Both the position numbers and the translations under genes were made by a program. The notes beneath the pieces were generated by a model. The model was not told where the DNA came from. It saw nothing but the letters and a program-made list of their open reading frames with translations, and searched no databases. A DNA stretch of 64,000 nt from an uncultured Carboxylicivirga sp. (GTDB lineage Bacteria > Bacteroidota > Bacteroidia > Bacteroidales > Marinilabiliaceae), in assembly GCF_963668385.1 (NCBI RefSeq), contig NZ_OY764327.1:3816501-3880500 (forward strand). Direction: 5' to 3'. Positions within the stretch are counted from its first letter, which is position 1; the number at the start of each line of letters is the position of its first letter. Positions 1-64,000 of the stretch are shown piece by piece.

Positions 1-390
1 GCTATATTTAATGCCGTAGCTTCACTTTCTATTCCCATTTTTCATTGGGGCGAAGGACGTAAAAATGTAAAAAAAGCTGAGCTTAGTCTGCAGAATGCGC
101 ATTACGAGAAAGAAAAGAATACACGTTTAATGACATTGGAGGTAACCAATGCTCTTAATAATTTGAACGAGAGTGTGGTTATGATTGAAGCAGCTGAGTT
201 TGCTATGAGACAGGCTTCAGAAAATCTGCGCGTAATGAAAAGTAAATTTGATGTGCAATTAGCACCTTTAGCCGATTTATTGGCAGCACAGGCTCAATGG
301 CAAGAATCAAGTAGCAACCTTATTGAAGCAAAAACACAATATAAAATTTACGAGATTGAATATTTAAAAGCAATCGGTAGTCTGGATTGA
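1..390 (+). CDS. TolC-family outer membrane efflux protein, C-terminal part
   Basis: The reading frame is open from the first base, so this is the 3' end of a gene that begins outside the window; an internal ATG at 130 is not the real start. The visible 129 residues include SIPIFHWGEGRKN, a strand-turn typical of the second half of Bacteroidota TolC/OprM-like proteins. It is followed by long heptad-like helices rich in Ala, Glu and Lys, and by a C-terminal segment (LADLLAAQAQWQES) seen where TolC helices pack before the last strand. Known role of the family: a trimeric outer membrane exit duct for tripartite RND or ABC efflux. The pump partners would lie upstream, outside the window. Family assignment is firm; substrate is unknown. 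Confidence 0.85.
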   Translation, partial: AIFNAVASLSIPIFHWGEGRKNVKKAELSLQNAHYEKEKNTRLMTLEVTNALNNLNESVVMIEAAEFAMRQASENLRVMKSKFDVQLAPLADLLAAQAQWQESSSNLIEAKTQYKIYEIEYLKAIGSLD

Positions 391-418
391 GAAGTTGCTA
401 ATTGTTTTAGTAATTGTG

Positions 419-450
419 CGAGGATATCTTATTAAGGATATCCTCGTTTT
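419..450 (+). terminator. Rho-independent terminator of the TolC gene
   Basis: A perfect 10-bp stem, CGAGGATATC (419-428) with GATATCCTCG (437-446), has an 8-nt loop and is followed directly by TTTTTAA. It lies 29 bp after the TolC stop codon. Confidence 0.85.
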
Positions 451-1339
451 TAATTTATATGTAGATGCTAAGAATGTATTAATATAGCCTTATAAAGGTA
501 GATAGGTTTAATCAACTAGTGCAAAAGAGAAATTATAACAACTATACAAGTTACGTTAGTTTATCTGAACATATGAAAAATATAATCGTTTGTCATTGAT
601 AGTATTTGAACACTGTTTAAAAAATAAGGGGAGCGAGTATGTACTCCTATTATAAATTAAGGATAAAGCTAATCTTTAATGGAGGGCAAGTTTACTTTTA
701 TCATTAAAAAAAATGTGTTTGTTAAAAAAAAATGTGCATTTATCAATGTTGTTCGAAATTGATCTTAAAATATTAGGGGTTATATGTAATTTAGGCAATA
801 ATATGTAGTAGACACCCTGTTTTGGAGTAGTAGTGTGGAAAAATAACATTATTTAATTCTAAAACGACAGAAAGACATGGCTAAGATTAAAACAAAGTAA
901 GAAGTTTAAACTATAAAACCTTAGAGTTTCAATTCTTAACTAATTTGATTATTATATTCTATAATATTTAGTTTAAGGCTATTTAAATAGTTGCTTCTGT
1001 GTTGTGAAAATTTATTTAACTTATTTGCATCTTACATTAGTATTGTAAAATATTATAGTTTATTTATTTTAATAGATTACTTCATTAAAATATAGGAATG
1101 AAGGGGATATTAATACCAATTTTGTTAATACTACAAACATTATCCTTCAAATAATCAGACTCGCGATTGAATATCTATTTAACAAGGTTTATATCATTGT
1201 GTTTTAAAAATAATAAGATTGATTCTCATTAGAGTTGGATCAAAATAAATTCAATTAATAATGATGATTTTGTAATGCAGTTCAAATATTGTGTTACTCT
1301 ACTAATTGCCAACCCCCGAAAAGTTAAATTGACAATACT
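451..1339. other. Long AT-rich intergenic stretch with no gene seen
   Basis: About 890 bp without a convincing reading frame, RNA gene or strong hairpin. Two near-identical A-runs ending in ATGTG (around 704-735) form a weak direct repeat. The last ~50 bp presumably carry the leader of the gene at 1340. The length is unusual compared with the other gaps in this window. Confidence 0.5.
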
Positions 1340-1801
1340 ATGAGTTATGATTTATTAGTATTTAAGAAGGAAGCTGCGCCTCGGAAATGGAGGGATTTTA
1401 TGACTTGGTATAAAAAGCAAGTTCAATCTGCTGCTAATCATAGGATGGATATAACAAACTCTGCAATTGAGCTTCATGAGTTATATAAAGAAATGAGAAA
1501 TGTTTTTCCAGATGAAGATAATGCATTTAATAATAATAGGTATGGAAAGAGATATATAAATAATTGTTCCATTGGAAAAGATATTATATATGTTGGATTT
1601 ACATGGGCTGTCGCCGAAGAAGCTTTTCAGAAAATGATAGAACTGGCTGAGAAATATTCTGTCGGTTTCTTTGATGTAAGTTCTGAAGATGGTAGTGTTT
1701 ACTTCCCTGAAGATGGTAAATTAACTGTAATTGATGCTTCTGAAAGAGATTATAAGAAAGCAAGAAATAAGTTACGGTGGAAAATATGGAAAATGCAATG
1801 A
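1340..1801 (+). CDS. Hypothetical protein, MSYDL-type small cytosolic family
   Basis: Encodes 153 residues with no signal peptide or membrane segment. The start MSYDLLVF, the internal FMTWYKKQ and the later pattern IGKDIIYVGFTWAVAEEAFQKM then YSVGFFDVS are characteristic of a widespread uncharacterised family (MSYDL.VF...W...) that I recognise only by look. From memory, members are often found as lone genes or near polymorphic-toxin clusters, where an immunity role has been suspected; nothing here proves that. No toxin gene is adjacent: upstream is ~890 bp of non-coding DNA and immediately downstream is a MITE-like palindrome. That setting fits an accessory gene. The frame is intact. Function unknown. 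Confidence 0.7.
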   Translation: MSYDLLVFKKEAAPRKWRDFMTWYKKQVQSAANHRMDITNSAIELHELYKEMRNVFPDEDNAFNNNRYGKRYINNCSIGKDIIYVGFTWAVAEEAFQKMIELAEKYSVGFFDVSSEDGSVYFPEDGKLTVIDASERDYKKARNKLRWKIWKMQ

Positions 1802-1816
1802 TAAAAACTAAATGAG

Positions 1817-2041
1817 GGTGTCCCAAAAGTAATTCTGTAAATACGAAATTTTTCAATATGTAATTATCCTTTCATTTTACCCTATCAAACCCTGCTCGCG
1901 GCAGGCAAGTTCCTCAAAAAGGAAAGCTTTAGTCCCCTATTAGGGAATAGGGGATCGCCGAAGCCAATTTGGAGTAACATAAAATGATATTTAATTACAT
2001 ATTGAAATAAACGTAGTTTTACCTATCTGTTTTTGGACACC
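1817..2041. mobile_element. MITE-like 225-bp imperfect palindrome
   Basis: The ends are inverted repeats, GGTGTCCCAAAA on the left and the complement of GGTGTCCAAAAA on the right. Inside them lies a perfect 14-bp inverted pair, TCAATATGTAATTA (1853-1866) and its complement (1992-2005), with further imperfect pairing toward the centre. The core holds two small hairpins, CCTGC/GCAGG near 1893-1907 and a TCCCCTATT stem near 1932-1953. It contains no transposase. The terminal GGTGTCC resembles ends of some IS1182-like elements, but that link is only an impression. It starts 15 bp after the stop of the gene at 1340. Confidence 0.6.
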
Positions 2042-2055
2042 TACATTATTTTAGT

Positions 2056-3591
2056 TTATACAGCTAGTGATGATGAAGTGTTATTTAGCTTGAAAAAACT
2101 TACTAAATCTACCAACTGTTCTGCTTGACTGTTGAGTTCCTCTGCACTAGATGCCAGTTCTTCACTAACTGAAGCTGTTTGTTGTGTAACGCCATTTAAC
2201 TGCTGTATGGCATTGTTTATTTCCGATGCACCGTTATTCTGCTCAATACTCGCTGCCGAAATTTCTTTGACCAAATCTGCTGTTTTTACAATGTCCGGTA
2301 ATATTTCGCTCATTCTGTCACCGGCTTTTTGTGCAAGATCGAGGCTGCTGTTGGCCAAATTAACAATTTCTTGTGCTGCTACTTTGCTACGCTCGGCAAG
2401 TTTACGAACTTCACCTGCTACCACAGCAAAGCCTCTTCCATGTTCACCTGCGCGTGCAGCCTCAACTGCTGCATTTAAAGCCAGAATATTTGTTTGAAGT
2501 GCTATTACATTAATGATATCGATCTTCTCGCTAATTTGTTTGTTGGCATCAACGGTATTATGTGAGTGTTGACTAACTTCTCCAATACCCGTTTGAGCCG
2601 TTGACGAAATTTGTGCTGTTTGCTGAGCATTATCAGTATTTTGTTCAATATTCGATACCATTTGCTCAACTGTTGAAGAAATCTGTTCAACTGATGCAGC
2701 TTGTTGATTGGCTCCCTGGCTCATTGTTTGTGCCGATGAATTTATTTGCTCACTGGCTGAAGATACGTAGCTGGCACCTTCCATTATATTTGAAACGACT
2801 TCTTTTAGCTTTGCAGCCATTACTAATAGTGCAGTGGTTAAATGACCAATTTCGTTATTGCCCGGATCATCAATAGTGGCTTCGAGGTTACCTTGCGATA
2901 TCTCGGTTGCAAAGTTGATACCCTGAGCAAGAGGGATAGTAATGGATCTAACCAAAAAGTATCCGCCGGTTATAGCTAATATCATTATGATAATGAATAT
3001 TATAAAGAAAGTAGCTTTGCTACGCTGACTAGTTGCTGTAATTGTTTCATATTCAAGCTTAGCTTCTTCAGAACTAATATTAGTAAATTCATCCAAAACC
3101 GATCTTACTGTTTCAAAAGTAGGCATATATTCGTCGAAATATTTTAATGTTGCAGCATCATAGTTCTGAGATTTGATATCATCAATAATTGCATTGGTTA
3201 TCTTATCCAATTCTATATATCCTTCCTGATAAGTTCTTTCAAGATCTGGATAAAGTGTACTCGATGACTTTTTATAATTGTTTAAAAATAAAGTGAAGCG
3301 TTCGTTTATTTGAGCCAGATTCGTACTTATATCATCAATGTTTTTGATTTCTTCTTCCTTAGAAATGTTTTTGGTTAATAATGTGTGGTTAATGGCCACG
3401 TTTGATTGATAGGCATCACGATCGGCTTCCACCAGGTTTTGTATTCCTGTAAGTCGAATTTTATATATGGTTTCTGAGTTATCAATCATCTGGTTCATAT
3501 TGGTAACCGATAGAATAAAACTTACCAAAAAGAATAGAAGGAATATGCTAATCATGGTAATCAATCTGAATTTTATAGACGTATTTTTCAT
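2056..3591 (-). CDS. Methyl-accepting chemotaxis protein
   Basis: Encodes 511 residues. A first membrane helix (about 10-30) is followed by a ~160-residue periplasmic four-helix-bundle type sensor, a second membrane helix (about 193-213), a HAMP domain with the P-x-G-type element [20 protein letters not shown], and a long coiled-coil signalling domain. The hairpin tip, [20 protein letters not shown] at about 376-395, is the CheA/CheW contact region and is fully conserved. Family role: it senses a periplasmic ligand and controls CheA autophosphorylation. It starts 21 bp after the stop of the porin gene at 3613-4692 and is probably co-transcribed with it. No other che genes are in the window. 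The ligand is unknown. Confidence 0.93.
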
Positions 3592-3612
3592 AGTTGTAGA
3601 ATTAATACCTGT

Positions 3613-4692
3613 TTAAAACTTAAATCGTAATTGAAAGTAAAATAGATCATTGTGAATTTTATCAGTACCTGTAATGGCATCTTCGGTGCGTATTACATAG
3701 TTGGTCATTAAAGCAATGTTTTTACTTGGGTAGTAGTTGATTCCAAATGTTACATTGCTATATTTTTTTATACCATTACTATCAAATCCATCTTTGATGG
3801 GTATGTAATAATCGTATCTGAAAGCAGGTTCAAGATTTGAAGTTATCAAATAGGTAGCTTCGGCATAAAATCCTGAATAGCTGATTTCACTATCTTCTAT
3901 ATCGTTAATAAACTGCTTGTTCATACCCGCAATGTATTCGGTCATTAGGTGTAGTTTTTGGTAATGAGTTAAGAAATAAACACTAAACGAATTACGGTTG
4001 GTTTTGATGGTGTCGCCTACAGTACCCGAACCAGTATGAAAACTAATTCCTGTTTCTGTATTTTTTATAGGTGTAAACTCCAATCGTGAGAATAGTGCCA
4101 AACCATTTTCATCGTTTTCGTATCGTGGTGATTTTACGCTAGGATTCCAGTAATAATTAGGGCCGGCATGTGGCATTGAAGCCATAACATAGTAATGTAC
4201 GATGCTATTATATATATCACCATAAAACATGATACCTCCACTTCTAAATCCAGATAACGCCACATTTGAATTCCAGTTTTGTGAGATGGTAGGCCTGTCG
4301 TTGAGTTTCATTTTTGTGGTTGACCACAGGCTTGAAGAATGAACTGCAGATTTAATCCCAGGTACTGGGAATTGGCCAAATCGAATATTGAAATATGAGT
4401 ATGGTTCATACGATAAGTAAATATCCAATAACGATGGTGTACCCTTATCGTAAGAAAATTGTGCCCCATATTTTACGTTTGTAGTTAGTTTTCCTGTTGC
4501 TTTTAATCTAACATATCTGGGTATAAACCCGTAATGAACATCCAGGCTATCACGTTGAACATAGCCTATCCACATGTGTGTAAAGCCACTTATTTTAAGA
4601 GTTGGCTCAAAACTCTTTTCTTCCTGCGCTATTGCATTCCCACTTATAAAAAACAGAAATGCAGTCAAAAAGACCGTTACTGTTGTTTTCAT
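3613..4692 (-). CDS. Outer membrane porin, phosphate-selective porin O/P-like
   Basis: Encodes 359 residues. A clear signal peptide, MKTTVTVFLTAFLFFISGNAIAQ, is cut before the mature chain. The rest alternates short amphipathic strands: LKISGFTHMWIGYVQRD, then FIPRYVRLKATGKL, then NIRFGQFPVPG. This is the usual start of porin O/P-type barrels in Bacteroidota. The chain ends in LRFKF with a terminal Phe, the signal for barrel insertion. It is the first gene of a two-gene unit with the chemoreceptor downstream. The substrate could be phosphate or another small anion, or may be general; the sequence does not decide this. It is not a SusC-type TonB receptor, having no plug domain or TonB box. Confidence 0.8.
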   Translation of the reverse strand: MKTTVTVFLTAFLFFISGNAIAQEEKSFEPTLKISGFTHMWIGYVQRDSLDVHYGFIPRYVRLKATGKLTTNVKYGAQFSYDKGTPSLLDIYLSYEPYSYFNIRFGQFPVPGIKSAVHSSSLWSTTKMKLNDRPTISQNWNSNVALSGFRSGGIMFYGDIYNSIVHYYVMASMPHAGPNYYWNPSVKSPRYENDENGLALFSRLEFTPIKNTETGISFHTGSGTVGDTIKTNRNSFSVYFLTHYQKLHLMTEYIAGMNKQFINDIEDSEISYSGFYAEATYLITSNLEPAFRYDYYIPIKDGFDSNGIKKYSNVTFGINYYPSKNIALMTNYVIRTEDAITGTDKIHNDLFYFQLRFKF

Positions 4693-4877
4693 AATTTTCC
4701 CCCTTTACATGTTAATTTTACTCACACCTTTTGAGTGTAAATTTTATGGGTTAGGTTACCTAAATAATGAACAGGAGGGGGAATTTCCTTAGTTACAAAT
4801 TATGAAATGTTTAAAGATTAGTCAAGTGTATTACTCTCTGATTTAGATGGTTTTCAATGTAATGCTAATATGTATTG

Positions 4878-7730
4878 ATGAATCTGGTATTTAAAAGGAC
4901 TAAAAGATCGGAAAAGCTTATAAATGTAGGGCAATTTCAAATAACATCAATCTTTGTTCATTTTTTCGTTCTTGTTCAAAGCTTTAATAAATATAGTATC
5001 TTAGGTTCGTTTTATAAATTTAGAAAAGTGACTTTAAAAGCCTCTGATTTTTATAATTACTATAAAGAGTGTTATAAACTCGATTATAAAGAATTTACTG
5101 TAGATAATATATTAGCCCAGAAATATACTTACAAATGGTTTGTTTCCGGAAAAGAAGAGTTGATTAATGATGATCTGCCAATCATTCCGTTTATCAATAA
5201 AAAGGTGTATGAGCTTCAGAAAGAGATAGAATTATTTCGATTAGAGAAAAAGTTATTTTATGCGAGTATTTTCGTGTTGGGTAGAAATGATAATGCATTA
5301 CTTAAAGACAAGCGTATTTGTGCTCCTCTTATTTTATATCCTGCTAAAATTAAAGAAATTAACGGGGAGACCTTCTTGGAGATCGAAAAAGAATCTTTAA
5401 TAGTCAATCGATCTGCTCTTTCGCGGTTGGATTTAGTAAATGAAACGCTTACAAAGGATGAATTCATTAATGAGCTAAGCGATACCATGTATTCTAATAA
5501 TAATGGATTTATGGTGATCAGGAATAGGCTCGATAAATATTTTTCAAATATTGATACATCTGAATTATTGATGCTTCCAAAAGTGTGGTCATCTTCTAAA
5601 ATTCGAAGTTACTTTAGTAATCAGAAAATAAGTGAGGGTAAGTTTAAGATTATTCCGGCAGCAGGAACGGTTTTGGTTGATAAATCAGAGTCATCGTTAA
5701 AGGTAATTAATGATTTATCTGAGATGGCAAACTCAGAGGAGTTTAGCTCAAATGTGAAACAACTTTTAGGGAATAAGGAGCAAGTTAAAAACTTCAATTT
5801 TAGTTTTTATAAATCTCGCTTGAATGTTGATCAGTATCAGGCATTAAAAAATGCTATGTGTTATACAAATTCTGTTATTGTCGGACCTCCGGGGACAGGT
5901 AAAACCTATACAATAACTTCTATTATTAGTGATGCTGTAGTCAATAATCAGTCGATATTGGTGGTTTCAAAAACCAAACAAGCGGTAGAAGTATTGCGAA
6001 ATATGCTTCAGGACGATTTTAAGTTGAAGAATTATTTAATTCATACGAGCGGAAGTCGTTATAAATTTAGTTTAAAATCAAAGATACAAGCCTATTTAAA
6101 TGGTATTTCAAGTAAAAACGCAATGTTGTTCGATCAATATGATATCAGTCGTTTGTACGAACAATTGGAACGCCTTGAAGATAAATTTGAGTCATACATC
6201 AATCGCGAGTTAAAACTATCGGATCTCACTTTTAGTGCCGATCTAAGCTGGTTTGATAAGTGGAGACGATTTTATTTGAGAGACATTTCAACTAACGGAA
6301 CAAAGTTGTGGGAGTTGTTTGATGAAATAGAACATACTTTGCAACTTCTTGATAAAAGTATAAGTGTATATTCGAAACGAAAGATCGAATCGGTAATAAA
6401 AAGTAATTCGCGCATTTTTCGACGTGATATTTCACTGTTTTATGATGCATTAGATGCAAGTGGATTTACTGAGTATAAAAATATTTTAGCCAAGATAGAT
6501 TATTCAAAAATACTGAAAGTTTTTCCTATTTGGTTAGCCAATCTTTCGGATTTAAATTCTGTACTACCTTTACAAAAAGATTTATTTGATCTGGTGATAA
6601 TTGATGAGGCAACACAATGCGATATTGCATCGGCACTACCTGCTATTTATCGAGCAAAGCGTGTTGTTGTAACCGGAGATCCAAACCAATTGAGGCACTA
6701 TTCATTTGTTTCTCGACGTCAACAGGCCGATTTAAGACAAAACTATCATTTATCGGATGATAAAATATTTGATTATAGAGGCCGAAGTATTCTTGATTTT
6801 TTTGTTTCCAAAGTACAAAGTCAGGATCAGATTACCTTTTTACGAGAGCATTTCAGATCAACACCTTCGCTGATAGAATTTAGTAATCAGCATTTTTATA
6901 ATGGTCAACTCGAGGTTTTAAAATCAACTCCCAAACACACTTCGCATAAACAAATTGAGTTGATTGAAATAAAAGGAGAAAGAAATAGTATAGGAATAAA
7001 TGAAATAGAAGCGAAAGCACTAATCGAATATCTGGATGGACAGATTACTAAGTTTAATTCACGTAAAGAAGTGCCGTCAATTGGAATTATTTCACCATTT
7101 AGTTCGCAGGTTAACTACCTCAATAAGTTATTAAAAGATAACTATGATCTTAAGGTGCTTAAAAAGTTTAATGTTTTATGCGGAACTCCGTATAATTTTC
7201 AGGGTTCAGAGCGCGAAATTATACTAATGTCGTTATGTGTGTGCGGTCAAACGCATCCATCAGCATTTATTCATGTCAATAAACCAGAGGTTCTGAACGT
7301 TGCCATAACAAGAGCAAAATCTTACCAAGTTATATTTAAATCGGTTAGTGATGACAGACTGAATAAAGAGTCGCTTTTGTATCAATATCTGAGGTTTATC
7401 AGAGAGTATGTGCATTACGATGCTGATCAGATTGAAGCAGATCAGTTTCAGCAAGAAGTTACCAATGAGCTGCTCAAAAAAAATTATGATGATGTAAAAT
7501 GTGGATATCCAGTTGCCGGCAATTTACTTGATATTTTGGTATCGCATAATAACACCAACTATTTTATTGATTTAATAGGTTATCCGGGACAATTTAAAGA
7601 TGCCTTTTCTCTTGAGAGATATAAAACATTGGCTCGTACAGGAATTAAATGTTTACCATTGCATTATAGCTTTTGGCAAAAGAATAGGGGGGAGGCAATC
7701 AAAAAATTATCAAATTTTATAGAAGGATAA
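4878..7730 (+). CDS. SF1 (UPF1/DNA2-like) helicase with C-terminal nuclease-like domain
   Basis: Encodes about 950 residues; the frame also allows a TTG start one codon earlier, and I use ATG 4878. Superfamily 1 motifs are all present: Walker A GPPGTGKTYT (~335), motif II VIIDEATQCD (~575), motif III GDPNQLRHYS, motif IV HFRSTPSLIEFSNQHFYNG, motif V GTPYNFQGSEREII and motif VI VLNVAITRAKS (~808). This matches COG1112-type DNA/RNA helicases. The last ~100 residues (LLDILVSHNNTNYFIDLIGY) have the strand pattern of a Vsr/DUF559-type restriction-endonuclease fold, but I cannot see an intact E-x-K triad. Such solitary helicase-nuclease proteins occur in phage-defence islands; that is inference. 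No methylase or specificity subunit is adjacent. Confidence 0.85.
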   Translation: MNLVFKRTKRSEKLINVGQFQITSIFVHFFVLVQSFNKYSILGSFYKFRKVTLKASDFYNYYKECYKLDYKEFTVDNILAQKYTYKWFVSGKEELINDDLPIIPFINKKVYELQKEIELFRLEKKLFYASIFVLGRNDNALLKDKRICAPLILYPAKIKEINGETFLEIEKESLIVNRSALSRLDLVNETLTKDEFINELSDTMYSNNNGFMVIRNRLDKYFSNIDTSELLMLPKVWSSSKIRSYFSNQKISEGKFKIIPAAGTVLVDKSESSLKVINDLSEMANSEEFSSNVKQLLGNKEQVKNFNFSFYKSRLNVDQYQALKNAMCYTNSVIVGPPGTGKTYTITSIISDAVVNNQSILVVSKTKQAVEVLRNMLQDDFKLKNYLIHTSGSRYKFSLKSKIQAYLNGISSKNAMLFDQYDISRLYEQLERLEDKFESYINRELKLSDLTFSADLSWFDKWRRFYLRDISTNGTKLWELFDEIEHTLQLLDKSISVYSKRKIESVIKSNSRIFRRDISLFYDALDASGFTEYKNILAKIDYSKILKVFPIWLANLSDLNSVLPLQKDLFDLVIIDEATQCDIASALPAIYRAKRVVVTGDPNQLRHYSFVSRRQQADLRQNYHLSDDKIFDYRGRSILDFFVSKVQSQDQITFLREHFRSTPSLIEFSNQHFYNGQLEVLKSTPKHTSHKQIELIEIKGERNSIGINEIEAKALIEYLDGQITKFNSRKEVPSIGIISPFSSQVNYLNKLLKDNYDLKVLKKFNVLCGTPYNFQGSEREIILMSLCVCGQTHPSAFIHVNKPEVLNVAITRAKSYQVIFKSVSDDRLNKESLLYQYLRFIREYVHYDADQIEADQFQQEVTNELLKKNYDDVKCGYPVAGNLLDILVSHNNTNYFIDLIGYPGQFKDAFSLERYKTLARTGIKCLPLHYSFWQKNRGEAIKKLSNFIEG

Positions 7731-7773
7731 GGTGTAAGGTCATGATTTATATCGATTAGGCTAATTATTATAT

Positions 7774-7781
7774 TATTTTTG
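7774..7781 (+). promoter_or_regulatory. Candidate -7 box for the gene at 7808
   Basis: TATTTTTG matches the Bacteroidota -7 consensus TAnnTTTG exactly and puts transcription start about 20 nt before ATG 7808. No good -33 TTTG is seen at the usual 19-nt spacing, so confidence is limited. Confidence 0.4.
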
Positions 7782-7807
7782 TAATTAGTATTTTAACCAA
7801 GCTAGCT

Positions 7808-8230
7808 ATGAAAATAAAATTTAAAAAAGGTAGATTATTACCGAATTTGTTTCTTGGATTATTATGGATTATATTGGGTGTTTATAATCTTGTTGGTAGA
7901 GAAATTTATCAATGGTCTGATTTTCTGTATTTAGTAGCAGGTTCACTATATGTCGTTCACTTCTTAAATGATATTATCAATCAATATCTAACTATCGATG
8001 ATAATGTTCTGCGCAAAAACAGGTTGTATGGTTTTAAGTCTAAGATCAATTTAGATGAAGTGTATAAGATAACACAAAATGCAGGAATGTATACTTTAAA
8101 GACTTCCAAAAAGGAATTGAAAATCAATATCACTTTTATTGATAGAAAATCGCTTGAGAGGCTTAATAAACGTTTAGAGCAACTCAATTTGTCATCAGAA
8201 AACACACCTTTTGTTTCGATGGTATCCTAA
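7808..8230 (+). CDS. Small membrane protein with PH-like C-terminal domain
   Basis: Encodes 140 residues. Two adjacent hydrophobic helices (about 11-27 and 38-56, LPNLFLGLLWIILGVYNL and FLYLVAGSLYVVHFLND) are followed by a cytosolic region with the strand rhythm of bacterial PH-like domains: YLTIDDNVLRKNRLYGFKSK, then KINLDEVYKITQNAGMYTLK, then LKINITFID. The element LRKNRLYGF is typical of PH-like membrane proteins where a lipid or membrane-facing sheet follows the helices. Exact role unknown. It stands alone, with its own likely promoter, between the helicase and a CPBP protease gene on the same strand. Confidence 0.7.
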   Translation: MKIKFKKGRLLPNLFLGLLWIILGVYNLVGREIYQWSDFLYLVAGSLYVVHFLNDIINQYLTIDDNVLRKNRLYGFKSKINLDEVYKITQNAGMYTLKTSKKELKINITFIDRKSLERLNKRLEQLNLSSENTPFVSMVS

Positions 8231-8333
8231 GAGATGATTATTACATAATTGGATAGAGTGTTTGATATCAGTCTTAAATGATGAGTTAAATATCTTCTAT
8301 TAAGAAGAATTTGAATAGTTATCAGGAGATAAC

Positions 8334-8362
8334 TTTGTATAAAGTGATACAAACTATTTTTG
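8334..8362 (+). promoter_or_regulatory. Promoter of the CPBP protease gene
   Basis: TTTG (8334-8337) and TATTTTTG (8355-8362) are separated by 17 nt, close to the Bacteroidota -33/-7 arrangement. Transcription would begin near 8369, so the upstream TTG start at 8360 cannot be used; this supports ATG 8408. Confidence 0.55.
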
Positions 8363-8407
8363 CATAATACAGTATGTTATTGTTTAAAAAGAAGTTTGAT
8401 TGTATCG

Positions 8408-9103
8408 ATGAAAAGGCATTTTGCTGTAAAGAGATTAATAGCATTAATTCAATTTTCTCTTGTTTATTTGTTTGTATTTAATCCCTGGTCTTCGTTTCCA
8501 TATACCTTTGTAATTATTACTGTTACTATTTTGTTAGTGAGCTATTTATATGATGGATCATCGAAAGGTGTGGGTTTTAAATCCGATAAAAGTATTTTTT
8601 TAGTTTTAAGAACCAGTGTTCTACTTTTTTTGATAGTTGAGCCAATATTCGATTTTATTATCCAGCCTTTGATTAATAAGTTGACAGGTGAAGTTGTCGA
8701 TTATACTACATTTCAATCACTTGCAGGTGATTTGTCAAGTTTTATCAAGATTCTTAGTAATGTACTATTAAGTGCAGCTATGGGGGAAGAGGTTTTATTT
8801 CGTGGATTTTTATTTAGACAGTTTAATCAAATCCTTCCAGAATTTAAATTCAAGAATCAAACAATCATATTAATTTCTGCTATTTTATTTAGTTTACCAC
8901 ATTGGTATCAAGGGCTAAGTGGTTTATTAATGACTTTTATATTCGGGCTATTTTTCGCCAGTGTGTTTGTAATCTATAAATACAATTTATGGATTACAAT
9001 TGTATTGCATGCATTGGTCGATACATTATTTTTATGGTTGGCTTACAATAATCATTTAGGCTATTACAATTATGCTTATCAATGGTTGTGGGGGTGTTGG
9101 TGA
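8408..9103 (+). CDS. CPBP family intramembrane metalloprotease
   Basis: Encodes 231 residues from ATG 8408; the open frame runs 16 codons further up to a TTG that lies in the promoter. It is strongly hydrophobic, with about six membrane segments. The three motifs of the Abi/CAAX-protease (Rce1-like) family are visible: EEVLFRGFLFRQF (EExxxR), FSLPHWYQG (FxxxH-like) and VLHALVDTLFLW (HxxxD). These supply the glutamate and histidine ligands for the metal in the membrane. Family members process prenylated or peptide substrates or protect against bacteriocins; the substrate here is unknown. It is monocistronic, and the next gene is convergent. Confidence 0.88.
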   Translation: MKRHFAVKRLIALIQFSLVYLFVFNPWSSFPYTFVIITVTILLVSYLYDGSSKGVGFKSDKSIFLVLRTSVLLFLIVEPIFDFIIQPLINKLTGEVVDYTTFQSLAGDLSSFIKILSNVLLSAAMGEEVLFRGFLFRQFNQILPEFKFKNQTIILISAILFSLPHWYQGLSGLLMTFIFGLFFASVFVIYKYNLWITIVLHALVDTLFLWLAYNNHLGYYNYAYQWLWGCW

Positions 9104-9123
9104 TAAAGAGGTAGATAAATATT

Positions 9124-9160
9124 AAAAAAAGAGCCCACTAGTAATAACCAATGAACTCTT
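9124..9160 (-). terminator. Terminator of the TerB-like gene
   Basis: Read on the minus strand, AAGAGTTCA (from 9160) pairs with TGGGCTCTT with two G-U pairs around a 14-nt loop, followed by a run of seven T. It lies 24 bp after the stop of the gene at 9184. Confidence 0.7.
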
Positions 9161-9183
9161 GATGATAGTTGAATTAATAATGA

Positions 9184-9633
9184 TTACATCTTGTTTTTTA
9201 TCAACATTACTTCAATAATTGAAATAGCCGTTGCTTCGGGTACTTCTAGCACTTGCATAAGCTGATCAAGTACATCTTTTTCTTCTTCTTCCAAAATGCC
9301 ATCTGATAAGGCTATATCAACGGCACAGCAAAAAGCAGTTAGTTTCAAATCTTCTTCCATTGCTGGTTTGGCCATTTGAACCAATGCCCCCGGACCTTTA
9401 GTTTTAAGGATAGTAAATAATCGATCAAACATTTTATTAAAATCGATATCGCTACAACCGCTAAAAAGTTTAATACGACGTACATACCCTACCAAGTTAC
9501 TCCATTCTTCGTCTGATACATAGCCATCGCTTCCGGCAATGGCAACGGCTGTGGCTAAAAAAGCTTCTTGTTTGGTAAATGTTTTTTCTGCGCTTAATTC
9601 AGTTTGGTTAAATACTTTGTCAAAAATTCCCAT
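9184..9633 (-). CDS. TerB-like (tellurite resistance fold) protein
   Basis: Encodes 149 residues. It is all helical and acidic with no signal peptide. Two parts, AFLATAVAIAGSDGYVSDEEW and LTAFCCAVDIALSDGILEEEEKDVL, repeat the TerB pattern of a hydrophobic helix, then SDG, then an acidic loop. In this fold the conserved Asp/Glu residues are thought to bind a divalent metal. The name comes from tellurite resistance operons, but most stand-alone TerB proteins have no shown role in that. No other ter genes are in the window. It is a single gene with its own terminator. Confidence 0.82.
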   Translation of the reverse strand: MGIFDKVFNQTELSAEKTFTKQEAFLATAVAIAGSDGYVSDEEWSNLVGYVRRIKLFSGCSDIDFNKMFDRLFTILKTKGPGALVQMAKPAMEEDLKLTAFCCAVDIALSDGILEEEEKDVLDQLMQVLEVPEATAISIIEVMLIKNKM

Positions 9634-9953
9634 TTCTTTAATTTTTATCGATTAAGATTATTATTTCAGTAGCTTATTTATCAGAGTTAAAAACCGTTTA
9701 ATTGTACTGCTTAATAAGTCCTGAATGATTAGGTACCTCAAAAATGAGAGGATTATTGATTTTTATAAAAAAGAGTTTATATGCGTTTTGTTTCACTTTA
9801 TAAGTGTTTGTGATCTGCAGTAAAAGAGGATGAATTATTGTTTTGTATTAAGCAAAAAATGAGGTGAGATTGTTAAATAGTCATTATTATAGATATACAG
9901 ATAAATGTTATTGAGTTGTTCTTTTATTTAATAGTTACAATTCTTGACTAATA
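9634..9953. other. Intergenic stretch, nothing firm seen
   Basis: AT-rich DNA between the TerB-like gene and the terminator of the next minus-strand gene. A short CTCA/TGAG pair near 9738-9750 is too weak to call. It presumably contains the promoter of the TerB-like gene, but no clear -7 box was found on the minus strand. Confidence 0.4.
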
Positions 9954-9954
9954 A

Positions 9955-9986
9955 TAAAAAGGCCCTGTTTAATTAAAAACAGAGCC
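9955..9986 (-). terminator. Terminator of the secreted hypothetical gene
   Basis: On the minus strand GGCTCTGTTT pairs with AAACAGGGCC (one mismatch, 6-nt loop), followed by TTTTTAT. It lies 24 bp beyond the stop of the gene at 10010. Confidence 0.7.
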
Positions 9987-10009
9987 AGAGTTAAGGTTTA
10001 ATAGTAGGT

Positions 10010-10483
10010 TTATTCAATCTGGTGTAAATCTTCTAAGTTTCCAATCTTTAGCCCCTTATCGGTATCTAAATAGCCAATTTCAATTTTATAATTCTTGTTG
10101 TTTTCTGAAAAAATTAAATCACCTTCGTAAATACTCACATTGCCTTTTAATTCAACTTTATAAGTAAAATCTACATATTTTATCTTTTTCCAGTCTATTC
10201 CTTCAAATTCTCCATCTTTGCGCACTCTTTCAACTACTTTTTTCAATTCTTTTTCCCATTTGGCTTGCATTTCAGCATTAGGTTCAGATACCCCCAATGT
10301 TTGATACAAGTCGTTAATGGAAACCATGTATTTATTATAGGTTTGAGTATCCCAATTATTTATCTTTTTAAGAATTTTAAACGATATGTGCCCCATTTTT
10401 TCGGGCTTTTGTGCAGTAGAGTTTTGAATAGCACCTAATGTAATTGTGATAATGAATATTGTAAATAGTATTGCCTTCTTCAT
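10010..10483 (-). CDS. Secreted hypothetical protein
   Basis: Encodes 157 residues. A Sec signal peptide, MKKAILFTIFIITITLGAIQ followed by NSTAQ, is cut near residue 25. The mature part is charged and mixed helix/strand (KINNWDTQTYNKYMVSINDL, IKYVDFTYKVELKGNVS, KNYKIEIGYLDTDKGLKIG). I do not recognise a family. The C-terminal half, with repeated strand segments and an aromatic pattern, suggests a small periplasmic binding or NTF2/PepSY-like sandwich, but this is weak. It has its own terminator. Next upstream on the same strand, 95 bp away, is the four-helix membrane protein gene. Function unknown. Confidence 0.65.
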   Translation of the reverse strand: MKKAILFTIFIITITLGAIQNSTAQKPEKMGHISFKILKKINNWDTQTYNKYMVSINDLYQTLGVSEPNAEMQAKWEKELKKVVERVRKDGEFEGIDWKKIKYVDFTYKVELKGNVSIYEGDLIFSENNKNYKIEIGYLDTDKGLKIGNLEDLHQIE

Positions 10484-10578
10484 TTCGATTGTTCTATATA
10501 ATTGTTTGATTGTACTATGTAGGTAATAAGGGGGAGATTTGTGTAAATGGAAAAGTTAGGTTGGTTTAGTTATTAATA

Positions 10579-10995
10579 TTAGAATATTATTGAAGCTACA
10601 ATCGACCATGCTCCTAGGATGATTGCAATCAATCCTAATCGTCCTTGTAATGGACTTAATACTTGCATTAGCATTTCTCCTTTTTCCTTTGCTTCCTCGT
10701 TTTTAGATAGAATTAATTTATTAATCATTCCATAACCCAATAGGAATCCTAATCCAGCTTCGAACAGTGATCCGGCAACCCATGTTGAATACCAGATGGG
10801 ATTTGTTGTAAATACCGATATGTTTAAAATAGCACTAATAATACCCCAAATTCCATAAAAGCATAAGGCTAATCCCAGCCATCCTTGATAAGGTGTTATT
10901 TTGTCGAGCAATTCCTTTGCATTAGGTTTTTTTGATAAAAGCAGAGAAGGAGCTGCTAATACTCCCAATACAACAAGAGTAATTCCGTAGATCAT
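10579..10995 (-). CDS. Four-helix membrane protein with internal duplication
   Basis: Encodes 138 residues, predicted as four membrane helices. The segment KITPYQGWLGLALCFYGIWG (about 32-51) recurs as VLSPLQGRLGLIAIILGAWS (about 112-131): same spacing P-x-QG-x-LGL, then a small-residue helix ending G-x-W. This points to an internal duplication of a two-helix unit. An acidic/basic loop, SKNEEAKEKGEM, lies in the cytosol between the two units. No named family is recognised. It starts 26 bp after the stop of the Imm17-like gene on the same strand, so the two are probably one unit. Confidence 0.65.
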   Translation of the reverse strand: MIYGITLVVLGVLAAPSLLLSKKPNAKELLDKITPYQGWLGLALCFYGIWGIISAILNISVFTTNPIWYSTWVAGSLFEAGLGFLLGYGMINKLILSKNEEAKEKGEMLMQVLSPLQGRLGLIAIILGAWSIVASIIF

Positions 10996-11021
10996 TTTAA
11001 TATTAATTAAATAGTTAGTAA

Positions 11022-11267
11022 TTATATGATTTTGTGTTCGAACAGAAGCTGTAAGTCAATGATGTTTAATATATCAAGCACAGCCATGATAACTAAAATA
11101 CTACCAATAAGAGCGTAGAATATTCGAGCTCCACTTTGGCCAAACAGATGAACTATCAACCGTGCTTTTCTATTTTTTAAAAAGAAGTTCCATTTGAGTG
11201 AAGCACCTAGTAGCGTAAAAACACCTACGACTATCAAAAAAATTTGAATCAATAATTCTTTATGCAT
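11022..11267 (-). CDS. Two-helix membrane protein resembling immunity protein 17
   Basis: Encodes 81 residues from ATG 11267; the frame is open further up but the extra 38 residues are polar and low-quality. Two membrane helices (about 4-22 and 45-67) flank a basic loop, LKWNFFLKNRKARLIVHLFG, then QSGARIFYALIG. The patterns W-x-F-F-x-N-R-K-A-R and GARIFY look like the Imm17 group of small membrane proteins, named for occurrence in polymorphic-toxin loci. No toxin gene is next to it. The gene downstream is also a small multi-helix membrane protein. Family match is by eye only. Confidence 0.55.
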   Translation of the reverse strand: MHKELLIQIFLIVVGVFTLLGASLKWNFFLKNRKARLIVHLFGQSGARIFYALIGSILVIMAVLDILNIIDLQLLFEHKII

Positions 11268-11496
11268 CGTTCGATTATTTTTTGTTATTATTAAATGATG
11301 ATGCAAAGAAGTTGAGATAGCACTGTTTCTCCAAAGGTACTTTATAAGTGTAGAGATTGTTTTTATAACTGTTGCAAGCACATTGAAAAAGGAGGGAAGG
11401 AGCTTTGATATGGATTTTGATTACTACATTATGTAAGTAGGATGGTCTTATAACTATTTAATAAATAAATGGTGAGTATGTGGCCCAAAAACTAAC

Positions 11497-12225
11497 TTAT
11501 AGGTTTAGTTGTTTTACAAGTTCACTTTTTCGGCGGACAGATACTTTTGCTTTATAACCATTATTTAAAATAATATCAGCGTTGGTATCAATGCTTATAA
11601 CCTGATTTAGGTTTACTATATATTTTTGATGTGTACGGGCAAAATTATAGGGTTTAAGTAACGATTCGTAGTGTTTTAGGTTTTTTGAAGTGAGTATTTT
11701 ACGATCGCTTGTAAAAATGGTCGTGTAAGCCCCTTCTGCTTCAAGATAAATGATAGACTCAGCATCCAGATAGTAGGTGTTATCGTAGGTTTTAATAACT
11801 ACTTTTTTGTGAGTTTCTTCCTGTTGTTTCTCTATCTCTTTCAAAGCAATCATTTCCTTTTTATCATTAATTTTAAGAATGGCTTTATCAATAGCAGCTT
11901 TTAATTCATTTGGATCAACTGGTTTGAGGATATAATCAACAGCACTTAGTTTTATTGCATCAATCGCATACTTTTTGTAGCTGGTTACAAAAATAGTTTC
12001 AAATTCGGCTTCTGGATAATCCTTTAGCATTTCAACGCTTGGACCATCGTCCAGCTCAATGTCGAATAAGACTATATCAGCTGTATTACTACTTAAAAAC
12101 TCTTTTGTATCAGTAAAACTCGAAAACTCTGCTATAACTTCTATTTGAGGGAATAATAAAGAAAGCATCTTGCGTAGTACTTCGCGAGCATTAAATTCAT
12201 CTTCTGCAATGACAATTTTATACAT
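11497..12225 (-). CDS. LytTR-family response regulator
   Basis: Encodes 242 residues. The receiver domain (1-125) has the acidic pair in IAEDE, the phospho-acceptor Asp in DIVLFDIELDD (about residue 55) and the Lys in ILKPVD. A LytTR DNA-binding domain (about 140-240) shows the usual IIYLEAEGAYTTIFTSD and FARTHQKYIVNLNQV patterns. Its start codon overlaps the last 8 nt of the sensor kinase gene (12218-12225), so the two are translationally coupled and form a pair. Family role: binds DNA on phosphorylation by the kinase. Target genes cannot be told from the sequence. Confidence 0.92.
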   Translation of the reverse strand: MYKIVIAEDEFNAREVLRKMLSLLFPQIEVIAEFSSFTDTKEFLSSNTADIVLFDIELDDGPSVEMLKDYPEAEFETIFVTSYKKYAIDAIKLSAVDYILKPVDPNELKAAIDKAILKINDKKEMIALKEIEKQQEETHKKVVIKTYDNTYYLDAESIIYLEAEGAYTTIFTSDRKILTSKNLKHYESLLKPYNFARTHQKYIVNLNQVISIDTNADIILNNGYKAKVSVRRKSELVKQLNL

Positions 12226-14083
12226 GGGCTGTTAATGATAGTTCGAAATATACTTTGGTACCTCCTGCAGGAGGCGTAGAGATAATAAAAGAAAGATGAT
12301 TGTTATCGTTAAATAAGGCCAGACGTTTCTTTAATACATCTAAGGCATGATCTTTTTTACTTTGCTTTTCATGATCGAATCCAACGCCGTTGTCTGTTAC
12401 TGCGAAACCAATTTTGTTGTCTTCTATTTTGTTTATGCCAATAACGATAAAACCTTGTTTGTAATATTGTTTAAATCCGTGTTGAATCGAATTCTCAACC
12501 AATGGTTGTAACATCATCGGTGGTATCTGAATATCCATCGTCTTTAATGAATTGTCAATATTTATTTCATACGAAAATTTATCACCAAAACGCATTTTTT
12601 GTGTTTCTATATAATCTGTTAAGGCTGATATGTCTTCATCAATACTTATGGTTTGCACATTTGCAAAGTCAAACGATTGACGAATTAAACGGGCAAAACG
12701 TGATACATAGGAAGCTGTTACCAATTGATCTTCTTTTAAAATTGAATTTTGTATGGCAGTTAATGCATTGAAAATAAAATGAGGATTCATTTGTGTGCGT
12801 AAAACAGCATCTTGCAATGATTTGTTTTCTTTTTCAGCTCTTAACGACAAGTATTTTTTTCGTTGTCGTAAATAATAAAACATAGCAGTAACAATTATTG
12901 CAAAAACGAAGAATACAACCTGTGTAATAAATTGCTTTTTCTCTATTTGTAATCTTTTATTTTGTTCCTCTTTAATAATTAGTTGTTGTTCTTGATCTTT
13001 TTCACGTGCTGCGTACAGTTTATATTGATTAGTTAGCATGTTGGCAAAATCTTTTTCCTGTACTTTGTGTATTTCGTATAAAACAGAATCGTATAAGGCA
13101 AAATAGAAAGCAGCATCAGTTATATCGCCCGTATTAATGCTGTGAAACATTTGATCGCGGTATAAATCGAGAGCATTTTTTGAATTTGTTTTTTGAGTGA
13201 TGGATTCAAGTTTTTCAAAATATTTATCAGCTATGCTATCATTGCCTAATGTACGATTTAGATTGGCCAGATTCATAAGTGCAGTATTTACCTCATCAGG
13301 TTGATTGTGCTTTAACATTGAGGCTTGTTCGTAATAGGTAATAGCTTGTTGAAGATAATTTGCATTATCGGTTTTGTTATATAGATTTTCGTAACATACG
13401 CCTAGATTATTGTATGCGTCGCTAATATCTGATCTATTACCATGAATTATACTTAATTCAAGGGCTTTTTTATTATAAAATATGGCTTTATGAAAAAGCT
13501 CTTGTCTTTTGTAAATTACACCCAGGTTATTGTATATGCGCGACATGGATGTTGTATCTTTCCTTTTTTCGTACTCGCTAACAACAGATCTTAAATAAAA
13601 CAGTGTGCTGTCAATTTCTCCTTGTACATAAAATAGATTGGAGAAATACTCTTTTACTTTAAGTTGAAGTAAAGTATCCTTATTTTGAGTTGCAATTTGC
13701 TTGGCTAAAAATAATTCATTGCCTGCCTGAGTGAAATTGTATGAGTCTGAGTATGTGCGAGATAAGTTTAACCGAACTTTTACTTCGCCGGTAAAATCAT
13801 CTGATTTTTTGTATAATAGCAGGGCTTTACGGTAATAATTGACAGCTTCATTGTTGGCTCCAAACTCGTTTCTGTTATTCCCTAATAGATTAAATAGTAG
13901 AGCACTGTCTTGCTGTCCAATGTCTTTATTTTGGAGTTTCTTTTGTAAAAACAAAAAAGAAGAATCCAAAGGTAAAGTATCAGTATGTTGTATAAATCTT
14001 TGTCGTTGTTCTTTTGTTATACTTTGCGAAAACACAATGCATGTTTGCACTATTAGTATAAGAAGCATATATATTTTATGCAT
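12218..14083 (-). CDS. TPR-containing sensor histidine kinase, LytS/YehU type
   Basis: Encodes 621 residues. A signal peptide (MHKIYMLLILIVQTCIVFSQ) leads a periplasmic helical-repeat region with several TPR units, for example RIYNNLGVIYKRQELFHKAI and ISDAYNNLGVCYENL (about 60-300). A coiled coil and one membrane helix (FITQVVFFVFAIIVTAMFYYL, ~380-400) follow. The kinase is of the His_kinase (PF06580) class: MNPHFIFNALTAIQNSI with the phospho-His near 434, and MMLQPLVENSIQHGFK as the N-box of the ATPase. It overlaps its response regulator gene. It lies 79 bp downstream of the pectin methylesterase gene on the same strand, so read-through is possible, but a functional link to pectin is not shown. 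Confidence 0.92.
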   Translation of the reverse strand: MHKIYMLLILIVQTCIVFSQSITKEQRQRFIQHTDTLPLDSSFLFLQKKLQNKDIGQQDSALLFNLLGNNRNEFGANNEAVNYYRKALLLYKKSDDFTGEVKVRLNLSRTYSDSYNFTQAGNELFLAKQIATQNKDTLLQLKVKEYFSNLFYVQGEIDSTLFYLRSVVSEYEKRKDTTSMSRIYNNLGVIYKRQELFHKAIFYNKKALELSIIHGNRSDISDAYNNLGVCYENLYNKTDNANYLQQAITYYEQASMLKHNQPDEVNTALMNLANLNRTLGNDSIADKYFEKLESITQKTNSKNALDLYRDQMFHSINTGDITDAAFYFALYDSVLYEIHKVQEKDFANMLTNQYKLYAAREKDQEQQLIIKEEQNKRLQIEKKQFITQVVFFVFAIIVTAMFYYLRQRKKYLSLRAEKENKSLQDAVLRTQMNPHFIFNALTAIQNSILKEDQLVTASYVSRFARLIRQSFDFANVQTISIDEDISALTDYIETQKMRFGDKFSYEINIDNSLKTMDIQIPPMMLQPLVENSIQHGFKQYYKQGFIVIGINKIEDNKIGFAVTDNGVGFDHEKQSKKDHALDVLKKRLALFNDNNHLSFIISTPPAGGTKVYFELSLTAHV

Positions 14084-14162
14084 TTTTTGCCGAAAAGGAT
14101 TGTTTTTAATAAAGTGTCGGCAAAGATAGCATTAAGTCTTTTAATCGTAGCTTTTGAAATGT

Positions 14163-15422
14163 TTACTTTAAAATGTTCAGCTCCAATGAATCTCCGGATA
14201 TTAGCATGATATTATTAACTCTGGCTATGTTGGTAAAAATGCAACCACTCGTAATTCTTAATGATTCTATGAAATCTTTTTGGTCTAAAGGAGTTGGGGC
14301 CGATAATTGAATTATATCTCTACCTTTACCCTGAACAAAAGTTAACTCTTTATGTGTAGAGGTCATTAATGTTAAGTCCGATGTAATTCCCATATTTTCG
14401 CTAAAGTATAATAATATGTTGTGTTCATTTAAGAACTTAACTTTTGTAAGATATGGAAATGTTTTGTTTTCAGGATCCCATTGTTGATTAAACGTCCATG
14501 CAGGGCTAAGATCTTTCGGAGCAATTTTATCGCTGCAGTTTTTAAAATTGTCGGCAAACCAAGTATAATTTTGTTCAACAGATGTACAGCCCGAAAAGTA
14601 ATATCGATCGCCCCAAAAATAAGGACGATTTTTTTCTGGTTTGTTGGGATAAGTTACATGATAAATAGGTTTATCAGCCATACCTTTTCCAAAGGTACAG
14701 TTGTTAAGATAAAAGGCTGCTTCGTAATGATGGCGTCCTAATTCCCATCCATCAACCCCAGTGAAACTACAATTCTGTAATACAAACTTTTTATCTTTAT
14801 TATCAACTCCGGCATGCCATAAAGTGGCTGTTTTTTTTAGTTGATGAAATTCGGAATCTTTAATGTAGCACCATCCTCTTGGACAAACAAAATCAACACA
14901 TCCCTCAAAATAACAATTGGAATGGTAATACATCCCTTGTTTATAATTCCACAACGAAACGGTATCTCCGCCTTTACTGATGACATTGCAATTTGTAATA
15001 ACCGTGCGTGTACCAGTACCAAGTATTGCAAAAGCATGAGGGCCAACTTGAGGTTGTGTATTACGTATTGTTAGGTTATCGAGTATAATATCATCAGCTT
15101 CAATATTAATTACAGCTGGTCCTGTTATGTCCGGATTTTTTATCCAATCTTCGCGCAGTTGAGCATATTCAATTATTGTACTATCGCGACTCTCGCCTCT
15201 GATAGTGATAAAGTCCTGTTTCAGTTTTATTTTTTCATTGTAAATGCCATTTTTAACATATATGGTCATGCGCTGATAATTATAATAGGGTAAATTATTA
15301 ATAGCCTCGGTTAAAGTTGTGTAATCACCACTGCCATCGGCAGCAACAGTTATATCAGCAGTGTTTTGAGCCCATAATTCTAGGCAGAATAAGGCTATGA
15401 TGGAACTTACAATGAATCTCAT
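14163..15422 (-). CDS. Pectin methylesterase-like carbohydrate esterase, CE8
   Basis: Encodes 419 residues with a signal peptide (MRFIVSSIIALFCLELWAQ). A right-handed beta-helix follows, starting ITVAADGSGDYTTLTEAIN, the classic pectinesterase opening. Active-site elements can be matched: GDTVSLW (first catalytic Asp region), GCVDFVCPRG (second Asp, in place of the common VDFIFG) and ELGRHHYE (catalytic Arg, in place of LGRPW). The predicted reaction is removal of methyl esters from homogalacturonan, exposing it to pectate lyases. The last ~110 residues (from about 310) form an extra C-terminal region, ending in short strands. Its ATG shares a base with the stop of the CE12 gene (TAATG), so the two are coupled. 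Motif changes leave substrate range open. Confidence 0.85.
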   Translation of the reverse strand: MRFIVSSIIALFCLELWAQNTADITVAADGSGDYTTLTEAINNLPYYNYQRMTIYVKNGIYNEKIKLKQDFITIRGESRDSTIIEYAQLREDWIKNPDITGPAVINIEADDIILDNLTIRNTQPQVGPHAFAILGTGTRTVITNCNVISKGGDTVSLWNYKQGMYYHSNCYFEGCVDFVCPRGWCYIKDSEFHQLKKTATLWHAGVDNKDKKFVLQNCSFTGVDGWELGRHHYEAAFYLNNCTFGKGMADKPIYHVTYPNKPEKNRPYFWGDRYYFSGCTSVEQNYTWFADNFKNCSDKIAPKDLSPAWTFNQQWDPENKTFPYLTKVKFLNEHNILLYFSENMGITSDLTLMTSTHKELTFVQGKGRDIIQLSAPTPLDQKDFIESLRITSGCIFTNIARVNNIMLISGDSLELNILK

Positions 15423-16189
15423 TATTGATTAATTATGTCCTTTTTGATTGCAATATCTGATTTTTCAATAGCTTCAATGGCAAGATGGGCCATTTCGTAG
15501 GCTCCTTTATCATTGAAATGGGTATTATCATCTCTACCATCCGGATAATTGTTCCACACGCCAGGTTCAGCAATTAAAAAGAGCTCTTTCGATTTTTCTT
15601 CTCCGTATTCAATTAAAAGTTTTTCAGATAATTGGTGCATATCAATCAAGCTTACTTCTTTATCAGCTGCTGCCTTGCGAGTCATTACAGGATAATCGCC
15701 ATGAGTATCGAAGAACTTGCCATTTTCATCAAATCTGCGACGCATAACAGGTGTTAACAATATGGGTGTTGCTTTTTTTGAGCGTACATCATCCACAAAG
15801 TGACACATATTGGAATAAAAATCTTCCGGTGAAGAGTATTTGTCTTTTCGTGTTTTTTCATCGTTGTGACCAAACTGGATAAAAACATAATCACCGGGTT
15901 TTAAAAGCGACATAATAGAGTCCCAGCGTCCTTCTGCAACAAACGATTTACTGCTTCTGCCATTCTTGGCATGATTGGCAACAGTTACATTTTTAGAAAG
16001 AAAGTCATGTAAATGTTCTCCCCAACCTGTTTCGGGCCGTTTGTCCAACTCTTTTTCGGCCATTGTTGAATCTCCGGCTAAATAGATCGTATAGGGTTTG
16101 TTTTGGTTGCAACTAAACAGGGTTAGAACAAGAATGAAGGATAGAAAATAGTAATGTTTTCTTTGACTAAGGGTACTAAGTTTATTCAT
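15422..16189 (-). CDS. GDSL esterase of the rhamnogalacturonan acetylesterase type, CE12
   Basis: Encodes 255 residues from ATG 16189; this start gives a lipoprotein signal ending LTLFSC. SGNH-hydrolase blocks are clear: IYLAGDSTMAE (nucleophile Ser), AKNGRSSKSF (Gly/Asn region), FIQFGHNDEK (Asn) and DNTHFNDKGA (catalytic Asp/His). This is the pattern of CE12 pectin acetylesterases. The predicted role is removal of acetyl groups from pectin at the cell surface or in the periplasm, in step with the CE8 esterase translated from the same mRNA. The lipid anchor suggests outer membrane attachment. Confidence 0.88.
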   Translation of the reverse strand: MNKLSTLSQRKHYYFLSFILVLTLFSCNQNKPYTIYLAGDSTMAEKELDKRPETGWGEHLHDFLSKNVTVANHAKNGRSSKSFVAEGRWDSIMSLLKPGDYVFIQFGHNDEKTRKDKYSSPEDFYSNMCHFVDDVRSKKATPILLTPVMRRRFDENGKFFDTHGDYPVMTRKAAADKEVSLIDMHQLSEKLLIEYGEEKSKELFLIAEPGVWNNYPDGRDDNTHFNDKGAYEMAHLAIEAIEKSDIAIKKDIINQ

Positions 16190-16301
16190 TTTAATGGATT
16201 TTTTTAACTGACAGGCTAAAGTAATGAATATCATAAGTAGTTAATCAAAAAAATACATTAAAAATAGGCTTACCAATAATCAATAAATCAGTAGTATGAT
16301 G

Positions 16302-16329
16302 ATTTGTCACCTATTTTGAGAAAAAATAC
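16302..16329 (+). promoter_or_regulatory. Bipartite operator motif upstream of the CE12-CE8 unit
   Basis: ATTTGTCACCT, 10 nt, then AAAATAC. The same two blocks with the same spacing occur at 21077-21104 between the hybrid sensor gene and GH28. It lies about 113 bp upstream of the CE12 start. A binding site for the AraC-type domain of the hybrid regulator is the simplest reading; this is inference. Confidence 0.5.
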
Positions 16330-16419
16330 CTACTGTAGTATATTAGCTACTCATAATTCTTTTGATGGCGGTTAAAGGTAACAGATCAATATCAGATTTG
16401 TATTTTTTTACTTCATTGT

Positions 16420-16541
16420 TCGATGATTATTCGATAGAAGCTATTATACCCTGATCGAACAAGCATCGAACAAGCATCGAATAAGCATCGAACAAGACCG
16501 AAGCTGTATCGAAGGAAGTACGAAGCTCCTACGAATAGAAG
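16420..16541. repeat. 11-bp-phased CGA(A/T) repeat array
   Basis: Copies of NCGA(A/T) begin at 16420, 16431, 16455, 16466, 16477, 16488, 16498, 16509, 16520 and 16531, almost all spaced 11 bp. Between 16455 and 16498 it is a near-perfect tandem repeat of TCGAACAAGCA (four units); it then degenerates into CGAAGCTGTA, TCGAAGGAAGT and ACGAAGCTCCT. It ends 2 bp before the stop codon of the hybrid sensor gene and lies 231-352 bp upstream of the CE12 start. Confidence 0.8.
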
Positions 16542-16543
16542 TA

Positions 16544-19500
16544 TTAATTATCTGCGTCTATTAATTTTAGTGCCTTGCTAGGTGGATAACCGTATTGTTT
16601 TTTAAATAGTTTTGAAAAGTACTTAATGTCATTGTACCCCACTTTATATGCCACTTCTGATACTGAATAACCTTTTAATAGAAGCTGGTTAGCGATTTTA
16701 AGTTTTAACTGTCTGACAAATTCAACAGGGCTTAGGCCTGTTAGCCCTTTTACTTTGTTGTATAAAACGGTGCGACTAACGCAGCAATGCTGCGATAAGA
16801 CTTCAACACTTAAATCTGCAGAATAATTATTTTCTATATATTCCACTAATTTCTGTAAGAATTCTTCATCCTTAAAGTTTATTTTAAGTGTTTTAGGGTC
16901 AATGGTTTTGTTGTTTCTGAATTTAGAAATTAACAATTGTCGTTGCTGATTAAATGTATTTACAACAGCCTTAAGATATTTGATATTTAGAGGTTTGGTA
17001 ATGTATGCTTCTGCACCTGTTTCAATACCCGTTATTTGATCCTTAATATCAGTTTTTGCAGTCATCATAACAATGGGGATATGGCAGGTCGAAAAATCTT
17101 CTTTTAATAGTTGAGTCATTTCTAAGCCATCCATTTGAGGCATCATGATATCAGTAAGAATTACATCCGGATTTTCTTGTTTGGCTAATCGAAGACCTTC
17201 GTTTCCATTAGTAGCTAATAAACAATTGTACTGATCTTTTAAAGATGATTTTATATAATCTGCAATTTCGGTATTATCCTCAACAATTAAGATAGTAGGA
17301 CAAGTTTTTATATTTTTTGAATCAGAAGGTTGCGCATTTTCAATGATGTCGAATTGAAGGTTGTGATTGATTTGTGCGTTTGATTCTTCGGAATTTTTAC
17401 GTTGTATATGGGGTAAGTTTAATACAATTTCAGTATTGAGAGGAAGGTTCAGGCTAAACGAACTTCCCTGATTAACAACGGAAGAAAGTTCGATATCTCC
17501 ACCATGTAGTTTAGCTAATTCATACGCCAGAGATAATCCGATTCCAGTTCCCGACTGGTTAATGCCACTAAGAATGGTGTATCTCGAGAATATTTCAGAC
17601 ATATCTTTTTCATCAATTCCGGGGCCTTGATCAATTACGTTGATTTGGGCCATGTTTGTTTGAGTATTTATCGAAACAGATATTACCACTTTTTTACCTT
17701 CGGGGGTAAATTTAATGGCATTGGAAATTAAGTTGTAAATAATGGAATCCAGCTGATTTTTATCCGCTAAAATGTCGATAGGTGACTCATGGGGTTTGTA
17801 GGTGTAAAAAATACCTTTATGATTGGCTAAAGGAATAAAATTCTCGTATATACTTTGAGTAAAAGAATTTAATTCAACCGATTCAACTTTCAATGTCATT
17901 TTGTTGTTTTGAACTTTTCTAAAGTCGAGCAACTGATTGACTAACTGAAGCATTCGGTTTGCATTTTTTCTAATGATTTTTAGTTGTTTGCTAACGTTTT
18001 TATCTTCAATATCCGACTCAAGTAAATCATCAATCGGTCCTAATATCAGAGTTAGTGGCGTTCTGATTTCGTGTGAAATATTTGTAAAAAACTTCAGTTT
18101 AAGTGTGTTAACAGTTTTTTCAATATCCAGATCTTTTCGATACTTGTTAATGCGCTTTATTATATGAGTTATCAAATAGTACGTTGCAATGGCAATTAGT
18201 AAATACAATATCATTGCCATATTGGTTTGCCACCACGGAGGAGTTATAGTAATAGCCAGCTCCCGATTGGTTGCGTACCATTGTCCTTTGTTGTTAGTGC
18301 ATCTTACTTTAAAAATATAATCTCCAGGTTTTAGGTTGGTGTAGGTTGCTTTTGTTTGATGATTTACAACTACCCAATCGTTATCAAAACCATCAAGCAT
18401 ATAAGCATATTGTACTTTGTTAGGATCTCGAAAATCAAGTGCCGAATACTCGATACTAAAGCTTGATTGATGATGAAGTAATTTAATTTTATTGGTGTAC
18501 GAAATGTTTTTTGTAAGTGGAGATTTGGGGGCGCCAACTATTACATCCTTGTTAAAAAGTTGGAAGTTGGTTAATTCAATATTATTGTGTGCTGGTGATT
18601 GTTCTATTAATTTAGGTGTTATAACTTCTATTCCCTGAAATCCACCAAAAAACAACCTTCCATCATTCAGAGTAATGGAAGTACTTTCTGAAAAGTTATT
18701 GAATGACAATCCATTGTATTCGTTAAAAACCTCTATCGAATTTTCAATGGTGTTGTAGCGGCTTAAACCATTCTCTGAGCCAAACCAAATCATTCCTTCT
18801 TTGTCTTCTTCGATACTAAATACAACGTCGTTAGATAGTCCCTGACGTGTTGATATTGTATTAAAATGTAACGAATCAGAAAGCGGTAGTTGAATGTTGT
18901 TAACACCTCCACCAAAAGTTCCAAACCAAATCTTTTTTTGAGAGTCTTCTCTAATTATAACAATATCGTTATAACTAATACTTGTATTGATGTTGGGACT
19001 ATGATAAAGGGTTTTGAAGTTAATTTTGTTGTTTTTAATACTGTCGACAGGTAGTAAATTTAAACCAAACGACGTTGCTACCCATAGGTTTGAGTTGCTA
19101 TCGAACATTAAATACCTTACAAGATCGTTGGATAAATTAGAGTTGTTGGTGTTGTAATTGGTAAAAGTTAACTCTCTGTTATTATCTATGTTAACCTTTG
19201 ATATTCCATTTTCAAAGGTTCCTATCCATATATCGTTGTTACTACCTTTTGTTATACTGTATATTTTGTTGCTACATAATGATGTAGTATCGTTTTCGAT
19301 GTGTTTATATTGTTTGAATTTTAAGTTCTTATATTGAGTAGGTGATTTTGGTAAAGGTGTTGTACTAACCAATAAACCTTCTCCTTTGGATCCTAACCAT
19401 ATGTATTGATCCTTATCAATGTAGATACTATATATATTAATGTCTTCGGGATTTTCAATTTGGCCGGAAAATGATTTAAATGTGTGTATTTTCGAATAAT

Positions 19501-20935
19501 CTTTATCTAAAATATGTAACTCTCCACTTTTGGTTCCTGTCCAAATGCAACCATTGGCATCCTGCTTCAGTGCCCTTACCACATTGTCGTTAATTTGAAC
19601 TGGGTTTTCTACTGTTACAATGTGTTTAAAGGCCTGATTATTTCTAATAACTTTATCCATTCCACCTTTAAACTGTCCAGTACCCAACCACATTATGCCT
19701 GAGTTATCTTCAATAATGCTATGAACTATATTACTCGATAGTGAATTAGGGTCTTTTATATCATTGAAATAACCATTGAATTCATCTTTTTCGTAGTTAT
19801 AATGATGTAAACCACTTCCATGCAAGCCAATCCAGAGATTGTTATCTTTGTCTTCGTAGAAAACATGTCTTTCTAAATCGGTTATAGACTGGTATGTTTT
19901 TTCTGTAAGGTTATAAAAATGAGATTGTAAATTGTTTAAATCTAAACGGGTTAATCCAAGTTCTTTGGCGGTAATCCAGGCATTGTTATGTCTGTCGAAA
20001 TAAACATCTAGAATATCTTTACCATGAGTTTTAATATCGCGCCAAGTGTTAGTTTTAGAATTGTATGCAATTACACCTTTTTCTGGTAAAGTAATTAAGA
20101 CAATTCCTTGTTTAGATACAAATAGATGATTGATACTGTTGCTTGATAAGAGTTTTATGTTGGTTTTGTCGAGCAATTTATAAGTACCGGCTGTTTTATG
20201 GTATTCCAATATACCTTGATCGCTCCCAAACCAAAGCCTGTCATTTATTTCAATAGCTGATGAAAAAGAAAGATTGATAAATAAATGTTGAAAATGATAT
20301 GAATCAGCAGTGATGTCTTCGTTGGTTAACAGGTTTAAACCTTTTTCTGTTCCAATCCAAACAGATGAATCATTAGCTGTGTAAATAAAGTTGACTTTTT
20401 GGTTTGAAATGCTGTAACGTCCTTTGTCGGAAAAGTGCAGTTGATTGTAGGCATCTTTTTCTTTATCATAAAATAGTCGATAAATCCCTCCATTAGATGT
20501 TCCAACCCAAATGATATCATCATTCTGCTGACGGAAGCAGGTGGCATGATTATATTTACTATTAATGTGTGTTGAATACTCAGGAAGTGTTTTAAACTGT
20601 TCTGTTTTAGGATTTAGGTAATGATAGTAATTGTCATAGGTTTGAAGCCAAATAAACTTCTTTTTATCTTGCCATAACGACAAAATCCTATTGTTGGTTA
20701 ATAGCGGATTGTCTATGTTGTTTTTGTATACTTTAAACTGATAGCCATCATAACGATTTAGACCATTCATGGTTCCAATCCAAAGATACCCTTTACTATC
20801 ATTAAGTAAACTGGTTACGGTATTTTGCGATAATCCATCGGTTGAATTAAAATGTTCGAAACGAAAAATGTCTTGCGCAGAAAGTAGCGAACAGATACAA
20901 AGTAGTGATATGATAAATAATTGGGATTTTCTCAT
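16544..20935 (-). CDS. Hybrid two-component system sensor-regulator for pectin
   Basis: Encodes 1463 residues from ATG 20935, which starts the signal peptide MRKSQLFIISLLCICSLLSA. The order is typical of Bacteroidota HTCS proteins. Two seven-bladed periplasmic propellers contain many WIGT/WFGT repeats (about 25-790). A Y_Y_Y domain follows (~805-890), then one membrane helix (~904-925). The HisKA domain has its phospho-His in NISHEIRTPL (~955), and the ATPase has NLISNAIKF and GTGIGLSLA. The receiver has its Asp in VILTDIMMPQMDG (~1260). The AraC helix-turn-helix lies at ~1368-1458. It is expected to bind an oligosaccharide in the periplasm and activate the surrounding genes. Its position between CE12-CE8 and the divergent GH28 operon implies galacturonan oligomers as signal. 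Confidence 0.95.
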   Translation of the reverse strand: MRKSQLFIISLLCICSLLSAQDIFRFEHFNSTDGLSQNTVTSLLNDSKGYLWIGTMNGLNRYDGYQFKVYKNNIDNPLLTNNRILSLWQDKKKFIWLQTYDNYYHYLNPKTEQFKTLPEYSTHINSKYNHATCFRQQNDDIIWVGTSNGGIYRLFYDKEKDAYNQLHFSDKGRYSISNQKVNFIYTANDSSVWIGTEKGLNLLTNEDITADSYHFQHLFINLSFSSAIEINDRLWFGSDQGILEYHKTAGTYKLLDKTNIKLLSSNSINHLFVSKQGIVLITLPEKGVIAYNSKTNTWRDIKTHGKDILDVYFDRHNNAWITAKELGLTRLDLNNLQSHFYNLTEKTYQSITDLERHVFYEDKDNNLWIGLHGSGLHHYNYEKDEFNGYFNDIKDPNSLSSNIVHSIIEDNSGIMWLGTGQFKGGMDKVIRNNQAFKHIVTVENPVQINDNVVRALKQDANGCIWTGTKSGELHILDKDYSKIHTFKSFSGQIENPEDINIYSIYIDKDQYIWLGSKGEGLLVSTTPLPKSPTQYKNLKFKQYKHIENDTTSLCSNKIYSITKGSNNDIWIGTFENGISKVNIDNNRELTFTNYNTNNSNLSNDLVRYLMFDSNSNLWVATSFGLNLLPVDSIKNNKINFKTLYHSPNINTSISYNDIVIIREDSQKKIWFGTFGGGVNNIQLPLSDSLHFNTISTRQGLSNDVVFSIEEDKEGMIWFGSENGLSRYNTIENSIEVFNEYNGLSFNNFSESTSITLNDGRLFFGGFQGIEVITPKLIEQSPAHNNIELTNFQLFNKDVIVGAPKSPLTKNISYTNKIKLLHHQSSFSIEYSALDFRDPNKVQYAYMLDGFDNDWVVVNHQTKATYTNLKPGDYIFKVRCTNNKGQWYATNRELAITITPPWWQTNMAMILYLLIAIATYYLITHIIKRINKYRKDLDIEKTVNTLKLKFFTNISHEIRTPLTLILGPIDDLLESDIEDKNVSKQLKIIRKNANRMLQLVNQLLDFRKVQNNKMTLKVESVELNSFTQSIYENFIPLANHKGIFYTYKPHESPIDILADKNQLDSIIYNLISNAIKFTPEGKKVVISVSINTQTNMAQINVIDQGPGIDEKDMSEIFSRYTILSGINQSGTGIGLSLAYELAKLHGGDIELSSVVNQGSSFSLNLPLNTEIVLNLPHIQRKNSEESNAQINHNLQFDIIENAQPSDSKNIKTCPTILIVEDNTEIADYIKSSLKDQYNCLLATNGNEGLRLAKQENPDVILTDIMMPQMDGLEMTQLLKEDFSTCHIPIVMMTAKTDIKDQITGIETGAEAYITKPLNIKYLKAVVNTFNQQRQLLISKFRNNKTIDPKTLKINFKDEEFLQKLVEYIENNYSADLSVEVLSQHCCVSRTVLYNKVKGLTGLSPVEFVRQLKLKIANQLLLKGYSVSEVAYKVGYNDIKYFSKLFKKQYGYPPSKALKLIDADN

Positions 20936-21076
20936 ATGAACAATTATGTAAGGCAAATATAACAATTAATGTTGTATTTTTAACGTTTGTTTAGAATGAT
21001 TTGCGAATAGGGCGATATTTGTGTAATACTCATTGTAACAGTGTTGAAGGTGATGTTTGGTAGGTGTTTGGTGGTG

Positions 21077-21104
21077 ATTTGTCACCTCTAATTCGATAAA
21101 ATAC
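21077..21104 (+). promoter_or_regulatory. Bipartite operator motif between the HTCS gene and the GH28 operon
   Basis: ATTTGTCACCT, 10 nt, AAAATAC: an exact repeat of both blocks and of the spacing seen at 16302. Just upstream, at about 21047-21076, are three more GGTG/AGGTG elements in a G/T-rich run, complements of the CACC core. It is about 90 bp before GH28 and about 142 bp before the divergent HTCS gene, so it could serve either. Confidence 0.5.
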
Positions 21105-21194
21105 ACCCTACTTTGAGGCTTATTCATTAGGTATATTGCATGAGTAAAATTAACATCTGAAAACAATTAAATAAAATCAATACAACTTTGTTAT

Positions 21195-22766
21195 ATGTGG
21201 AAAAAATCAGTTAAAAATATTCTGCTTATCTGGTTCATGTTTGGTGTGGCACTGCCAATATATGGACAGACAGGTGTAATTGATATGAAACATGCAGGGG
21301 CGGATGCCACCGGGAAGGAAATATGTACAGAGTTAATTGCGAAAACAATTCTGATGTTGGAGGAAAAAGGTGGAGGTGAAATTTATTTTCCGGCTGGACA
21401 CTACTTAACAGGACCAATAGAGTTGAAAAGTAATATTACACTTAATGTTGCGGAAGGGGCGGTTTTGAAGTTTACCGACAATTTTGATGATTATCTTCCA
21501 ATGATTGATTCAAGATGGGAAGGTGTAAGAGTTAAAAACTTCAAATCTAATATATATGCTCATGATGCACATAATATAACTTTAAAGGGAAGAGGCTTAA
21601 TAGATGGTAATGGTGGTAAATGGTGGGAATTATGGTGGCGCATAAGTAAAGGAGAAAAAACAAATACCAAATGGGAAAAAATATTTGATGAAGAAAATGA
21701 CAGTTTGTTGCAGAATAATAATTACATCAAAAAAATGGGGCGATTTCTTCGGCCGCCCCTTTTTATGCCTTATGGTTGCAATAACGTAAGGGTTGAGGGC
21801 TTAACTTTTCAAAATCCACCTTTTTGGACGTTAATGCCCGTTTTTTCAGAAAACGTTACTATTGATGGTATTACTATCCTTAATCCACATAATTCGCCAA
21901 ATACTGATGGAATAGATCCATCATCATGTCGAAATGTACACATTAATAATTGTCATATAAGTGTAGGCGACGATTGTATTGTAATAAAGTCAGGTCGTGA
22001 TGAAGATGGACGAAACGCTGACTATCCAACCGAGAATATAGTTATAAGCAATTGCACCATGTTAAACGGCCATGGAGGTGTTGTAATTGGAAGTGAAATG
22101 TCAGGTTCAGTGAGAAGAGTAAGTATTTCAAATTGTGTTTTTCAAGGAACAGATCGAGGAATTCGTATTAAAACCATGCGTGGTCGTGGAGGTGTGGTTG
22201 AAGATGTACGAGTTTCAAATATAGTTATGTACGATATTATAAAAGAAGGCGTAATGCTTAATATGCATTATCACGAAACTCCAGAAGAACCTGTTTCGGA
22301 ACGCACACCTGCCATTAAAGATATTTTTATTTCAAATATCAGAATTAATAAAGCGCGTCAGGCCGTGGCTATTTTAGGATTAACCGAGAGGGATGTAACC
22401 AATGTAACATTTAATGATGTATTTGCTACTACACAAAAAGGCGTTTATGGAGATAAAGCTAGTAATATCCAGTTTGTGAATGTACAACTAGAAGCCAGTA
22501 AAAGTGAACCTTTCCACTTTAAAAATGCATCAAATATTCAGTTTCGGAATGTTAGTATCCTAAATCCAAAGGTTTCACTGGATGGGTTTGTGTTTGAAAA
22601 GTGTTCAAATATTCTAATTAAAGACTGTTTTCAATCGGAAGAAATCGATAATTATATAAAAGCCATCGATTCAGATCCGGTCTATATATTAAATAATGTA
22701 TTGCCGGGGATAAAAAATGTTGTAAATAATTCAAAATCCACAATAATTAATCAGCATAACTACTAA
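21195..22766 (+). CDS. Polygalacturonase-type glycoside hydrolase, GH28
   Basis: Encodes 523 residues with a signal peptide ending at IYGQ. The parallel beta-helix carries all GH28 active-site blocks: SPNTDGIDPSSC (catalytic Asp, ~235), VGDDCIVIKSG (two Asp, ~258), GHGGVVIGSE (His, ~292) and RGIRIKT (Arg/Lys, ~321). Such bacterial GH28 proteins are often exo-acting and release galacturonate or digalacturonate from homogalacturonan ends; exo action is inferred from the insertion around 150-185 (KWWELWWRISKGEKTN...), which may close one end of the cleft. It is the first gene of a plus-strand operon. Its stop overlaps the start of GH105 (TAATG). Confidence 0.92.
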   Translation: MWKKSVKNILLIWFMFGVALPIYGQTGVIDMKHAGADATGKEICTELIAKTILMLEEKGGGEIYFPAGHYLTGPIELKSNITLNVAEGAVLKFTDNFDDYLPMIDSRWEGVRVKNFKSNIYAHDAHNITLKGRGLIDGNGGKWWELWWRISKGEKTNTKWEKIFDEENDSLLQNNNYIKKMGRFLRPPLFMPYGCNNVRVEGLTFQNPPFWTLMPVFSENVTIDGITILNPHNSPNTDGIDPSSCRNVHINNCHISVGDDCIVIKSGRDEDGRNADYPTENIVISNCTMLNGHGGVVIGSEMSGSVRRVSISNCVFQGTDRGIRIKTMRGRGGVVEDVRVSNIVMYDIIKEGVMLNMHYHETPEEPVSERTPAIKDIFISNIRINKARQAVAILGLTERDVTNVTFNDVFATTQKGVYGDKASNIQFVNVQLEASKSEPFHFKNASNIQFRNVSILNPKVSLDGFVFEKCSNILIKDCFQSEEIDNYIKAIDSDPVYILNNVLPGIKNVVNNSKSTIINQHNY

Positions 22767-23980
22767 TGACAAGAATCAAATCCAATAAAATGAAGTTGAA
22801 TATCGCATTAATACTAGGCATTGTGTTTCTAGCTTCTTGCGGATCATCGAAGGCAAAGGAAGAGAAAAGCTCCTCTGAAAAAAGTAAGAAATGGTCGATA
22901 AAGATGGCAGATGCTGTAATGCACGATTACGATAGTTTGGTCTATTATTTAAATCCTTCGAAAGTGAAGTGGGAGTATGATTTTGCCTTTTTAGGACAGG
23001 CAATTGATCGCTTGGGGGATGAAGATCCTAAGTATTCAAAGTATATGTCGGACTACATAAACTATTTTGTTCAGGAAGATGGGAGCGTTAAAACGTATAA
23101 GCAATCCATTTATAACATTGATCGTGTTAATCCTGGTAAGAATGTAATAACTCTATACAAAAGAACAGGAGAAGATAAGTACAAAAAGGTTATAGATCAG
23201 TTAGTGGAACAAATGACTAATCAACCTAAAACTAAAACAGGTGGATTTTGGCATAAAAAAGTGTATCCCTATCAAATGTGGTTAGATGGTATCTACATGG
23301 CATCTCCTTTCTTAGCTCAATATGCTAAAGAGTTTAATCAGCCACAATGGTTTGATGTGGTAACTTACCAGATAAAATTGATATATAAGAAAGCAAAAGA
23401 TGAAAAAACTGGTCTCATGTATCATGCCTGGGATGAAAGTAAAGAGCAACGTTGGGCAGATCCTGAAACTGGATTGTCTCCAAACTTCTGGAGTCGTGCA
23501 ATGGGTTGGTATACAATGGCTATTGTGGATGTTTTAGATTATTTACCTGCCAATCATACAGATCGCGATAGTTTAATTCAGATATTAAATACGACATGTG
23601 CCAATCTGATGAAGGTTCGAGATACGAGTACTTCTCTATGGTATCAGGTTTTGGATCAGGGAAACAGAGAAGGTAACTATTTAGAAGGATCTGGGTCCGC
23701 AATGTTTGCTTATGTTTTTGCTAAGGGAGCAAACAAAGGTTATTTGGATAAAAAATACTATCAGTATGCCCAAGAAACATTTGACGGAATAATTCAATAT
23801 CTGATAACTGAATATCCGGATGGTAGAATTGAAATGAAAGACATTTGCGGTGGATGTGGATTAGGAGGTAATCCGTATCGCGATGGTTCATTTGAATATT
23901 ATATAACTGAAAAAAAGGTTGTTAACGATACTAAAGGAGTGGCTCCTTTTATTCTTACAGCATTAGAGTTAGATCGATAG
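22766..23980 (+). CDS. Unsaturated galacturonyl hydrolase, GH105 lipoprotein
   Basis: Encodes 404 residues. The N-terminus MKLNIALILGIVFLASCGSS is a lipoprotein signal; a start at ATG 22790 is also possible, but the TAATG overlap favours 22766. The (alpha/alpha)6-barrel shows family blocks GGFWHKKVYPYQMWLDGIYM, with the catalytic Asp in WLDG, then SRAMGWYTMAIVDVLDYLP and GSGSAMFAYVFAKG. Reaction: hydrolysis of the terminal 4,5-unsaturated galacturonate left by pectate lyases, giving free unsaturated galacturonate for the KdgF/KduI route. It sits between GH28 and PL1. The lipid anchor suggests a periplasmic membrane location. Confidence 0.9.
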   Translation: MTRIKSNKMKLNIALILGIVFLASCGSSKAKEEKSSSEKSKKWSIKMADAVMHDYDSLVYYLNPSKVKWEYDFAFLGQAIDRLGDEDPKYSKYMSDYINYFVQEDGSVKTYKQSIYNIDRVNPGKNVITLYKRTGEDKYKKVIDQLVEQMTNQPKTKTGGFWHKKVYPYQMWLDGIYMASPFLAQYAKEFNQPQWFDVVTYQIKLIYKKAKDEKTGLMYHAWDESKEQRWADPETGLSPNFWSRAMGWYTMAIVDVLDYLPANHTDRDSLIQILNTTCANLMKVRDTSTSLWYQVLDQGNREGNYLEGSGSAMFAYVFAKGANKGYLDKKYYQYAQETFDGIIQYLITEYPDGRIEMKDICGGCGLGGNPYRDGSFEYYITEKKVVNDTKGVAPFILTALELDR

Positions 23981-23992
23981 TAATATTTGTTT

Positions 23993-25333
23993 ATGAAAAA
24001 TATATTCATCATCTCATCTTTGTTTTTAGTTGCCATATGTGCTGTTTCTTTTAGCAGTAAAAAAGAGCAACGTGCCTTGGCTTTTCCAGGAGCCGAAGGA
24101 GCGGGTAAATATACTACCGGCGGACGAGGAGGATTTGTATACACAGTTACCAATTTAAATGATGAAGGTCCGGGAAGTTTACGTAAGGGTATTCGTAAAC
24201 ATGGGACTAGAACAATAGTATTTGCAGTTAGTGGTTATATAGATTTAAAATCGCAACTGGTAATAAATAATGGAGATATTACCATTGCTGGTCAAACGGC
24301 TCCAGGTAAAGGCATCTGCCTTCGTGGACAAGGTTTACGGATAAATGCAGATAATGTGGTTCTACGATATATAAGAGTGCGTCCAGGTGATGTGGAACAT
24401 ACCGAATTGGATGCTTTAACTGGAATCGGGCATAAAGATATCATAGTCGATCATTGTAGTTTTAGCTGGGCTACTGATGAGGTATGTTCATTATATGATA
24501 ATGAGAACCTGACCCTTCAGTGGTGTTTGATCAGCGAAAGTCTTAATAATAGTTATCATCATAAAGGAGCCCATGGATATGGAGGTATATGGGGTGGAAT
24601 GAAGGCAACTTTTCATCACAACTTATTAGCTCATCATAAAAGCCGGAATCCTCGTTTGCAAGGAAGTAGACGACATAAACAACCAGATAAAGAAAAGGTT
24701 GAGATTATTAATAATGTAGTATATAACTGGAAATCAAAATGTATATATGCAGGTGAAGAGGGAAATTACAGTATAATTGCTAATTACTTTAAACCCGGAC
24801 CAGCAACTGGAGATAAGAGTAGTAAACAAATACTCGAACCTTATGCCCCTTATGCTAATTTTAATTTCTATAAAAATTGTATCGATCAAGATATGGCACT
24901 CACAAAAGATAACCTGGCAGGAATTAAAATGCCAGTTGATTCTGTTCAAAAATATTTTATATCCAAACGTTTATATAATTCGGGAATAAAAATAGAAAAG
25001 GCTGAAAAGTCATATGAAAATGTATTGGCCAATGTTGGCGCCAACCTTTATCGCGACACAATAGATCAGCAAATTATCGATGATGTTAGGAATGGAACTG
25101 CCAGAGGTGAGATGGATGGTATTATAAACTCTCAGGATGAAGTTGGAGGATGGCCGGTTATTGAAACTGTTTCAAGTGCAACTGATACAGATGGTGATGG
25201 TATGCCCGATGAGTGGGAGATACAGAATGGATTGAATCCTAAAGATTCGCAAGATGGACCTTATTATTTTTTAAATAAAAATTATACAAATCTAGAAGTT
25301 TATTTATGTAGCTTAATTAAAACAAATTTATGA
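23993..25333 (+). CDS. Pectate lyase, PL1
   Basis: Encodes 446 residues from ATG 23993; the open frame extends two codons up to a TTG. After a short signal, the enzyme begins at AFPGAEGAGKYTTGGRGG, the usual PL1 start in Bacteroidota. Conserved parts include IVDHCSFSWATDEVCSLYD (calcium and substrate Asp residues), YGGIWGGMKATFHHNLLAHH and SRNPRLQG (catalytic Arg). A C-terminal Asp-rich segment, TDTDGDGMPDEWE, is EF-hand-like. Reaction: beta-elimination of polygalacturonate to unsaturated oligomers. Its stop overlaps the SusC start (ATGA). It is a paralogue of the PL1 at 32102. Confidence 0.93.
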   Translation: MKNIFIISSLFLVAICAVSFSSKKEQRALAFPGAEGAGKYTTGGRGGFVYTVTNLNDEGPGSLRKGIRKHGTRTIVFAVSGYIDLKSQLVINNGDITIAGQTAPGKGICLRGQGLRINADNVVLRYIRVRPGDVEHTELDALTGIGHKDIIVDHCSFSWATDEVCSLYDNENLTLQWCLISESLNNSYHHKGAHGYGGIWGGMKATFHHNLLAHHKSRNPRLQGSRRHKQPDKEKVEIINNVVYNWKSKCIYAGEEGNYSIIANYFKPGPATGDKSSKQILEPYAPYANFNFYKNCIDQDMALTKDNLAGIKMPVDSVQKYFISKRLYNSGIKIEKAEKSYENVLANVGANLYRDTIDQQIIDDVRNGTARGEMDGIINSQDEVGGWPVIETVSSATDTDGDGMPDEWEIQNGLNPKDSQDGPYYFLNKNYTNLEVYLCSLIKTNL

Positions 25334-28300
25334 AAAATAGTAAAAATCAACCACCAAAAGTTTTGCTTTTAGCAATACTGGGACTTTTTTTCTTTGCTAG
25401 TTCCGGATGGGCACAGCAAGTAAAAGGAAAAATAACAGATTCGAAAAATGGAGTATTACCGGGTGTAACCGTAATGGTAAAAGGTTCAACTGATATTGGA
25501 ACCATTACAGATATGGAAGGTAAATATGTTTTAAATGTCCCTGATGCGCAAAATGCCATTTTACAGGTAACGTTTATAGGGATGGAGAATCAGGAAATTC
25601 CAGTTCAGGGAAGAGCAGTAATTGATATCGTAATGCAGGATGAGTTTACTCAACTGGATGAGGTTGTAGCCATCGGTTACGGTACTGTTAAAAAAAGAGA
25701 CATTACTGGTGCAGTTGCCTCTGTAGGCGGTGATGACTTAAAACAGATTCCAGTAGCATCTGCTGCAGAAGCAATGACTGGGCGTATGGCTGGAGTACAG
25801 GTGACTTCAACTGAAGGATCTCCGGATGCAGAACTTACAATTAGAGTTAGAGGTGGAGGATCTATCTCTCAAGATAATAGTCCTCTTATAATTGTGGATG
25901 GATTTCCAGTGAATAGCTTAAATGATATTTCACCTGCTGATATTGAAAATATTGATGTATTGAAAGATGCATCTTCTACAGCAATATATGGATCTAGAGG
26001 AGCCAATGGTGTAATTATTGTAACAACTAAAAGTGGTGAAGCAGGTAAACTACAGGTTAATTATAATGCTTTTACTGGTGTTAAAAAATTAGCTAAACAA
26101 TTGGATGTTTTAGATGCTTATGATTATGCTAGTTGGCAGTATGAAAAGTCTCTTTTGATGGGGAAAACTGAGTACTATGTTGATCATTTTGGAAATTATG
26201 AAGACATTGACCTGTATAAAGGAGTGCAGGAAAATAATTGGCAGGAACAAATTTATGGTCGAACAGGAAATGTCTTTAGTCATGATTTAAGTATTAGAGG
26301 TGGGTCAGACAAAATAAAATATAACTTCTCTTATTCAAGCTTTAAGAATAAGGCAATTATGATTGGATCAGACTATAAAAGAAATAACCTTTCTTTTAAA
26401 TTAAACAGTAATCCTAATGATAAAATTGATCTGTCATTTTCCTTCAGATTCTCTGATACTGATGTAAATGGAGGAGGTGCTAATGAAGTTAATGAGAAAA
26501 GCTCTGCTGATTCTAGGTTAAAACATGCAGTTACATACTCGCCAATTCCTTTGCAGGGTGTAACCACAGATGATACTGATCCTGAAATCGCAAGTGAAGT
26601 AATTGATCCGATTGTTTCTACATGGGATAATGATCGATATAAAAACAATAGAAATTACAATATGTCAGGTAGTTTTGCCTGGGAAATTATAGACAATTTA
26701 AAATTCAGGAATAGCATAGGTTTGGATGATTATACCAAAACAAGCAATCGTTTTTATGGATTAACAACATATTATGTAAGAAATGATACTGATTATCCTA
26801 ACCAACCAGCTGCTGATTTTGAAAAAGATGAAAGTACAAGGTTTAGAAATGCCGCTACGCTGGATTATGATTTTGAGAAATTTTTGAACGCTGATCATTC
26901 TTTAAAATTGTTATTAGGTAATGAACTTGTGATTACCGAAAGTCAATCTAATGATGTTTCAATGAAGGGGTATCCAACTTACTTTTCATCAGATGAAGCT
27001 TTTAAGCAAACTACTCTTGGAAAGCCATTTGAAGTTAATCAGTTTTATAATCAGGATGATAAGTTACTTTCATTCTTTGGACGATTGAATTATGATTATA
27101 AAAGTAAATATATTTTAACTGCTACATTCCGAGCTGATGGATCTAGTAAATTTGCTAAAGGTAATCAATGGGGATACTTTCCTTCAGGTGCATTCGCTTG
27201 GCGTCTTTCAGAAGAACCATTTATGGATTGGGCTTCAACGGTATTAGATGATTTGAAAATTAGAACCAGTTACGGTACCGCAGGTAATAATAATATCCCT
27301 GCAGGGCAAACTGAGATGTTATACGGAGCAAACGTGACCAGTAAAATCAACAACGAGTCTTTTATTGTTAAAACATCAAATATGGTTAATCCTGATTTAG
27401 TTTGGGAGACAACTGTAACACGGAATGTTGGTCTTGACTTCTCGATGTTTAATAGTAAGTTAAATGGTTCTGTTGAAGCGTATTTGAATACAACTACAGA
27501 TTTATTAATGAGATTTCCTGTTTCTGGTGTTGGTTATAATTATCAATACAGAAATATGGGGGAGACTCAAAATTCTGGGGTCGAATTATCTATAAATTGG
27601 AGTGCATTAAATACTCCTGATTATGGATTGAGTTTTGGCTTTAATATCGGAATGAATAAAAACAAGATCAATTCGTTGGGTATTATGGATAATTATGAAA
27701 CAGATTCAGGTTTCGGATCTACATTTGTCGGGAATGATTTTGCAGTTTGGGTAGATGGTAGTGTTGGAGAAATGTATGGTTATCGTCATGCTGGAATGTA
27801 TACATTAGATGATTTTTCAGGTTATGATGAATCTGGAAATGAATGGATATTAAAGGAAGGTGTAGTTAAACCAGGACCATTAGGAGAAGCCAGACCTGGT
27901 TTAATGAAGTTGAAAGATTTAGATGATGATGGTGTAATTACGGGTGCAGACCGTGAGATAATTGGTGATGCAAATCCTCTTGCGACAGGAGGTTTTACAA
28001 TGAACGGATATGTTAAAGGGTTTGATATCTCTGCTGTTTTCAACTTTACAGTAGGTAATGATATTTATAATGCTAACAAAATAGAATATACAACATCGCC
28101 AGATAGATATCCTTATAGAAACTTAACTTCAGATATGGCCATGGGGAAAAGATGGACAAATGTAGACCCTGTATCTGGTGAATTGGTAACTGATGTGACT
28201 ACTCTAGCATCATTAAACGAAGGAACAACAATGTGGTCTCCTTATATGAATCAGTTGATTTTTAGTGATTGGGCTGTGGAAGATGGATCTTTCTTGAGAC

Positions 28301-28530
28301 TAAGTACATTGACTTTAGGTTATACATTGCCTAACACATTGACAGACCGATTGAGAATTGCAAACTTACGTTTTTATGCAACTGCGTATAATGTATTTTG
28401 TTTAACAAATTATACCGGATTTGATCCAGAGGTTTCTACCCGTCGAAAAACTCCATTAACTCCAGGAGTTGACTATTCTGCCTATCCTCGAAGCAGACAA
28501 ATAGTATTAGGATTGAATCTTAGTTTCTAA
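25330..28530 (+). CDS. SusC/RagA-type TonB-dependent outer membrane transporter
   Basis: Encodes 1066 residues. Signal peptide ends at SSGWAQ. A carboxypeptidase-regulatory-like domain follows (QVKGKITDSKNGVLPGVTVM, ~30-110), then the TonB-box region DEVVAIGYGTVKKRDITGA and the plug domain with DVLKDASSTAIYGSRG (~213-228). The 22-strand barrel runs to the terminal Phe of LGLNLSF. Length and order are standard for SusC. It forms an outer membrane complex with the SusD gene 27 bp downstream and imports oligogalacturonides, judged by the flanking GH28, GH105 and PL1 genes. Confidence 0.96.
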   Translation: MKNSKNQPPKVLLLAILGLFFFASSGWAQQVKGKITDSKNGVLPGVTVMVKGSTDIGTITDMEGKYVLNVPDAQNAILQVTFIGMENQEIPVQGRAVIDIVMQDEFTQLDEVVAIGYGTVKKRDITGAVASVGGDDLKQIPVASAAEAMTGRMAGVQVTSTEGSPDAELTIRVRGGGSISQDNSPLIIVDGFPVNSLNDISPADIENIDVLKDASSTAIYGSRGANGVIIVTTKSGEAGKLQVNYNAFTGVKKLAKQLDVLDAYDYASWQYEKSLLMGKTEYYVDHFGNYEDIDLYKGVQENNWQEQIYGRTGNVFSHDLSIRGGSDKIKYNFSYSSFKNKAIMIGSDYKRNNLSFKLNSNPNDKIDLSFSFRFSDTDVNGGGANEVNEKSSADSRLKHAVTYSPIPLQGVTTDDTDPEIASEVIDPIVSTWDNDRYKNNRNYNMSGSFAWEIIDNLKFRNSIGLDDYTKTSNRFYGLTTYYVRNDTDYPNQPAADFEKDESTRFRNAATLDYDFEKFLNADHSLKLLLGNELVITESQSNDVSMKGYPTYFSSDEAFKQTTLGKPFEVNQFYNQDDKLLSFFGRLNYDYKSKYILTATFRADGSSKFAKGNQWGYFPSGAFAWRLSEEPFMDWASTVLDDLKIRTSYGTAGNNNIPAGQTEMLYGANVTSKINNESFIVKTSNMVNPDLVWETTVTRNVGLDFSMFNSKLNGSVEAYLNTTTDLLMRFPVSGVGYNYQYRNMGETQNSGVELSINWSALNTPDYGLSFGFNIGMNKNKINSLGIMDNYETDSGFGSTFVGNDFAVWVDGSVGEMYGYRHAGMYTLDDFSGYDESGNEWILKEGVVKPGPLGEARPGLMKLKDLDDDGVITGADREIIGDANPLATGGFTMNGYVKGFDISAVFNFTVGNDIYNANKIEYTTSPDRYPYRNLTSDMAMGKRWTNVDPVSGELVTDVTTLASLNEGTTMWSPYMNQLIFSDWAVEDGSFLRLSTLTLGYTLPNTLTDRLRIANLRFYATAYNVFCLTNYTGFDPEVSTRRKTPLTPGVDYSAYPRSRQIVLGLNLSF

Positions 28531-28557
28531 GGTACTTAGGTAAATAAAAAAAGAAAA

Positions 28558-30387
28558 ATGAAGATGAATAAAATTATATATTTGGTAGGCATGCTAATGA
28601 TGATATCATTAGTGTCATGTGAGGATTTTCTGGACGCACCTGCTGAATCTTCATATAAAGATGAAGATGTGTATTCCTCATACACTTTGGCAAAAGGAGC
28701 TGTAACGGCTATTAAATTTGCATTTACAGAGCAGAATTCACACCGTTCACGTTATATTCCATATTATGGATTAAATACCGATTGTGAGAGGTTTATTAGC
28801 ACGGATAACGGTTCTGGAAAGGCTGAGTTAGCCGGTTATTGTGCGACATCTACAAATAGCCAAATGAATAGCTATAAGAATGTTTGGGCTAATATGTATG
28901 AAGGGATTGAAAGAGCAAATCTTTGCCTTGAAGGACTTAAAGCATATGGTGATTTAGAGAACGATGAAAAGATGGCATATTTGTATGGTGAAACTCTCAC
29001 ATTGAGAGCTATAATGTATGCAGAACTTTTAAAAGCATGGGGAGATATACCAGCCCGTTTTGAATCAGTTAATACAGAGACAACCTACGTAAAAAAGTCA
29101 AATAGAGATGTTATTTATAAGCAACTTCTTGCTGATTTATTAGAGGCAGAACAATATGTACCATGGGCCAACGAGTCAGATCTTACTAAAACAACAGAAA
29201 ACGTAAGTAAAGATTTTATTAAGGGATTTCGTGCGCGATTAGCATTAAATGCCGGAGGATATTCTCAACGTCCGAATGAAGCTACACCAAGATTGAGTAT
29301 GGATGATGAATTATCACAAGACTTAATGATGGCCATTGCTAAAGAAGAATGTATGTCTGTTGTTCAAAAAGCGAGTTCTGGCTTAGCAGGTGATTTTGAA
29401 ACAATTTTCAAGAATAATTGCAGCGATGTTATAGCAGCAGGAAGTGAATCATTATGGGAGATACCTTTTGGTAGTGGTCGAGGACGTATTTTATCAGCTT
29501 ATTGTATCCCTCATGCGTCAATTGATCAATATACAGGAACAGCTCAAAGTGGTGCAGTTGGTCCTACGATTAACTTATGGTATGACTATGATGTAAAAGA
29601 TATCCGACGCGATGTAACTATTGCACCCTATGAATGGGATGTAGCAGATCCAATTACAGGTATGGCTCAACAAAAAGTATCAGGAATTGGTAAGTGGCAT
29701 TTCGGTAAATTTAGATATGAATGGACAAATAGGGAAATTACAACTTCTGATGACGGAATAAATAAAATTTATATGAGATATGCTGAAGTATTGCTAATGG
29801 CAGCTGAAGCAGTAAATTATATTGATGGTCCAGAAGCTGCTAAGCCATATTTACGAATGGTTAGAGAAAGAGCATTTAAAGTTGAGGATCATTCTGAGAA
29901 GGTTGATAATTACTTAGCAGCTATTTCAAGTAAAGAAGATATGTTAGCAGCTATTCAGAATGAACATAAATTTGAGTTTGCTGGAGAGATGGTTCGTAAA
30001 GAAGCATTAATCAGATGGAATAAACTCGGATCAAGTTTAAAAGAGACAAAGAGTAGAATGTTTGCATTACTTGATAGAACAACAGGTAATTATGAAGATG
30101 TTACTTTTGATTATACTGATGTGCCAGAAACAGTCTATTACAAAATCAATGGAGACGATAACGAATCTCTTATCTTTTATGGATTAAATAGAAATGAACT
30201 TGATGATCCAGGTGAAGGGTATGAGTCTAAAGATATGATATCAAGAGAATCTTTTGATGATTTAGATGATTATATGGAATGGTATTTTGTTAATGATCCA
30301 GATACAAAGCAGTTTTGGCCGATTTGGAGGACCTTTATCGAAAAAAGTAATGGTACTTTATGGAATGATTATGGATACGAAGACTAA
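28558..30387 (+). CDS. SusD/RagB-type surface glycan-binding lipoprotein
   Basis: Encodes 609 residues. Lipoprotein signal MNKIIYLVGMLMMISLVSC, then EDFLDAPAESSYKDEDVYSS, the typical SusD opening. Helical TPR-like parts (NMYEGIERANLCLEGLKA, LTLRAIMYAELLKAWGDIPA) and the late block NKIYMRYAEVLLMAAEAVNY followed by IQNEHKFEFAGEMVRKEALI confirm the family. It is the lid of the SusC transporter and captures oligosaccharides at the cell surface. The partner SusC is immediately upstream; the DUF4957/5123-like lipoprotein gene follows by 27 bp. Confidence 0.95.
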   Translation: MKMNKIIYLVGMLMMISLVSCEDFLDAPAESSYKDEDVYSSYTLAKGAVTAIKFAFTEQNSHRSRYIPYYGLNTDCERFISTDNGSGKAELAGYCATSTNSQMNSYKNVWANMYEGIERANLCLEGLKAYGDLENDEKMAYLYGETLTLRAIMYAELLKAWGDIPARFESVNTETTYVKKSNRDVIYKQLLADLLEAEQYVPWANESDLTKTTENVSKDFIKGFRARLALNAGGYSQRPNEATPRLSMDDELSQDLMMAIAKEECMSVVQKASSGLAGDFETIFKNNCSDVIAAGSESLWEIPFGSGRGRILSAYCIPHASIDQYTGTAQSGAVGPTINLWYDYDVKDIRRDVTIAPYEWDVADPITGMAQQKVSGIGKWHFGKFRYEWTNREITTSDDGINKIYMRYAEVLLMAAEAVNYIDGPEAAKPYLRMVRERAFKVEDHSEKVDNYLAAISSKEDMLAAIQNEHKFEFAGEMVRKEALIRWNKLGSSLKETKSRMFALLDRTTGNYEDVTFDYTDVPETVYYKINGDDNESLIFYGLNRNELDDPGEGYESKDMISRESFDDLDDYMEWYFVNDPDTKQFWPIWRTFIEKSNGTLWNDYGYED

Positions 30388-30414
30388 AGTAATCTAATAA
30401 TTAAAACAAAAGAT

Positions 30415-32013
30415 ATGAAAAAAATATTTCAACATATTATTCTTGTCATAGCAGCATTATCAATGATTACGATAGCTTGTGATGACAATATTGATCCGGT
30501 TATTACGGAATTAGTAACAGAAAGAGCTTTTTCTCCGGCTAATCTTGAAGCAAGAGTTTCTCAGGATGTAAACGTAAGAATGTTGTGGGATATTAATCCT
30601 GGAATATCATATTATGAAGTTGAATTTTATACAGATACAACTAATATTATTGAAGAGAATTTATATGAACGTGTAAGTGAAATCTCTCCTGATAATGTAC
30701 CTTTTACTTATGAAGGGTTACCCGGAGATACCGCAATATATGCTCGTGTAAAAGCAATAAGTTCTTATGAAGGTACTGATCCTTCTTATTGGAGTTCAGT
30801 CATTTTTGAAACCAATGCAGAGAATATTTTTACGGAACCTACTTTAGGAGGGGAAGAGGTAACATTATTCTGGTCACCTGGAGCAAAAGTAAGTCATATT
30901 ATCATTACCCAGGGCGAAACAGATACAAAACGAGAATTAACAGATACTGAAATTGAAGCTGGTTCAGCTATTATTACAGGATTAATATTTGAAACTGATT
31001 ATACTGCTTCAATTTATAACAATGATGTGAAAAGAGGTAATATTGATTTTACAACATTACCTGATGGAATATTATTGAATTCTGAGTCTGATATAGAGGA
31101 GGCATTGGCCAACGCAGAAGATGGTGAAGCCTTTATTTTGGAAGGTGGAGAATATATAAATGCTCAAGGAACAATTACCATCGATAAAAATGCATCATTT
31201 ATTGCACTTAACCCAGATGATCGTCCTTTATTGAAAGTTCAATTTGTGATTGCTGATGGTGCAACAAATACGGTGCTTCTCTCTGGAATCGATTTTGAGG
31301 CTACATATACGGATGAAGAAGGTGACCAACAATTGGATCACGGTGTTCAGATAAAACCTTCTCAGGATGGTGCTATACTTGGTGATATTATTATTGAGAA
31401 TTGTACTTTCACTGGCCACAAAAAATCGTTGTTGGCCGCAGGAAGTGGTTCATTCTCTGCTGAATCTATTACAATTAATAATTGTGTTGTAACAGACCTT
31501 AATAGTAATGGAGGTGACTTTATTGATTTTAGAAAATCATTTGTTAAAACACTAACAATTACTAATAATACTTTTGACAATTGTGCTTATAATGCTCAGG
31601 TAAAGGCAAGAGAGTTTGTTAGATTTGATGGAGCAAGTAAAGGAAATGCCTATGATGATGGTGTTAATACACCAACCATTATTGTAAAATACAATACTTT
31701 GTATCAATGTAGTATTTTTAATGATGAAAAAGCCGGTAGGTTATTTTATGTGAGATGGGAAAATACTCAGGAAGTTATTGAGTGCCAGAATAATATTTTC
31801 TCAGATATGAATATGGTTGATTATTATATAGGTTTTGATGATGCTTCATTAAGCTTGAAAGACAATTTCTATTATAATTCAGCTAGTCTACTATCTGATG
31901 ATGGTGCTGGTACTGATGAAAACCCTGGATTTGCAGATGCTGATGGTGGAGATTTTACCATCTCAAATCAAAATATAGTAGATTTAAATGTGGGTGATCC
32001 TCGTTGGCGTTAA
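30415..32013 (+). CDS. Surface beta-helix lipoprotein, DUF4957/DUF5123-like
   Basis: Encodes 532 residues. Lipoprotein signal ends at SMITIAC. The N-terminal ~200 residues hold two Ig/FN3-like domains (VNVRMLWDINPGISYYEVEF, EEVTLFWSPGAKVSHIIITQ). The C-terminal part is a parallel beta-helix with repeated short strands (DIIIENCTFTGHKKSLL, SITINNCVVTDLNS, TLTITNNTFDNCAYN) and ends VDLNVGDPRWR. This matches the DUF4957/DUF5123 arrangement found next to SusC/D in pectin loci. It takes the place of a SusE/F-type binding protein. I see no lyase-type Arg/Asp set, so glycan binding is more likely than catalysis. Confidence 0.8.
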   Translation: MKKIFQHIILVIAALSMITIACDDNIDPVITELVTERAFSPANLEARVSQDVNVRMLWDINPGISYYEVEFYTDTTNIIEENLYERVSEISPDNVPFTYEGLPGDTAIYARVKAISSYEGTDPSYWSSVIFETNAENIFTEPTLGGEEVTLFWSPGAKVSHIIITQGETDTKRELTDTEIEAGSAIITGLIFETDYTASIYNNDVKRGNIDFTTLPDGILLNSESDIEEALANAEDGEAFILEGGEYINAQGTITIDKNASFIALNPDDRPLLKVQFVIADGATNTVLLSGIDFEATYTDEEGDQQLDHGVQIKPSQDGAILGDIIIENCTFTGHKKSLLAAGSGSFSAESITINNCVVTDLNSNGGDFIDFRKSFVKTLTITNNTFDNCAYNAQVKAREFVRFDGASKGNAYDDGVNTPTIIVKYNTLYQCSIFNDEKAGRLFYVRWENTQEVIECQNNIFSDMNMVDYYIGFDDASLSLKDNFYYNSASLLSDDGAGTDENPGFADADGGDFTISNQNIVDLNVGDPRWR

Positions 32014-32034
32014 TGAATAATCAGATATAATATT

Positions 32035-32069
32035 GGGCACATTCTACCCGGAATGTGCCCTCATTTTTT
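32035..32069 (+). terminator. Terminator or attenuator after the SusCD operon
   Basis: Perfect 10-bp stem GGGCACATTC (32035-32044) with GAATGTGCCC (32051-32060), 6-nt loop, then TCATTTTTTA. It separates the GH28-to-DUF5123 genes from the second PL1. Confidence 0.85.
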
Positions 32070-32079
32070 ACTTTTTATA

Positions 32080-32097
32080 TGTAAACGATTATCTTTT
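32080..32097 (+). promoter_or_regulatory. LacI-like operator overlapping a -7 box before the second PL1
   Basis: TGTAAACGATTATC is a near-palindrome with a central CG, like LacI-family operators, and shares AAACGATT with the site at 53625. TATCTTTT (32090-32097) is close to the -7 consensus TAnnTTTG. It lies between the terminator and ATG 32102. The spacing to the ATG is very short, so this is tentative. Confidence 0.35.
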
Positions 32098-32101
32098 TAA
32101 T

Positions 32102-33826
32102 ATGAAAAACAACCTGATATTATTGCTGAGTTTTGTTAGTTTATTATTGGTTAGCTGCTCTGATAGTGGTGATAATAAAGTAGAACAGCCCTCATCAATT
32201 AGCATTGAATTTGATAATCCTAACCCCTTAAGTGTTGATATTGCAACCTATAAACCTATTATAACTGGAAAAGTAACTAGCGAAAATGCCTTAACATCCA
32301 TTAAAATATCTCAATTAAACGGTTCTAACGAAATTGAAATTGAGAATAATACTATTAATGACGGAAGTCTTCAATACGAATTTGAAGTATCAGTTAATTA
32401 TATAACCAGTACTACTGGGCTGAAAGTAATAGCTACCGATCAGTTAGGACAGGTTAGAACTGAACTATTAGAAATACAAATAGAAAGTAGTAGCGCTGCC
32501 GATGCTGAACCCATTGGCGATAAAGATGCCTTCCCAGGAGCCGAAGGCTTTGGGAGATATACAACAGGAGGAAGAGGAGGAAGAGTATTTTTTGTTGATA
32601 ATTTATTAGATGATAGTAAACCCGGATCTTTGCGTTACGCTATCAATCAATCGGGTGCCAGAACAATTGTTTTCCGCGTATCTGGAACTATTCAATTAAA
32701 TTCTCCTTTGATTATAACTCAAAATCATCTTACCATTGCTGGTCAGTCGGCACCGGGTGATGGAATTTGCGTTGCCGGTGATTATATGCAAACAAAGGAT
32801 GGATTAGAAAATATAATTATACGATATATTCGTTTTAGAACAGCTAAAGGAAGCGGCGAGTACGATGCTGCCTGGGGACGTAATTGTAAAAACATAATTT
32901 TCGATCACTGTACTTTTAGCTGGGGTAATGATGAAGTGGCCAGTTTTTACGACAACACCGATTTTACAATGCAATGGTGTATTATTAGCGAGAGCTTTTA
33001 TCGTTCTACTCATCCCAAAGGTGATCATGGATATGGTGGTATTTGGGGGGGCATGAATGCCAGTTTTCATCATAACTTAATTGCTCATCATACCAGTCGT
33101 AATCCTCGTTTTTGTGGTGGACGTTTTCATTGGGATACTCGCGAGGACGAATTAGTTGATTTTAGAAATAATGTCTTATATAACTGGGGTGTAAACAGTG
33201 CTTATGGTGGCGAAGGAGGTAAAATAAATATGGTTAATAATTATTATAAACCAGGGCCAGCTACTGCCAGTAATAAAACACACCGCATTGTTGAAATCTA
33301 CGGTGGTAATAATGATTCGAAATATCCCGAGGATGGGAAGTGGTATATCGATGGTAATTACGTGTATGAAAATGAGAGTGTGACTAATAACAACCTATTA
33401 GGTATTGATGTTAAAAACACAATTGGTGGAAAGTTAGATCAGTTAGTTTCCAGTGCATTTTCGTCAGGAGTTATTTCAACCGAACCAGCAGAACAAGCAT
33501 TTGAATCGGTATTGACCAAAGTAGGTGCCAGCTTAAAACGTGATGCAGTGGATGCACGTATTATTATGGAAGTAAGAGACGGTAATGCACTGTTTGGAGG
33601 TGCTTATGGAGCTGCTTCGGGTATTATTGATTCGGTAAATGATAATGAAGGTTATCCAACTTTGGAGACCTATAACGAGATAAAGGATTTAGATAATGAT
33701 GGAATGGGCGATGATTGGGAATTGGCCAATGGATTGGATCCAACAGATCCAAGCGATAATAAAGCAAAAACATTGGATCAAAATTATACTAATCTTGAAG
33801 TGTATCTCAATTCATTAATTAAATAA
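32102..33826 (+). CDS. Pectate lyase, PL1, with N-terminal Ig-like domain
   Basis: Encodes 574 residues from ATG 32102; the frame above it runs through the terminator. Lipoprotein signal MKNNLILLLSFVSLLLVSC. An Ig-like domain (about 30-125) precedes the PL1 helix, which starts DAFPGAEGFGRYTTGGRGG. Shared PL1 blocks: FDHCTFSWGNDEVASFYD, YGGIWGGMNASFHHNLIAHH and SRNPRFCGG (catalytic Arg). The Asp-rich tail DLDNDGMGDDWE and TNLEVYLNSLI match the first PL1 at 23993, so the two are paralogues. The lipid anchor suggests surface display, against a soluble or periplasmic first copy; this division is inference. Confidence 0.92.
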   Translation: MKNNLILLLSFVSLLLVSCSDSGDNKVEQPSSISIEFDNPNPLSVDIATYKPIITGKVTSENALTSIKISQLNGSNEIEIENNTINDGSLQYEFEVSVNYITSTTGLKVIATDQLGQVRTELLEIQIESSSAADAEPIGDKDAFPGAEGFGRYTTGGRGGRVFFVDNLLDDSKPGSLRYAINQSGARTIVFRVSGTIQLNSPLIITQNHLTIAGQSAPGDGICVAGDYMQTKDGLENIIIRYIRFRTAKGSGEYDAAWGRNCKNIIFDHCTFSWGNDEVASFYDNTDFTMQWCIISESFYRSTHPKGDHGYGGIWGGMNASFHHNLIAHHTSRNPRFCGGRFHWDTREDELVDFRNNVLYNWGVNSAYGGEGGKINMVNNYYKPGPATASNKTHRIVEIYGGNNDSKYPEDGKWYIDGNYVYENESVTNNNLLGIDVKNTIGGKLDQLVSSAFSSGVISTEPAEQAFESVLTKVGASLKRDAVDARIIMEVRDGNALFGGAYGAASGIIDSVNDNEGYPTLETYNEIKDLDNDGMGDDWELANGLDPTDPSDNKAKTLDQNYTNLEVYLNSLIK

Positions 33827-33855
33827 AAGATTATTGAGTAAATAATAAATCAAGT

Positions 33856-33895
33856 TTATGGGTTCTACATAATAAGGAGAACCCATAAATTTTTA
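33856..33895 (+). terminator. Terminator after the second PL1
   Basis: Perfect 10-bp stem TATGGGTTCT with AGAACCCATA (33857-33866 and 33878-33887), then AATTTTTAA. The ~225 bp that follow, up to ATG 34123, contain AAGTAGGTAGG (near 33979) and CTACTT (near 34010) as a loose inverted pair but no clear promoter. Confidence 0.85.
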
Positions 33896-34122
33896 ATCAT
33901 TAAAGCAAAACATCTAACGGTGCCTGTATCAATAAATAAAATTAGAACTATTTTTAAAGAATTTTTATAGATACTGTAAGTAGGTAGGATTTTCAATGTT
34001 GACTTATTCTACTTAAATAGGCAAGCAACAGAATACAAATACTTCTGTACGCAATTACATAGTTATTTATTGAAAAGGGTATTTATTTGTACCAGACAAA
34101 TGAAAATATACACAATATAGAT

Positions 34123-35559
34123 ATGCAAAAATTAAATAGCGAAACATTAAATCGTGAAGAGTATCCCGTTAAAATTTTACAATTCGGGGAGGGTAATTTT
34201 TTAAGAGCTTTTGTTGATTGGATGATCAATAAAGCAAACAAAGAAATTGGTTTTAACAGAGGTGTGGCCATTGTTCAACCTTTAGAAAAAGGTTTGGTTC
34301 CAATGTTGAAAGATCAGGATTGTTTGTATCATGTGAAGTTGGAAGGAATGAAAGACGGTAAGCCAATTACACAAACTGAGGTGATTGATTCTGTTCAGGA
34401 TGCCTTAAACCCATATAGCGAGTATGAAAAGTATCAACAGTATTTCTTAAGTTCTGATTTGGAACTAATTGTTTCCAATACTACCGAGGCAGGTATTTCG
34501 CGTGTGGATAATGAAGATATCTATGCGAAGCCTCCAAAATCATTTCCTGGCAAAATTTGCCAATTGTTATACCAACGTTTCTCTCATTTCGATGGAGCTG
34601 CCGATAAAGGTCTTACTTTCTTCTGTTGTGAGTTAATTGAGAAAAATGCTGATACACTTAAGGAAATTGTATTGGAATTGGCCGAGCAAAACAATCTGGG
34701 TGATGCATTTATTAGCTGGTTGAATAATAGTTGTAATTTCTGTAGTACCCTGGTTGATCGTATTGTTACTGGTTTCCCTAAAGATAACATCAAAGAAATT
34801 CAGGCTGATTTAGGTTACGAAGATAATTTGGTTGTTGTGGGTGAGTATTTTCACTTGTGGGCTATTGAGGCATCACAAGAGGTTCGTGACAAATTTCCAT
34901 TTGATAAAGCCGGATTAAATGTGGTTTGGTTAGATGATATGACGCAATTCCGCGATAAGAAAGTTCGTATTCTAAATGGATCGCATAGTGCTTTGGTGCC
35001 AGTTGGGTTGTTAAGTGGATATCAAACGGTAATGGAAGCTTTTAATGATGAAACAATTTCTGCTTTTATCCAAAATATGGTCAGCGAAGAGGTAAGCCCT
35101 AATATTGCCGGCGAAAAAGAAGCCTTAAAGCAATTTGCCGACGAAATTCTCGAACGTTTTTATAATCCTTACATCAAACATTATCTGAAAGATATTTCGT
35201 TAAACTCTATCTCGAAATGGGTAACGCGCGATTATCCTTCGTTAGAAGATTCGTTTAAACGTACTGGTAAATTGCCAACTCGTTTAACTGTATCAATGGC
35301 GGCATTGGTTACTTTGTATAAAGGAGAATACAATGGTTTAACATTTACTATTACCGACACACCAGAATATGTTGAGTTTATTCAAAACGAATGGAATAGC
35401 TCAAAAAGTGTTGACGAAAAAGTAGCAGTTATCTTATCAAATAAAGAAGTGTGGGGAGTTGATTTTACTACTATCGATGGATTTATTGTTGAAGTGGCCA
35501 AATACGTAAATGCCATTTTAACCGATGGTATTAAAAAGATACTCGAAAAAGTAGCATAA
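34123..35559 (+). CDS. uxaB: Tagaturonate reductase (altronate oxidoreductase)
   Basis: Encodes 478 residues from ATG 34123; a TTG 12 codons up is less likely. Rossmann start VKILQFGEGNFLRAFVDWMI and the family signature KVRILNGSHSALVPVG place it in the long-chain mannitol dehydrogenase family, UxaB branch. Reaction: NADH-dependent reduction of D-tagaturonate to D-altronate, step two of galacturonate breakdown after UxaC. It is followed by altronate dehydratase with a 4-bp gap, so the two form a unit. It is placed among extracellular pectinases and away from the other uronate genes. Confidence 0.93.
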   Translation: MQKLNSETLNREEYPVKILQFGEGNFLRAFVDWMINKANKEIGFNRGVAIVQPLEKGLVPMLKDQDCLYHVKLEGMKDGKPITQTEVIDSVQDALNPYSEYEKYQQYFLSSDLELIVSNTTEAGISRVDNEDIYAKPPKSFPGKICQLLYQRFSHFDGAADKGLTFFCCELIEKNADTLKEIVLELAEQNNLGDAFISWLNNSCNFCSTLVDRIVTGFPKDNIKEIQADLGYEDNLVVVGEYFHLWAIEASQEVRDKFPFDKAGLNVVWLDDMTQFRDKKVRILNGSHSALVPVGLLSGYQTVMEAFNDETISAFIQNMVSEEVSPNIAGEKEALKQFADEILERFYNPYIKHYLKDISLNSISKWVTRDYPSLEDSFKRTGKLPTRLTVSMAALVTLYKGEYNGLTFTITDTPEYVEFIQNEWNSSKSVDEKVAVILSNKEVWGVDFTTIDGFIVEVAKYVNAILTDGIKKILEKVA

Positions 35560-35563
35560 TTAT

Positions 35564-37051
35564 ATGAAGAATTGCATTAAAATACATCCTAACGACAGTG
35601 TTGTGGTGGCTTTAGAAGCCATAAGTAAAGGAGATAAGGTATTTGTCGACGGGAACGAAATAGTGGTGAACAGCGATGTGCCACAAGGTCATAAAATTGC
35701 CATAAAACCAATTGAAAAAGGCGAGCATATTATTAAGTATGCCGCCTCAATTGGAATTGCTCAGGCTAATATTGAAGTTGGAGATCATATTCATGTTCAA
35801 AACTTGCGAACAGGTTTAGGCGATAACCTTGCTTATTGCTATAACCCCAATGGCCATGCAATTGAAATACCTAATGAAGGACTTACTTTCGATGGTTATT
35901 TAAGAGCTAACGGCGAAGTAGGTATCCGCAATGAACTGTGGATTGTTCCTACGGTTGGTTGTGTGAACGGACAGGCGCGTTTAATTGCCAACCAACTAAA
36001 ACAAGAAGCCGATATTGCTCACATCGATGATGTCGTGGTTTTGGGGCATCAATATGGTTGTTCGCAATTGGGCGACGATCATAGCAATACCCAAAGAGCA
36101 TTGTCGCAATTAATTAAGCATCCAAATGCCGGTGGTGTTTTGGTGTTGGGTTTGGGTTGCGAGAACAATCAGATATCATCATTAAAAGAAGTGATGGGTA
36201 CTTACGACGATAGTCGTATTAAGTTTTTGGTAGCTCAGGAAGTAGAAGATGAGGTGGAAGTAGGTCTTGAAATTGCCAAAGGGCTGGCTGAGCAGATGAA
36301 ACAAGACAAACGTACTGCTCAATCGGTAGCCAAGCTTCGTATTGGTTTAAAATGTGGTGGAAGCGATGGATTCTCGGGTATTACTGCTAACCCTCTGTTA
36401 GGGCGTTTCTCCGATTGGTTGGTAGGTCAGGGAGGAACAACGGTGTTAACCGAAGTACCCGAAATGTTTGGAGCCGAAACTTTGTTGATGGATCGTGCCG
36501 ATTCTGAAGGTGTTTTTGATAAAACTGTTTCGATGATTAACGGATTTAAAGACTATTTCCGTCGTCACGATCAACCTATTTACGAAAATCCATCGCCCGG
36601 AAACAAGAATGGTGGGATCACCACGCTTGAAGAAAAATCGTTGGGTTGTGTACAAAAAGGAGGAACAGCTATCGTTACTGATGTCTTGGATTATGCCGAC
36701 CCTATTTTAAAAGATGGGTTAAACCTGTTGTGGTCGCCGGGTAACGATTTAGTTGCAGCATCGGCTCTAGGTTTTTCGGGCTGTCAAATGGTACTGTTTA
36801 CCACTGGTAGAGGTACGCCATTCGGTAGTTTTATTCCAACTGTTAAGGTGGCAACCAACACTCAGTTATTTGAGCATAAATCGAAATGGATGGATTTTAA
36901 CGCCGGTGTTTTGGTCGAAGGGGCTGATATGGATGAGGTTCGTAAAGAGTTTACATCTTACCTGATTGAAGTAGCCAGTGGAAAGCGCTTACATCACGAA
37001 ATAACCGACTTTAAAGAGATAGCTATTTTTAAAAGTGGTGTTACTTTGTAG
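35564..37051 (+). CDS. uxaA: Altronate dehydratase
   Basis: Encodes 495 residues. An N-terminal SAF domain (to ~90) is followed by the UxaA body: NELWIVPTVGCVNGQA, HQYGCSQLGDDHSNTQRAL, VLGLGCENNQ, LKCGGSDGFSGITANPLLG. The conserved Cys and His positions fit the iron-requiring altronate dehydratase. Reaction: D-altronate to 2-keto-3-deoxygluconate (KDG). It is the second gene of the uxaB-uxaA unit. KDG then goes to KdgK and Eda, encoded ~13-15 kb downstream on the other strand. Confidence 0.94.
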   Translation: MKNCIKIHPNDSVVVALEAISKGDKVFVDGNEIVVNSDVPQGHKIAIKPIEKGEHIIKYAASIGIAQANIEVGDHIHVQNLRTGLGDNLAYCYNPNGHAIEIPNEGLTFDGYLRANGEVGIRNELWIVPTVGCVNGQARLIANQLKQEADIAHIDDVVVLGHQYGCSQLGDDHSNTQRALSQLIKHPNAGGVLVLGLGCENNQISSLKEVMGTYDDSRIKFLVAQEVEDEVEVGLEIAKGLAEQMKQDKRTAQSVAKLRIGLKCGGSDGFSGITANPLLGRFSDWLVGQGGTTVLTEVPEMFGAETLLMDRADSEGVFDKTVSMINGFKDYFRRHDQPIYENPSPGNKNGGITTLEEKSLGCVQKGGTAIVTDVLDYADPILKDGLNLLWSPGNDLVAASALGFSGCQMVLFTTGRGTPFGSFIPTVKVATNTQLFEHKSKWMDFNAGVLVEGADMDEVRKEFTSYLIEVASGKRLHHEITDFKEIAIFKSGVTL

Positions 37052-37106
37052 AAGCTAAACGAATAAAACAAATTGCGGTATATTTTATCGCGTATAATAC
37101 AAGTGG

Positions 37107-37143
37107 GGCATCATAATAAATAGAATCTGTTTGTTATGATGCC
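37107..37143 (+). terminator. Hairpin after uxaA
   Basis: Perfect 10-bp stem GGCATCATAA (37107-37116) with TTATGATGCC (37134-37143) and a 17-nt loop. The T-run is poor, so it may be a weak terminator or an mRNA-stabilising hairpin. Confidence 0.5.
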
Positions 37144-37283
37144 TATTACAGGTACTTTTTCCAGAATACCAGTACTATTTCAAAAATGCCATAACCCAAT
37201 TGTAGTACAATTATACTCCCTCGGCTAGAGCCGTAAAATCAAAAAATTATCCTAATAATTACAAGGTTAAGAAGTTGTTTTTT

Positions 37284-38801
37284 ATGAAAAAAATCATCCC
37301 AATTGCAATGCTGTTGTTGTTAACCAACGGATTGCTGCAAGCTACTAATTATTATGTAGCAAAAACTGGAAACGATTCCAATAACGGAACTTCGTTAAAT
37401 ACTGCTTTTGCAAATATTACAACTGCTATTAGTAAAGCGGTTGCTGGTGATATTATTTACATTAGAGCGGGCGAGTATCAATATGCATCAAAGATTAGTT
37501 TGAGTAGAAACGGAACAGCTGATAATCCTATTCAGATGCTAGCATATGAGCACGAAGAGGTTATTATCGATTTTTCGCAGATGGCCTTAAGCAGTAGCAA
37601 CCGTGGTTTTAGTTTAAGCGGAAATTACTGGATTATTAAAGGTTTAATAGTTCGAAGAGCCGGTGATAACGGTATGTTTATTTCGGGTAGTTACAATACA
37701 ATCGAAAAATGTGTTTTTTACGAAAACAAAGATACGGGTTTACAACTAGGTAATGGAGCCACCGAGAACAATATTATTAACTGTGATAGTTATGGTAATG
37801 CTGATCCTAGCGATTATGGCGATGCCGATGGTTTCGCTTGTAAAATGGATGTAGGAAACAATAACTATTTCTATGGATGCCGTTCGTGGTTAAATGTGGA
37901 TGATGGATGGGATGGTTATCTTAGAGGTACCAATGATGTTAGTACTATACTAGAGAACTGCTGGACCTGGATGAATGGCTATTTTCTGGATGGTACTGAC
38001 GCTGGTTCAAAAGCCAATGGTAATGGTTTTAAAGTAGGAGGTAGTGATGACAAAACGCTCATGCACAATTTTACTCTTATTAATTGCGTGGCTTTCGATA
38101 ATAAATCAAAAGGCTTCGATCAGAATAATAACAAGGGGGATATGTTCTTTTATAATGGTACTTCGTACCGGAATAAGGGTAATAATTACTCAATACCATA
38201 TGCTGTTAATTCTGCCAAAAAAGCCGAAGTTATTAACTGTATATCAGTCGAAACCAGTGGTAAAATTAGTTTGCACTCCTCTGTGCTTAAGCAAACCAAT
38301 AGTTGGAATGGTTATAGTTATTCAAGCGATGATTTTGTAAGCCTTGATACTGCTGGAGTTTCAGGTGCTCGTAATGCCGATGGTAGTTTGCCCGATTTGG
38401 ATGTGTTTAAGTTGAAAGAAGGTAGTTCGTTAATTGATGCAGGTACCGATTTGGGTTACGATTATTATGATGATGCTCCTGATTTGGGTGCATTTGAGAG
38501 TAACTATAATCAAACTGGTATTTTTAACCCTCAGGTTGATGACGATATTTACGAATTGATTATTCATGGTAACCCGGTAAATGATAAAATACGATTTAGC
38601 TATCAGGCAGGAGACATGCCTTTGTCTGTTAATGTTAAAATCATAGCCATGAATGGGGCTGTAATGCAGCAAATTCAACTACCTGCTAAGGCATCGCGTT
38701 GCTATGGCGAAGTAGATGTAACAACGTGTTCAAAAGGAATATATATTATACAGTTGACTTCGGATAAAGGAATTCAAAGTTTACTGTTTGTTAAGCAATA
38801 A
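37284..38801 (+). CDS. Pectate lyase, PL9, with T9SS-type C-terminal tail
   Basis: Encodes 505 residues from ATG 37284; three codons further up the frame opens at TTG. Signal peptide ends near LLQATN. NYYVAKTGNDSNNGTSLNTA opens a right-handed beta-helix. DADGFACKMDVGNNNYFYGC then SWLNVDDGWDGY hold the Asp cluster and Lys typical of PL9 enzymes (calcium site and catalytic base). The last ~80 residues (ELIIHGNPVNDKIRFSY then SKGIYIIQL and LLFVKQ) are a type A sorting domain for type IX secretion. Reaction: endo-cleavage of polygalacturonate. Predicted to be secreted or attached outside the cell, unlike the lipoprotein PL1. Confidence 0.9.
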   Translation: MKKIIPIAMLLLLTNGLLQATNYYVAKTGNDSNNGTSLNTAFANITTAISKAVAGDIIYIRAGEYQYASKISLSRNGTADNPIQMLAYEHEEVIIDFSQMALSSSNRGFSLSGNYWIIKGLIVRRAGDNGMFISGSYNTIEKCVFYENKDTGLQLGNGATENNIINCDSYGNADPSDYGDADGFACKMDVGNNNYFYGCRSWLNVDDGWDGYLRGTNDVSTILENCWTWMNGYFLDGTDAGSKANGNGFKVGGSDDKTLMHNFTLINCVAFDNKSKGFDQNNNKGDMFFYNGTSYRNKGNNYSIPYAVNSAKKAEVINCISVETSGKISLHSSVLKQTNSWNGYSYSSDDFVSLDTAGVSGARNADGSLPDLDVFKLKEGSSLIDAGTDLGYDYYDDAPDLGAFESNYNQTGIFNPQVDDDIYELIIHGNPVNDKIRFSYQAGDMPLSVNVKIIAMNGAVMQQIQLPAKASRCYGEVDVTTCSKGIYIIQLTSDKGIQSLLFVKQ

Positions 38802-38827
38802 TTTCCCATAATTAATAGTAGAGAAAT

Positions 38828-38863
38828 GCCCGTAGATAGTTATCTGTCTGCGGGCTTTTTTTT
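38828..38863 (+). terminator. Strong terminator after PL9
   Basis: A 12-bp stem, GCCCGTAGATAG with CTGTCTGCGGGC (two G-U pairs), 4-nt loop, followed by eight T. Confidence 0.9.
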
Positions 38864-39170
38864 ATATCGTTATATCTATAGTAGAAAATTATGCTGAAGA
38901 ATGTAATCCTAATTGACAGGATTGTTGCCGACACTGTAATCAAGCTTCTGAATCATCAAGATAGAGGTGATACTTGTAAATATTAAACCTAAAAATATTA
39001 ATAGACTTACCATATTCGCTAAAAAATACCTTGCAAAGTAATTGACTATCAGTTGTAAAACATTTGACCCCTTTGTTCCGATCATATATCAACCCCTATT
39101 ATGTTGATGTAGATGTATATTCAAGCATCCTTAAAATAAAATTATTAACTACAATTAAATTCAAAAAATT
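38864..39170. other. Intergenic stretch with a possible regulatory site
   Basis: About 300 bp without a credible gene. It contains AAAAAATACCT near 39020 and the degenerate bipartite motif at 39062. A 31-codon open frame at 38891-38986 is probably chance. Confidence 0.4.
39062..39089 (+). promoter_or_regulatory. Degenerate copy of the pectin operator motif
   Basis: ATTTGACCCCT, 10 nt, CATATAT: 9 of 11 bases in the left block and weaker in the right block compared with 16302 and 21077. It is 82 bp before ATG 39171, a sensible place for an activator. Confidence 0.3.
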
Positions 39171-39860
39171 ATGAAAAAAATCTACTTAAGCTTATTATGT
39201 ATTTTAGGTGCAGTTACAATCAATGCACAAACATGGAATATTAGTGATGCCGAGTTTAATGCATTAGGTTCATTAACAGATGAAGTTACCGTTTCTGGGT
39301 TAACAATTTATGCAGATGCTGATAAAGGAGTAACAATTGATGCGAATGGTAAATCAATTGATGATTATGAATTTACTCATCGCTTAAAATTAGGCGGTAG
39401 TTCAAGATGGACTGATGGAGCGCCAAGTGCCAGAATTTTATCATTTGATGTTGATGGCCCTAAAAAGATAACCATTTATGGTATGTCTTCTAGTAGTGAT
39501 AATCAAAGAGAACTTGTTGTTTCATATGGCGATAAGGATACTGAATTAGGTCGACTTATTAATGATGGTAACGCAATAGGTAAAGTGGTATTAGATTATA
39601 CTGGAGGAGCAACAACTTTTTATGCTTTTTCTGCTGCAAATGGCTTTAATGTTTATGCGGTAATAGTTGAATCTGCCACTGCAATTAACGATGATATTAA
39701 AGCCGATAAGCAAGTTGCCAGTACACAATACTATAGCATAAATGGAGTTATGGTGTCAACTAGTTTCGCAGCCCTTCCCAAAGGTATTTATATTAAAAAA
39801 GAAACTTACACAGATGGTACAAGCAGTTCTACTAAAATAAGTAAAACAACTGCCTGGTAA
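39171..39860 (+). CDS. Small secreted beta-sandwich module linked to pectate lyases
   Basis: Encodes 229 residues. Signal peptide MKKIYLSLLCILGAVTINAQ. The mature part, from TWNISDAEFNALGSLTDEVT through GLTIYADADKGVTIDANG, RLKLGGSSRW, ARILSFDVDGPKKITIYGMS and AANGFNVYAVIVES, is a module I know as an extra domain on many Bacteroidota pectate lyases; here it stands alone. The tail YYSINGVMVSTS followed by LPKGIYIKKETYTDG resembles a sorting or anchoring tail. No catalytic residues are evident. A carbohydrate-binding role outside the cell is likely but not shown. It is monocistronic, with terminators on both sides. Confidence 0.75.
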   Translation: MKKIYLSLLCILGAVTINAQTWNISDAEFNALGSLTDEVTVSGLTIYADADKGVTIDANGKSIDDYEFTHRLKLGGSSRWTDGAPSARILSFDVDGPKKITIYGMSSSSDNQRELVVSYGDKDTELGRLINDGNAIGKVVLDYTGGATTFYAFSAANGFNVYAVIVESATAINDDIKADKQVASTQYYSINGVMVSTSFAALPKGIYIKKETYTDGTSSSTKISKTTAW

Positions 39861-39883
39861 TCTCTCTCTCATGTATATTGTGC

Positions 39884-39910
39884 AAGCGCTCCAAAGGGGG
39901 CGCTTTTTTT
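39884..39910 (+). terminator. Terminator after the 39171 gene
   Basis: Stem AAGCGCTCC with GGGGCGCTT (one G-U), 4-nt loop, followed by TTTTT. Confidence 0.85.
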
Positions 39911-40046
39911 ATGAAATAGAAGTGAGTATGATAATAAAGTATATTTAACGACAGAAACTTGATATTAGAGTTGTATTCTAGTTAAACCCCATACAGATAG
40001 TTATCGAAATTCTCTTAAGAAGGAGCTTAAGTTCCTTTTAGGCGGT

Positions 40047-40077
40047 AAAAAAAGGGCAGCCATTATTTTGACTGCCC
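40047..40077 (-). terminator. Terminator of the large uronate operon
   Basis: On the minus strand GGGCAGTCA pairs with TGGCTGCCC (one G-U, 6-nt intervening AAAATA-type loop), followed by TTTTTTTA. It lies 23 bp after the stop of the epimerase gene. Confidence 0.85.
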
Positions 40078-40099
40078 AAGGCTCTAAAAAAATACAAAG

Positions 40100-41353
40100 C
40101 TAATCAAGACTGAATAGTCGTTTTAAATGACGCTCGTAAATATTTTCATACACACAATTACCTATGATATCAGCATGTTTCTTTAATAATGGTAAATATA
40201 TATCCGACTGAAGGGCGGCAAGTTTATAAGCCACATGTACCAACTGGCGCATATTAGGGTTATACTGGGGATGATCAGGTATATGCCTGATGGCATTGGC
40301 CATATCGTCTGCACTCCAATCAGCTATGGCTTCGACAGATGGTAGTTCGTTGGTTTTAATATCAATTACATCGGCATAAGGCGCGCATAATTCATCTATT
40401 TTATCCAATGCCTTACCATATAAATCTTTAATAAATTGCAAAGCATCGCCTCCAGCCATTGAAAGTCCAATTACCTCTTCAAGCCAGGTAGTACCTGCTG
40501 TTTTAATATGTATACCTTTATCCAGTTTATTAATGATATTACCAATATGAGGATAAATTGAAAATTTATCTGATCCGGAGTGTACACTCAGTTTAATCTC
40601 GGCAGGTAATCCAAATTCCTGAACACATTGATCCAAAACATGTAAATCCTGTTCAAATTCTTTGGCAAAATCAAGGGGATTACCGGTGTAATCAACTCCT
40701 TTATTAAAACGACCTGAGAATTTAGGAGCAATGGTTTGAACCGGAATTTTTTGGCCGGCCAGCATCTTTAAAATAAAGAATAATTCGATGGGTGTTTGTG
40801 GTTTGGGTACTTCGTCCATCGACACTTCGGTAATGAAATTACCTTTGCCTTTAACTCCTTCTATAATTTGATATATTTCGCCTGCCTTTTGTGCAGCAAA
40901 TAAATACTGATCGGCTACTTTTTTAATATCATCGCGGCTAACATCAAAAGGTTCATCAATGCCTTTAATGCTTACTTTGCCAATATAGTGACTAGAGCTG
41001 TTTAAAAAGGCTTCAATATCGACCTCCGTAGCAGGTTTTCCAATGTATCCGGCCACATCAATGGTAAAAAAATCTGATGATGGTAAAAAGCGATCAACGG
41101 TATCGAGGTTGATATGATCGGCATCTACAAAGTATAATTCATCCCATCCTTTAGCTTTAACGGCAGCATCTGCTTCGATACGCACATCGTCGGGATGAGT
41201 ACCAATGGTAGTGTGTTCGCGGTTCGATTTGTTCCAAACAGGGCAAATGTCGTAGCCCAGTTCACGAACTTTCATAATTGCTTTTAGTTGTGCTTCGCCC
41301 TGATGACCAAAACGGTCGCCCACGCCGAAGGAATACTTCGATAATTTTTTCAT
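40100..41353 (-). CDS. uxaE: Tagaturonate epimerase family protein (UxaE type)
   Basis: Encodes 417 residues. The opening SFGVGDRFGHQGEAQLKAIM and ELYFVDADHINLDTVDRFLP match the tagaturonate/fructuronate epimerase family first described in Thermotoga (UxaE), with conserved acidic and His residues (DADHI, LSVHSGSDKFSIYPHIG) for a metal. Predicted reaction: C4 epimerisation of D-tagaturonate to D-fructuronate, which links the galacturonate branch to the mannonate branch (SDR reductase and UxuA upstream in the same operon). It is the last gene before the terminator. The 94-bp gap before it holds a candidate operator, so it may be transcribed separately. Confidence 0.8.
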   Translation of the reverse strand: MKKLSKYSFGVGDRFGHQGEAQLKAIMKVRELGYDICPVWNKSNREHTTIGTHPDDVRIEADAAVKAKGWDELYFVDADHINLDTVDRFLPSSDFFTIDVAGYIGKPATEVDIEAFLNSSSHYIGKVSIKGIDEPFDVSRDDIKKVADQYLFAAQKAGEIYQIIEGVKGKGNFITEVSMDEVPKPQTPIELFFILKMLAGQKIPVQTIAPKFSGRFNKGVDYTGNPLDFAKEFEQDLHVLDQCVQEFGLPAEIKLSVHSGSDKFSIYPHIGNIINKLDKGIHIKTAGTTWLEEVIGLSMAGGDALQFIKDLYGKALDKIDELCAPYADVIDIKTNELPSVEAIADWSADDMANAIRHIPDHPQYNPNMRQLVHVAYKLAALQSDIYLPLLKKHADIIGNCVYENIYERHLKRLFSLD

Positions 41354-41359
41354 ACTGTC

Positions 41360-41408
41360 GATTTATTTAGTTAACTAACATGCCAATGGCATATGGATTT
41401 ATTTAGTT
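41360..41408 (-). promoter_or_regulatory. Repeat and palindrome cluster before uxaE
   Basis: A 13-bp direct repeat, GATTTATTTAGTT, at 41360-41372 and 41396-41408, flanks two palindromes: TTAGTTAACTAA (perfect 12 bp, ~41368-41379) and ATGCCA-A-TGGCAT (41380-41392). It lies between the lacI-type gene and uxaE, and the inverted repeats have the size of LacI-family operators. Likely a regulatory region; the protein that binds is unknown. Confidence 0.5.
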
Positions 41409-41447
41409 TGTTATAACCTTGTCTGGAAGTTATATTTTACCCTTTCG

Positions 41448-42500
41448 CTAAAATAATCCCATGTTTTCAGCATTGATAATATCAATGGGCTGAAATTCCT
41501 TTTTCTCAGGAATGGTGTTAAATGTCAGATAATCAAACAGCTTTTTAAAAGCTTTTTCAGCTTGTTCAACGGGGCGTTGACCAATTAAAAACTGGATAAC
41601 ACGTCGTTGAAGGTAGGTTACGTTTTTACCAAATAGTTCGTATCCTACTAAAAATACATCTCTTTTCCCTTTTTGATGTAAATATTCAGCTACAGCATAT
41701 GTTCTGGAACTGGATACTAAAATGGCGCCAATGTTGTTGTTGGTGTCAAAAATTGGATCCAACATATTTTGTACAACATCGGGTTGTGCCGTTGGTATTT
41801 CAATGCTAATTTTCTTGCCCATATTCCGTCCTGCATCCATAAAATAGCTAAGAAATCCCTGGTTTCTACTATTCAGGTGTTGGGTGTTTTCCAAATCTTT
41901 GGCCGTGTTTACAATTAAAATATCCTTATCACGACCAATACCCATATCAATCAAGCTGGCGGCTACCCTTCCGCTCTGAAAAGCATCTTCGCCTAAAAAA
42001 GTAAGGCAATTGGTATTATTAATAAATGTGTCGATAAACACATAAGGAATCGATTTTTCATCTAATTTTTGACAAAAGTTATCTGATTCCTTTTTCATGA
42101 TGGGGGCAAATATTACCCCTTGGGCACCCCATTCAAGAATGTCTTTTGTTTTGTCTTCAAAGTCGGATGTGTTATACATCTCGTAGCGATAAAACTGTGT
42201 AATGGCCCTGAAAGGCTGAACCGATTCAACCCCTTTTTGAATACCCTGTGGGTGCATATCCCAAAACAGGTTATCGCCATAACTTTGAGGAATTAATACG
42301 GCAATGCGATAGGCAGTGGGCGACTTTAAAGCCTGAGCAGCAATGTTGGGTTGGTAATTAAGGTCTTTGGCTATTTGTAAAATGCGCTGTTTAGTTTCGG
42401 CTTTTACTTCGCCACGGTTGTGTAATACACGATCGACCGTACCAATTGAAACACCTGCTTTTTCTGCAATATCTTTAATTCGGATTTTTTTGCCGTACAT
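41448..42500 (-). CDS. LacI-family transcriptional regulator of the uronate operon
   Basis: Encodes 350 residues. N-terminal helix-turn-helix IRIKDIAEKAGVSIGTVDRV then hinge LNYQPNIAAQALKS; the rest is a periplasmic-binding-protein-like effector domain of the ribose type (AYRIAVLIPQSYGDNLFWDM, GAILVSSSRTYAVAEYLHQ). The VDRVLHNRGEV variant of the second helix is common in Bacteroidota LacI proteins. It lies inside the uronate operon between the hexuronate transporter and uxaE. A hairpin separates it from the transporter. Effector probably a uronate or KDG; inference. Confidence 0.9.
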   Translation of the reverse strand: MYGKKIRIKDIAEKAGVSIGTVDRVLHNRGEVKAETKQRILQIAKDLNYQPNIAAQALKSPTAYRIAVLIPQSYGDNLFWDMHPQGIQKGVESVQPFRAITQFYRYEMYNTSDFEDKTKDILEWGAQGVIFAPIMKKESDNFCQKLDEKSIPYVFIDTFINNTNCLTFLGEDAFQSGRVAASLIDMGIGRDKDILIVNTAKDLENTQHLNSRNQGFLSYFMDAGRNMGKKISIEIPTAQPDVVQNMLDPIFDTNNNIGAILVSSSRTYAVAEYLHQKGKRDVFLVGYELFGKNVTYLQRRVIQFLIGQRPVEQAEKAFKKLFDYLTFNTIPEKKEFQPIDIINAENMGLF

Positions 42501-42516
42501 AGAGAGTTAATCAGAA

Positions 42517-42547
42517 ACCGGGAGTTGTTAATGAATCAACTCCCGGT
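42517..42547 (-). terminator. Hairpin between the transporter and the LacI gene
   Basis: Perfect 11-bp stem ACCGGGAGTTG with CAACTCCCGGT and a 9-nt loop. On the minus strand the tail is only TTTCT, so it may be a partial terminator. Confidence 0.6.
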
Positions 42548-42581
42548 ATTATAAAATTAAAGTTGTTTAGAAGACATTGGA

Positions 42582-44033
42582 TTATTCAACTACAATTGGT
42601 TTGTAGTTAGGTACCAATGTTTTCATAATGATCCAACCAATTAGATATGCTACTGCACAAATAGAAAAGATAATAAGGTAACCAGATGGTTTACCTTCAA
42701 AACCAAATAATCTCATTTTTGATTCATCAGCAAAATCAAATAAAAGACCTGATCCTTTATTGATTAAAGCCGATCCAATACCACCAGCCATACCACCAAT
42801 ACCTGTTATGGTAGCAATAGATGATTTAGGGAACATATCACCTATGGTAGAGAAGATATTTGCCGACCAAGCCTGGTGAGCTGCACCTGCAATACCAATA
42901 ATAATGATAGGGAACCAATAAGAGTATGCACCCAACGGTTGAGCTAATAAAGCCAACAATGGGAAGAATGCAAAAATCAACATTGATTTCATACGACCAG
43001 CATATGGATTCATGCCTTTTTTATCCACAAAGTAGGTTGGTAACCATCCTCCAATAATGGATAATAGAGTAATTGCATACAATACAAATAACAGAATTTG
43101 AGCCATAGTGGTATCTGATGTTAATCCGTATACATCACTGATGTAAGCAGGAGTCCAGAATAAATAGAACCACCAAACACCGTCGGTCATGAATTTACCT
43201 ACAATAAAAGCCCAGGTTTGTTTGTATTTGAAGCTATCCCAAAATCCGATTTTGTTTTCGGTTTTCTCCACTTTAACTTCTGAATCCTGAACATCAGCTT
43301 CATCCTGATTAATGTATGCTAACTCAGCAGGATTAACTTTAGGATGTTCATGTGGTTTTTTGTACATAAATACCCAAAAACCCATCCAGATAAAACCTAA
43401 CGCTCCAATAAGAACGAATGCCATTTCCCATCCGTAATAGTGTGCAATAACAGGAATTACCAATGGTGATGCTAAAGCTCCAACCGTTGCACCAGCATTA
43501 AAAATACTGGTTGCATAGGCACGGTCTTTCTTTGGAAAGTATTCAGCGGTTGTTTTAATGGCAGCAGGAAAGTTACCTGCTTCACCAATAGCCAGTACAA
43601 AACGAGCAAAAATAAACAAGGTTACACTTACGCTTACAATCAAACTTACATCTTTCACCTTCGATATAGCGTGTAAGGCTCCTTCAAATCCCACAAACCA
43701 TTCGCCTGCAACAATACCTGAAGTAGCAATTCCACAGAAAGCATGTAATACGGCACCAAAAGACCATACACCTATTGCCCAAAGGAAACCTTTTTTAGTG
43801 TCCATCCAATCGACAAATCGACCGGCCACCAATAGTCCGATTGCATAAAATATGGAGAACAAAGCGGTAATATTACCGTAATCTGAATCTGTCCAATGAA
43901 ATTCAGGAGCAATAAAGTCCTTCCATGTTAGCGACAGTACTTGCCTGTCTAAATAATTCACTGTTGTTGCGAAGAACAGCAGCGCACAGATTGCCCATCT
44001 GTAATTCGTCATTTTGTTCTGGTTATTAGCCAT
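42582..44033 (-). CDS. exuT: Hexuronate MFS transporter (ExuT-like)
   Basis: Encodes 483 residues with about 12 membrane helices. The opening TNYRWAICALLFFATTVNYLDRQVLSLTW, with the NYLDRQ block, and GRFVDWMDTKKGFLWAIGVW (loop 2-3 signature) are typical of the anion:cation symporter branch of MFS that includes ExuT. An insertion around residues 100-130 is seen in Bacteroidota members. Substrate predicted as galacturonate/glucuronate from its place among uronate genes. It follows the 6-phosphogluconate dehydrogenase gene by 17 bp. Since oligomers enter by SusCD, this transporter would take up monomers from the periplasm. Confidence 0.87.
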   Translation of the reverse strand: MANNQNKMTNYRWAICALLFFATTVNYLDRQVLSLTWKDFIAPEFHWTDSDYGNITALFSIFYAIGLLVAGRFVDWMDTKKGFLWAIGVWSFGAVLHAFCGIATSGIVAGEWFVGFEGALHAISKVKDVSLIVSVSVTLFIFARFVLAIGEAGNFPAAIKTTAEYFPKKDRAYATSIFNAGATVGALASPLVIPVIAHYYGWEMAFVLIGALGFIWMGFWVFMYKKPHEHPKVNPAELAYINQDEADVQDSEVKVEKTENKIGFWDSFKYKQTWAFIVGKFMTDGVWWFYLFWTPAYISDVYGLTSDTTMAQILLFVLYAITLLSIIGGWLPTYFVDKKGMNPYAGRMKSMLIFAFFPLLALLAQPLGAYSYWFPIIIIGIAGAAHQAWSANIFSTIGDMFPKSSIATITGIGGMAGGIGSALINKGSGLLFDFADESKMRLFGFEGKPSGYLIIFSICAVAYLIGWIIMKTLVPNYKPIVVE

Positions 44034-44050
44034 TTAGTTAGTATTTAAGT

Positions 44051-45505
44051 TTATACATTATAAGTCGTTGATGCGGTATCGCCTCCACGGCCTGTCCAGT
44101 TTGTATGGAAAAACTCGCCACGAGGTTTATCGATACGTTCGTATGTATGCGCTCCAAAATAGTCGCGCTGTGCTTGTAATAAGTTGGCAGGTAATCGATC
44201 ACAACGATAACCATCAAAATAATTCAAGGCAGTTGTTAATGTAGGAGCAGGGATTCCATTGGTTAAGGCTGTTGCAGCCACTCTTCTCCAACCGGCTTGA
44301 GCTTTTTCAACTTTTTCTTTAAAATAAGGATCTAATAATAGGTTTGGTAAATTATTATTCTTGTCATAAGCTTCTTTGATTTTACCTAAGAAAGCCGAAC
44401 GGATAATACATCCACCACGCCACATTAAAGCAATTCCTCCGTAATTTAATTCCCAATTGTACTCTTCAGCAGCGGCACGCATTAGTGCATACCCTTGTGC
44501 ATACGATACAATTTTAGATGCAAATAAAGCATCGCGTAAATCATCGATTAATTGTTTTTTATCACCAGTAAATGATGGGGTAGGGCCACTTAAAATTTTT
44601 GAAGCAGCTACACGCTCTTCTTTTACTGCAGATAAACAACGAGAGAATACAGCTTCGCCAATAAGTGTTAATGGAATACCCAAATCAAGAGCAGCCACTC
44701 CAGTCCATTTTCCGGTTCCTTTTTGTCCGGCTGTATCTAATATTTTATCAACCAAAGGTTCGCCATCCTCATCTTTAAAGGCAAGAATATCACGAGTAAT
44801 TTCAATCAGATAACTATCTAAATCACCGGTATTCCATTCTTTAAATACTTCGTGCATCTCGTCAGCAGACATACCTAACAAGTCTTTCATAATCTGGTAG
44901 GCTTCGGTGATTAATTGCATGTCGCCATACTCTATACCGTTGTGTACCATTTTTACAAAGTGACCTGCACCGTCTTCACCCACCCAGTCGCAACAAGGTG
45001 ATCCGTCTTCTACTTTGGCAGCAATTGATTGGAAAATTGGTTTTACCAATGGCCATGCTTCTTTTGATCCTCCAGGCATGATTGAAGGGCCTAATAAAGC
45101 ACCTTCTTCACCACCAGAAACTCCAGTTCCGATGTAAAGAATGCCTTTCTCCTGTAAATATTTAGTTCGTCGATTGGTGTCGGGGAAGTGCGTGTTACCT
45201 CCATCAATTAATACATCCCCTTTTTCGAGGTAAGGAAGAATTGATTCGATGGTAGCATCTACAGCTGGTCCGGCTTTAATCATTAACATGATTTTACGAG
45301 GACGTTCAATGGAAGCCACAAACTCTTCGAGACTATGAGCCCCTCTGATGTTTTTGTCTTTACCTCGATTAGCTAGAAAGTTGTCAACTTTCTCAACTGA
45401 GCGGTTAAATACGCTTACTGTAAAACCTTTGCTTTCCATGTTTAGAACAAGGTTTTCTCCCATCACTGCTAATCCAACTAATCCTACGTCTGATAAATTT
45501 TTCAT
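44051..45505 (-). CDS. gnd: 6-phosphogluconate dehydrogenase, decarboxylating
   Basis: Encodes 484 residues from ATG 45505 (the frame is open further up but starts the Rossmann fold here). Fingerprint [24 protein letters not shown]-site Arg in FNRS, the family signature [38 protein letters not shown] and the C-terminal [20 protein letters not shown] are all present. Reaction: 6-phosphogluconate + NADP to ribulose 5-phosphate + CO2 + NADPH. No glucose-6-phosphate dehydrogenase gene is next to it; its neighbours are a LarA-type enzyme and a PfkB kinase in the uronate operon. That odd setting suggests 6-phosphogluconate may come from another source (see findings). Confidence 0.95.
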
Positions 45506-45527
45506 TTTCTTGAAGGTTATTTTATTA

Positions 45528-46802
45528 CTATTCTTTAAATCGATCGGGATGAGCCCAAAGCCCCATTGCCGGATTGGAAATATAATAAATTTCTTCTCCA
45601 TCTGGCAGTGTATTGTAGCCATCAACCAAATTATCCGGATTGTAGCGAGCCATCATTTCATCTAATGGCGCATAACGGAAGTTGACAGATTCAATTTCGT
45701 CTTTGGATAAGTGACCTGGACAGTAGGTGATTGAAAATCTTCCTTCACTACTTCCATGCATCAGGTGAGCTGCGGCACCCAGGTTGTTTTTTAAATCATC
45801 ATTTTCTTCTATAGCTTTTAGTGTTGCTGGAGTTCCACAATAGCCATATTTGCGAATGAGTTGATCAATGGTTGCGTCTTCGCCAAACTCTTTTAATGCC
45901 GGAGCTAGTACTATTAACTCAGCATTATCGGCCAAAGCCATTCGAGTGCGGTAAACACTTTTATTACCCAACCAGGTACTTTTAAACTCAGAAGGATCGA
46001 GGTAAACAACTACTTTTTTCAATGGTTTTTCAACCATTTTAAAATTAACTTTTAACGAAAGAGCAGCTGCCAGTTCGAAGACTTCAACATCATCGCCAAC
46101 AAAGAGTCCGCGAGTGACTGATTTCCCACTTTCATCCTTTCCAATAACAGTAAGAACATATAAAATAGGCAAATGGTTTGTAAAATTATCGGATGCATAA
46201 TTTAATAGCTGACGCACAGGTGAATGTGTTCGGCCCATTATGCGTTCCATGCCATAGGCAGCACCTACAAAATGACTTTTATTGATACCTTCAGAACCTC
46301 CGGTACCCACAAAAATGTTTTTGTTGTAGTTGGCCATTCCAATTACTTCGTGTGGTACTACCTGACCAATAGAAAGAATAAGATCGTGGCCACCATCGAG
46401 TAATATTTTATTTACCTGTGCCGGCCATTTGTAGTTTACTATTCCTTCTGTTGCTTCCGAAACATATTCAGCAGGTATTTCACCCACCGTAACCACATCG
46501 TTTCTCCAGTCGTGCACTTTAAAAAGAGAGGAAGGCACTCCTTTAAACATATGGTTAATTTCATCGGCAGTCATAGCAGCATGTGTTCCCAAAGCAGGAA
46601 GCACATCTGTAAGTTTTTCTTTGAAATATTCGTAGGCGAAGGTGGTTAATTCACCTGCTTTCGAATGAAAACGCGTATAATCGGGGGGGATAGCCAAAAC
46701 TTTTTGTTTGGTACCTAATTTCTCAAGCGCTTCAAATAAAGCTAATTTTAAATCAGCATCACTTAAAACGGTTGTTTCCGATCCTTTTTGATAATAAATC
46801 AT
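45528..46802 (-). CDS. LarA-type nickel-dependent racemase/epimerase (DUF2088)
   Basis: Encodes 424 residues. LarA hallmarks are visible: PPDYTR (~40-44), LGTHAAMT (~71-78), [18 protein letters not shown] and INKSHFVG. By my count His151, Lys161 and His177 have the same spacing (10 and 16) as the catalytic His174, cofactor-bearing Lys184 and His200 of lactate racemase, so the nickel-pincer cofactor site looks intact. Family role: inversion at C2 of 2-hydroxy acids by hydride transfer. Lactate is an unlikely substrate here; the operon suggests an aldonate, such as mannonate/gluconate (C2 epimers) or altronate/allonate. LarB/C/E cofactor genes are not in the window. It sits between a PfkB kinase and gnd, with 21-22 bp gaps. 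Confidence 0.85.
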
Positions 46803-46823
46803 CGCTGTTGTTTTACTTGATAA

Positions 46824-47903
46824 TTATCGTTGAACACGCGCATTACCTTCCCAAATACTCCACACCATTGCTTCGTCGGCAGGTTGAGCATAGTCGGTAA
46901 GGAAAGTGGTTGCCAAAGCACCAGATGCCCATCCGAATTGCATGGCCTTTTCAGTTGGCATTTGTTTTAAAACACCGTATAACAATCCACCTACAAAACC
47001 ATCACCACCACCAATGCGATCCAGTACATTAATTTGGCGAGGTTCAATCACATGCCAATTGTCGCCTTCGAGCATAATTGCGCCCCAAAGGTGTTGATTG
47101 GTACTAATAACTTCGCGCAGGGTAGTAGCAAAAATGGATGCGCCCGGATAAGAGGCCTTAACGCGGGTAATCATTTCTTTAAAACTGTTGATTTTCGATT
47201 GTAAGCCTTCACCGCCTGCTTCGGGTCCTTCAATACCCAGGCAAAGTTGAAAGTCTTCTTCGTTACCAACTAATATGTCGGAAACAGAAGCAATCTCAGC
47301 AAAAACAGTACTTAATTCTTCTTCGCGATCTTTCCAAAACGTTGCTCGATAATTTAAATCGAAAGCGATTCGCGTTCCGTGTTTTTTTGCAGCACGAGCC
47401 AAATCCAGACAGAACTGGCTGGTTTCGGGAGATAAAGCTGCAATTAATCCCGATAGATGAACGATCTGAACCCCCTCTTCTCCGAATAGTTTTTCCAGAT
47501 CAAAATCATTTACACTTAATGTTCGGCCCACTTCACCAGCACGATCGTTCTGAACCCTTGGTCCACGCGATCCATAACCGCTATCTGCTATATTAAACTG
47601 ATGACGATATCCCCAAGGGCCTCCTTGAGGAACTTCCTGACCATCATAATCCATGTGTCGTCCCTTAAGATTGCTCTTAATGAATTCGGCAATGGGGCTT
47701 CCCTTAACAAACTTAGTAAGTACTTTAACTGGTAAACCAAGGTATGATGCAATACTGGCCACATTGGTTTCGGCACTGGTAGCATACATGGTAAACTGAT
47801 CGCTACTGTGTACGGGTTGACCATTGGGTGGAGTAATACGAACTCCCATGCTGGTAGGTACTACCAATGAGTATTTGCAGTTCTTTTTCAGGATGATTTT
47901 CAT
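46824..47903 (-). CDS. PfkB-family sugar kinase, second KdgK-like copy
   Basis: Encodes 359 residues. Ribokinase fold: AETNVASIASYLGL (substrate loop), IAFDLNYRATFWKD (typical of KDG-kinase relatives), ILVGNEEDFQL, and DRIGGGDGFVGGLLYG with the catalytic Asp in GGGD. It is clearly different from the canonical KDG kinase at 50950. The substrate could be KDG, or a related acid such as gluconate given the LarA-type and gnd genes right downstream; the sequence alone does not decide. A 28-bp perfect palindrome precedes it, after uxuA. Confidence 0.82.
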   Translation of the reverse strand: MKIILKKNCKYSLVVPTSMGVRITPPNGQPVHSSDQFTMYATSAETNVASIASYLGLPVKVLTKFVKGSPIAEFIKSNLKGRHMDYDGQEVPQGGPWGYRHQFNIADSGYGSRGPRVQNDRAGEVGRTLSVNDFDLEKLFGEEGVQIVHLSGLIAALSPETSQFCLDLARAAKKHGTRIAFDLNYRATFWKDREEELSTVFAEIASVSDILVGNEEDFQLCLGIEGPEAGGEGLQSKINSFKEMITRVKASYPGASIFATTLREVISTNQHLWGAIMLEGDNWHVIEPRQINVLDRIGGGDGFVGGLLYGVLKQMPTEKAMQFGWASGALATTFLTDYAQPADEAMVWSIWEGNARVQR

Positions 47904-47939
47904 GTGCGTTGATTTTAGGGGATTTTATTAATTTAATAA

Positions 47940-47967
47940 TTAGAGCAACAACATGTTGTTGCTCTAA
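47940..47967. promoter_or_regulatory. Perfect 28-bp palindrome between uxuA and the PfkB gene
   Basis: Half-site TTAGAGCAACAACA followed directly by its complement, with no spacer. As RNA it could fold into a 12-bp hairpin with a CATG loop. There is no T-run on the minus strand. It could be an operator, an mRNA-processing or stability hairpin, or a weak terminator. Confidence 0.6.
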
Positions 47968-47974
47968 AAAGTAT

Positions 47975-49195
47975 CTATTTATAGATTACACCACTTTTTT
48001 CGATTCCCATTTCCAATCCTCTTAATTCAGCAAGCCCTCTTAATAGGCCAATGGCTGAATATCCTGGATTTGTTTTCTTTCTCAGATCATCGAGAATCGT
48101 ATGACCATGGTCGGCACGCATTGGAATAATTTCGTCTCTTCTGTTTAAAGCATGACGTTTCTTTTGCTCCTTTAATACGGCAACAAATACGCTATACATA
48201 TCAACATTTCCTCTCAAGTGACTAGCTTCGTGGAAACTTCCATTATCGTCACGTTGAGTGCTGCGTAAATGAAGAAAGTTAATTTTACTTCCAAGACGTT
48301 CGATCATTCCAGGTAAATCATTATCGGCACGTACGCCTAAAGATCCTGTACAGATGCATAATCCATTGTAAATCGAATCCACTACATTAACAATGTATTG
48401 TAAATCTGTTTCGCAACTAACTACACGAGGTAAACCAAACAACGGGATTGGTGGATCGTCGGGATGTATTGCTAAACGAACACCCGATTCGATAGCTACG
48501 GGTACAATTTGTTCCAGAAAATACTTTAGGTTCTCGCGATAATCATCAGCTGATATGTTGTCATATTCAGCTAATCGTTCTCTAAAATCTTCAATGGAAT
48601 AACCTTCTTGCCCACCAGGTAAGCCAGCAATGATATTGTGCTGTAGCATGTAACGTTGTTCGTCGCTCATGCTTTCGAACTTTTCGGTAGCCAGCTTTTT
48701 TATGTCATCACTGTATTCACCTTCAGCGCCTTTGCGCTTAAGTATAAATAAATCAAAAGCAACAAATTCAGCCATGTCAAAACATAAAGCCTGAGCTCCG
48801 TCTTCCATTTCCATTGTTAGGTTGGTACGTGTCCAGTCGACTACAGGCATCCAATTGTAAGTAACTACTTCAATTCCTGCTTTGCCAACGTTTCGAATGC
48901 TTTCCTTGTATTTTTCAATCCATTCGTCTTTTGTATCTTTCCCTTGTTTGATATCTTCATGAACAGGTATACTTTCGATAACAGACCAATTAAGTCCGCG
49001 TGGTTTGGGTGGAGTAACACTGTCGTCCCAATGAATCAACCTTTTTCTGGCTAAGATCATTTCTTCTGTCCATACTTCACCAATTGCAACTTCGTGTAGT
49101 GCTGTAACTATACCTGTTGCTCCAGCCTGTCTAATATCTGCCAATGATACCGGATCACCAGGTCCGTACCATCTCCATGTTTGTTCAACCCCCAT
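47975..49195 (-). CDS. uxuA: Mannonate dehydratase
   Basis: Encodes 406 residues. Opens EQTWRWYGPGDPVSLADIRQ, the hallmark of UxuA. Other blocks: TALHEVAIGEVW, TYNWMPVVDWTRT, RLAIHPDDPPIPLFGLPRV, CICTGSLGVRADNDL and IPMRADHGHTILDD carry the metal-binding His, Cys and Asp residues. Reaction: D-mannonate to KDG. The gene follows the SDR reductase with an 17-bp gap and precedes the palindrome and PfkB gene. With uxaE it completes a glucuronate-type branch. Confidence 0.96.
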   Translation of the reverse strand: MGVEQTWRWYGPGDPVSLADIRQAGATGIVTALHEVAIGEVWTEEMILARKRLIHWDDSVTPPKPRGLNWSVIESIPVHEDIKQGKDTKDEWIEKYKESIRNVGKAGIEVVTYNWMPVVDWTRTNLTMEMEDGAQALCFDMAEFVAFDLFILKRKGAEGEYSDDIKKLATEKFESMSDEQRYMLQHNIIAGLPGGQEGYSIEDFRERLAEYDNISADDYRENLKYFLEQIVPVAIESGVRLAIHPDDPPIPLFGLPRVVSCETDLQYIVNVVDSIYNGLCICTGSLGVRADNDLPGMIERLGSKINFLHLRSTQRDDNGSFHEASHLRGNVDMYSVFVAVLKEQKKRHALNRRDEIIPMRADHGHTILDDLRKKTNPGYSAIGLLRGLAELRGLEMGIEKSGVIYK

Positions 49196-49212
49196 TTTTA
49201 TTTCAATCTTTA

Positions 49213-50052
49213 TTATACTCCACTGTAGGCACTAAAACCACCATCAACAGGAACTACAACGCCAGTAACGAATTTAGACCAGTCGGAAACTAAATACAGT
49301 AAAGTGCCAGCTAATTCATCGGCATCGCCATATCGCCCCATGGGTGTGTTATTGATAATTTTTTGACCGCGAGGTGTTGGTTGATTTGATTTTTCATCGA
49401 CCAACAAAAAGCGGTTTTGGTTGGTAAGAAAAAAGCCTGGTGCAATTGCATTTACTCTAATGCCTGTTTGAGCAAAATGTACAGCCATCCATTGAGTAAA
49501 GTTATTAATTGCTGCTTTAGCTGCCGAATATGCAGGTATTTTGGTAAGCGGGGTATAACTATTCATGGATGAGATGTTGATTACAACACCATCTTTTTTC
49601 GCCAACATATCTTTTGTAAAAACCAAAGAGGGTAGAAGCGTACCTTTAAAATTAAGGTCGAATACATTGTCGAACCCTTCCATTTGTAAACCATAAAAAG
49701 TTTTTTCAAGATCGTTCATGTATTCATCTGTAATCATTTCAGCCTGAGTTGTGGCTGAGGCTGCATTTCCTCCAGCTCCGTTAATCAGATAATCGATTGT
49801 ACCTAATTCTTTATGGATGATGTCAAGAGCTTTTTCAAGCGATTCTTTGTCTAATACATTTGCCGAGATTCCAACTGATTTGGTTCCATAGGTTGTTTCA
49901 ATTTCTTTGGCAACCTTATCAGCTGATTCCTGATTACGATTTAATATGGCCGTTTTTACACCTTTAGATGCTAAACCACGAGCCATAGCAGAACAGAGAA
50001 TGCCTGATCCGCCTGTAATTACCGCTACTTTGTTTTCTACGTTTAATTCCAT
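49213..50052 (-). CDS. SDR-type fructuronate reductase (mannonate oxidoreductase)
   Basis: Encodes 279 residues. Short-chain dehydrogenase: nucleotide site VAVITGGSGILCSAMARGLA, NGAGGN, catalytic Ser in INISSMNSYTPL and YSAAKAA (Tyr-x-x-x-Lys), C-terminal VTGVVVPVDGGFSAYSG. SDR enzymes in this setting reduce D-fructuronate to D-mannonate in place of the long-chain UxuB. Its place between Eda and UxuA strongly supports this. It starts 3 bp after the eda stop, so it is co-translated. A second SDR (KduD, 55937) has a different job. Confidence 0.85.
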   Translation of the reverse strand: MELNVENKVAVITGGSGILCSAMARGLASKGVKTAILNRNQESADKVAKEIETTYGTKSVGISANVLDKESLEKALDIIHKELGTIDYLINGAGGNAASATTQAEMITDEYMNDLEKTFYGLQMEGFDNVFDLNFKGTLLPSLVFTKDMLAKKDGVVINISSMNSYTPLTKIPAYSAAKAAINNFTQWMAVHFAQTGIRVNAIAPGFFLTNQNRFLLVDEKSNQPTPRGQKIINNTPMGRYGDADELAGTLLYLVSDWSKFVTGVVVPVDGGFSAYSGV

Positions 50053-50055
50053 GGA

Positions 50056-50727
50056 TTACTTTTTAACTTCTTGGATATTAGCTATTAATTCTTTTGCTTT
50101 TTCAGCTAGAGCAGAATAGTTTTTAGCTTCCATAATATCCTTAGGGAATAGGTTAGATCCCATACCTACACACGTAACACCTGCATCAAACCATTTTTTT
50201 AGGTTTTCTTTTTCGGTTGTTACCCCTCCGGTAGGCATAATGTCGGTCCATGGCATTGGCGCTTTAACCGCTTTTACAAACGAAGGACCTCCAATTTCGG
50301 ATGCAGGAAATACTTTCACTACTTCTGCTCCTAACTCCTGAGCTTTGTTGATTTCTGAGATTGTTCCACATCCTGGCGACCACATAATTTTTCTGCGGTT
50401 ACAGATGCGTGCCATATTTTCGTTCAATAGAGGAGCAACAATAAAGTTAGCACCTGATTGAATGTATAATGCAGTAGTTGCTTCTTCAACAATTGAACCG
50501 GCACCTAGTATCATGCCTGGTAATTCTTTAAGAGCATACTTGTTTAATTCGCTGAATAATTCATGCGCAAAATCACCACGGTTAACAAATTCGAATACAC
50601 GAATTCCACCATCGTAACATGCTTTCAATACGTTTTTACAAACGTCAATGTCGGAATGAAAAAATACAGGTACTACGCCTGTTTCCTTCATTGCCATAAA
50701 TACCTCAATTCTGGAATATTTTGCCAT
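50056..50727 (-). CDS. eda: KDPG/KHG aldolase
   Basis: Encodes 223 residues from ATG 50727; the frame above runs through a hairpin. TIM-barrel aldolase of the Eda family: GVVPVFFHSDIDVCKNVLKA, EFVNRGD (Glu of the active site), LGAGSIVEEATTALYIQSGANFIVAP, Schiff-base Lys in VVKVFPASEIGG and MPTGGVTTEKENLKKWFDAG. Reaction: 2-keto-3-deoxy-6-phosphogluconate to pyruvate + glyceraldehyde 3-phosphate. It ends the pathway from all uronate branches. Confidence 0.94.
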   Translation of the reverse strand: MAKYSRIEVFMAMKETGVVPVFFHSDIDVCKNVLKACYDGGIRVFEFVNRGDFAHELFSELNKYALKELPGMILGAGSIVEEATTALYIQSGANFIVAPLLNENMARICNRRKIMWSPGCGTISEINKAQELGAEVVKVFPASEIGGPSFVKAVKAPMPWTDIMPTGGVTTEKENLKKWFDAGVTCVGMGSNLFPKDIMEAKNYSALAEKAKELIANIQEVKK

Positions 50728-50742
50728 TTTGTTATTAAATAA

Positions 50743-50805
50743 AACAAGCCGGAGAAAGTATATGTTAACATGCTCCTCCAAGAAATAACTAAGCTCCGGC
50801 TTGTT
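50743..50805 (-). terminator. Intra-operon hairpin between kdgK and eda
   Basis: A 12-bp perfect stem, AACAAGCCGGAG (50743-50754) with CTCCGGCTTGTT (50794-50805), encloses a 39-nt loop that contains the palindrome ATGTTAACAT. On the minus strand it ends in GGCTTGTTTTATTT, like a terminator or attenuator, 16 bp before the eda start. Confidence 0.65.
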
Positions 50806-50949
50806 GTTATAAATTTATTGTTTCAGTCCGAAGTCCTATGTATCCATCAGCCATAAATGTCAAACTAAAGTTATAAATGAAAGTCTTGATACTTATGTCT
50901 TACATCTTGATACTAAGAAAATACTTCTACCTTAAAACTTCTGCTTTAT

Positions 50950-51987
50950 TTATCGTGATACCCTACCTGAGGCGTCGCCACCCATTAATTTTTCTACTTC
51001 TTCTACAGTAACCTGATTGAAATCACCATGAATGGTATGTTTCAAACAAGATGCAGCTGTAGCAAAATTGATAGCGCTTTGATCATCTCCTTCGTAAGCA
51101 ATTAATCCGTAGATTAAACCACCCATAAATGAGTCACCACCACCTACACGATCTACAATGTGAGTGATTTGGTAAGTTGGTGCCTGGAAAAGGTTTTCAC
51201 CATCGTAGATTACACCCGACCAACTGTTATGGTTGGCACTTACCGATCCGCGAAGCGTAGTAATTACTTTTTTAACGCGTGGATATTGTTTCATTATTTG
51301 TTGCGATACACTGCGGTATGCTTCTGCTTCAACATGTCCGCCAGTAACGTCAACGCCTTCTGGTTTGATGCCTAATACCATTTCAGCATCTTCTTCGTTA
51401 CCCAAAACAATGTCGCAACCAGCCACTAATTCTGGCATTACTTCAGCTGCTGTTTTACCATATTTCCAAAGATTTTTGCGGTAGTTTAAGTCACAAGTAA
51501 CGGTAACGCCCATTTTGTTGGCAGTTTGAATAGCTTCTAAACAAACATCGGCAGCACCTTGCGAAATAGCAGGAGTAATTCCAGTCCAGTGGAAAAAGTC
51601 AGCATCTTTTAAGATCTCTTCCCAATTAAACATTCCTTTGCTTACTTCAGAAATGGCTGAGTTAGCACGGTCGTAAACAACCTTACTAGCACGAGCTACT
51701 GCTCCTGTTTCCAGGAAGTAAATACCTAAACGATCACCACCTTGAAGGATTTTATCGGTTTTTACACCATACTTTTGAAGTTCCATTTGACACGCTCTGC
51801 CAATATCATTTTTTGGCAAACGTGTTACAAATGATGAATCAATGCCATAGTTGGCTAATGATACAGCTACGTTTGCCTCGCCACCACCATAAGTAGCTTC
51901 AAATGATGTAGCTTGATTAAAACGCTCGTAACGGGGTGTAGCCAAGCGTAACATGATTTCTCCAAAAGAGACTACTTTCTTTGACAT
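50950..51987 (-). CDS. kdgK: 2-keto-3-deoxygluconate kinase
   Basis: Encodes 345 residues. PfkB fold with KdgK-type features: VVSFGEIMLRLATPRYERF, GGGEANVAVSLANYGID, CDLNYRKNLWKYGK, VLGNEEDAEMVLG, and DRVGGGDSFMGGLIYG with the catalytic Asp. Reaction: KDG + ATP to KDPG. It starts 4 bp before (downstream of) the uxaC stop, so it is translationally linked. It is the more canonical of the two kinases in this operon. Confidence 0.92.
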   Translation of the reverse strand: MSKKVVSFGEIMLRLATPRYERFNQATSFEATYGGGEANVAVSLANYGIDSSFVTRLPKNDIGRACQMELQKYGVKTDKILQGGDRLGIYFLETGAVARASKVVYDRANSAISEVSKGMFNWEEILKDADFFHWTGITPAISQGAADVCLEAIQTANKMGVTVTCDLNYRKNLWKYGKTAAEVMPELVAGCDIVLGNEEDAEMVLGIKPEGVDVTGGHVEAEAYRSVSQQIMKQYPRVKKVITTLRGSVSANHNSWSGVIYDGENLFQAPTYQITHIVDRVGGGDSFMGGLIYGLIAYEGDDQSAINFATAASCLKHTIHGDFNQVTVEEVEKLMGGDASGRVSR

Positions 51988-51991
51988 TTTA

Positions 51992-53395
51992 TTAAAAATT
52001 AAAGTATGATTTTGCGTTTTTATATGAAATTCCTTCTACCATTTGTTTTAAGATGGCATCGTCGTTAGGAATCATTCCTTTTTCAACTTCTTTACCTAAA
52101 TGATTACAAACAATTCGGCGGAAATACTCGTGACGAGGGTATGATAAAAAGCTACGGCTATCAGTTACCATTCCTACAAATCGGCTTAATAATCCTAGTG
52201 CCGAAAGGTCTAATAAGTGTTTTTCCATTCCTGTTTTCTGATCAAGAAACCACCATGCTGCACCGTACTGAACTTTACCAACAGTTGAACCATCGTTGAA
52301 GTTACCACACATGGTAACCATCATTTCGTTATCTGCCGGATTCAGGTTGTAAAGAATGGTTTTAGCTAATTGATCAGTTGTATCTAATAAATTAAGGAAT
52401 TGCGACATTTTAAGAGCATTCTGCGAGTTATTGATTGAATCCCAACCAGTATCAGCTCCCATAATATTGAATTTGCGGGTATTGTTATTACGCAATGCAC
52501 CCACGTGAAACTGTTGTGTCCAACCTCGTTTGTGGTTTAACTTAGCCAATTCGGCCATTACACAGCAGCGATATTTTTCTGTATCTTCTTCATCAATGGT
52601 GTTTCCGGCCATTAATTTTAAGAAAATTTTATTGACTTCTTCTTCGGTGTATTCAGCAAAGAAGAAACGATCTGGTCCACTATCTGAAGCACGGGCTCCT
52701 AATTCGTGGAAATATTCATGACGACGATCCAAGGCTTCAACTAAGTCTGTTAAAGATGAAATAGCAATATCTGCAACTTCGCCTAATTTTTCGACATATG
52801 CTTTGAATTGAACAGGATCTTCTGTTTTAATAACATTATCGGCTCGGTAAGTAGGTACAACTTTAATGTGATACCCTTCTTCTTTAATTTGTTTGTGAAA
52901 ACGAAGATCGTCGGCAGGATCATCAGTTGTTCCAACAACTTCCACCTTCATCATTTCTAACAACTTTCGGGTGCTATAGTCGGGCGACTGTAACATAGCT
53001 TTAGTTGATTCAAATATTTTATCGGCTGTAACCGGAGAAAGCAAATCTGTTACATTAAAATAACGTGCAAGTTCTAAATGAGTCCAGTGATAAAGTGGAT
53101 TGCCTGCAGTATAAGGAACTGTTTCGGCATATTTCATAAACTTTTCTTTATCCGAGGCCTGGCCATTACAATAGTGCTCGTCAATACCGTTAATACGCAT
53201 AGCACGCCATTTGTAATGATCACCTTCCAGCCAAATCTGACCTAAACTCTCGAACTGGCGGTCTTCGGCAATGAATTGTGGATTTAAATGGCAATGAAAA
53301 TCAATGATGGGTTGATTTTCTGAATACTCGTGGTATAATTTCTTTGAAGTCTCGGTTTCCAAAAGGAAATCCTTGTGAATGAATGGTTGTATCAT
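51992..53395 (-). CDS. uxaC: Uronate isomerase
   Basis: Encodes 467 residues, the usual length. Amidohydrolase fold: PIIDFHCHLNPQFIAEDRQF (metal His residues), VVGTTDDPADDL, QFHVGALRNNN, GADTGWDSI, ILYNLNPADNEMMVTMCGNF and SRSFLSYPRHEYFRRI. Reaction: D-galacturonate to D-tagaturonate and D-glucuronate to D-fructuronate. It is the first gene of the minus-strand uronate operon, divergent from the LacI gene at 53709. Confidence 0.96.
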   Translation of the reverse strand: MIQPFIHKDFLLETETSKKLYHEYSENQPIIDFHCHLNPQFIAEDRQFESLGQIWLEGDHYKWRAMRINGIDEHYCNGQASDKEKFMKYAETVPYTAGNPLYHWTHLELARYFNVTDLLSPVTADKIFESTKAMLQSPDYSTRKLLEMMKVEVVGTTDDPADDLRFHKQIKEEGYHIKVVPTYRADNVIKTEDPVQFKAYVEKLGEVADIAISSLTDLVEALDRRHEYFHELGARASDSGPDRFFFAEYTEEEVNKIFLKLMAGNTIDEEDTEKYRCCVMAELAKLNHKRGWTQQFHVGALRNNNTRKFNIMGADTGWDSINNSQNALKMSQFLNLLDTTDQLAKTILYNLNPADNEMMVTMCGNFNDGSTVGKVQYGAAWWFLDQKTGMEKHLLDLSALGLLSRFVGMVTDSRSFLSYPRHEYFRRIVCNHLGKEVEKGMIPNDDAILKQMVEGISYKNAKSYFNF

Positions 53396-53613
53396 TTTAA
53401 AATGTTTGAATTGTAATTAGCCGTTAACGAACACGAAGATGCAACGCAAAAACTATTTTTGCAATACTTTAGTTAAAAAAATATTGCGATGAATTTATTA
53501 AGTGCCAGTATATCAAGAGTAAAAAATGTTAATTTATATTCAATATTGTTTAACAGTTGATCAAGCTATGGGTAATTAAGTAGTTTGTATTCTTGAAAAA
53601 AAGTGCAATAAAA
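53396..53613. other. uxaC side of the divergent regulatory region
   Basis: Contains CGTTAACG (53422-53429) and GCAAAAA-CTA-TTTTTGC (~53445-53461), two inverted repeats of operator size, within 70 bp upstream of uxaC. No strong minus-strand promoter was found. The rest is AT-rich with nothing clear. Confidence 0.4.
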
Positions 53614-53644
53614 CTTGTTTTGTGTGCAAACGATTGTATTTTTG
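53614..53644 (+). promoter_or_regulatory. Promoter of the LacI gene with an operator inside
   Basis: CTTG (53614-53617, close to -33 TTTG), 19-nt spacer, TATTTTTG (53637-53644, exact -7). The spacer holds TGCAAACGATTGTA (53625-53638), a LacI-type near-palindrome with central CG. The layout fits autorepression of the LacI-type gene 64 bp downstream. Confidence 0.6.
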
Positions 53645-53708
53645 TGAAGACTCAATGAAAAAGGACAGGTTTTTTTGATCGAAAAATCTGTTCGATGGAA
53701 GTAAATAA

Positions 53709-54719
53709 ATGAAAAAAGTAACAATAAGCGACATTGCTAAAAGGTTGGATATGACCCCATCTACGGTTTCGAGGGCACTGGCAAATAATACGCGTGTAAG
53801 CGAAGCTACTCGCAATAAAGTGCAAGAAACAGCGAAGGAATTGGGATATCAACCCAATGTTACGGCCGCATCGTTGCGTAAAGGTACCAGCGATACAATT
53901 GGAATGATTGTTCCACGTATAAATCGTCATTTTTTTAGTAACGTTATAAGTGGCGTTGAAGAAATTCTAAATCCGGCAGGTTATAATCTGGTAGTTATTC
54001 AGAGTGGAGAATTGCTAAGCAGGGAAATTAAGGCTGTAGATTCTTTATTGCAAAATAGGGTGGGGGGAATTATTCTTTCATTATCACTTCAAACCAATAG
54101 TTTCGAACATTTAGAAGAAATTGTAAAGCATCATATTCCACTTGTTCAATTTGATAGGGTAACTAAGAGTTTGCCTGGATCGAAAATAACAAACGATAAT
54201 TATACTGGTGGATATTTAGCAACTCGCCATTTAATAAAATGTGGATTTAAGCACATTGCCCATTTTAGCGGGAGTTATAAATTGCGTGCTTATCGCGAAC
54301 GAAAAGCCGGGTATATTGCAGCTTTAGAAGAGGCTGGTATAAGGGTAGATGACAAACTAATTGTAGATGATGTTATTACACGAGAAGCAGGTCATGCTCA
54401 AATACATAAGCTGGTAATGCGAACCTCTGCCGATGCCGTTTTTTGTGCTGGTGATTATAGTGCATTAGGTGCTATGGAAGGACTGAAGTCTTTGGGGTAT
54501 CATATTCCGGATCAGTTTGGTATTGTAGGTTTTGCTAATGAGCCATTCTCTGAATTGATGGATCCGGCTTTGTCATCGGTTGAGCAAAATGCTTTGGAAA
54601 TGGGTAATAAAGTGGCATTAGCCATGATTAAATCAATACAAAATGAAGATTTACCGGAAGAAGAAGTTATTCCAGTACGCTTCATTGGAAGAAGCTCTTC
54701 GTGGAAAGATTATAAATAA
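53709..54719 (+). CDS. LacI-family regulator of the kdu operon
   Basis: Encodes 336 residues. Helix-turn-helix VTISDIAKRLDMTPSTVSRA, hinge LGYQPNVTAASLRKG, and effector domain with IGMIVPRINRHFFSNVISGV, ITNDNYTGGYLATRHLIKCG and VGFANEPFSELMDPALSSVE. It leads the plus-strand unit with kduI, kdgF, kduD and the DUF4861 gene (15-bp gap to kduI) and diverges from uxaC. By context it resembles KdgR-type LacI proteins responding to KDG or a related acid; the name is not fixed by sequence. Confidence 0.92.
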   Translation: MKKVTISDIAKRLDMTPSTVSRALANNTRVSEATRNKVQETAKELGYQPNVTAASLRKGTSDTIGMIVPRINRHFFSNVISGVEEILNPAGYNLVVIQSGELLSREIKAVDSLLQNRVGGIILSLSLQTNSFEHLEEIVKHHIPLVQFDRVTKSLPGSKITNDNYTGGYLATRHLIKCGFKHIAHFSGSYKLRAYRERKAGYIAALEEAGIRVDDKLIVDDVITREAGHAQIHKLVMRTSADAVFCAGDYSALGAMEGLKSLGYHIPDQFGIVGFANEPFSELMDPALSSVEQNALEMGNKVALAMIKSIQNEDLPEEEVIPVRFIGRSSSWKDYK

Positions 54720-54734
54720 CTAAAAATTAAATAT

Positions 54735-55571
54735 ATGAGTTTAGAAGTTCGTTATGCAGTTCATCCTGAGGATGCAAAGAGTTACGGAACAGATCGTCTT
54801 CGTAAAGAGTTTTTAATTGAAAAAGTAATGGTGCCTGGCGAAATTAACTTGGTGTATTCGATGTATGATCGTTACATTGTTGGTGGTGCTGTACCTACTG
54901 ATAAACCTATTGAGTTAGGAACTTATGATGAGTTAAAAGCTGAGTTCTTTTTAAATCGTCGTGAAATGGGAATTATTAACGTAGGTGGTGCCGGAACAAT
55001 TACAGCTGATGGAGTTGAATATAAATTAGAACGCAAAGAGGCTTTATACCTGGGAAGTGGTATTAAAAAGGTAACATTTGCTTCTGTAGATGCATCTAAT
55101 CCTGCTCATTTATATATTAACTCAGCTCCTGCTCATAAATCATTACCATCAAAGCATGTTACCTTAAAAGATGCTAATGTATTGCAATTAGGTTCGCTAG
55201 AAACATCAAACGAACGTCAGATTAACCAGTTGTTAGTGAAAGAAGTTGTTGAGACTTGCCAATTACAAATGGGAATGACTGAGTTAAAACCAGGTAGTGT
55301 TTGGAATACTATGCCAGCTCACACTCACAGTCGTCGTATGGAAGCTTATTTCTATTTTGAAGTGCCAGATAATCAGGCTATATGTCACTTTATGGGGCAA
55401 CCTGATAATACGCGTCACATTTGGATGCAAAATGAGCAGGCTGTATTGTCTCCATCGTGGAGTATTCATAGTGCAGCAGGTACATCAAACTATATCTTTA
55501 TTTGGGGTATGGCTGGTGAAAACCTTGATTATGGTGATATGGATATTCGTCAACCAAATGAATTAAAATAA
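54735..55571 (+). CDS. kduI: 5-keto-4-deoxyuronate isomerase
   Basis: Encodes 278 residues. Opening [20 protein letters not shown], then [11 protein letters not shown] and the zinc-site block [16 protein letters not shown] (His, His, Glu) and [20 protein letters not shown] (His) are those of KduI. Reaction: 5-keto-4-deoxyuronate (DKI) to 2,5-diketo-3-deoxygluconate (DKII). It follows the regulator closely and precedes kdgF by 10 bp. Confidence 0.96.
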
Positions 55572-55581
55572 TTATAGATTA

Positions 55582-55920
55582 ATGAAATACGTGGGTAAAT
55601 ACGATGAGCTTCCTGTTGCTCATGTTGGAGAGGGGATTCAGCGTAGGGTTGTAAAAACAGATAATTTGATGTTGGTAAACGTTGAGTTTACTGATGGTCC
55701 AACAGTTGAGCCGGATCCTTTTCATTCACACCCGCACGAGCAGGTTTCGTACATGATAGAAGGAGAGGTGTATCTTTTTGTTGGCGATGAAGAGAAAGTT
55801 CATCTCAAAGCAGGAGATCATTTTGCTATTCCTTCGGGTTTGCCACATACCATTCAGAGGTTAACTTCAGTAGTGAGGCTGATCGATTGTTTTACCCCAA
55901 TTCGTCAGGATTTTTTATAA
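55582..55920 (+). CDS. kdgF: KdgF-type cupin, unsaturated uronate ring opening
   Basis: Encodes 112 residues, a single cupin domain. Metal ligands fit KdgF: His48 and His50 in PFHSHPHEQVSYMIEGEV, Gln54, and His89 in GLPHTIQR. Reaction: conversion of 4,5-unsaturated galacturonate (made by GH105) to the linear keto form DKI. It lies between kduI and kduD, exactly the order of the pathway enzymes. Confidence 0.9.
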   Translation: MKYVGKYDELPVAHVGEGIQRRVVKTDNLMLVNVEFTDGPTVEPDPFHSHPHEQVSYMIEGEVYLFVGDEEKVHLKAGDHFAIPSGLPHTIQRLTSVVRLIDCFTPIRQDFL

Positions 55921-55936
55921 AACTTATTCAATTAAA

Positions 55937-56737
55937 ATGATACAAGAACTTTTTGATTTATCAGGAAAAGTAGCCCTTGTTACCGGTGGTACTCATGGTA
56001 TTGGTATGGCTATTGGAAAAGTGTTAGGCAAAGCAGGTGCTAAAATTTGCGTAAACGATCTTTCAGAGGAGAAGCTTACAGAATGTAAAGCTGAATATGC
56101 AAAAGATGGTATTGATGTATATACTTTGGTTTTCAATGTAACTAAAGAAGACGAAGTGGATAAAGGTATCTCTCAGATCGAAAAAGAGGTTGGTCCGGTT
56201 GATATTTTGGTAAATAATGCTGGTATTATCAAGCGTATTCCAATTTTAGATATGCCTATTGCTGATTTTCAACAAGTAATTGATGTTGATTTAGTGGCTC
56301 CTTTAATTGTAGCTAAGCGCGTTGCACCTGGTATGATCGAAAGAAAAGCTGGTAAAATCATCAATATGTGTTCGATGATGAGTGTTTATGGTCGTAACTC
56401 TGTTTCGGCATATGCTGCTGCTAAAGGTGGTTTAAAATTATTAACTGCCAACATGTGTTGCGAGTGGGCTAAGTATGGCGTACAAATCAATGGTATTGGT
56501 CCGGGTTACATTGCTACTTCACAAACAGCTCCAATTCGCGAAAATGGTCACCCATTCAACGATTTGGTTATGACTCGTACACCTGCAGCTCGTTGGGGAG
56601 AACCAGAAGATGTAGGTAATGCAGCTTTGTTTTTAGCTTCAAAAGCAAGTGAATTTGTAAATGGTCATGTATTATATGTTGATGGTGGTATTTTAGCCAA
56701 CTTCGGATATGTTAAAGGCGAAAACGATCTTGACTAA
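55937..56737 (+). CDS. kduD: 2-keto-3-deoxygluconate dehydrogenase (KduD)
   Basis: Encodes 266 residues. SDR: VALVTGGTHGIGMAIGKVLG, VNNAGIIKR, INMCSMMSVYGR (Ser), YAAAKGG (Tyr/Lys), INGIGPGYIAT and FVNGHVLYVDGG. Reaction: reduction of DKII to KDG, which joins the KdgK-Eda route. It is the last cytosolic enzyme of the unsaturated branch in this operon. Only one base separates its stop from the next ATG. Confidence 0.94.
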   Translation: MIQELFDLSGKVALVTGGTHGIGMAIGKVLGKAGAKICVNDLSEEKLTECKAEYAKDGIDVYTLVFNVTKEDEVDKGISQIEKEVGPVDILVNNAGIIKRIPILDMPIADFQQVIDVDLVAPLIVAKRVAPGMIERKAGKIINMCSMMSVYGRNSVSAYAAAKGGLKLLTANMCCEWAKYGVQINGIGPGYIATSQTAPIRENGHPFNDLVMTRTPAARWGEPEDVGNAALFLASKASEFVNGHVLYVDGGILANFGYVKGENDLD

Positions 56738-56738
56738 G

Positions 56739-57899
56739 ATGAAGAAATTCATTCCAATATTAACAATTGTAGTAAGTCTGTTCTTTGTAAGATGTAGTGT
56801 GCCGTCTCCAAAAGTAACAGTTACCAATCCTGCTGATTTTGATCGTTTGATCGAAACAGTAGAAGTGCAGTTGGCTGACGTTAATATCGCCAGTGGTAAA
56901 GCTGTTATAATAGATCAGGCTACAGGTAAGGAAGTATTGAGTCAGTTAGTTGATAAAAATACGGATGGTATTGTCGAGTCTATTTTGTTTCAGGTGGAAT
57001 TGAAAGCGAAGGAATCTAAAACTTTTGAAGTTAAAGAGGGTGTTAGTTCGCTTGAACCAACCGAAGTAAAAACATTTGCTCGTTTTGTACCTGAACGTAC
57101 CGACGATTATACTTGGGAAAACAACCGAGTGGCTTTTCGTACTTATGGACCTGAAGCTCAACGTATGGTCGAAGAGAATATTCCAGGAGGAACACTTTCA
57201 AGTGGAATAGATTGTTGGTTGAAGAAAGTTGATTATTCAATTATCAATAAATGGTACGAAGGTTATAAGAAAGACCCAATGTACTATCATAGCGATCATG
57301 GTGAAGGTTTGGATAATTACCATGTAGGACCAAGTCGAGGATGTGGAGGAACCGGAGTGTTTAAGGATGGAAAATATTATGCATCTAAAAACTTTGTATC
57401 GCACAAAACATTTACTAATGGTCCGCTTTCAACTGAATTTGAATTAGATTATCTGCCATACGATGCTGATGGAGCTTCAGTGAAAGAGCGTAAAGTCATT
57501 TCTATCGATTTGGGTAGTAATCTAACAAAGTATGTAATTTATGTTGAAGGAACTGATACATTAACTGCTGGCGTTACCATGCACGACTGCAAAGGTACAT
57601 TGTCTTCTAATGCAGATGCTGGATGGGTTAACTGGTATGCTCCTCATTTTGGGGAAGAAATTAGTACTAGTGTTCTTGCTGCTCCAGAGTATTATGCAGG
57701 TAATTCAAAAGTCGAAACTGAAGAAGCTGATGCTAGTCATGGTTTGGTAAACTTAAAAGTGATTGATGGTAAAGTAGAATTCTATTCTGGATTCTATTGG
57801 ACTGGAAATAAGCAATTTGAAAGCAATAAAAAGTGGGAAGAGTATTTAAATACATTCTCTAAATGTCTTAAAACACCATTACGAGTAGACGTAAAATAA
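56739..57899 (+). CDS. DUF4861 lipoprotein in the kdu operon
   Basis: Encodes 386 residues from ATG 56739. Lipoprotein signal KKFIPILTIVVSLFFVRC. The body, KVTVTNPADFDRLIETVEV, FVPERTDDYTWENNRVAFRT, MYYHSDHGEGLDNYHVGPSRG, GCGGTGVFKDGKYYASKNFV and WYAPHFGEEISTSVLAAPEY, is a conserved DUF4861-type protein found in pectin and uronan loci. There are many aromatic and His residues around SDHGEGLDNYHVG that could form an active site. Placed with kduI, kdgF and kduD, it is likely to act on unsaturated uronides at the periplasmic or outer membrane, but the reaction is not known to me. Confidence 0.8.
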   Translation: MKKFIPILTIVVSLFFVRCSVPSPKVTVTNPADFDRLIETVEVQLADVNIASGKAVIIDQATGKEVLSQLVDKNTDGIVESILFQVELKAKESKTFEVKEGVSSLEPTEVKTFARFVPERTDDYTWENNRVAFRTYGPEAQRMVEENIPGGTLSSGIDCWLKKVDYSIINKWYEGYKKDPMYYHSDHGEGLDNYHVGPSRGCGGTGVFKDGKYYASKNFVSHKTFTNGPLSTEFELDYLPYDADGASVKERKVISIDLGSNLTKYVIYVEGTDTLTAGVTMHDCKGTLSSNADAGWVNWYAPHFGEEISTSVLAAPEYYAGNSKVETEEADASHGLVNLKVIDGKVEFYSGFYWTGNKQFESNKKWEEYLNTFSKCLKTPLRVDVK

Positions 57900-57923
57900 T
57901 TCAAATATTGAGTATAGATATAA

Positions 57924-57954
57924 AGGCCTGATTCTAGATGGAATCAGGCTTTTG
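57924..57954 (+). terminator. Terminator of the kdu operon
   Basis: Stem GCCTGATTC (57926-57934) with GAATCAGGC (57941-57949), 6-nt loop, then TTTT. Confidence 0.85.
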
Positions 57955-58010
57955 TATGTTTTAGCGTAGAAGTTAAGTGGTTAAAAGATGAATCTTTCAG
58001 TAATAAGTTT

Positions 58011-58039
58011 TATCTTTGACCCTACCGGAACAGAACACA
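58011..58039 (+). promoter_or_regulatory. -7 box and operator of the GntR gene
   Basis: TATCTTTG (58011-58018) is an exact -7 box. Just after it is TACCGGAACAGAACAC (58024-58039), which shares TACCnnAACAGAAC with the site before xylB. Placed at the transcription start, it fits autorepression. Confidence 0.6.
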
Positions 58040-58055
58040 ATAGAGGAGTAATTGA

Positions 58056-59045
58056 ATGATTGATTTTAGTATAAACCCAGCAAGTGATATTCCCAAGTTT
58101 CAGCAATTGGTTGACCATGTGATTAATGCTTTGGCTGAAAATAAATTGTTTGAAGGTGATCAATTGCCATCGGTAAATCAAATATGTCAAAATTACAAAC
58201 TATCGCGCGATACAGTATTTAAGGCCTATGGAATACTTAAGGAGCAAGGGATAATAGAATCGGTTCCTAACAAAGGGTATTTTGTTGCCAAAGAGGGGAG
58301 GAAAGTCTTTTTCTTTTTAGATACTTTAAAGGCTTATAAAGAAGTGCTTTATGGTAGTTTTGTAAAGAATTTGGATAAAGATACCATAGCGGATGTACAC
58401 TTTCATCATTATAATATTGAGGTGTTTAAAAAGTTAATTACCGAGAGTAGAGGTCGTTATAGTAAGTATATTATTATGCCTTTTGCGCACGATGGGGTTG
58501 AAGAAGTTATTAGCATGTTGCCACCTGATAAAACCTTGATAATTGATTGGGATACTAATATTAAAAAAATCACCAATAAACTTTATCAGGATTTTGGACA
58601 GGCAGTAATTGATGCTTTCTCTGAAGCTGAACATCTTTTGAAAAGATATAAGACCTTAATTATGGTATATCCTGAGTTTACTAATCATCCCAGGGTGACT
58701 GTTGATTGTTTTGAGCAATATTGTAAGAAACAGGAATTTAATTATTCAATACTGGAGGATTCAAATCTGCTAAATGTAAAAGCCGGAGAGATGTATTTCA
58801 GTGTGAGTGATAGAATGTTAGGTGAAATATTGGAGCAGTGTAGAGAGAAAAAGCTGGAACCAGGTGTAGATGTTGGTATTCTATCGTACAACGAAACGCC
58901 CATGAAAAAATTTATATATAAAGGGATATCGGTTATATCAACCGATTTTAAACTGATGGGGCAGAAGGCAGCAGCTTTTGCTTCAGAGGATTTGAAGATG
59001 GATTTTTGCGTGCCAACAAAAATATTTTTTAGAGAATCGTTGTAA
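58056..59045 (+). CDS. xylR: GntR-family regulator with sugar-binding domain, xylose operon
   Basis: Encodes 329 residues. GntR winged helix: IPKFQQLVDHVINALAENKL, GDQLPSVNQICQNYKLSRDT, KEQGIIESVPNKGYFVA. The C-terminal ~230 residues are a periplasmic-binding-protein-like effector fold (KYIIMPFAHDGVEEVI, GVDVGILSYNETPMKKFIY, GISVISTDFKLMGQKAA), as in AraR-type regulators. It is next to xylulokinase, xylose isomerase and the xylose transporter. The name XylR is by context. Effector probably xylose or xylulose. Confidence 0.85.
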   Translation: MIDFSINPASDIPKFQQLVDHVINALAENKLFEGDQLPSVNQICQNYKLSRDTVFKAYGILKEQGIIESVPNKGYFVAKEGRKVFFFLDTLKAYKEVLYGSFVKNLDKDTIADVHFHHYNIEVFKKLITESRGRYSKYIIMPFAHDGVEEVISMLPPDKTLIIDWDTNIKKITNKLYQDFGQAVIDAFSEAEHLLKRYKTLIMVYPEFTNHPRVTVDCFEQYCKKQEFNYSILEDSNLLNVKAGEMYFSVSDRMLGEILEQCREKKLEPGVDVGILSYNETPMKKFIYKGISVISTDFKLMGQKAAAFASEDLKMDFCVPTKIFFRESL

Positions 59046-59095
59046 TGATGATTCTTTTTTATATTTTTGAACCATACCACAACAGAACGGAACAC
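59039..59095 (+). promoter_or_regulatory. xylB promoter and GntR operator
   Basis: GTTG (59039-59042), 19-nt spacer, TATTTTTG (59062-59069, exact -7). Then TACCACAACAGAACGGAACAC (59075-59095), with three GAAC/CAAC half-sites, partly repeating the site at 58024. Expected to block transcription start at xylB. Confidence 0.6.
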
Positions 59096-59110
59096 TAATA
59101 AAAACGTATT

Positions 59111-60583
59111 ATGTATTCACTAGGTTTTGATATCGGAAGTTCATCAGTTAAAGTAGCTTTGCTTGATGTAAAAACAGGTAAGGCAGTTGATTCAGCTTTC
59201 TATCCTAAAGAAGAAATGGCCATTTCTTCGCCACAGCCCGATTGGGCCGAGCAGCATCCAAACGATTGGTGGGCTAATTTAAAATTGGCGTTAAAGGATG
59301 TATTAACCAGTTCAAATGTTGATACTACGCAAATTAAGTCTATAGGAATATCATACCAGATGCATGGTTTAGTGGTGGTAGATAGTACCGGCGAAGTATT
59401 GCGACCAGCAATAATATGGTGCGATAGTCGTGCAATTCAATTTGGAAATGCAGCTTTTGAAAATTTAGGAGAAGAGCATTGTTTGTCTCATATGCTTAAT
59501 TCTCCTGGTAATTTTACTGCTTCTAAATTAAAGTGGATTAGAGAAAACGAACCGGAGGTTTTTAATCAAGTTTATAAAATTATGCTTCCGGGCGATTATA
59601 TAGCTTATCGCCTTACTGGTGATATGGTTACCACAAAAAGTGGTTTGTCAGAAGGAATCTTTTGGGATTTTCAAACCCAAAGTGTTTCAAAAGAGCTACT
59701 CGATTATTATGGTTTTAATGAGAGTGTGATTCCAACCATTAAAGAAACTTTTGAAATACAAGGAACATTAACGGAAGAGGTTGCTAAAGAGCTTAATCTT
59801 ACTGCAGGAGTTGTAGTATCTTATCGTGCTGGTGACCAACCTAATAATGCTTTAAGTTTAAATGTACTGAATCCTGGTGAAGTAGCAGCTACCGCTGGAA
59901 CTTCTGGTGTTGTATATGGAGTGAGCGATCAATTAAAATATGATCCTAAAGGACGTGTAAATACATTTGCTCATGTTAATCACAGTAATACAGATCCGCG
60001 TTTGGGAGTGTTGTTATGTATCAACGGAACCGGTATTTTAAATTCTTGGTTGCGCAAGAATGTGGCAGCAGAGCTCGACTATGTTCAAATGAATGAAGAA
60101 GCTTCAGTGGTTGCACCCGGAAGTAATGGGCTTTTGTTCTTCCCTTTTGGAAACGGAGCAGAACGAGTACTACAAAATGAAAATCCAGGTTCAAGCTTAG
60201 TCAATCTGAATTTTAATCATCATACCAGAGCGCATGTAATTCGTGCAGCGCAAGAAGGTATTGCCTTTAGTTTTAAATTCGGTATGGATGTGATGGAGTT
60301 AACGGGTATCGAAACCAAAGTCATCAAGGCAGGAAAAGCAAATATGTTTTTAAGCCCGATATTCCGTCAGACATTGGCTGATGTTACCGGATCGACCATT
60401 GAGTTGTATGAAACAGATGGAGCTTTAGGAGCTGCTCGTGGAGCTGCCTATGGAGCTGGTTTGTATACATCATTAAGCGAAGCCTTTGATTCGTTGACTA
60501 AAGTTGGCGTTATAGAGCCTAACAAAGAAAATGGGGCTACATTAAAAGCTACTTACAAAGAGTGGAAATCAAAATTGAAATAA
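59111..60583 (+). CDS. xylB: Xylulokinase
   Basis: Encodes 490 residues. FGGY kinase: LGFDIGSSSVKVALLDV (phosphate 1), ISYQMHGLVVVDSTGEVLRP, IIWCDSRA, IMLPGDYIAYRLTGDM, SYRAGDQPNNALSLNVL and AGTSGVVYGV (ATP loop region), with GAARGAAYGAGLY near the end. Reaction: D-xylulose + ATP to xylulose 5-phosphate. 26 bp before xylA; preceded by a GntR operator. Confidence 0.95.
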   Translation: MYSLGFDIGSSSVKVALLDVKTGKAVDSAFYPKEEMAISSPQPDWAEQHPNDWWANLKLALKDVLTSSNVDTTQIKSIGISYQMHGLVVVDSTGEVLRPAIIWCDSRAIQFGNAAFENLGEEHCLSHMLNSPGNFTASKLKWIRENEPEVFNQVYKIMLPGDYIAYRLTGDMVTTKSGLSEGIFWDFQTQSVSKELLDYYGFNESVIPTIKETFEIQGTLTEEVAKELNLTAGVVVSYRAGDQPNNALSLNVLNPGEVAATAGTSGVVYGVSDQLKYDPKGRVNTFAHVNHSNTDPRLGVLLCINGTGILNSWLRKNVAAELDYVQMNEEASVVAPGSNGLLFFPFGNGAERVLQNENPGSSLVNLNFNHHTRAHVIRAAQEGIAFSFKFGMDVMELTGIETKVIKAGKANMFLSPIFRQTLADVTGSTIELYETDGALGAARGAAYGAGLYTSLSEAFDSLTKVGVIEPNKENGATLKATYKEWKSKLK

Positions 60584-60608
60584 ACAAACAATCTAAATAA
60601 TTACAGTT

Positions 60609-61922
60609 ATGGCAGCAAACGAATATTTTTCAGGTATTGGAAAAATAGCTTACGAAGGAAGAGATTCAAAAAATCCATTGGCGTTTAAATGGTACAATCC
60701 AGAGCAAGTAATTGCAGGTAAAACAATGAAAGAGCATATGCGTTTCGCAGTGGCTTATTGGCACTCTTTCTGCGCAAAAGGAAGCGATCCTTTTGGTGGT
60801 GATACAATGACTTTCCCTTGGGATAAAGGCAACGATGCTATGGATCGTGCTAAATACAAAATGGAAGCGGCTTTTGAATTCTTTACTAAAATAGGAGCTC
60901 CTTTTTATTGTTTCCATGATACTGATGTTGTTGGTGACGGAACTGTATTTGAAATAGAAGAACGTTTGCAAAAAATTGTACCTATTGCTCAGCAATATCA
61001 AAAAGAAACCGGTGTAAATCTACTTTGGGGTACTGCTAACGTATTCTCAAATGCTCGTTATATGAATGGTGCTTCAACTAACCCTGATTTTGGTGCCTTA
61101 ACTCATGCTGCTACTCAGGTTAAAAATGCTATTGATGCAACTATTGCTTTAGGTGGACAAAACTACGTATTCTGGGGTGGTCGCGAAGGTTACATGTCAT
61201 TATTAAATACTGATATGAAACGCGAAAAAGAGCATTTAGCTCAGTTTTTAACAATGGCTCGTGATTATGCACGTAAGAATGGGTTTAAAGGAAACTTCTT
61301 TATTGAACCTAAGCCAATGGAACCAACTAAACATCAGTATGATGTTGATGCTGAAACTGTAATTGGATTCTTACGTCATCATGGTTTGGATAAAGATTTT
61401 AAATTAAATATTGAAGTAAACCACGCTACTTTAGCTCAACACACATTCGAACACGAATTGCAATGTGCCGCTGATGCTGGTATGTTAGGTAGTATTGATG
61501 CCAACAAAGGTGATTATCAAAATGGATGGGATACTGATGAATTCCCAACTAATATTTATGAAACTGTAGAAGCAATGTTGGTTATTCTTCAGGCTGGAGG
61601 ATTTCAAGGTGGAGGTATTAACTTCGATGCTAAAATTCGTCGTAACTCAACTGATGCTGAAGATTTATTTATTGCTCATGTTTCAGGTATGGATGTTTTT
61701 GCACGTGCTTTAGTAATTGCAGATGATATTCTTAATAATAGTGACTTCCTGAAGCAAAGAGCAGATCGTTATGCTTCATTTGACTCTGGTAAAGGTGCTG
61801 AATTCGAAACTGGTAAATTAACTCTTGAAGATCTTCGTGCTATTGCTAAAGAAGCTGGAGAACCAGCTCAAATTAGTGGAAAACAAGAGCGTTACGAGCA
61901 ATTAATTAATATGTATATTTAA
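60609..61922 (+). CDS. xylA: Xylose isomerase
   Basis: Encodes 437 residues, class II length. Signature sites: [10 protein letters not shown] (catalytic His), [48 protein letters not shown] (metal Glu/His), [20 protein letters not shown] and [13 protein letters not shown]. Reaction: D-xylose to D-xylulose, with two divalent metals. It is followed by a terminator, so xylE is probably expressed less or separately. Confidence 0.97.
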
Positions 61923-61956
61923 TTATATTATCTCAAAAGGTGTAATAAGTGAATTG

Positions 61957-61991
61957 TCGATGCACTGATATTTTCGGTGCATCGAATTTTA
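61957..61991 (+). terminator. Terminator after xylA
   Basis: Perfect 9-bp stem TCGATGCAC (61957-61965) with GTGCATCGA (61977-61985), 11-nt loop, then ATTTTAT. It could be partial read-through into xylE. Confidence 0.75.
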
Positions 61992-62049
61992 TATAAATCC
62001 AATCAGTTTTCTTCAATCCTACAAATTTGGGAATCTTAAATCCTGTTTT

Positions 62050-63435
62050 ATGAATAAAGAACAAAATATAGGCTATATCATATTGTTAACATTGGTGGCA
62101 ACCTTAGGAGGGTTGCTTTTTGGTTATGATACAGCCGTAATCTCAGGTGCTGAAAAATCCATTCAGGCCTTTTTAATTGACAGTCTACATTTAAGCTCGT
62201 TTATCCATGGTGCAACGGTTTCGAGTGCATTAATTGGATGTATAATTGGTGGTGCCATTTCAGGTATTCTTGCATCTCGATTAGGGCGTAAAAAATCCTT
62301 AATGGTAGCTGCAGTTCTGTTTTTTATATCGGCATTAGGCTCTGGAAAACCAGAAATATTCTTTTTCGAAGAAGGAAAAGCTACTATGGGCCTTCTTTAT
62401 ATGTTTAACTTCTACAGAATTATTGGAGGAATTGGTGTAGGTTTAGCTTCAGCTGTTAGTCCTATGTATATCAGTGAGATTGCTCCAGCTCATATTCGAG
62501 GAAGATTGATTTCATTTAACCAGTTTGCTATTATTTTTGGGATGTTGGTGGTTTATTTTGTAAACTGGTCTATTGCAAAGGGACAAACTATTGACTGGAT
62601 TAATACTTTTGGATGGCGTTATATGTTTATGTCGGAAGCAATACCTGCGGGTTTATTTGGTCTTCTCTTGTTTTTTGTGCCTGAAACTCCTCGTTATTTG
62701 GCAATGCAAAATCAAAATGATAAAGCTTTAACCATACTAGAACGCATAAATGGAAGGGAAGCTGCCAAAACTATTTTAACTCAAATAAAAGGTACGGTTG
62801 ACAAAACTACATCTAAATTATCTACTTATGGTACAAAAATTATTGTAATTGGAATATTATTATCTGTATTTCAGCAATTTGTAGGTATTAATGTGGCTCT
62901 TTATTATGCACCACGAATTTTTGAAAGTATGGGAGCGGCCAAAGATGCATCAATGTTGCAAACCATCGTTATGGGATTGATAAATGTAATTTTTACTGTT
63001 GTTGCAATTGCTACTGTAGATCATTGGGGACGTAAACCATTGCTAATTACCGGATCTATCGGCATGGCTATTGGAATGATAGCAATTGGTATGCTATCGT
63101 TTTTTAAAGTAATTGGTATCAGTACATTAGTTTTTATCATCATATATACTGCTTCTTTTATGATGAGTTGGGGACCTATTTGCTGGGTGTTAATTGGCGA
63201 AATATTCCCGAATAAAATACGAGGCAAAGCCATTGCTATTGCTGTTGCGGCTCAATGGGCAGCCAACTATTTTATTTCATCAACTTACCCTGCAATGATG
63301 GAATTTAGTGGGGGTGCTACTTATATGTTTTATGGCATTATGAGCATTCTATCTGCTCTGTTTGTATGGAAGATGGTTCCTGAAACCAAAGGAAAATCTT
63401 TAGAAGAAATGGAAGATGTTATTAAAGACTTATAA
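62050..63435 (+). CDS. xylE: MFS sugar symporter, XylE-like
   Basis: Encodes 461 residues, 12 membrane helices. Sugar porter signatures: GGLLFGYDTAVISGAEKSIQ, RLGRKKSLMVAAVLF (loop 2-3), YISEIAPAHIRGRLISFNQF, VPETPRYLAMQ, QQFVGINVALYYAPRIF (helix 7 substrate site), GRKPLL and VPETKGKSLEEME. Substrate xylose by match and by neighbours. It carries an insertion near residues 97-115 (GSGKPEIFFFEEGKATMG) that is common in Bacteroidota members. Operon: xylR, xylB, xylA, xylE. Confidence 0.92.
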   Translation: MNKEQNIGYIILLTLVATLGGLLFGYDTAVISGAEKSIQAFLIDSLHLSSFIHGATVSSALIGCIIGGAISGILASRLGRKKSLMVAAVLFFISALGSGKPEIFFFEEGKATMGLLYMFNFYRIIGGIGVGLASAVSPMYISEIAPAHIRGRLISFNQFAIIFGMLVVYFVNWSIAKGQTIDWINTFGWRYMFMSEAIPAGLFGLLLFFVPETPRYLAMQNQNDKALTILERINGREAAKTILTQIKGTVDKTTSKLSTYGTKIIVIGILLSVFQQFVGINVALYYAPRIFESMGAAKDASMLQTIVMGLINVIFTVVAIATVDHWGRKPLLITGSIGMAIGMIAIGMLSFFKVIGISTLVFIIIYTASFMMSWGPICWVLIGEIFPNKIRGKAIAIAVAAQWAANYFISSTYPAMMEFSGGATYMFYGIMSILSALFVWKMVPETKGKSLEEMEDVIKDL

Positions 63436-63458
63436 ATAGGATAAACTTTAAAAGTAGG

Positions 63459-63490
63459 AAGGATGTCAGAATGATGGCATCCTTTTTTTT
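63459..63490. terminator. Terminator between convergent xylE and kinase genes
   Basis: Stem AAGGATGTCA with TGGCATCCTT (one G-U), 6-nt loop, followed by eight T on the plus strand. The stem overlaps the stop codon of the minus-strand kinase gene. Confidence 0.8.
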
Positions 63491-64000
63491 GCTGTTTCCA
63501 GTATTTCTTCCTTTGGAATAAGTAAAGAAAACTTTGAACCTTTGCCTATCTCAGAACTCACTTGTATTTGATACCCCATTAATATTGAAAGCTGTTTGCT
63601 AATTGCTAAACCCAAGCCAACACCGCGTTTTAGGTTTCTTTCGTCTTTAGGTAGTTTAAAGAAAGGGATAAAAATAATTTCCATTTCTTTCGAGTCTAGT
63701 CCCGGTCCAGAATCTTCTACTGAAATAATTAAATGTGAATCTGTAATCTCAGTTGATAGGATGATATCACCACTATCGGTAAACTTAACTGCATTATTCA
63801 AAAAGTTGGATATGATCTGATTTATACGATGCTGATCAGCTTTAATTAAAGTAATTGTATCTCGGATGGTATTATTGATTCTTAAAGAAATTTTTGGATT
63901 CCTAATTTGTACTAAGAAGTTATTGTAAAGAGTATTGATACTTTCATTAATGTTGAACTCACTTTTGAAAATAGGGAGCTGATTAGCTTCTATTTTCGAG
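63466..64000 (-). CDS. Sensor histidine kinase, C-terminal part
   Basis: The frame is open to the window edge, so only the last ~177 residues are seen; an internal TTG at 63801 is not the real start. The ATPase domain is clear: HRINQIISNFLNNAVKFTDS (N-box), VEDSGPGLDSKEMEIIFIPF (G1), FKLPKDERNLKRGVGLGLAI (G2), then SSEIGKGSKFSLLIP. Upstream, SKIEANQLPIFKSEFN comes right after the phospho-His helices. Phospho-His and sensor parts are outside the window. It is unlike the pectin HTCS in ending without a receiver or AraC domain. Confidence 0.88.
   Translation of the reverse strand, partial: SKIEANQLPIFKSEFNINESINTLYNNFLVQIRNPKISLRINNTIRDTITLIKADQHRINQIISNFLNNAVKFTDSGDIILSTEITDSHLIISVEDSGPGLDSKEMEIIFIPFFKLPKDERNLKRGVGLGLAISKQLSILMGYQIQVSSEIGKGSKFSLLIPKEEILETAKKRMPSF

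What the first reader, a model, noticed from the sequence alone, without database searches (positions are those of the whole stretch)
44051..47903. PfkB kinase, LarA-type epimerase and Gnd inside a uronate operon: possible mannonate-gluconate shunt
Three adjacent genes (gaps of 21-22 bp) encode a second PfkB kinase, a LarA-family nickel enzyme whose His151/Lys161/His177 keep the lactate-racemase spacing, and 6-phosphogluconate dehydrogenase. D-mannonate and D-gluconate are C2 epimers, and LarA-type enzymes invert C2 of 2-hydroxy acids; I recall a reported LarA relative acting on gluconate. The operon makes D-mannonate (UxaE plus the SDR reductase). A path mannonate to gluconate (LarA type), to 6-phosphogluconate (PfkB copy 2), to ribulose 5-phosphate (Gnd) would send uronate carbon to the pentose phosphate pathway with NADPH, beside KDG/KDPG. 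A canonical kdgK is already present at 50950, which frees the second kinase for another substrate. The substrate of each enzyme is inference.
Basis: partly seen in the sequence, partly recalled or inferred. Interest (0 to 1): 0.8.

Follow-up and report, generated by a model that had tools for sequence, protein, structure and literature searches.

The report
Nickel-epimerase uronate route to pentose phosphates
A Bacteroidota uronate operon carries a nickel-cofactor sugar-acid epimerase, its own sugar-acid kinase and 6-phosphogluconate dehydrogenase, which together probably send pectin-type sugars into the pentose phosphate pathway, a route proposed before in Thermotoga but here with different enzymes.

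Summary
On the minus strand, PfkB2 (46824-47903), a LarA homologue (45528-46802) and Gnd (44051-45505) sit 21-22 bp apart in a uronate operon. The LarA homologue passes NCBIfam NF052594 (LarA group 18, putative hexonate epimerase). It is the only Lar_N match in the genome, which also has larB-larC-larE-cbiM-cbiQ. The gnd is the only one found; zwf-pgl lie elsewhere. In 393 genomes of the order, PfkB2 goes with LarA18 (41 of 43). Of 48 good LarA18 genomes, 31 show no UxuA, so the usual mannonate dehydratase seems dispensable. PfkB2 keeps two KDG-kinase arginines but changes five other pocket positions in 62 of 62 sequences. In 10 of 99 loci an unrelated PFKA-family gene lies upstream of LarA18 instead. 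Best reading: mannonate -> gluconate -> 6-phosphogluconate -> ribulose 5-phosphate. The idea is not new: proposed for Thermotoga maritima (2012), GntE activity shown in 2020. New here are the group-18 enzyme's setting, the PfkB-type kinase and the UxuA-free genomes. Open: whether phosphorylation precedes epimerisation, as in L. suebicus extracts, and why 22 of 48 carriers lack full-length LarC. No enzyme activity was measured.

The parts
44051..45505 (-). gnd, NADP-type 6-phosphogluconate dehydrogenase; only copy found in the genome
   Evidence: TIGR00873 786 bits; single PF00393 match in the 6.27 Mb one-contig genome; start codon read
45528..46802 (-). LarA homologue, group 18 (LarA18): putative nickel-pincer D-mannonate/D-gluconate 2-epimerase
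   Evidence: NF052594 669 bits; only solved relative by sequence at E 0.001 is 4NAR = T. maritima GntE2 (identity of 4NAR from PMC7583248); catalytic and cofactor residues kept; only Lar_N match in the genome
46824..47903 (-). PfkB2, predicted hexonate (gluconate or mannonate) 6-kinase
   Evidence: PF00294; clade apart from KdgK, SH-aLRT support 100; five pocket positions changed in 62 of 62
47975..49195 (-). uxuA, mannonate dehydratase (optional member of the operon)
   Evidence: TIGR00695 516 bits; absent between SDR and PfkB2 in the closest relatives L020 and L021
49213..50052 (-). SDR, D-mannonate oxidoreductase type (fructuronate to mannonate)
   Evidence: NF006132 405 bits, cut-off 281
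50056..50727 (-). KDPG aldolase (eda); likely start at the ATG 18 codons into the TTG ORF
   Evidence: NF005499 362 bits, aligned from residue 19
50950..51987 (-). kdgK, canonical KDG kinase
   Evidence: best solved relative 2afb, 346 bits; KDG-pocket residues kept
51992..53395 (-). uxaC, uronate isomerase
   Evidence: PF02614 650 bits
42582..44033 (-). MFS transporter, probable uronate uptake
   Evidence: MFS_1 165 bits; TRAP transporter genes lie downstream of gnd in L033 instead (DctP and DctM)
41448..42500 (-). LacI-family regulator
   Evidence: LacI and Peripla_BP_4
40100..41353 (-). uxaE, tagaturonate epimerase
   Evidence: PF16257 182 bits; terminator-like stem-loop with T run at 40077-40054 just after it (where such matches are no more frequent than in shuffles)

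Best explanation
Galacturonate and glucuronate are turned into D-mannonate by UxaC, UxaE and the SDR reductase. LarA18, with a nickel-pincer nucleotide cofactor, moves a hydride off and back onto C2 of mannonate and so makes D-gluconate. PfkB2 phosphorylates gluconate at O6 to give 6-phosphogluconate. Gnd oxidises and decarboxylates it to ribulose 5-phosphate, CO2 and NADPH. Uronate carbon thus enters the pentose phosphate pathway with no net redox cost. In this genome UxuA-KdgK-Eda stays as a parallel branch, and KdgK-Eda can also serve KDG from unsaturated uronates (a KduI gene lies at 54735). In relatives without UxuA the LarA18 route is the main one. Shown by sequence: families, residues, single copies, gene neighbourhood and co-occurrence. 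Inferred: every substrate, the order of steps, and flux.
For: Epimerase: NF052594; residues D41, R44, H74, H151, K161, H177 and K281 in 100 of 100 sequences, all matched in GntE2; E152-V153 and W277, invariant in 48 of 48, fit the group 18-20 signature quoted in PMC7583248. Cofactor: larBCE with cbiMQ in the genome, and the only LarA found there is this one. Gnd pins the product: only D-mannonate is the C2 epimer of D-gluconate, and the same operon makes mannonate (chemistry, established). gnd is single copy; zwf-pgl lie elsewhere. Context: of 55 loci with at least 5 kb on both sides, SDR is on the same strand within 5 kb in 52, Gnd in 51, PfkB2 in 40 and a second PfkB type in 4; 45 of 55 have no UxuA there. 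Co-occurrence: LarA18 58, PfkB2 43, both 41 of 393 genomes. UxuA is not found in 31 of 48 good LarA18 genomes (E up to 1e-30) nor in 4 of 21 genomes (E up to 0.001). Of 15 loci without PfkB2 beside LarA18, 11 genomes hold an ortholog (70-81%) elsewhere; at least two of these 15 loci, L037 and L062, are simply cut by a contig end. Kinase pocket: Arg105 and Arg167 (T. thermophilus KdgK numbers) kept in 62 of 62; Gly33, Gly34, Tyr89, Tyr103 and Ile134 changed in 62 of 62, and kept in 26 or 27 of 27 KdgK (one row gapped; 4 further KdgK-like rows of low identity were left out) (that these residues touch KDG is recalled). A PFKA-family gene lies upstream of LarA18 on the same strand in 10 of 99 loci, between SDR and LarA18 in 7 of them, and none of the 10 loci holds PfkB2.
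Against: No enzyme was assayed. No group-18 LarA activity was found in the passages read. Published GntE KM values for D-mannonate are high (17 and 120 mM in PMC7583248; 9.4 and 3.8 mM for two more enzymes in PMC11770544), so free mannonate may not be the natural substrate. L. suebicus extracts did not turn mannonate into gluconate but phosphorylated it first (PMC6978723). 22 of 48 good LarA18 genomes have no full-length LarC, which does not fit a simple nickel-pincer dependence, although this genome has LarC. 17 of the 58 LarA18 genomes, 14 of the 48 good ones, have no PfkB2 at E 1e-60. UxuA is present here twice, so in this genome the route is not needed for mannonate use. UxuA-free genomes could use another dehydratase (ManD of the enolase superfamily was not searched).
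Confidence: 0.6

Rival explanations
1. Same route, other order: PfkB2 is a mannonate 6-kinase and LarA18 epimerises 6-phosphomannonate to 6-phosphogluconate. This is the activity pair seen in L. suebicus extracts, whose genes were not identified in that paper.
For: [quoted passage not shown] High KM of known GntE for free mannonate. LarA18 has invariant basic residues that GntE2 lacks (K175, R287, H349, R355), which could bind a phosphate.
Against: GntE1 and GntE2 do act on free mannonate. Whether the extra basic residues face the substrate is unknown (no structure could be predicted). Whether L. suebicus has a group-18 LarA was not tested.
Confidence: 0.28
2. The trio serves gluconate uptake in the other direction: gluconate is turned into mannonate and burnt through UxuA, KdgK and Eda.
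For: UxuA, KdgK and Eda are in this operon; LarA reactions are reversible (established).
Against: 31 of 48 good LarA18 genomes show no UxuA; a gluconate user with a kinase and Gnd needs no epimerase; the operon is built around UxaC, UxaE and SDR.
Confidence: 0.05
3. PfkB2 is a spare KDG kinase, Gnd merely sits in the operon for NADPH supply, and LarA18 makes some other hexonate; there is no connected route.
For: PfkB2's best solved relative is the KDG kinase 2afb (119 bits), and it keeps both carboxylate arginines.
Against: Five other KDG-pocket positions differ in 62 of 62; own clade with support 100; 41 of 43 PfkB2 genomes carry LarA18.
Confidence: 0.05

Closest known systems
Thermotoga maritima gnd-uxaR-uxaE-uxaD-gntE-gntK pectin/galacturonate operon (Rodionova 2012, not held; seen in passages of PMC3750489, PMC6978723, PMC7583248)
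   Same: A LarA-family gene, a kinase and gnd in a uronate operon with UxaE and a reductase; route mannonate to gluconate to pentose phosphates proposed
   Different: GntE2 is LarA group 20, only a 119-bit match to LarA18; GntK is of another kinase family (FGGY, recalled) where this operon has a PfkB; UxuA is not found in many genomes with the present version, whereas T. maritima has it (control)
GntE1/GntE2 D-gluconate 2-epimerases (LarAH19, LarAH20; PMC7583248, passages)
   Same: Catalytic and nickel-pincer residues, C2 inversion of a hexonate
   Different: Group 18 was only hypothesised to act on a hexonate; 22 of the invariant LarA18 residues listed differ in GntE2
Lactobacillus suebicus mannonate kinase / 6-phosphomannonate 2-epimerase pathway (PMC6978723, passages)
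   Same: Links the uronate isomerase route to 6-phosphogluconate and Gnd, redox neutral
   Different: Genes not identified there; order reversed with respect to the reading preferred here
PfkB-family KDG kinase (2afb, 1v19)
   Same: Fold family, both carboxylate-binding arginines, catalytic GxGD
   Different: Di-glycine to Thr-Ser, Tyr89 and Tyr103 to Asn, Ile134 to Leu

Membership tests
LarA group 18 (NF052594 nickel-dependent putative hexonate epimerase) | Whole-protein score over the curated cut-off | tested here: met
   669 bits against 500
LarA group 18 (NF052594 nickel-dependent putative hexonate epimerase) | Nickel-pincer and catalytic residues of LarA/GntE2 | tested here: met
   D41, R44, H74, H151, K161, H177, K281 in 100 of 100
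LarA group 18 (NF052594 nickel-dependent putative hexonate epimerase) | Cofactor synthesis genes larB, larC, larE in the genome | tested here: met
   one cluster with cbiM and cbiQ in this genome; full-length LarC missing from 22 of 48 good relatives with the enzyme
D-gluconate 2-epimerase (GntE) | Interconverts D-mannonate and D-gluconate | not testable with these tools
   no assay; inferred from operon and Gnd
KDG kinase (KdgK) | KDG pocket residues of T. thermophilus KdgK (residue list recalled) | tested here: not met
   of seven positions PfkB2 keeps R105 and R167 only; kdgK at 50950 keeps all seven
KDG kinase (KdgK) | Score over a curated KDG kinase cut-off | tested here: inconclusive
   best dedicated KDG kinase model 105 bits against 440; the canonical kdgK here also stays under it (231 against 440), so the test does not separate them
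6-phosphogluconate dehydrogenase, NADP type | TIGR00873 score over cut-off | tested here: met
   786.5 against 426.7 bits

The most novel reading that the evidence does not exclude
[quoted passage not shown] Some carriers load the nickel cofactor without the known LarC.
Probability: 0.22. Interest if true: 0.75.

Novelty: new variant of a known kind. Interest (0 to 1): 0.52.

Why it matters
If true, a nickel cofactor known mainly from lactate racemase carries a main flux of plant and algal uronic acids in many Bacteroidota, uronate use would depend on nickel supply, and genome-based models that look for UxuA would miss uronate users. It also gives a PfkB family with a predicted hexonate substrate, a gene set to test for the orphan L. 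suebicus activities, and a test bed (UxuA-free isolates) where the route can be proved by one deletion.

Tried and rejected
KDG as PfkB2's substrate: judged unlikely on pocket residues and phylogeny. Other hexonates (altronate, galactonate, gulonate) for LarA18: less likely, because Gnd needs 6-phosphogluconate. FGGY kinase as the gluconate kinase: four FGGY matches exist in the genome, one being a xylulokinase-like gene in the window (338 bits, under the cut-off of 380); the others were not identified, and the P-loop gluconokinase family was not searched. Rfam found nothing in the window. Promoter-like matches in the operon are below the shuffled mean (29 against 41.9) and are not used; the terminator-like count is at chance (11 against 10.3), so the stem-loop after uxaE is weak evidence.

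Rows dropped or chosen: the 80 loci are the best of 562 and lean to close relatives. The 19 loci L100-L118 were picked because the genome lacks full-length LarC, so counts over 99 loci are not a random sample; at least two genomes occur twice (L065/L109 and L082/L107, by matching contig lengths or coordinates). In one search three weak LarA matches (G038, G395, G417) were left out and 58 strong ones kept, two of them (G189, G297) fragments under the family cut-off. Five partial LarC matches were counted as not full length. In one search four KdgK-like rows of 34-36% identity were left out of the KdgK count, and eight PfkB rows of 32-35% identity were counted apart from the 62. Fisher values ignore relatedness.
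Full report
What is there. The window lies in a 6.27 Mb one-contig genome (100% complete) close to Carboxylicivirga (closest named hit C. linearis, 94% over LarA18; very near genomes may be left out of that list). The minus-strand run from 53395 to 40100 reads uxaC, kdgK, eda, SDR, uxuA, pfkB2, larA18, gnd, MFS, lacI, uxaE. The trio is exactly as described, with gaps of 21 and 22 nt.

Epimerase. The LarA homologue scores 669 bits in NF052594, the NCBIfam model named nickel-dependent putative hexonate epimerase, short name NPN_18_hexonate, which I take to be LarA group 18 of PMC7583248. Its only solved relative by sequence is 4NAR, which that paper (passages) identifies as T. maritima GntE2, shown to turn D-mannonate into D-gluconate; the paper only hypothesised that group 18 acts on a hexonate. 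An alignment of 100 LarA18 sequences keeps D41, R44, H74, H151, K161, H177 and K281 in all. The genome has one LarA match and one larBCE cluster with cbiM and cbiQ, so among LarA enzymes this gene is the sole known client of the cofactor there; a non-LarA client is not excluded.

Gnd. It is the only 6-phosphogluconate dehydrogenase gene found in the genome; zwf and pgl lie together elsewhere. The oxidative pentose phosphate branch of this organism therefore ends in a gene of the uronate operon. Because Gnd needs 6-phosphogluconate and the operon makes mannonate, a C2 epimerase and a kinase between them close the gap.

Kinase. PfkB2 and KdgK are both PfkB proteins, but PfkB2 forms a clade of its own with SH-aLRT support 100 on a long stem, apart from KdgK (91) (quick method, no bootstrap). 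At positions that I recall as contacting KDG in the T. thermophilus enzyme, PfkB2 keeps Arg105 and Arg167 and changes Gly33, Gly34, Tyr89, Tyr103 and Ile134 in 62 of 62 sequences (Ile134 only to Leu); KdgK keeps them in 26 or 27 of 27. The second PfkB type (8 rows, mostly Ignavibacteriota) changes Gly33 and Tyr89 only. I read this as a sugar-acid kinase whose substrate differs from KDG at C2 and C3, as gluconate and mannonate do.

Context. In 99 loci (80 best hits plus 19 chosen LarC-less ones) LarA18 and PfkB2 are neighbours in 63, LarA18 and Gnd in 38, SDR and PfkB2 are direct neighbours in 46, and UxuA lies between them in 11. In 55 loci with 5 kb on both sides, SDR, Gnd and PfkB2 lie on the same strand within 5 kb in 52, 51 and 40, and a second PfkB type in 4 more; 45 have no UxuA there. 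The closest relatives, L020 and L021, with 92-94% identical LarA18, lack UxuA at that place. The core is found in Bacteroidota, Ignavibacteriota and Calditrichota loci, and with parts missing in one Verrucomicrobiota and one Spirochaetaceae locus; one further Calditrichaceae locus (L073) has none of the partners. Where PfkB2 is not beside LarA18, 11 of 15 genomes have an ortholog elsewhere, in some cases only because the contig ends; the four others are L038, L044, L077 and L094.

Genome-wide. In 393 genomes of the order LarA18 occurs in 58 (strong matches), PfkB2 in 43, both in 41. UxuA occurs in 80, and in only 19 of the 58. Among 48 good LarA18 genomes (at least 90% complete, at most 5% contaminated) 31 show no UxuA and 14 no PfkB2. 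In a separate set of 21 genomes, own included, 4 show no UxuA: Marinilabilia rubra, Maribellus maritimus, Anaerophaga thermohalophila and Tangfeifania diversioriginum. The M. rubra locus reads uxaC-SDR-pfkB2-larA18-gnd-TRAP-lacI-uxaE with no uxuA, kdgK or eda recognised in 21 kb. This is the strongest argument that the trio is a full route and not a side shunt. Untested: ManD-type dehydratases. The altronate branch, present in this window (34087-37051), serves galacturonate and not glucuronate; whether the UxuA-free genomes have it was not searched.

Replacement of the kinase. In 10 of 99 loci a PFKA-family gene lies upstream of LarA18 on the same strand, in 7 of them between SDR and LarA18, and none of these loci holds PfkB2. 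The three run through NCBIfam (L038, L101, L113) score 366-378 bits in NF010675, a pyrophosphate-type model. Six aligned ones (L038, L101, L106, L108, L113, L118) show GGND and VPKTIDND motifs, which I read, from recall, as pyrophosphate-type. In 8 of the 10 a HAD protein lies between it and LarA18; the seven HAD sequences aligned keep the catalytic motifs. At least one such genome, that of L052, also has PfkB2 elsewhere. A second kinase family at the same place argues for a needed kinase.

Against the reading. Of the 48 good LarA18 genomes, 22 have no full-length LarC (PF01969); one of these (G178) has a short LarC1-like gene (76 bits, under its cut-off of 90) beside a LarB. The lack runs in families: for example all LarA18 genomes sampled in f23, f58, f108 and f119, while f8, f72 and f74 are mixed (my reading of the handles). 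12 of the 22 also lack UxuA, yet the 19 LarA18 sequences fetched from such loci keep all seven residues. Either nickel is put in by something unknown, or the cofactor is taken up, or LarA18 works otherwise there. LarB and LarE were not searched in those genomes. The known GntE enzymes have high KM for free mannonate, and L. suebicus extracts phosphorylate mannonate before epimerising (PMC6978723, passages). So the order of steps is open; I put 0.6 on gluconate as intermediate and 0.28 on 6-phosphomannonate.

What is known. The route as an idea belongs to Rodionova and colleagues 2012 (not held; read through passages of PMC6978723, PMC7583248 and PMC3750489). Searches of the held library for gluconate or mannonate 2-epimerase, mannonate kinase, hexuronate with gntE and Bacteroid, PfkB with gluconokinase, and larA with galacturonate listed no paper that is evidently on this gene set in Bacteroidota; some searches listed only 20 of 120, 15 of 47 and 15 of 93 papers. 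Two that seemed nearest were opened for passages: PMC5306329 (a Bacteroidetes pectin locus with uxuB, uxaABC, kdgK and eda; no gntE or kinase of this kind in the passages) and PMC7953866 (Catenovulum; mentions gntE only for Thermotoga). Most subscription papers are not held. I file it as a new variant of a known kind.

Noticed in passing
LarA18 genomes of the order (handles); loci L100-L118: 22 of 48 good genomes with this nickel epimerase have no full-length LarC, the known nickel-inserting enzyme, though the 19 LarA18 sequences fetched from such loci keep all seven cofactor and catalytic residues.
   Followed up: partly
L038:7724-9991, L101:5551-7901, L113:6077-8376 and others: A pyrophosphate-type PFKA protein, in 8 of 10 loci with a HAD phosphatase-like protein, stands where PfkB2 stands elsewhere.
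   Followed up: partly
L041:12466-13599, L108:7222-8358, L113:9624-10802; 40 of 99 loci: A PdxB-family (4-phosphoerythronate dehydrogenase) gene is in 40 of 99 loci, between LarA18 and gnd in 37 of them. 4-phosphoerythronate inhibits 6-phosphogluconate dehydrogenase (abstract start of PMC6449344), so it may protect Gnd.
   Followed up: partly
L041:11386-12411, L049:2028-3437; 28 and 10 of 99 loci: Gfo/Idh/MocA oxidoreductases of unknown substrate sit in the same loci.
   Followed up: no
window 34087-37051 (+): Tagaturonate reductase (607 bits) and an altronate/galactarate-type dehydratase: the altronate branch of galacturonate use lies just beside the mannonate operon.
   Followed up: partly
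window 54735-55571 and 55937-56737 (+): KduI (434 bits) and an SDR scored as gluconate 5-dehydrogenase (436 bits, cut-off 369) lie on the other strand next to the operon. If the SDR acts as KduD, this is a KDG source for KdgK and Eda.
   Followed up: partly
L119:8595-10152 (-): Natronoflexus has a LarB next to a short 269-residue LarC1-like protein with a His-rich stretch.
   Followed up: partly
G000:C1:45679-46860: A second full-length uxuA far from the operon in the window's genome.
   Followed up: no
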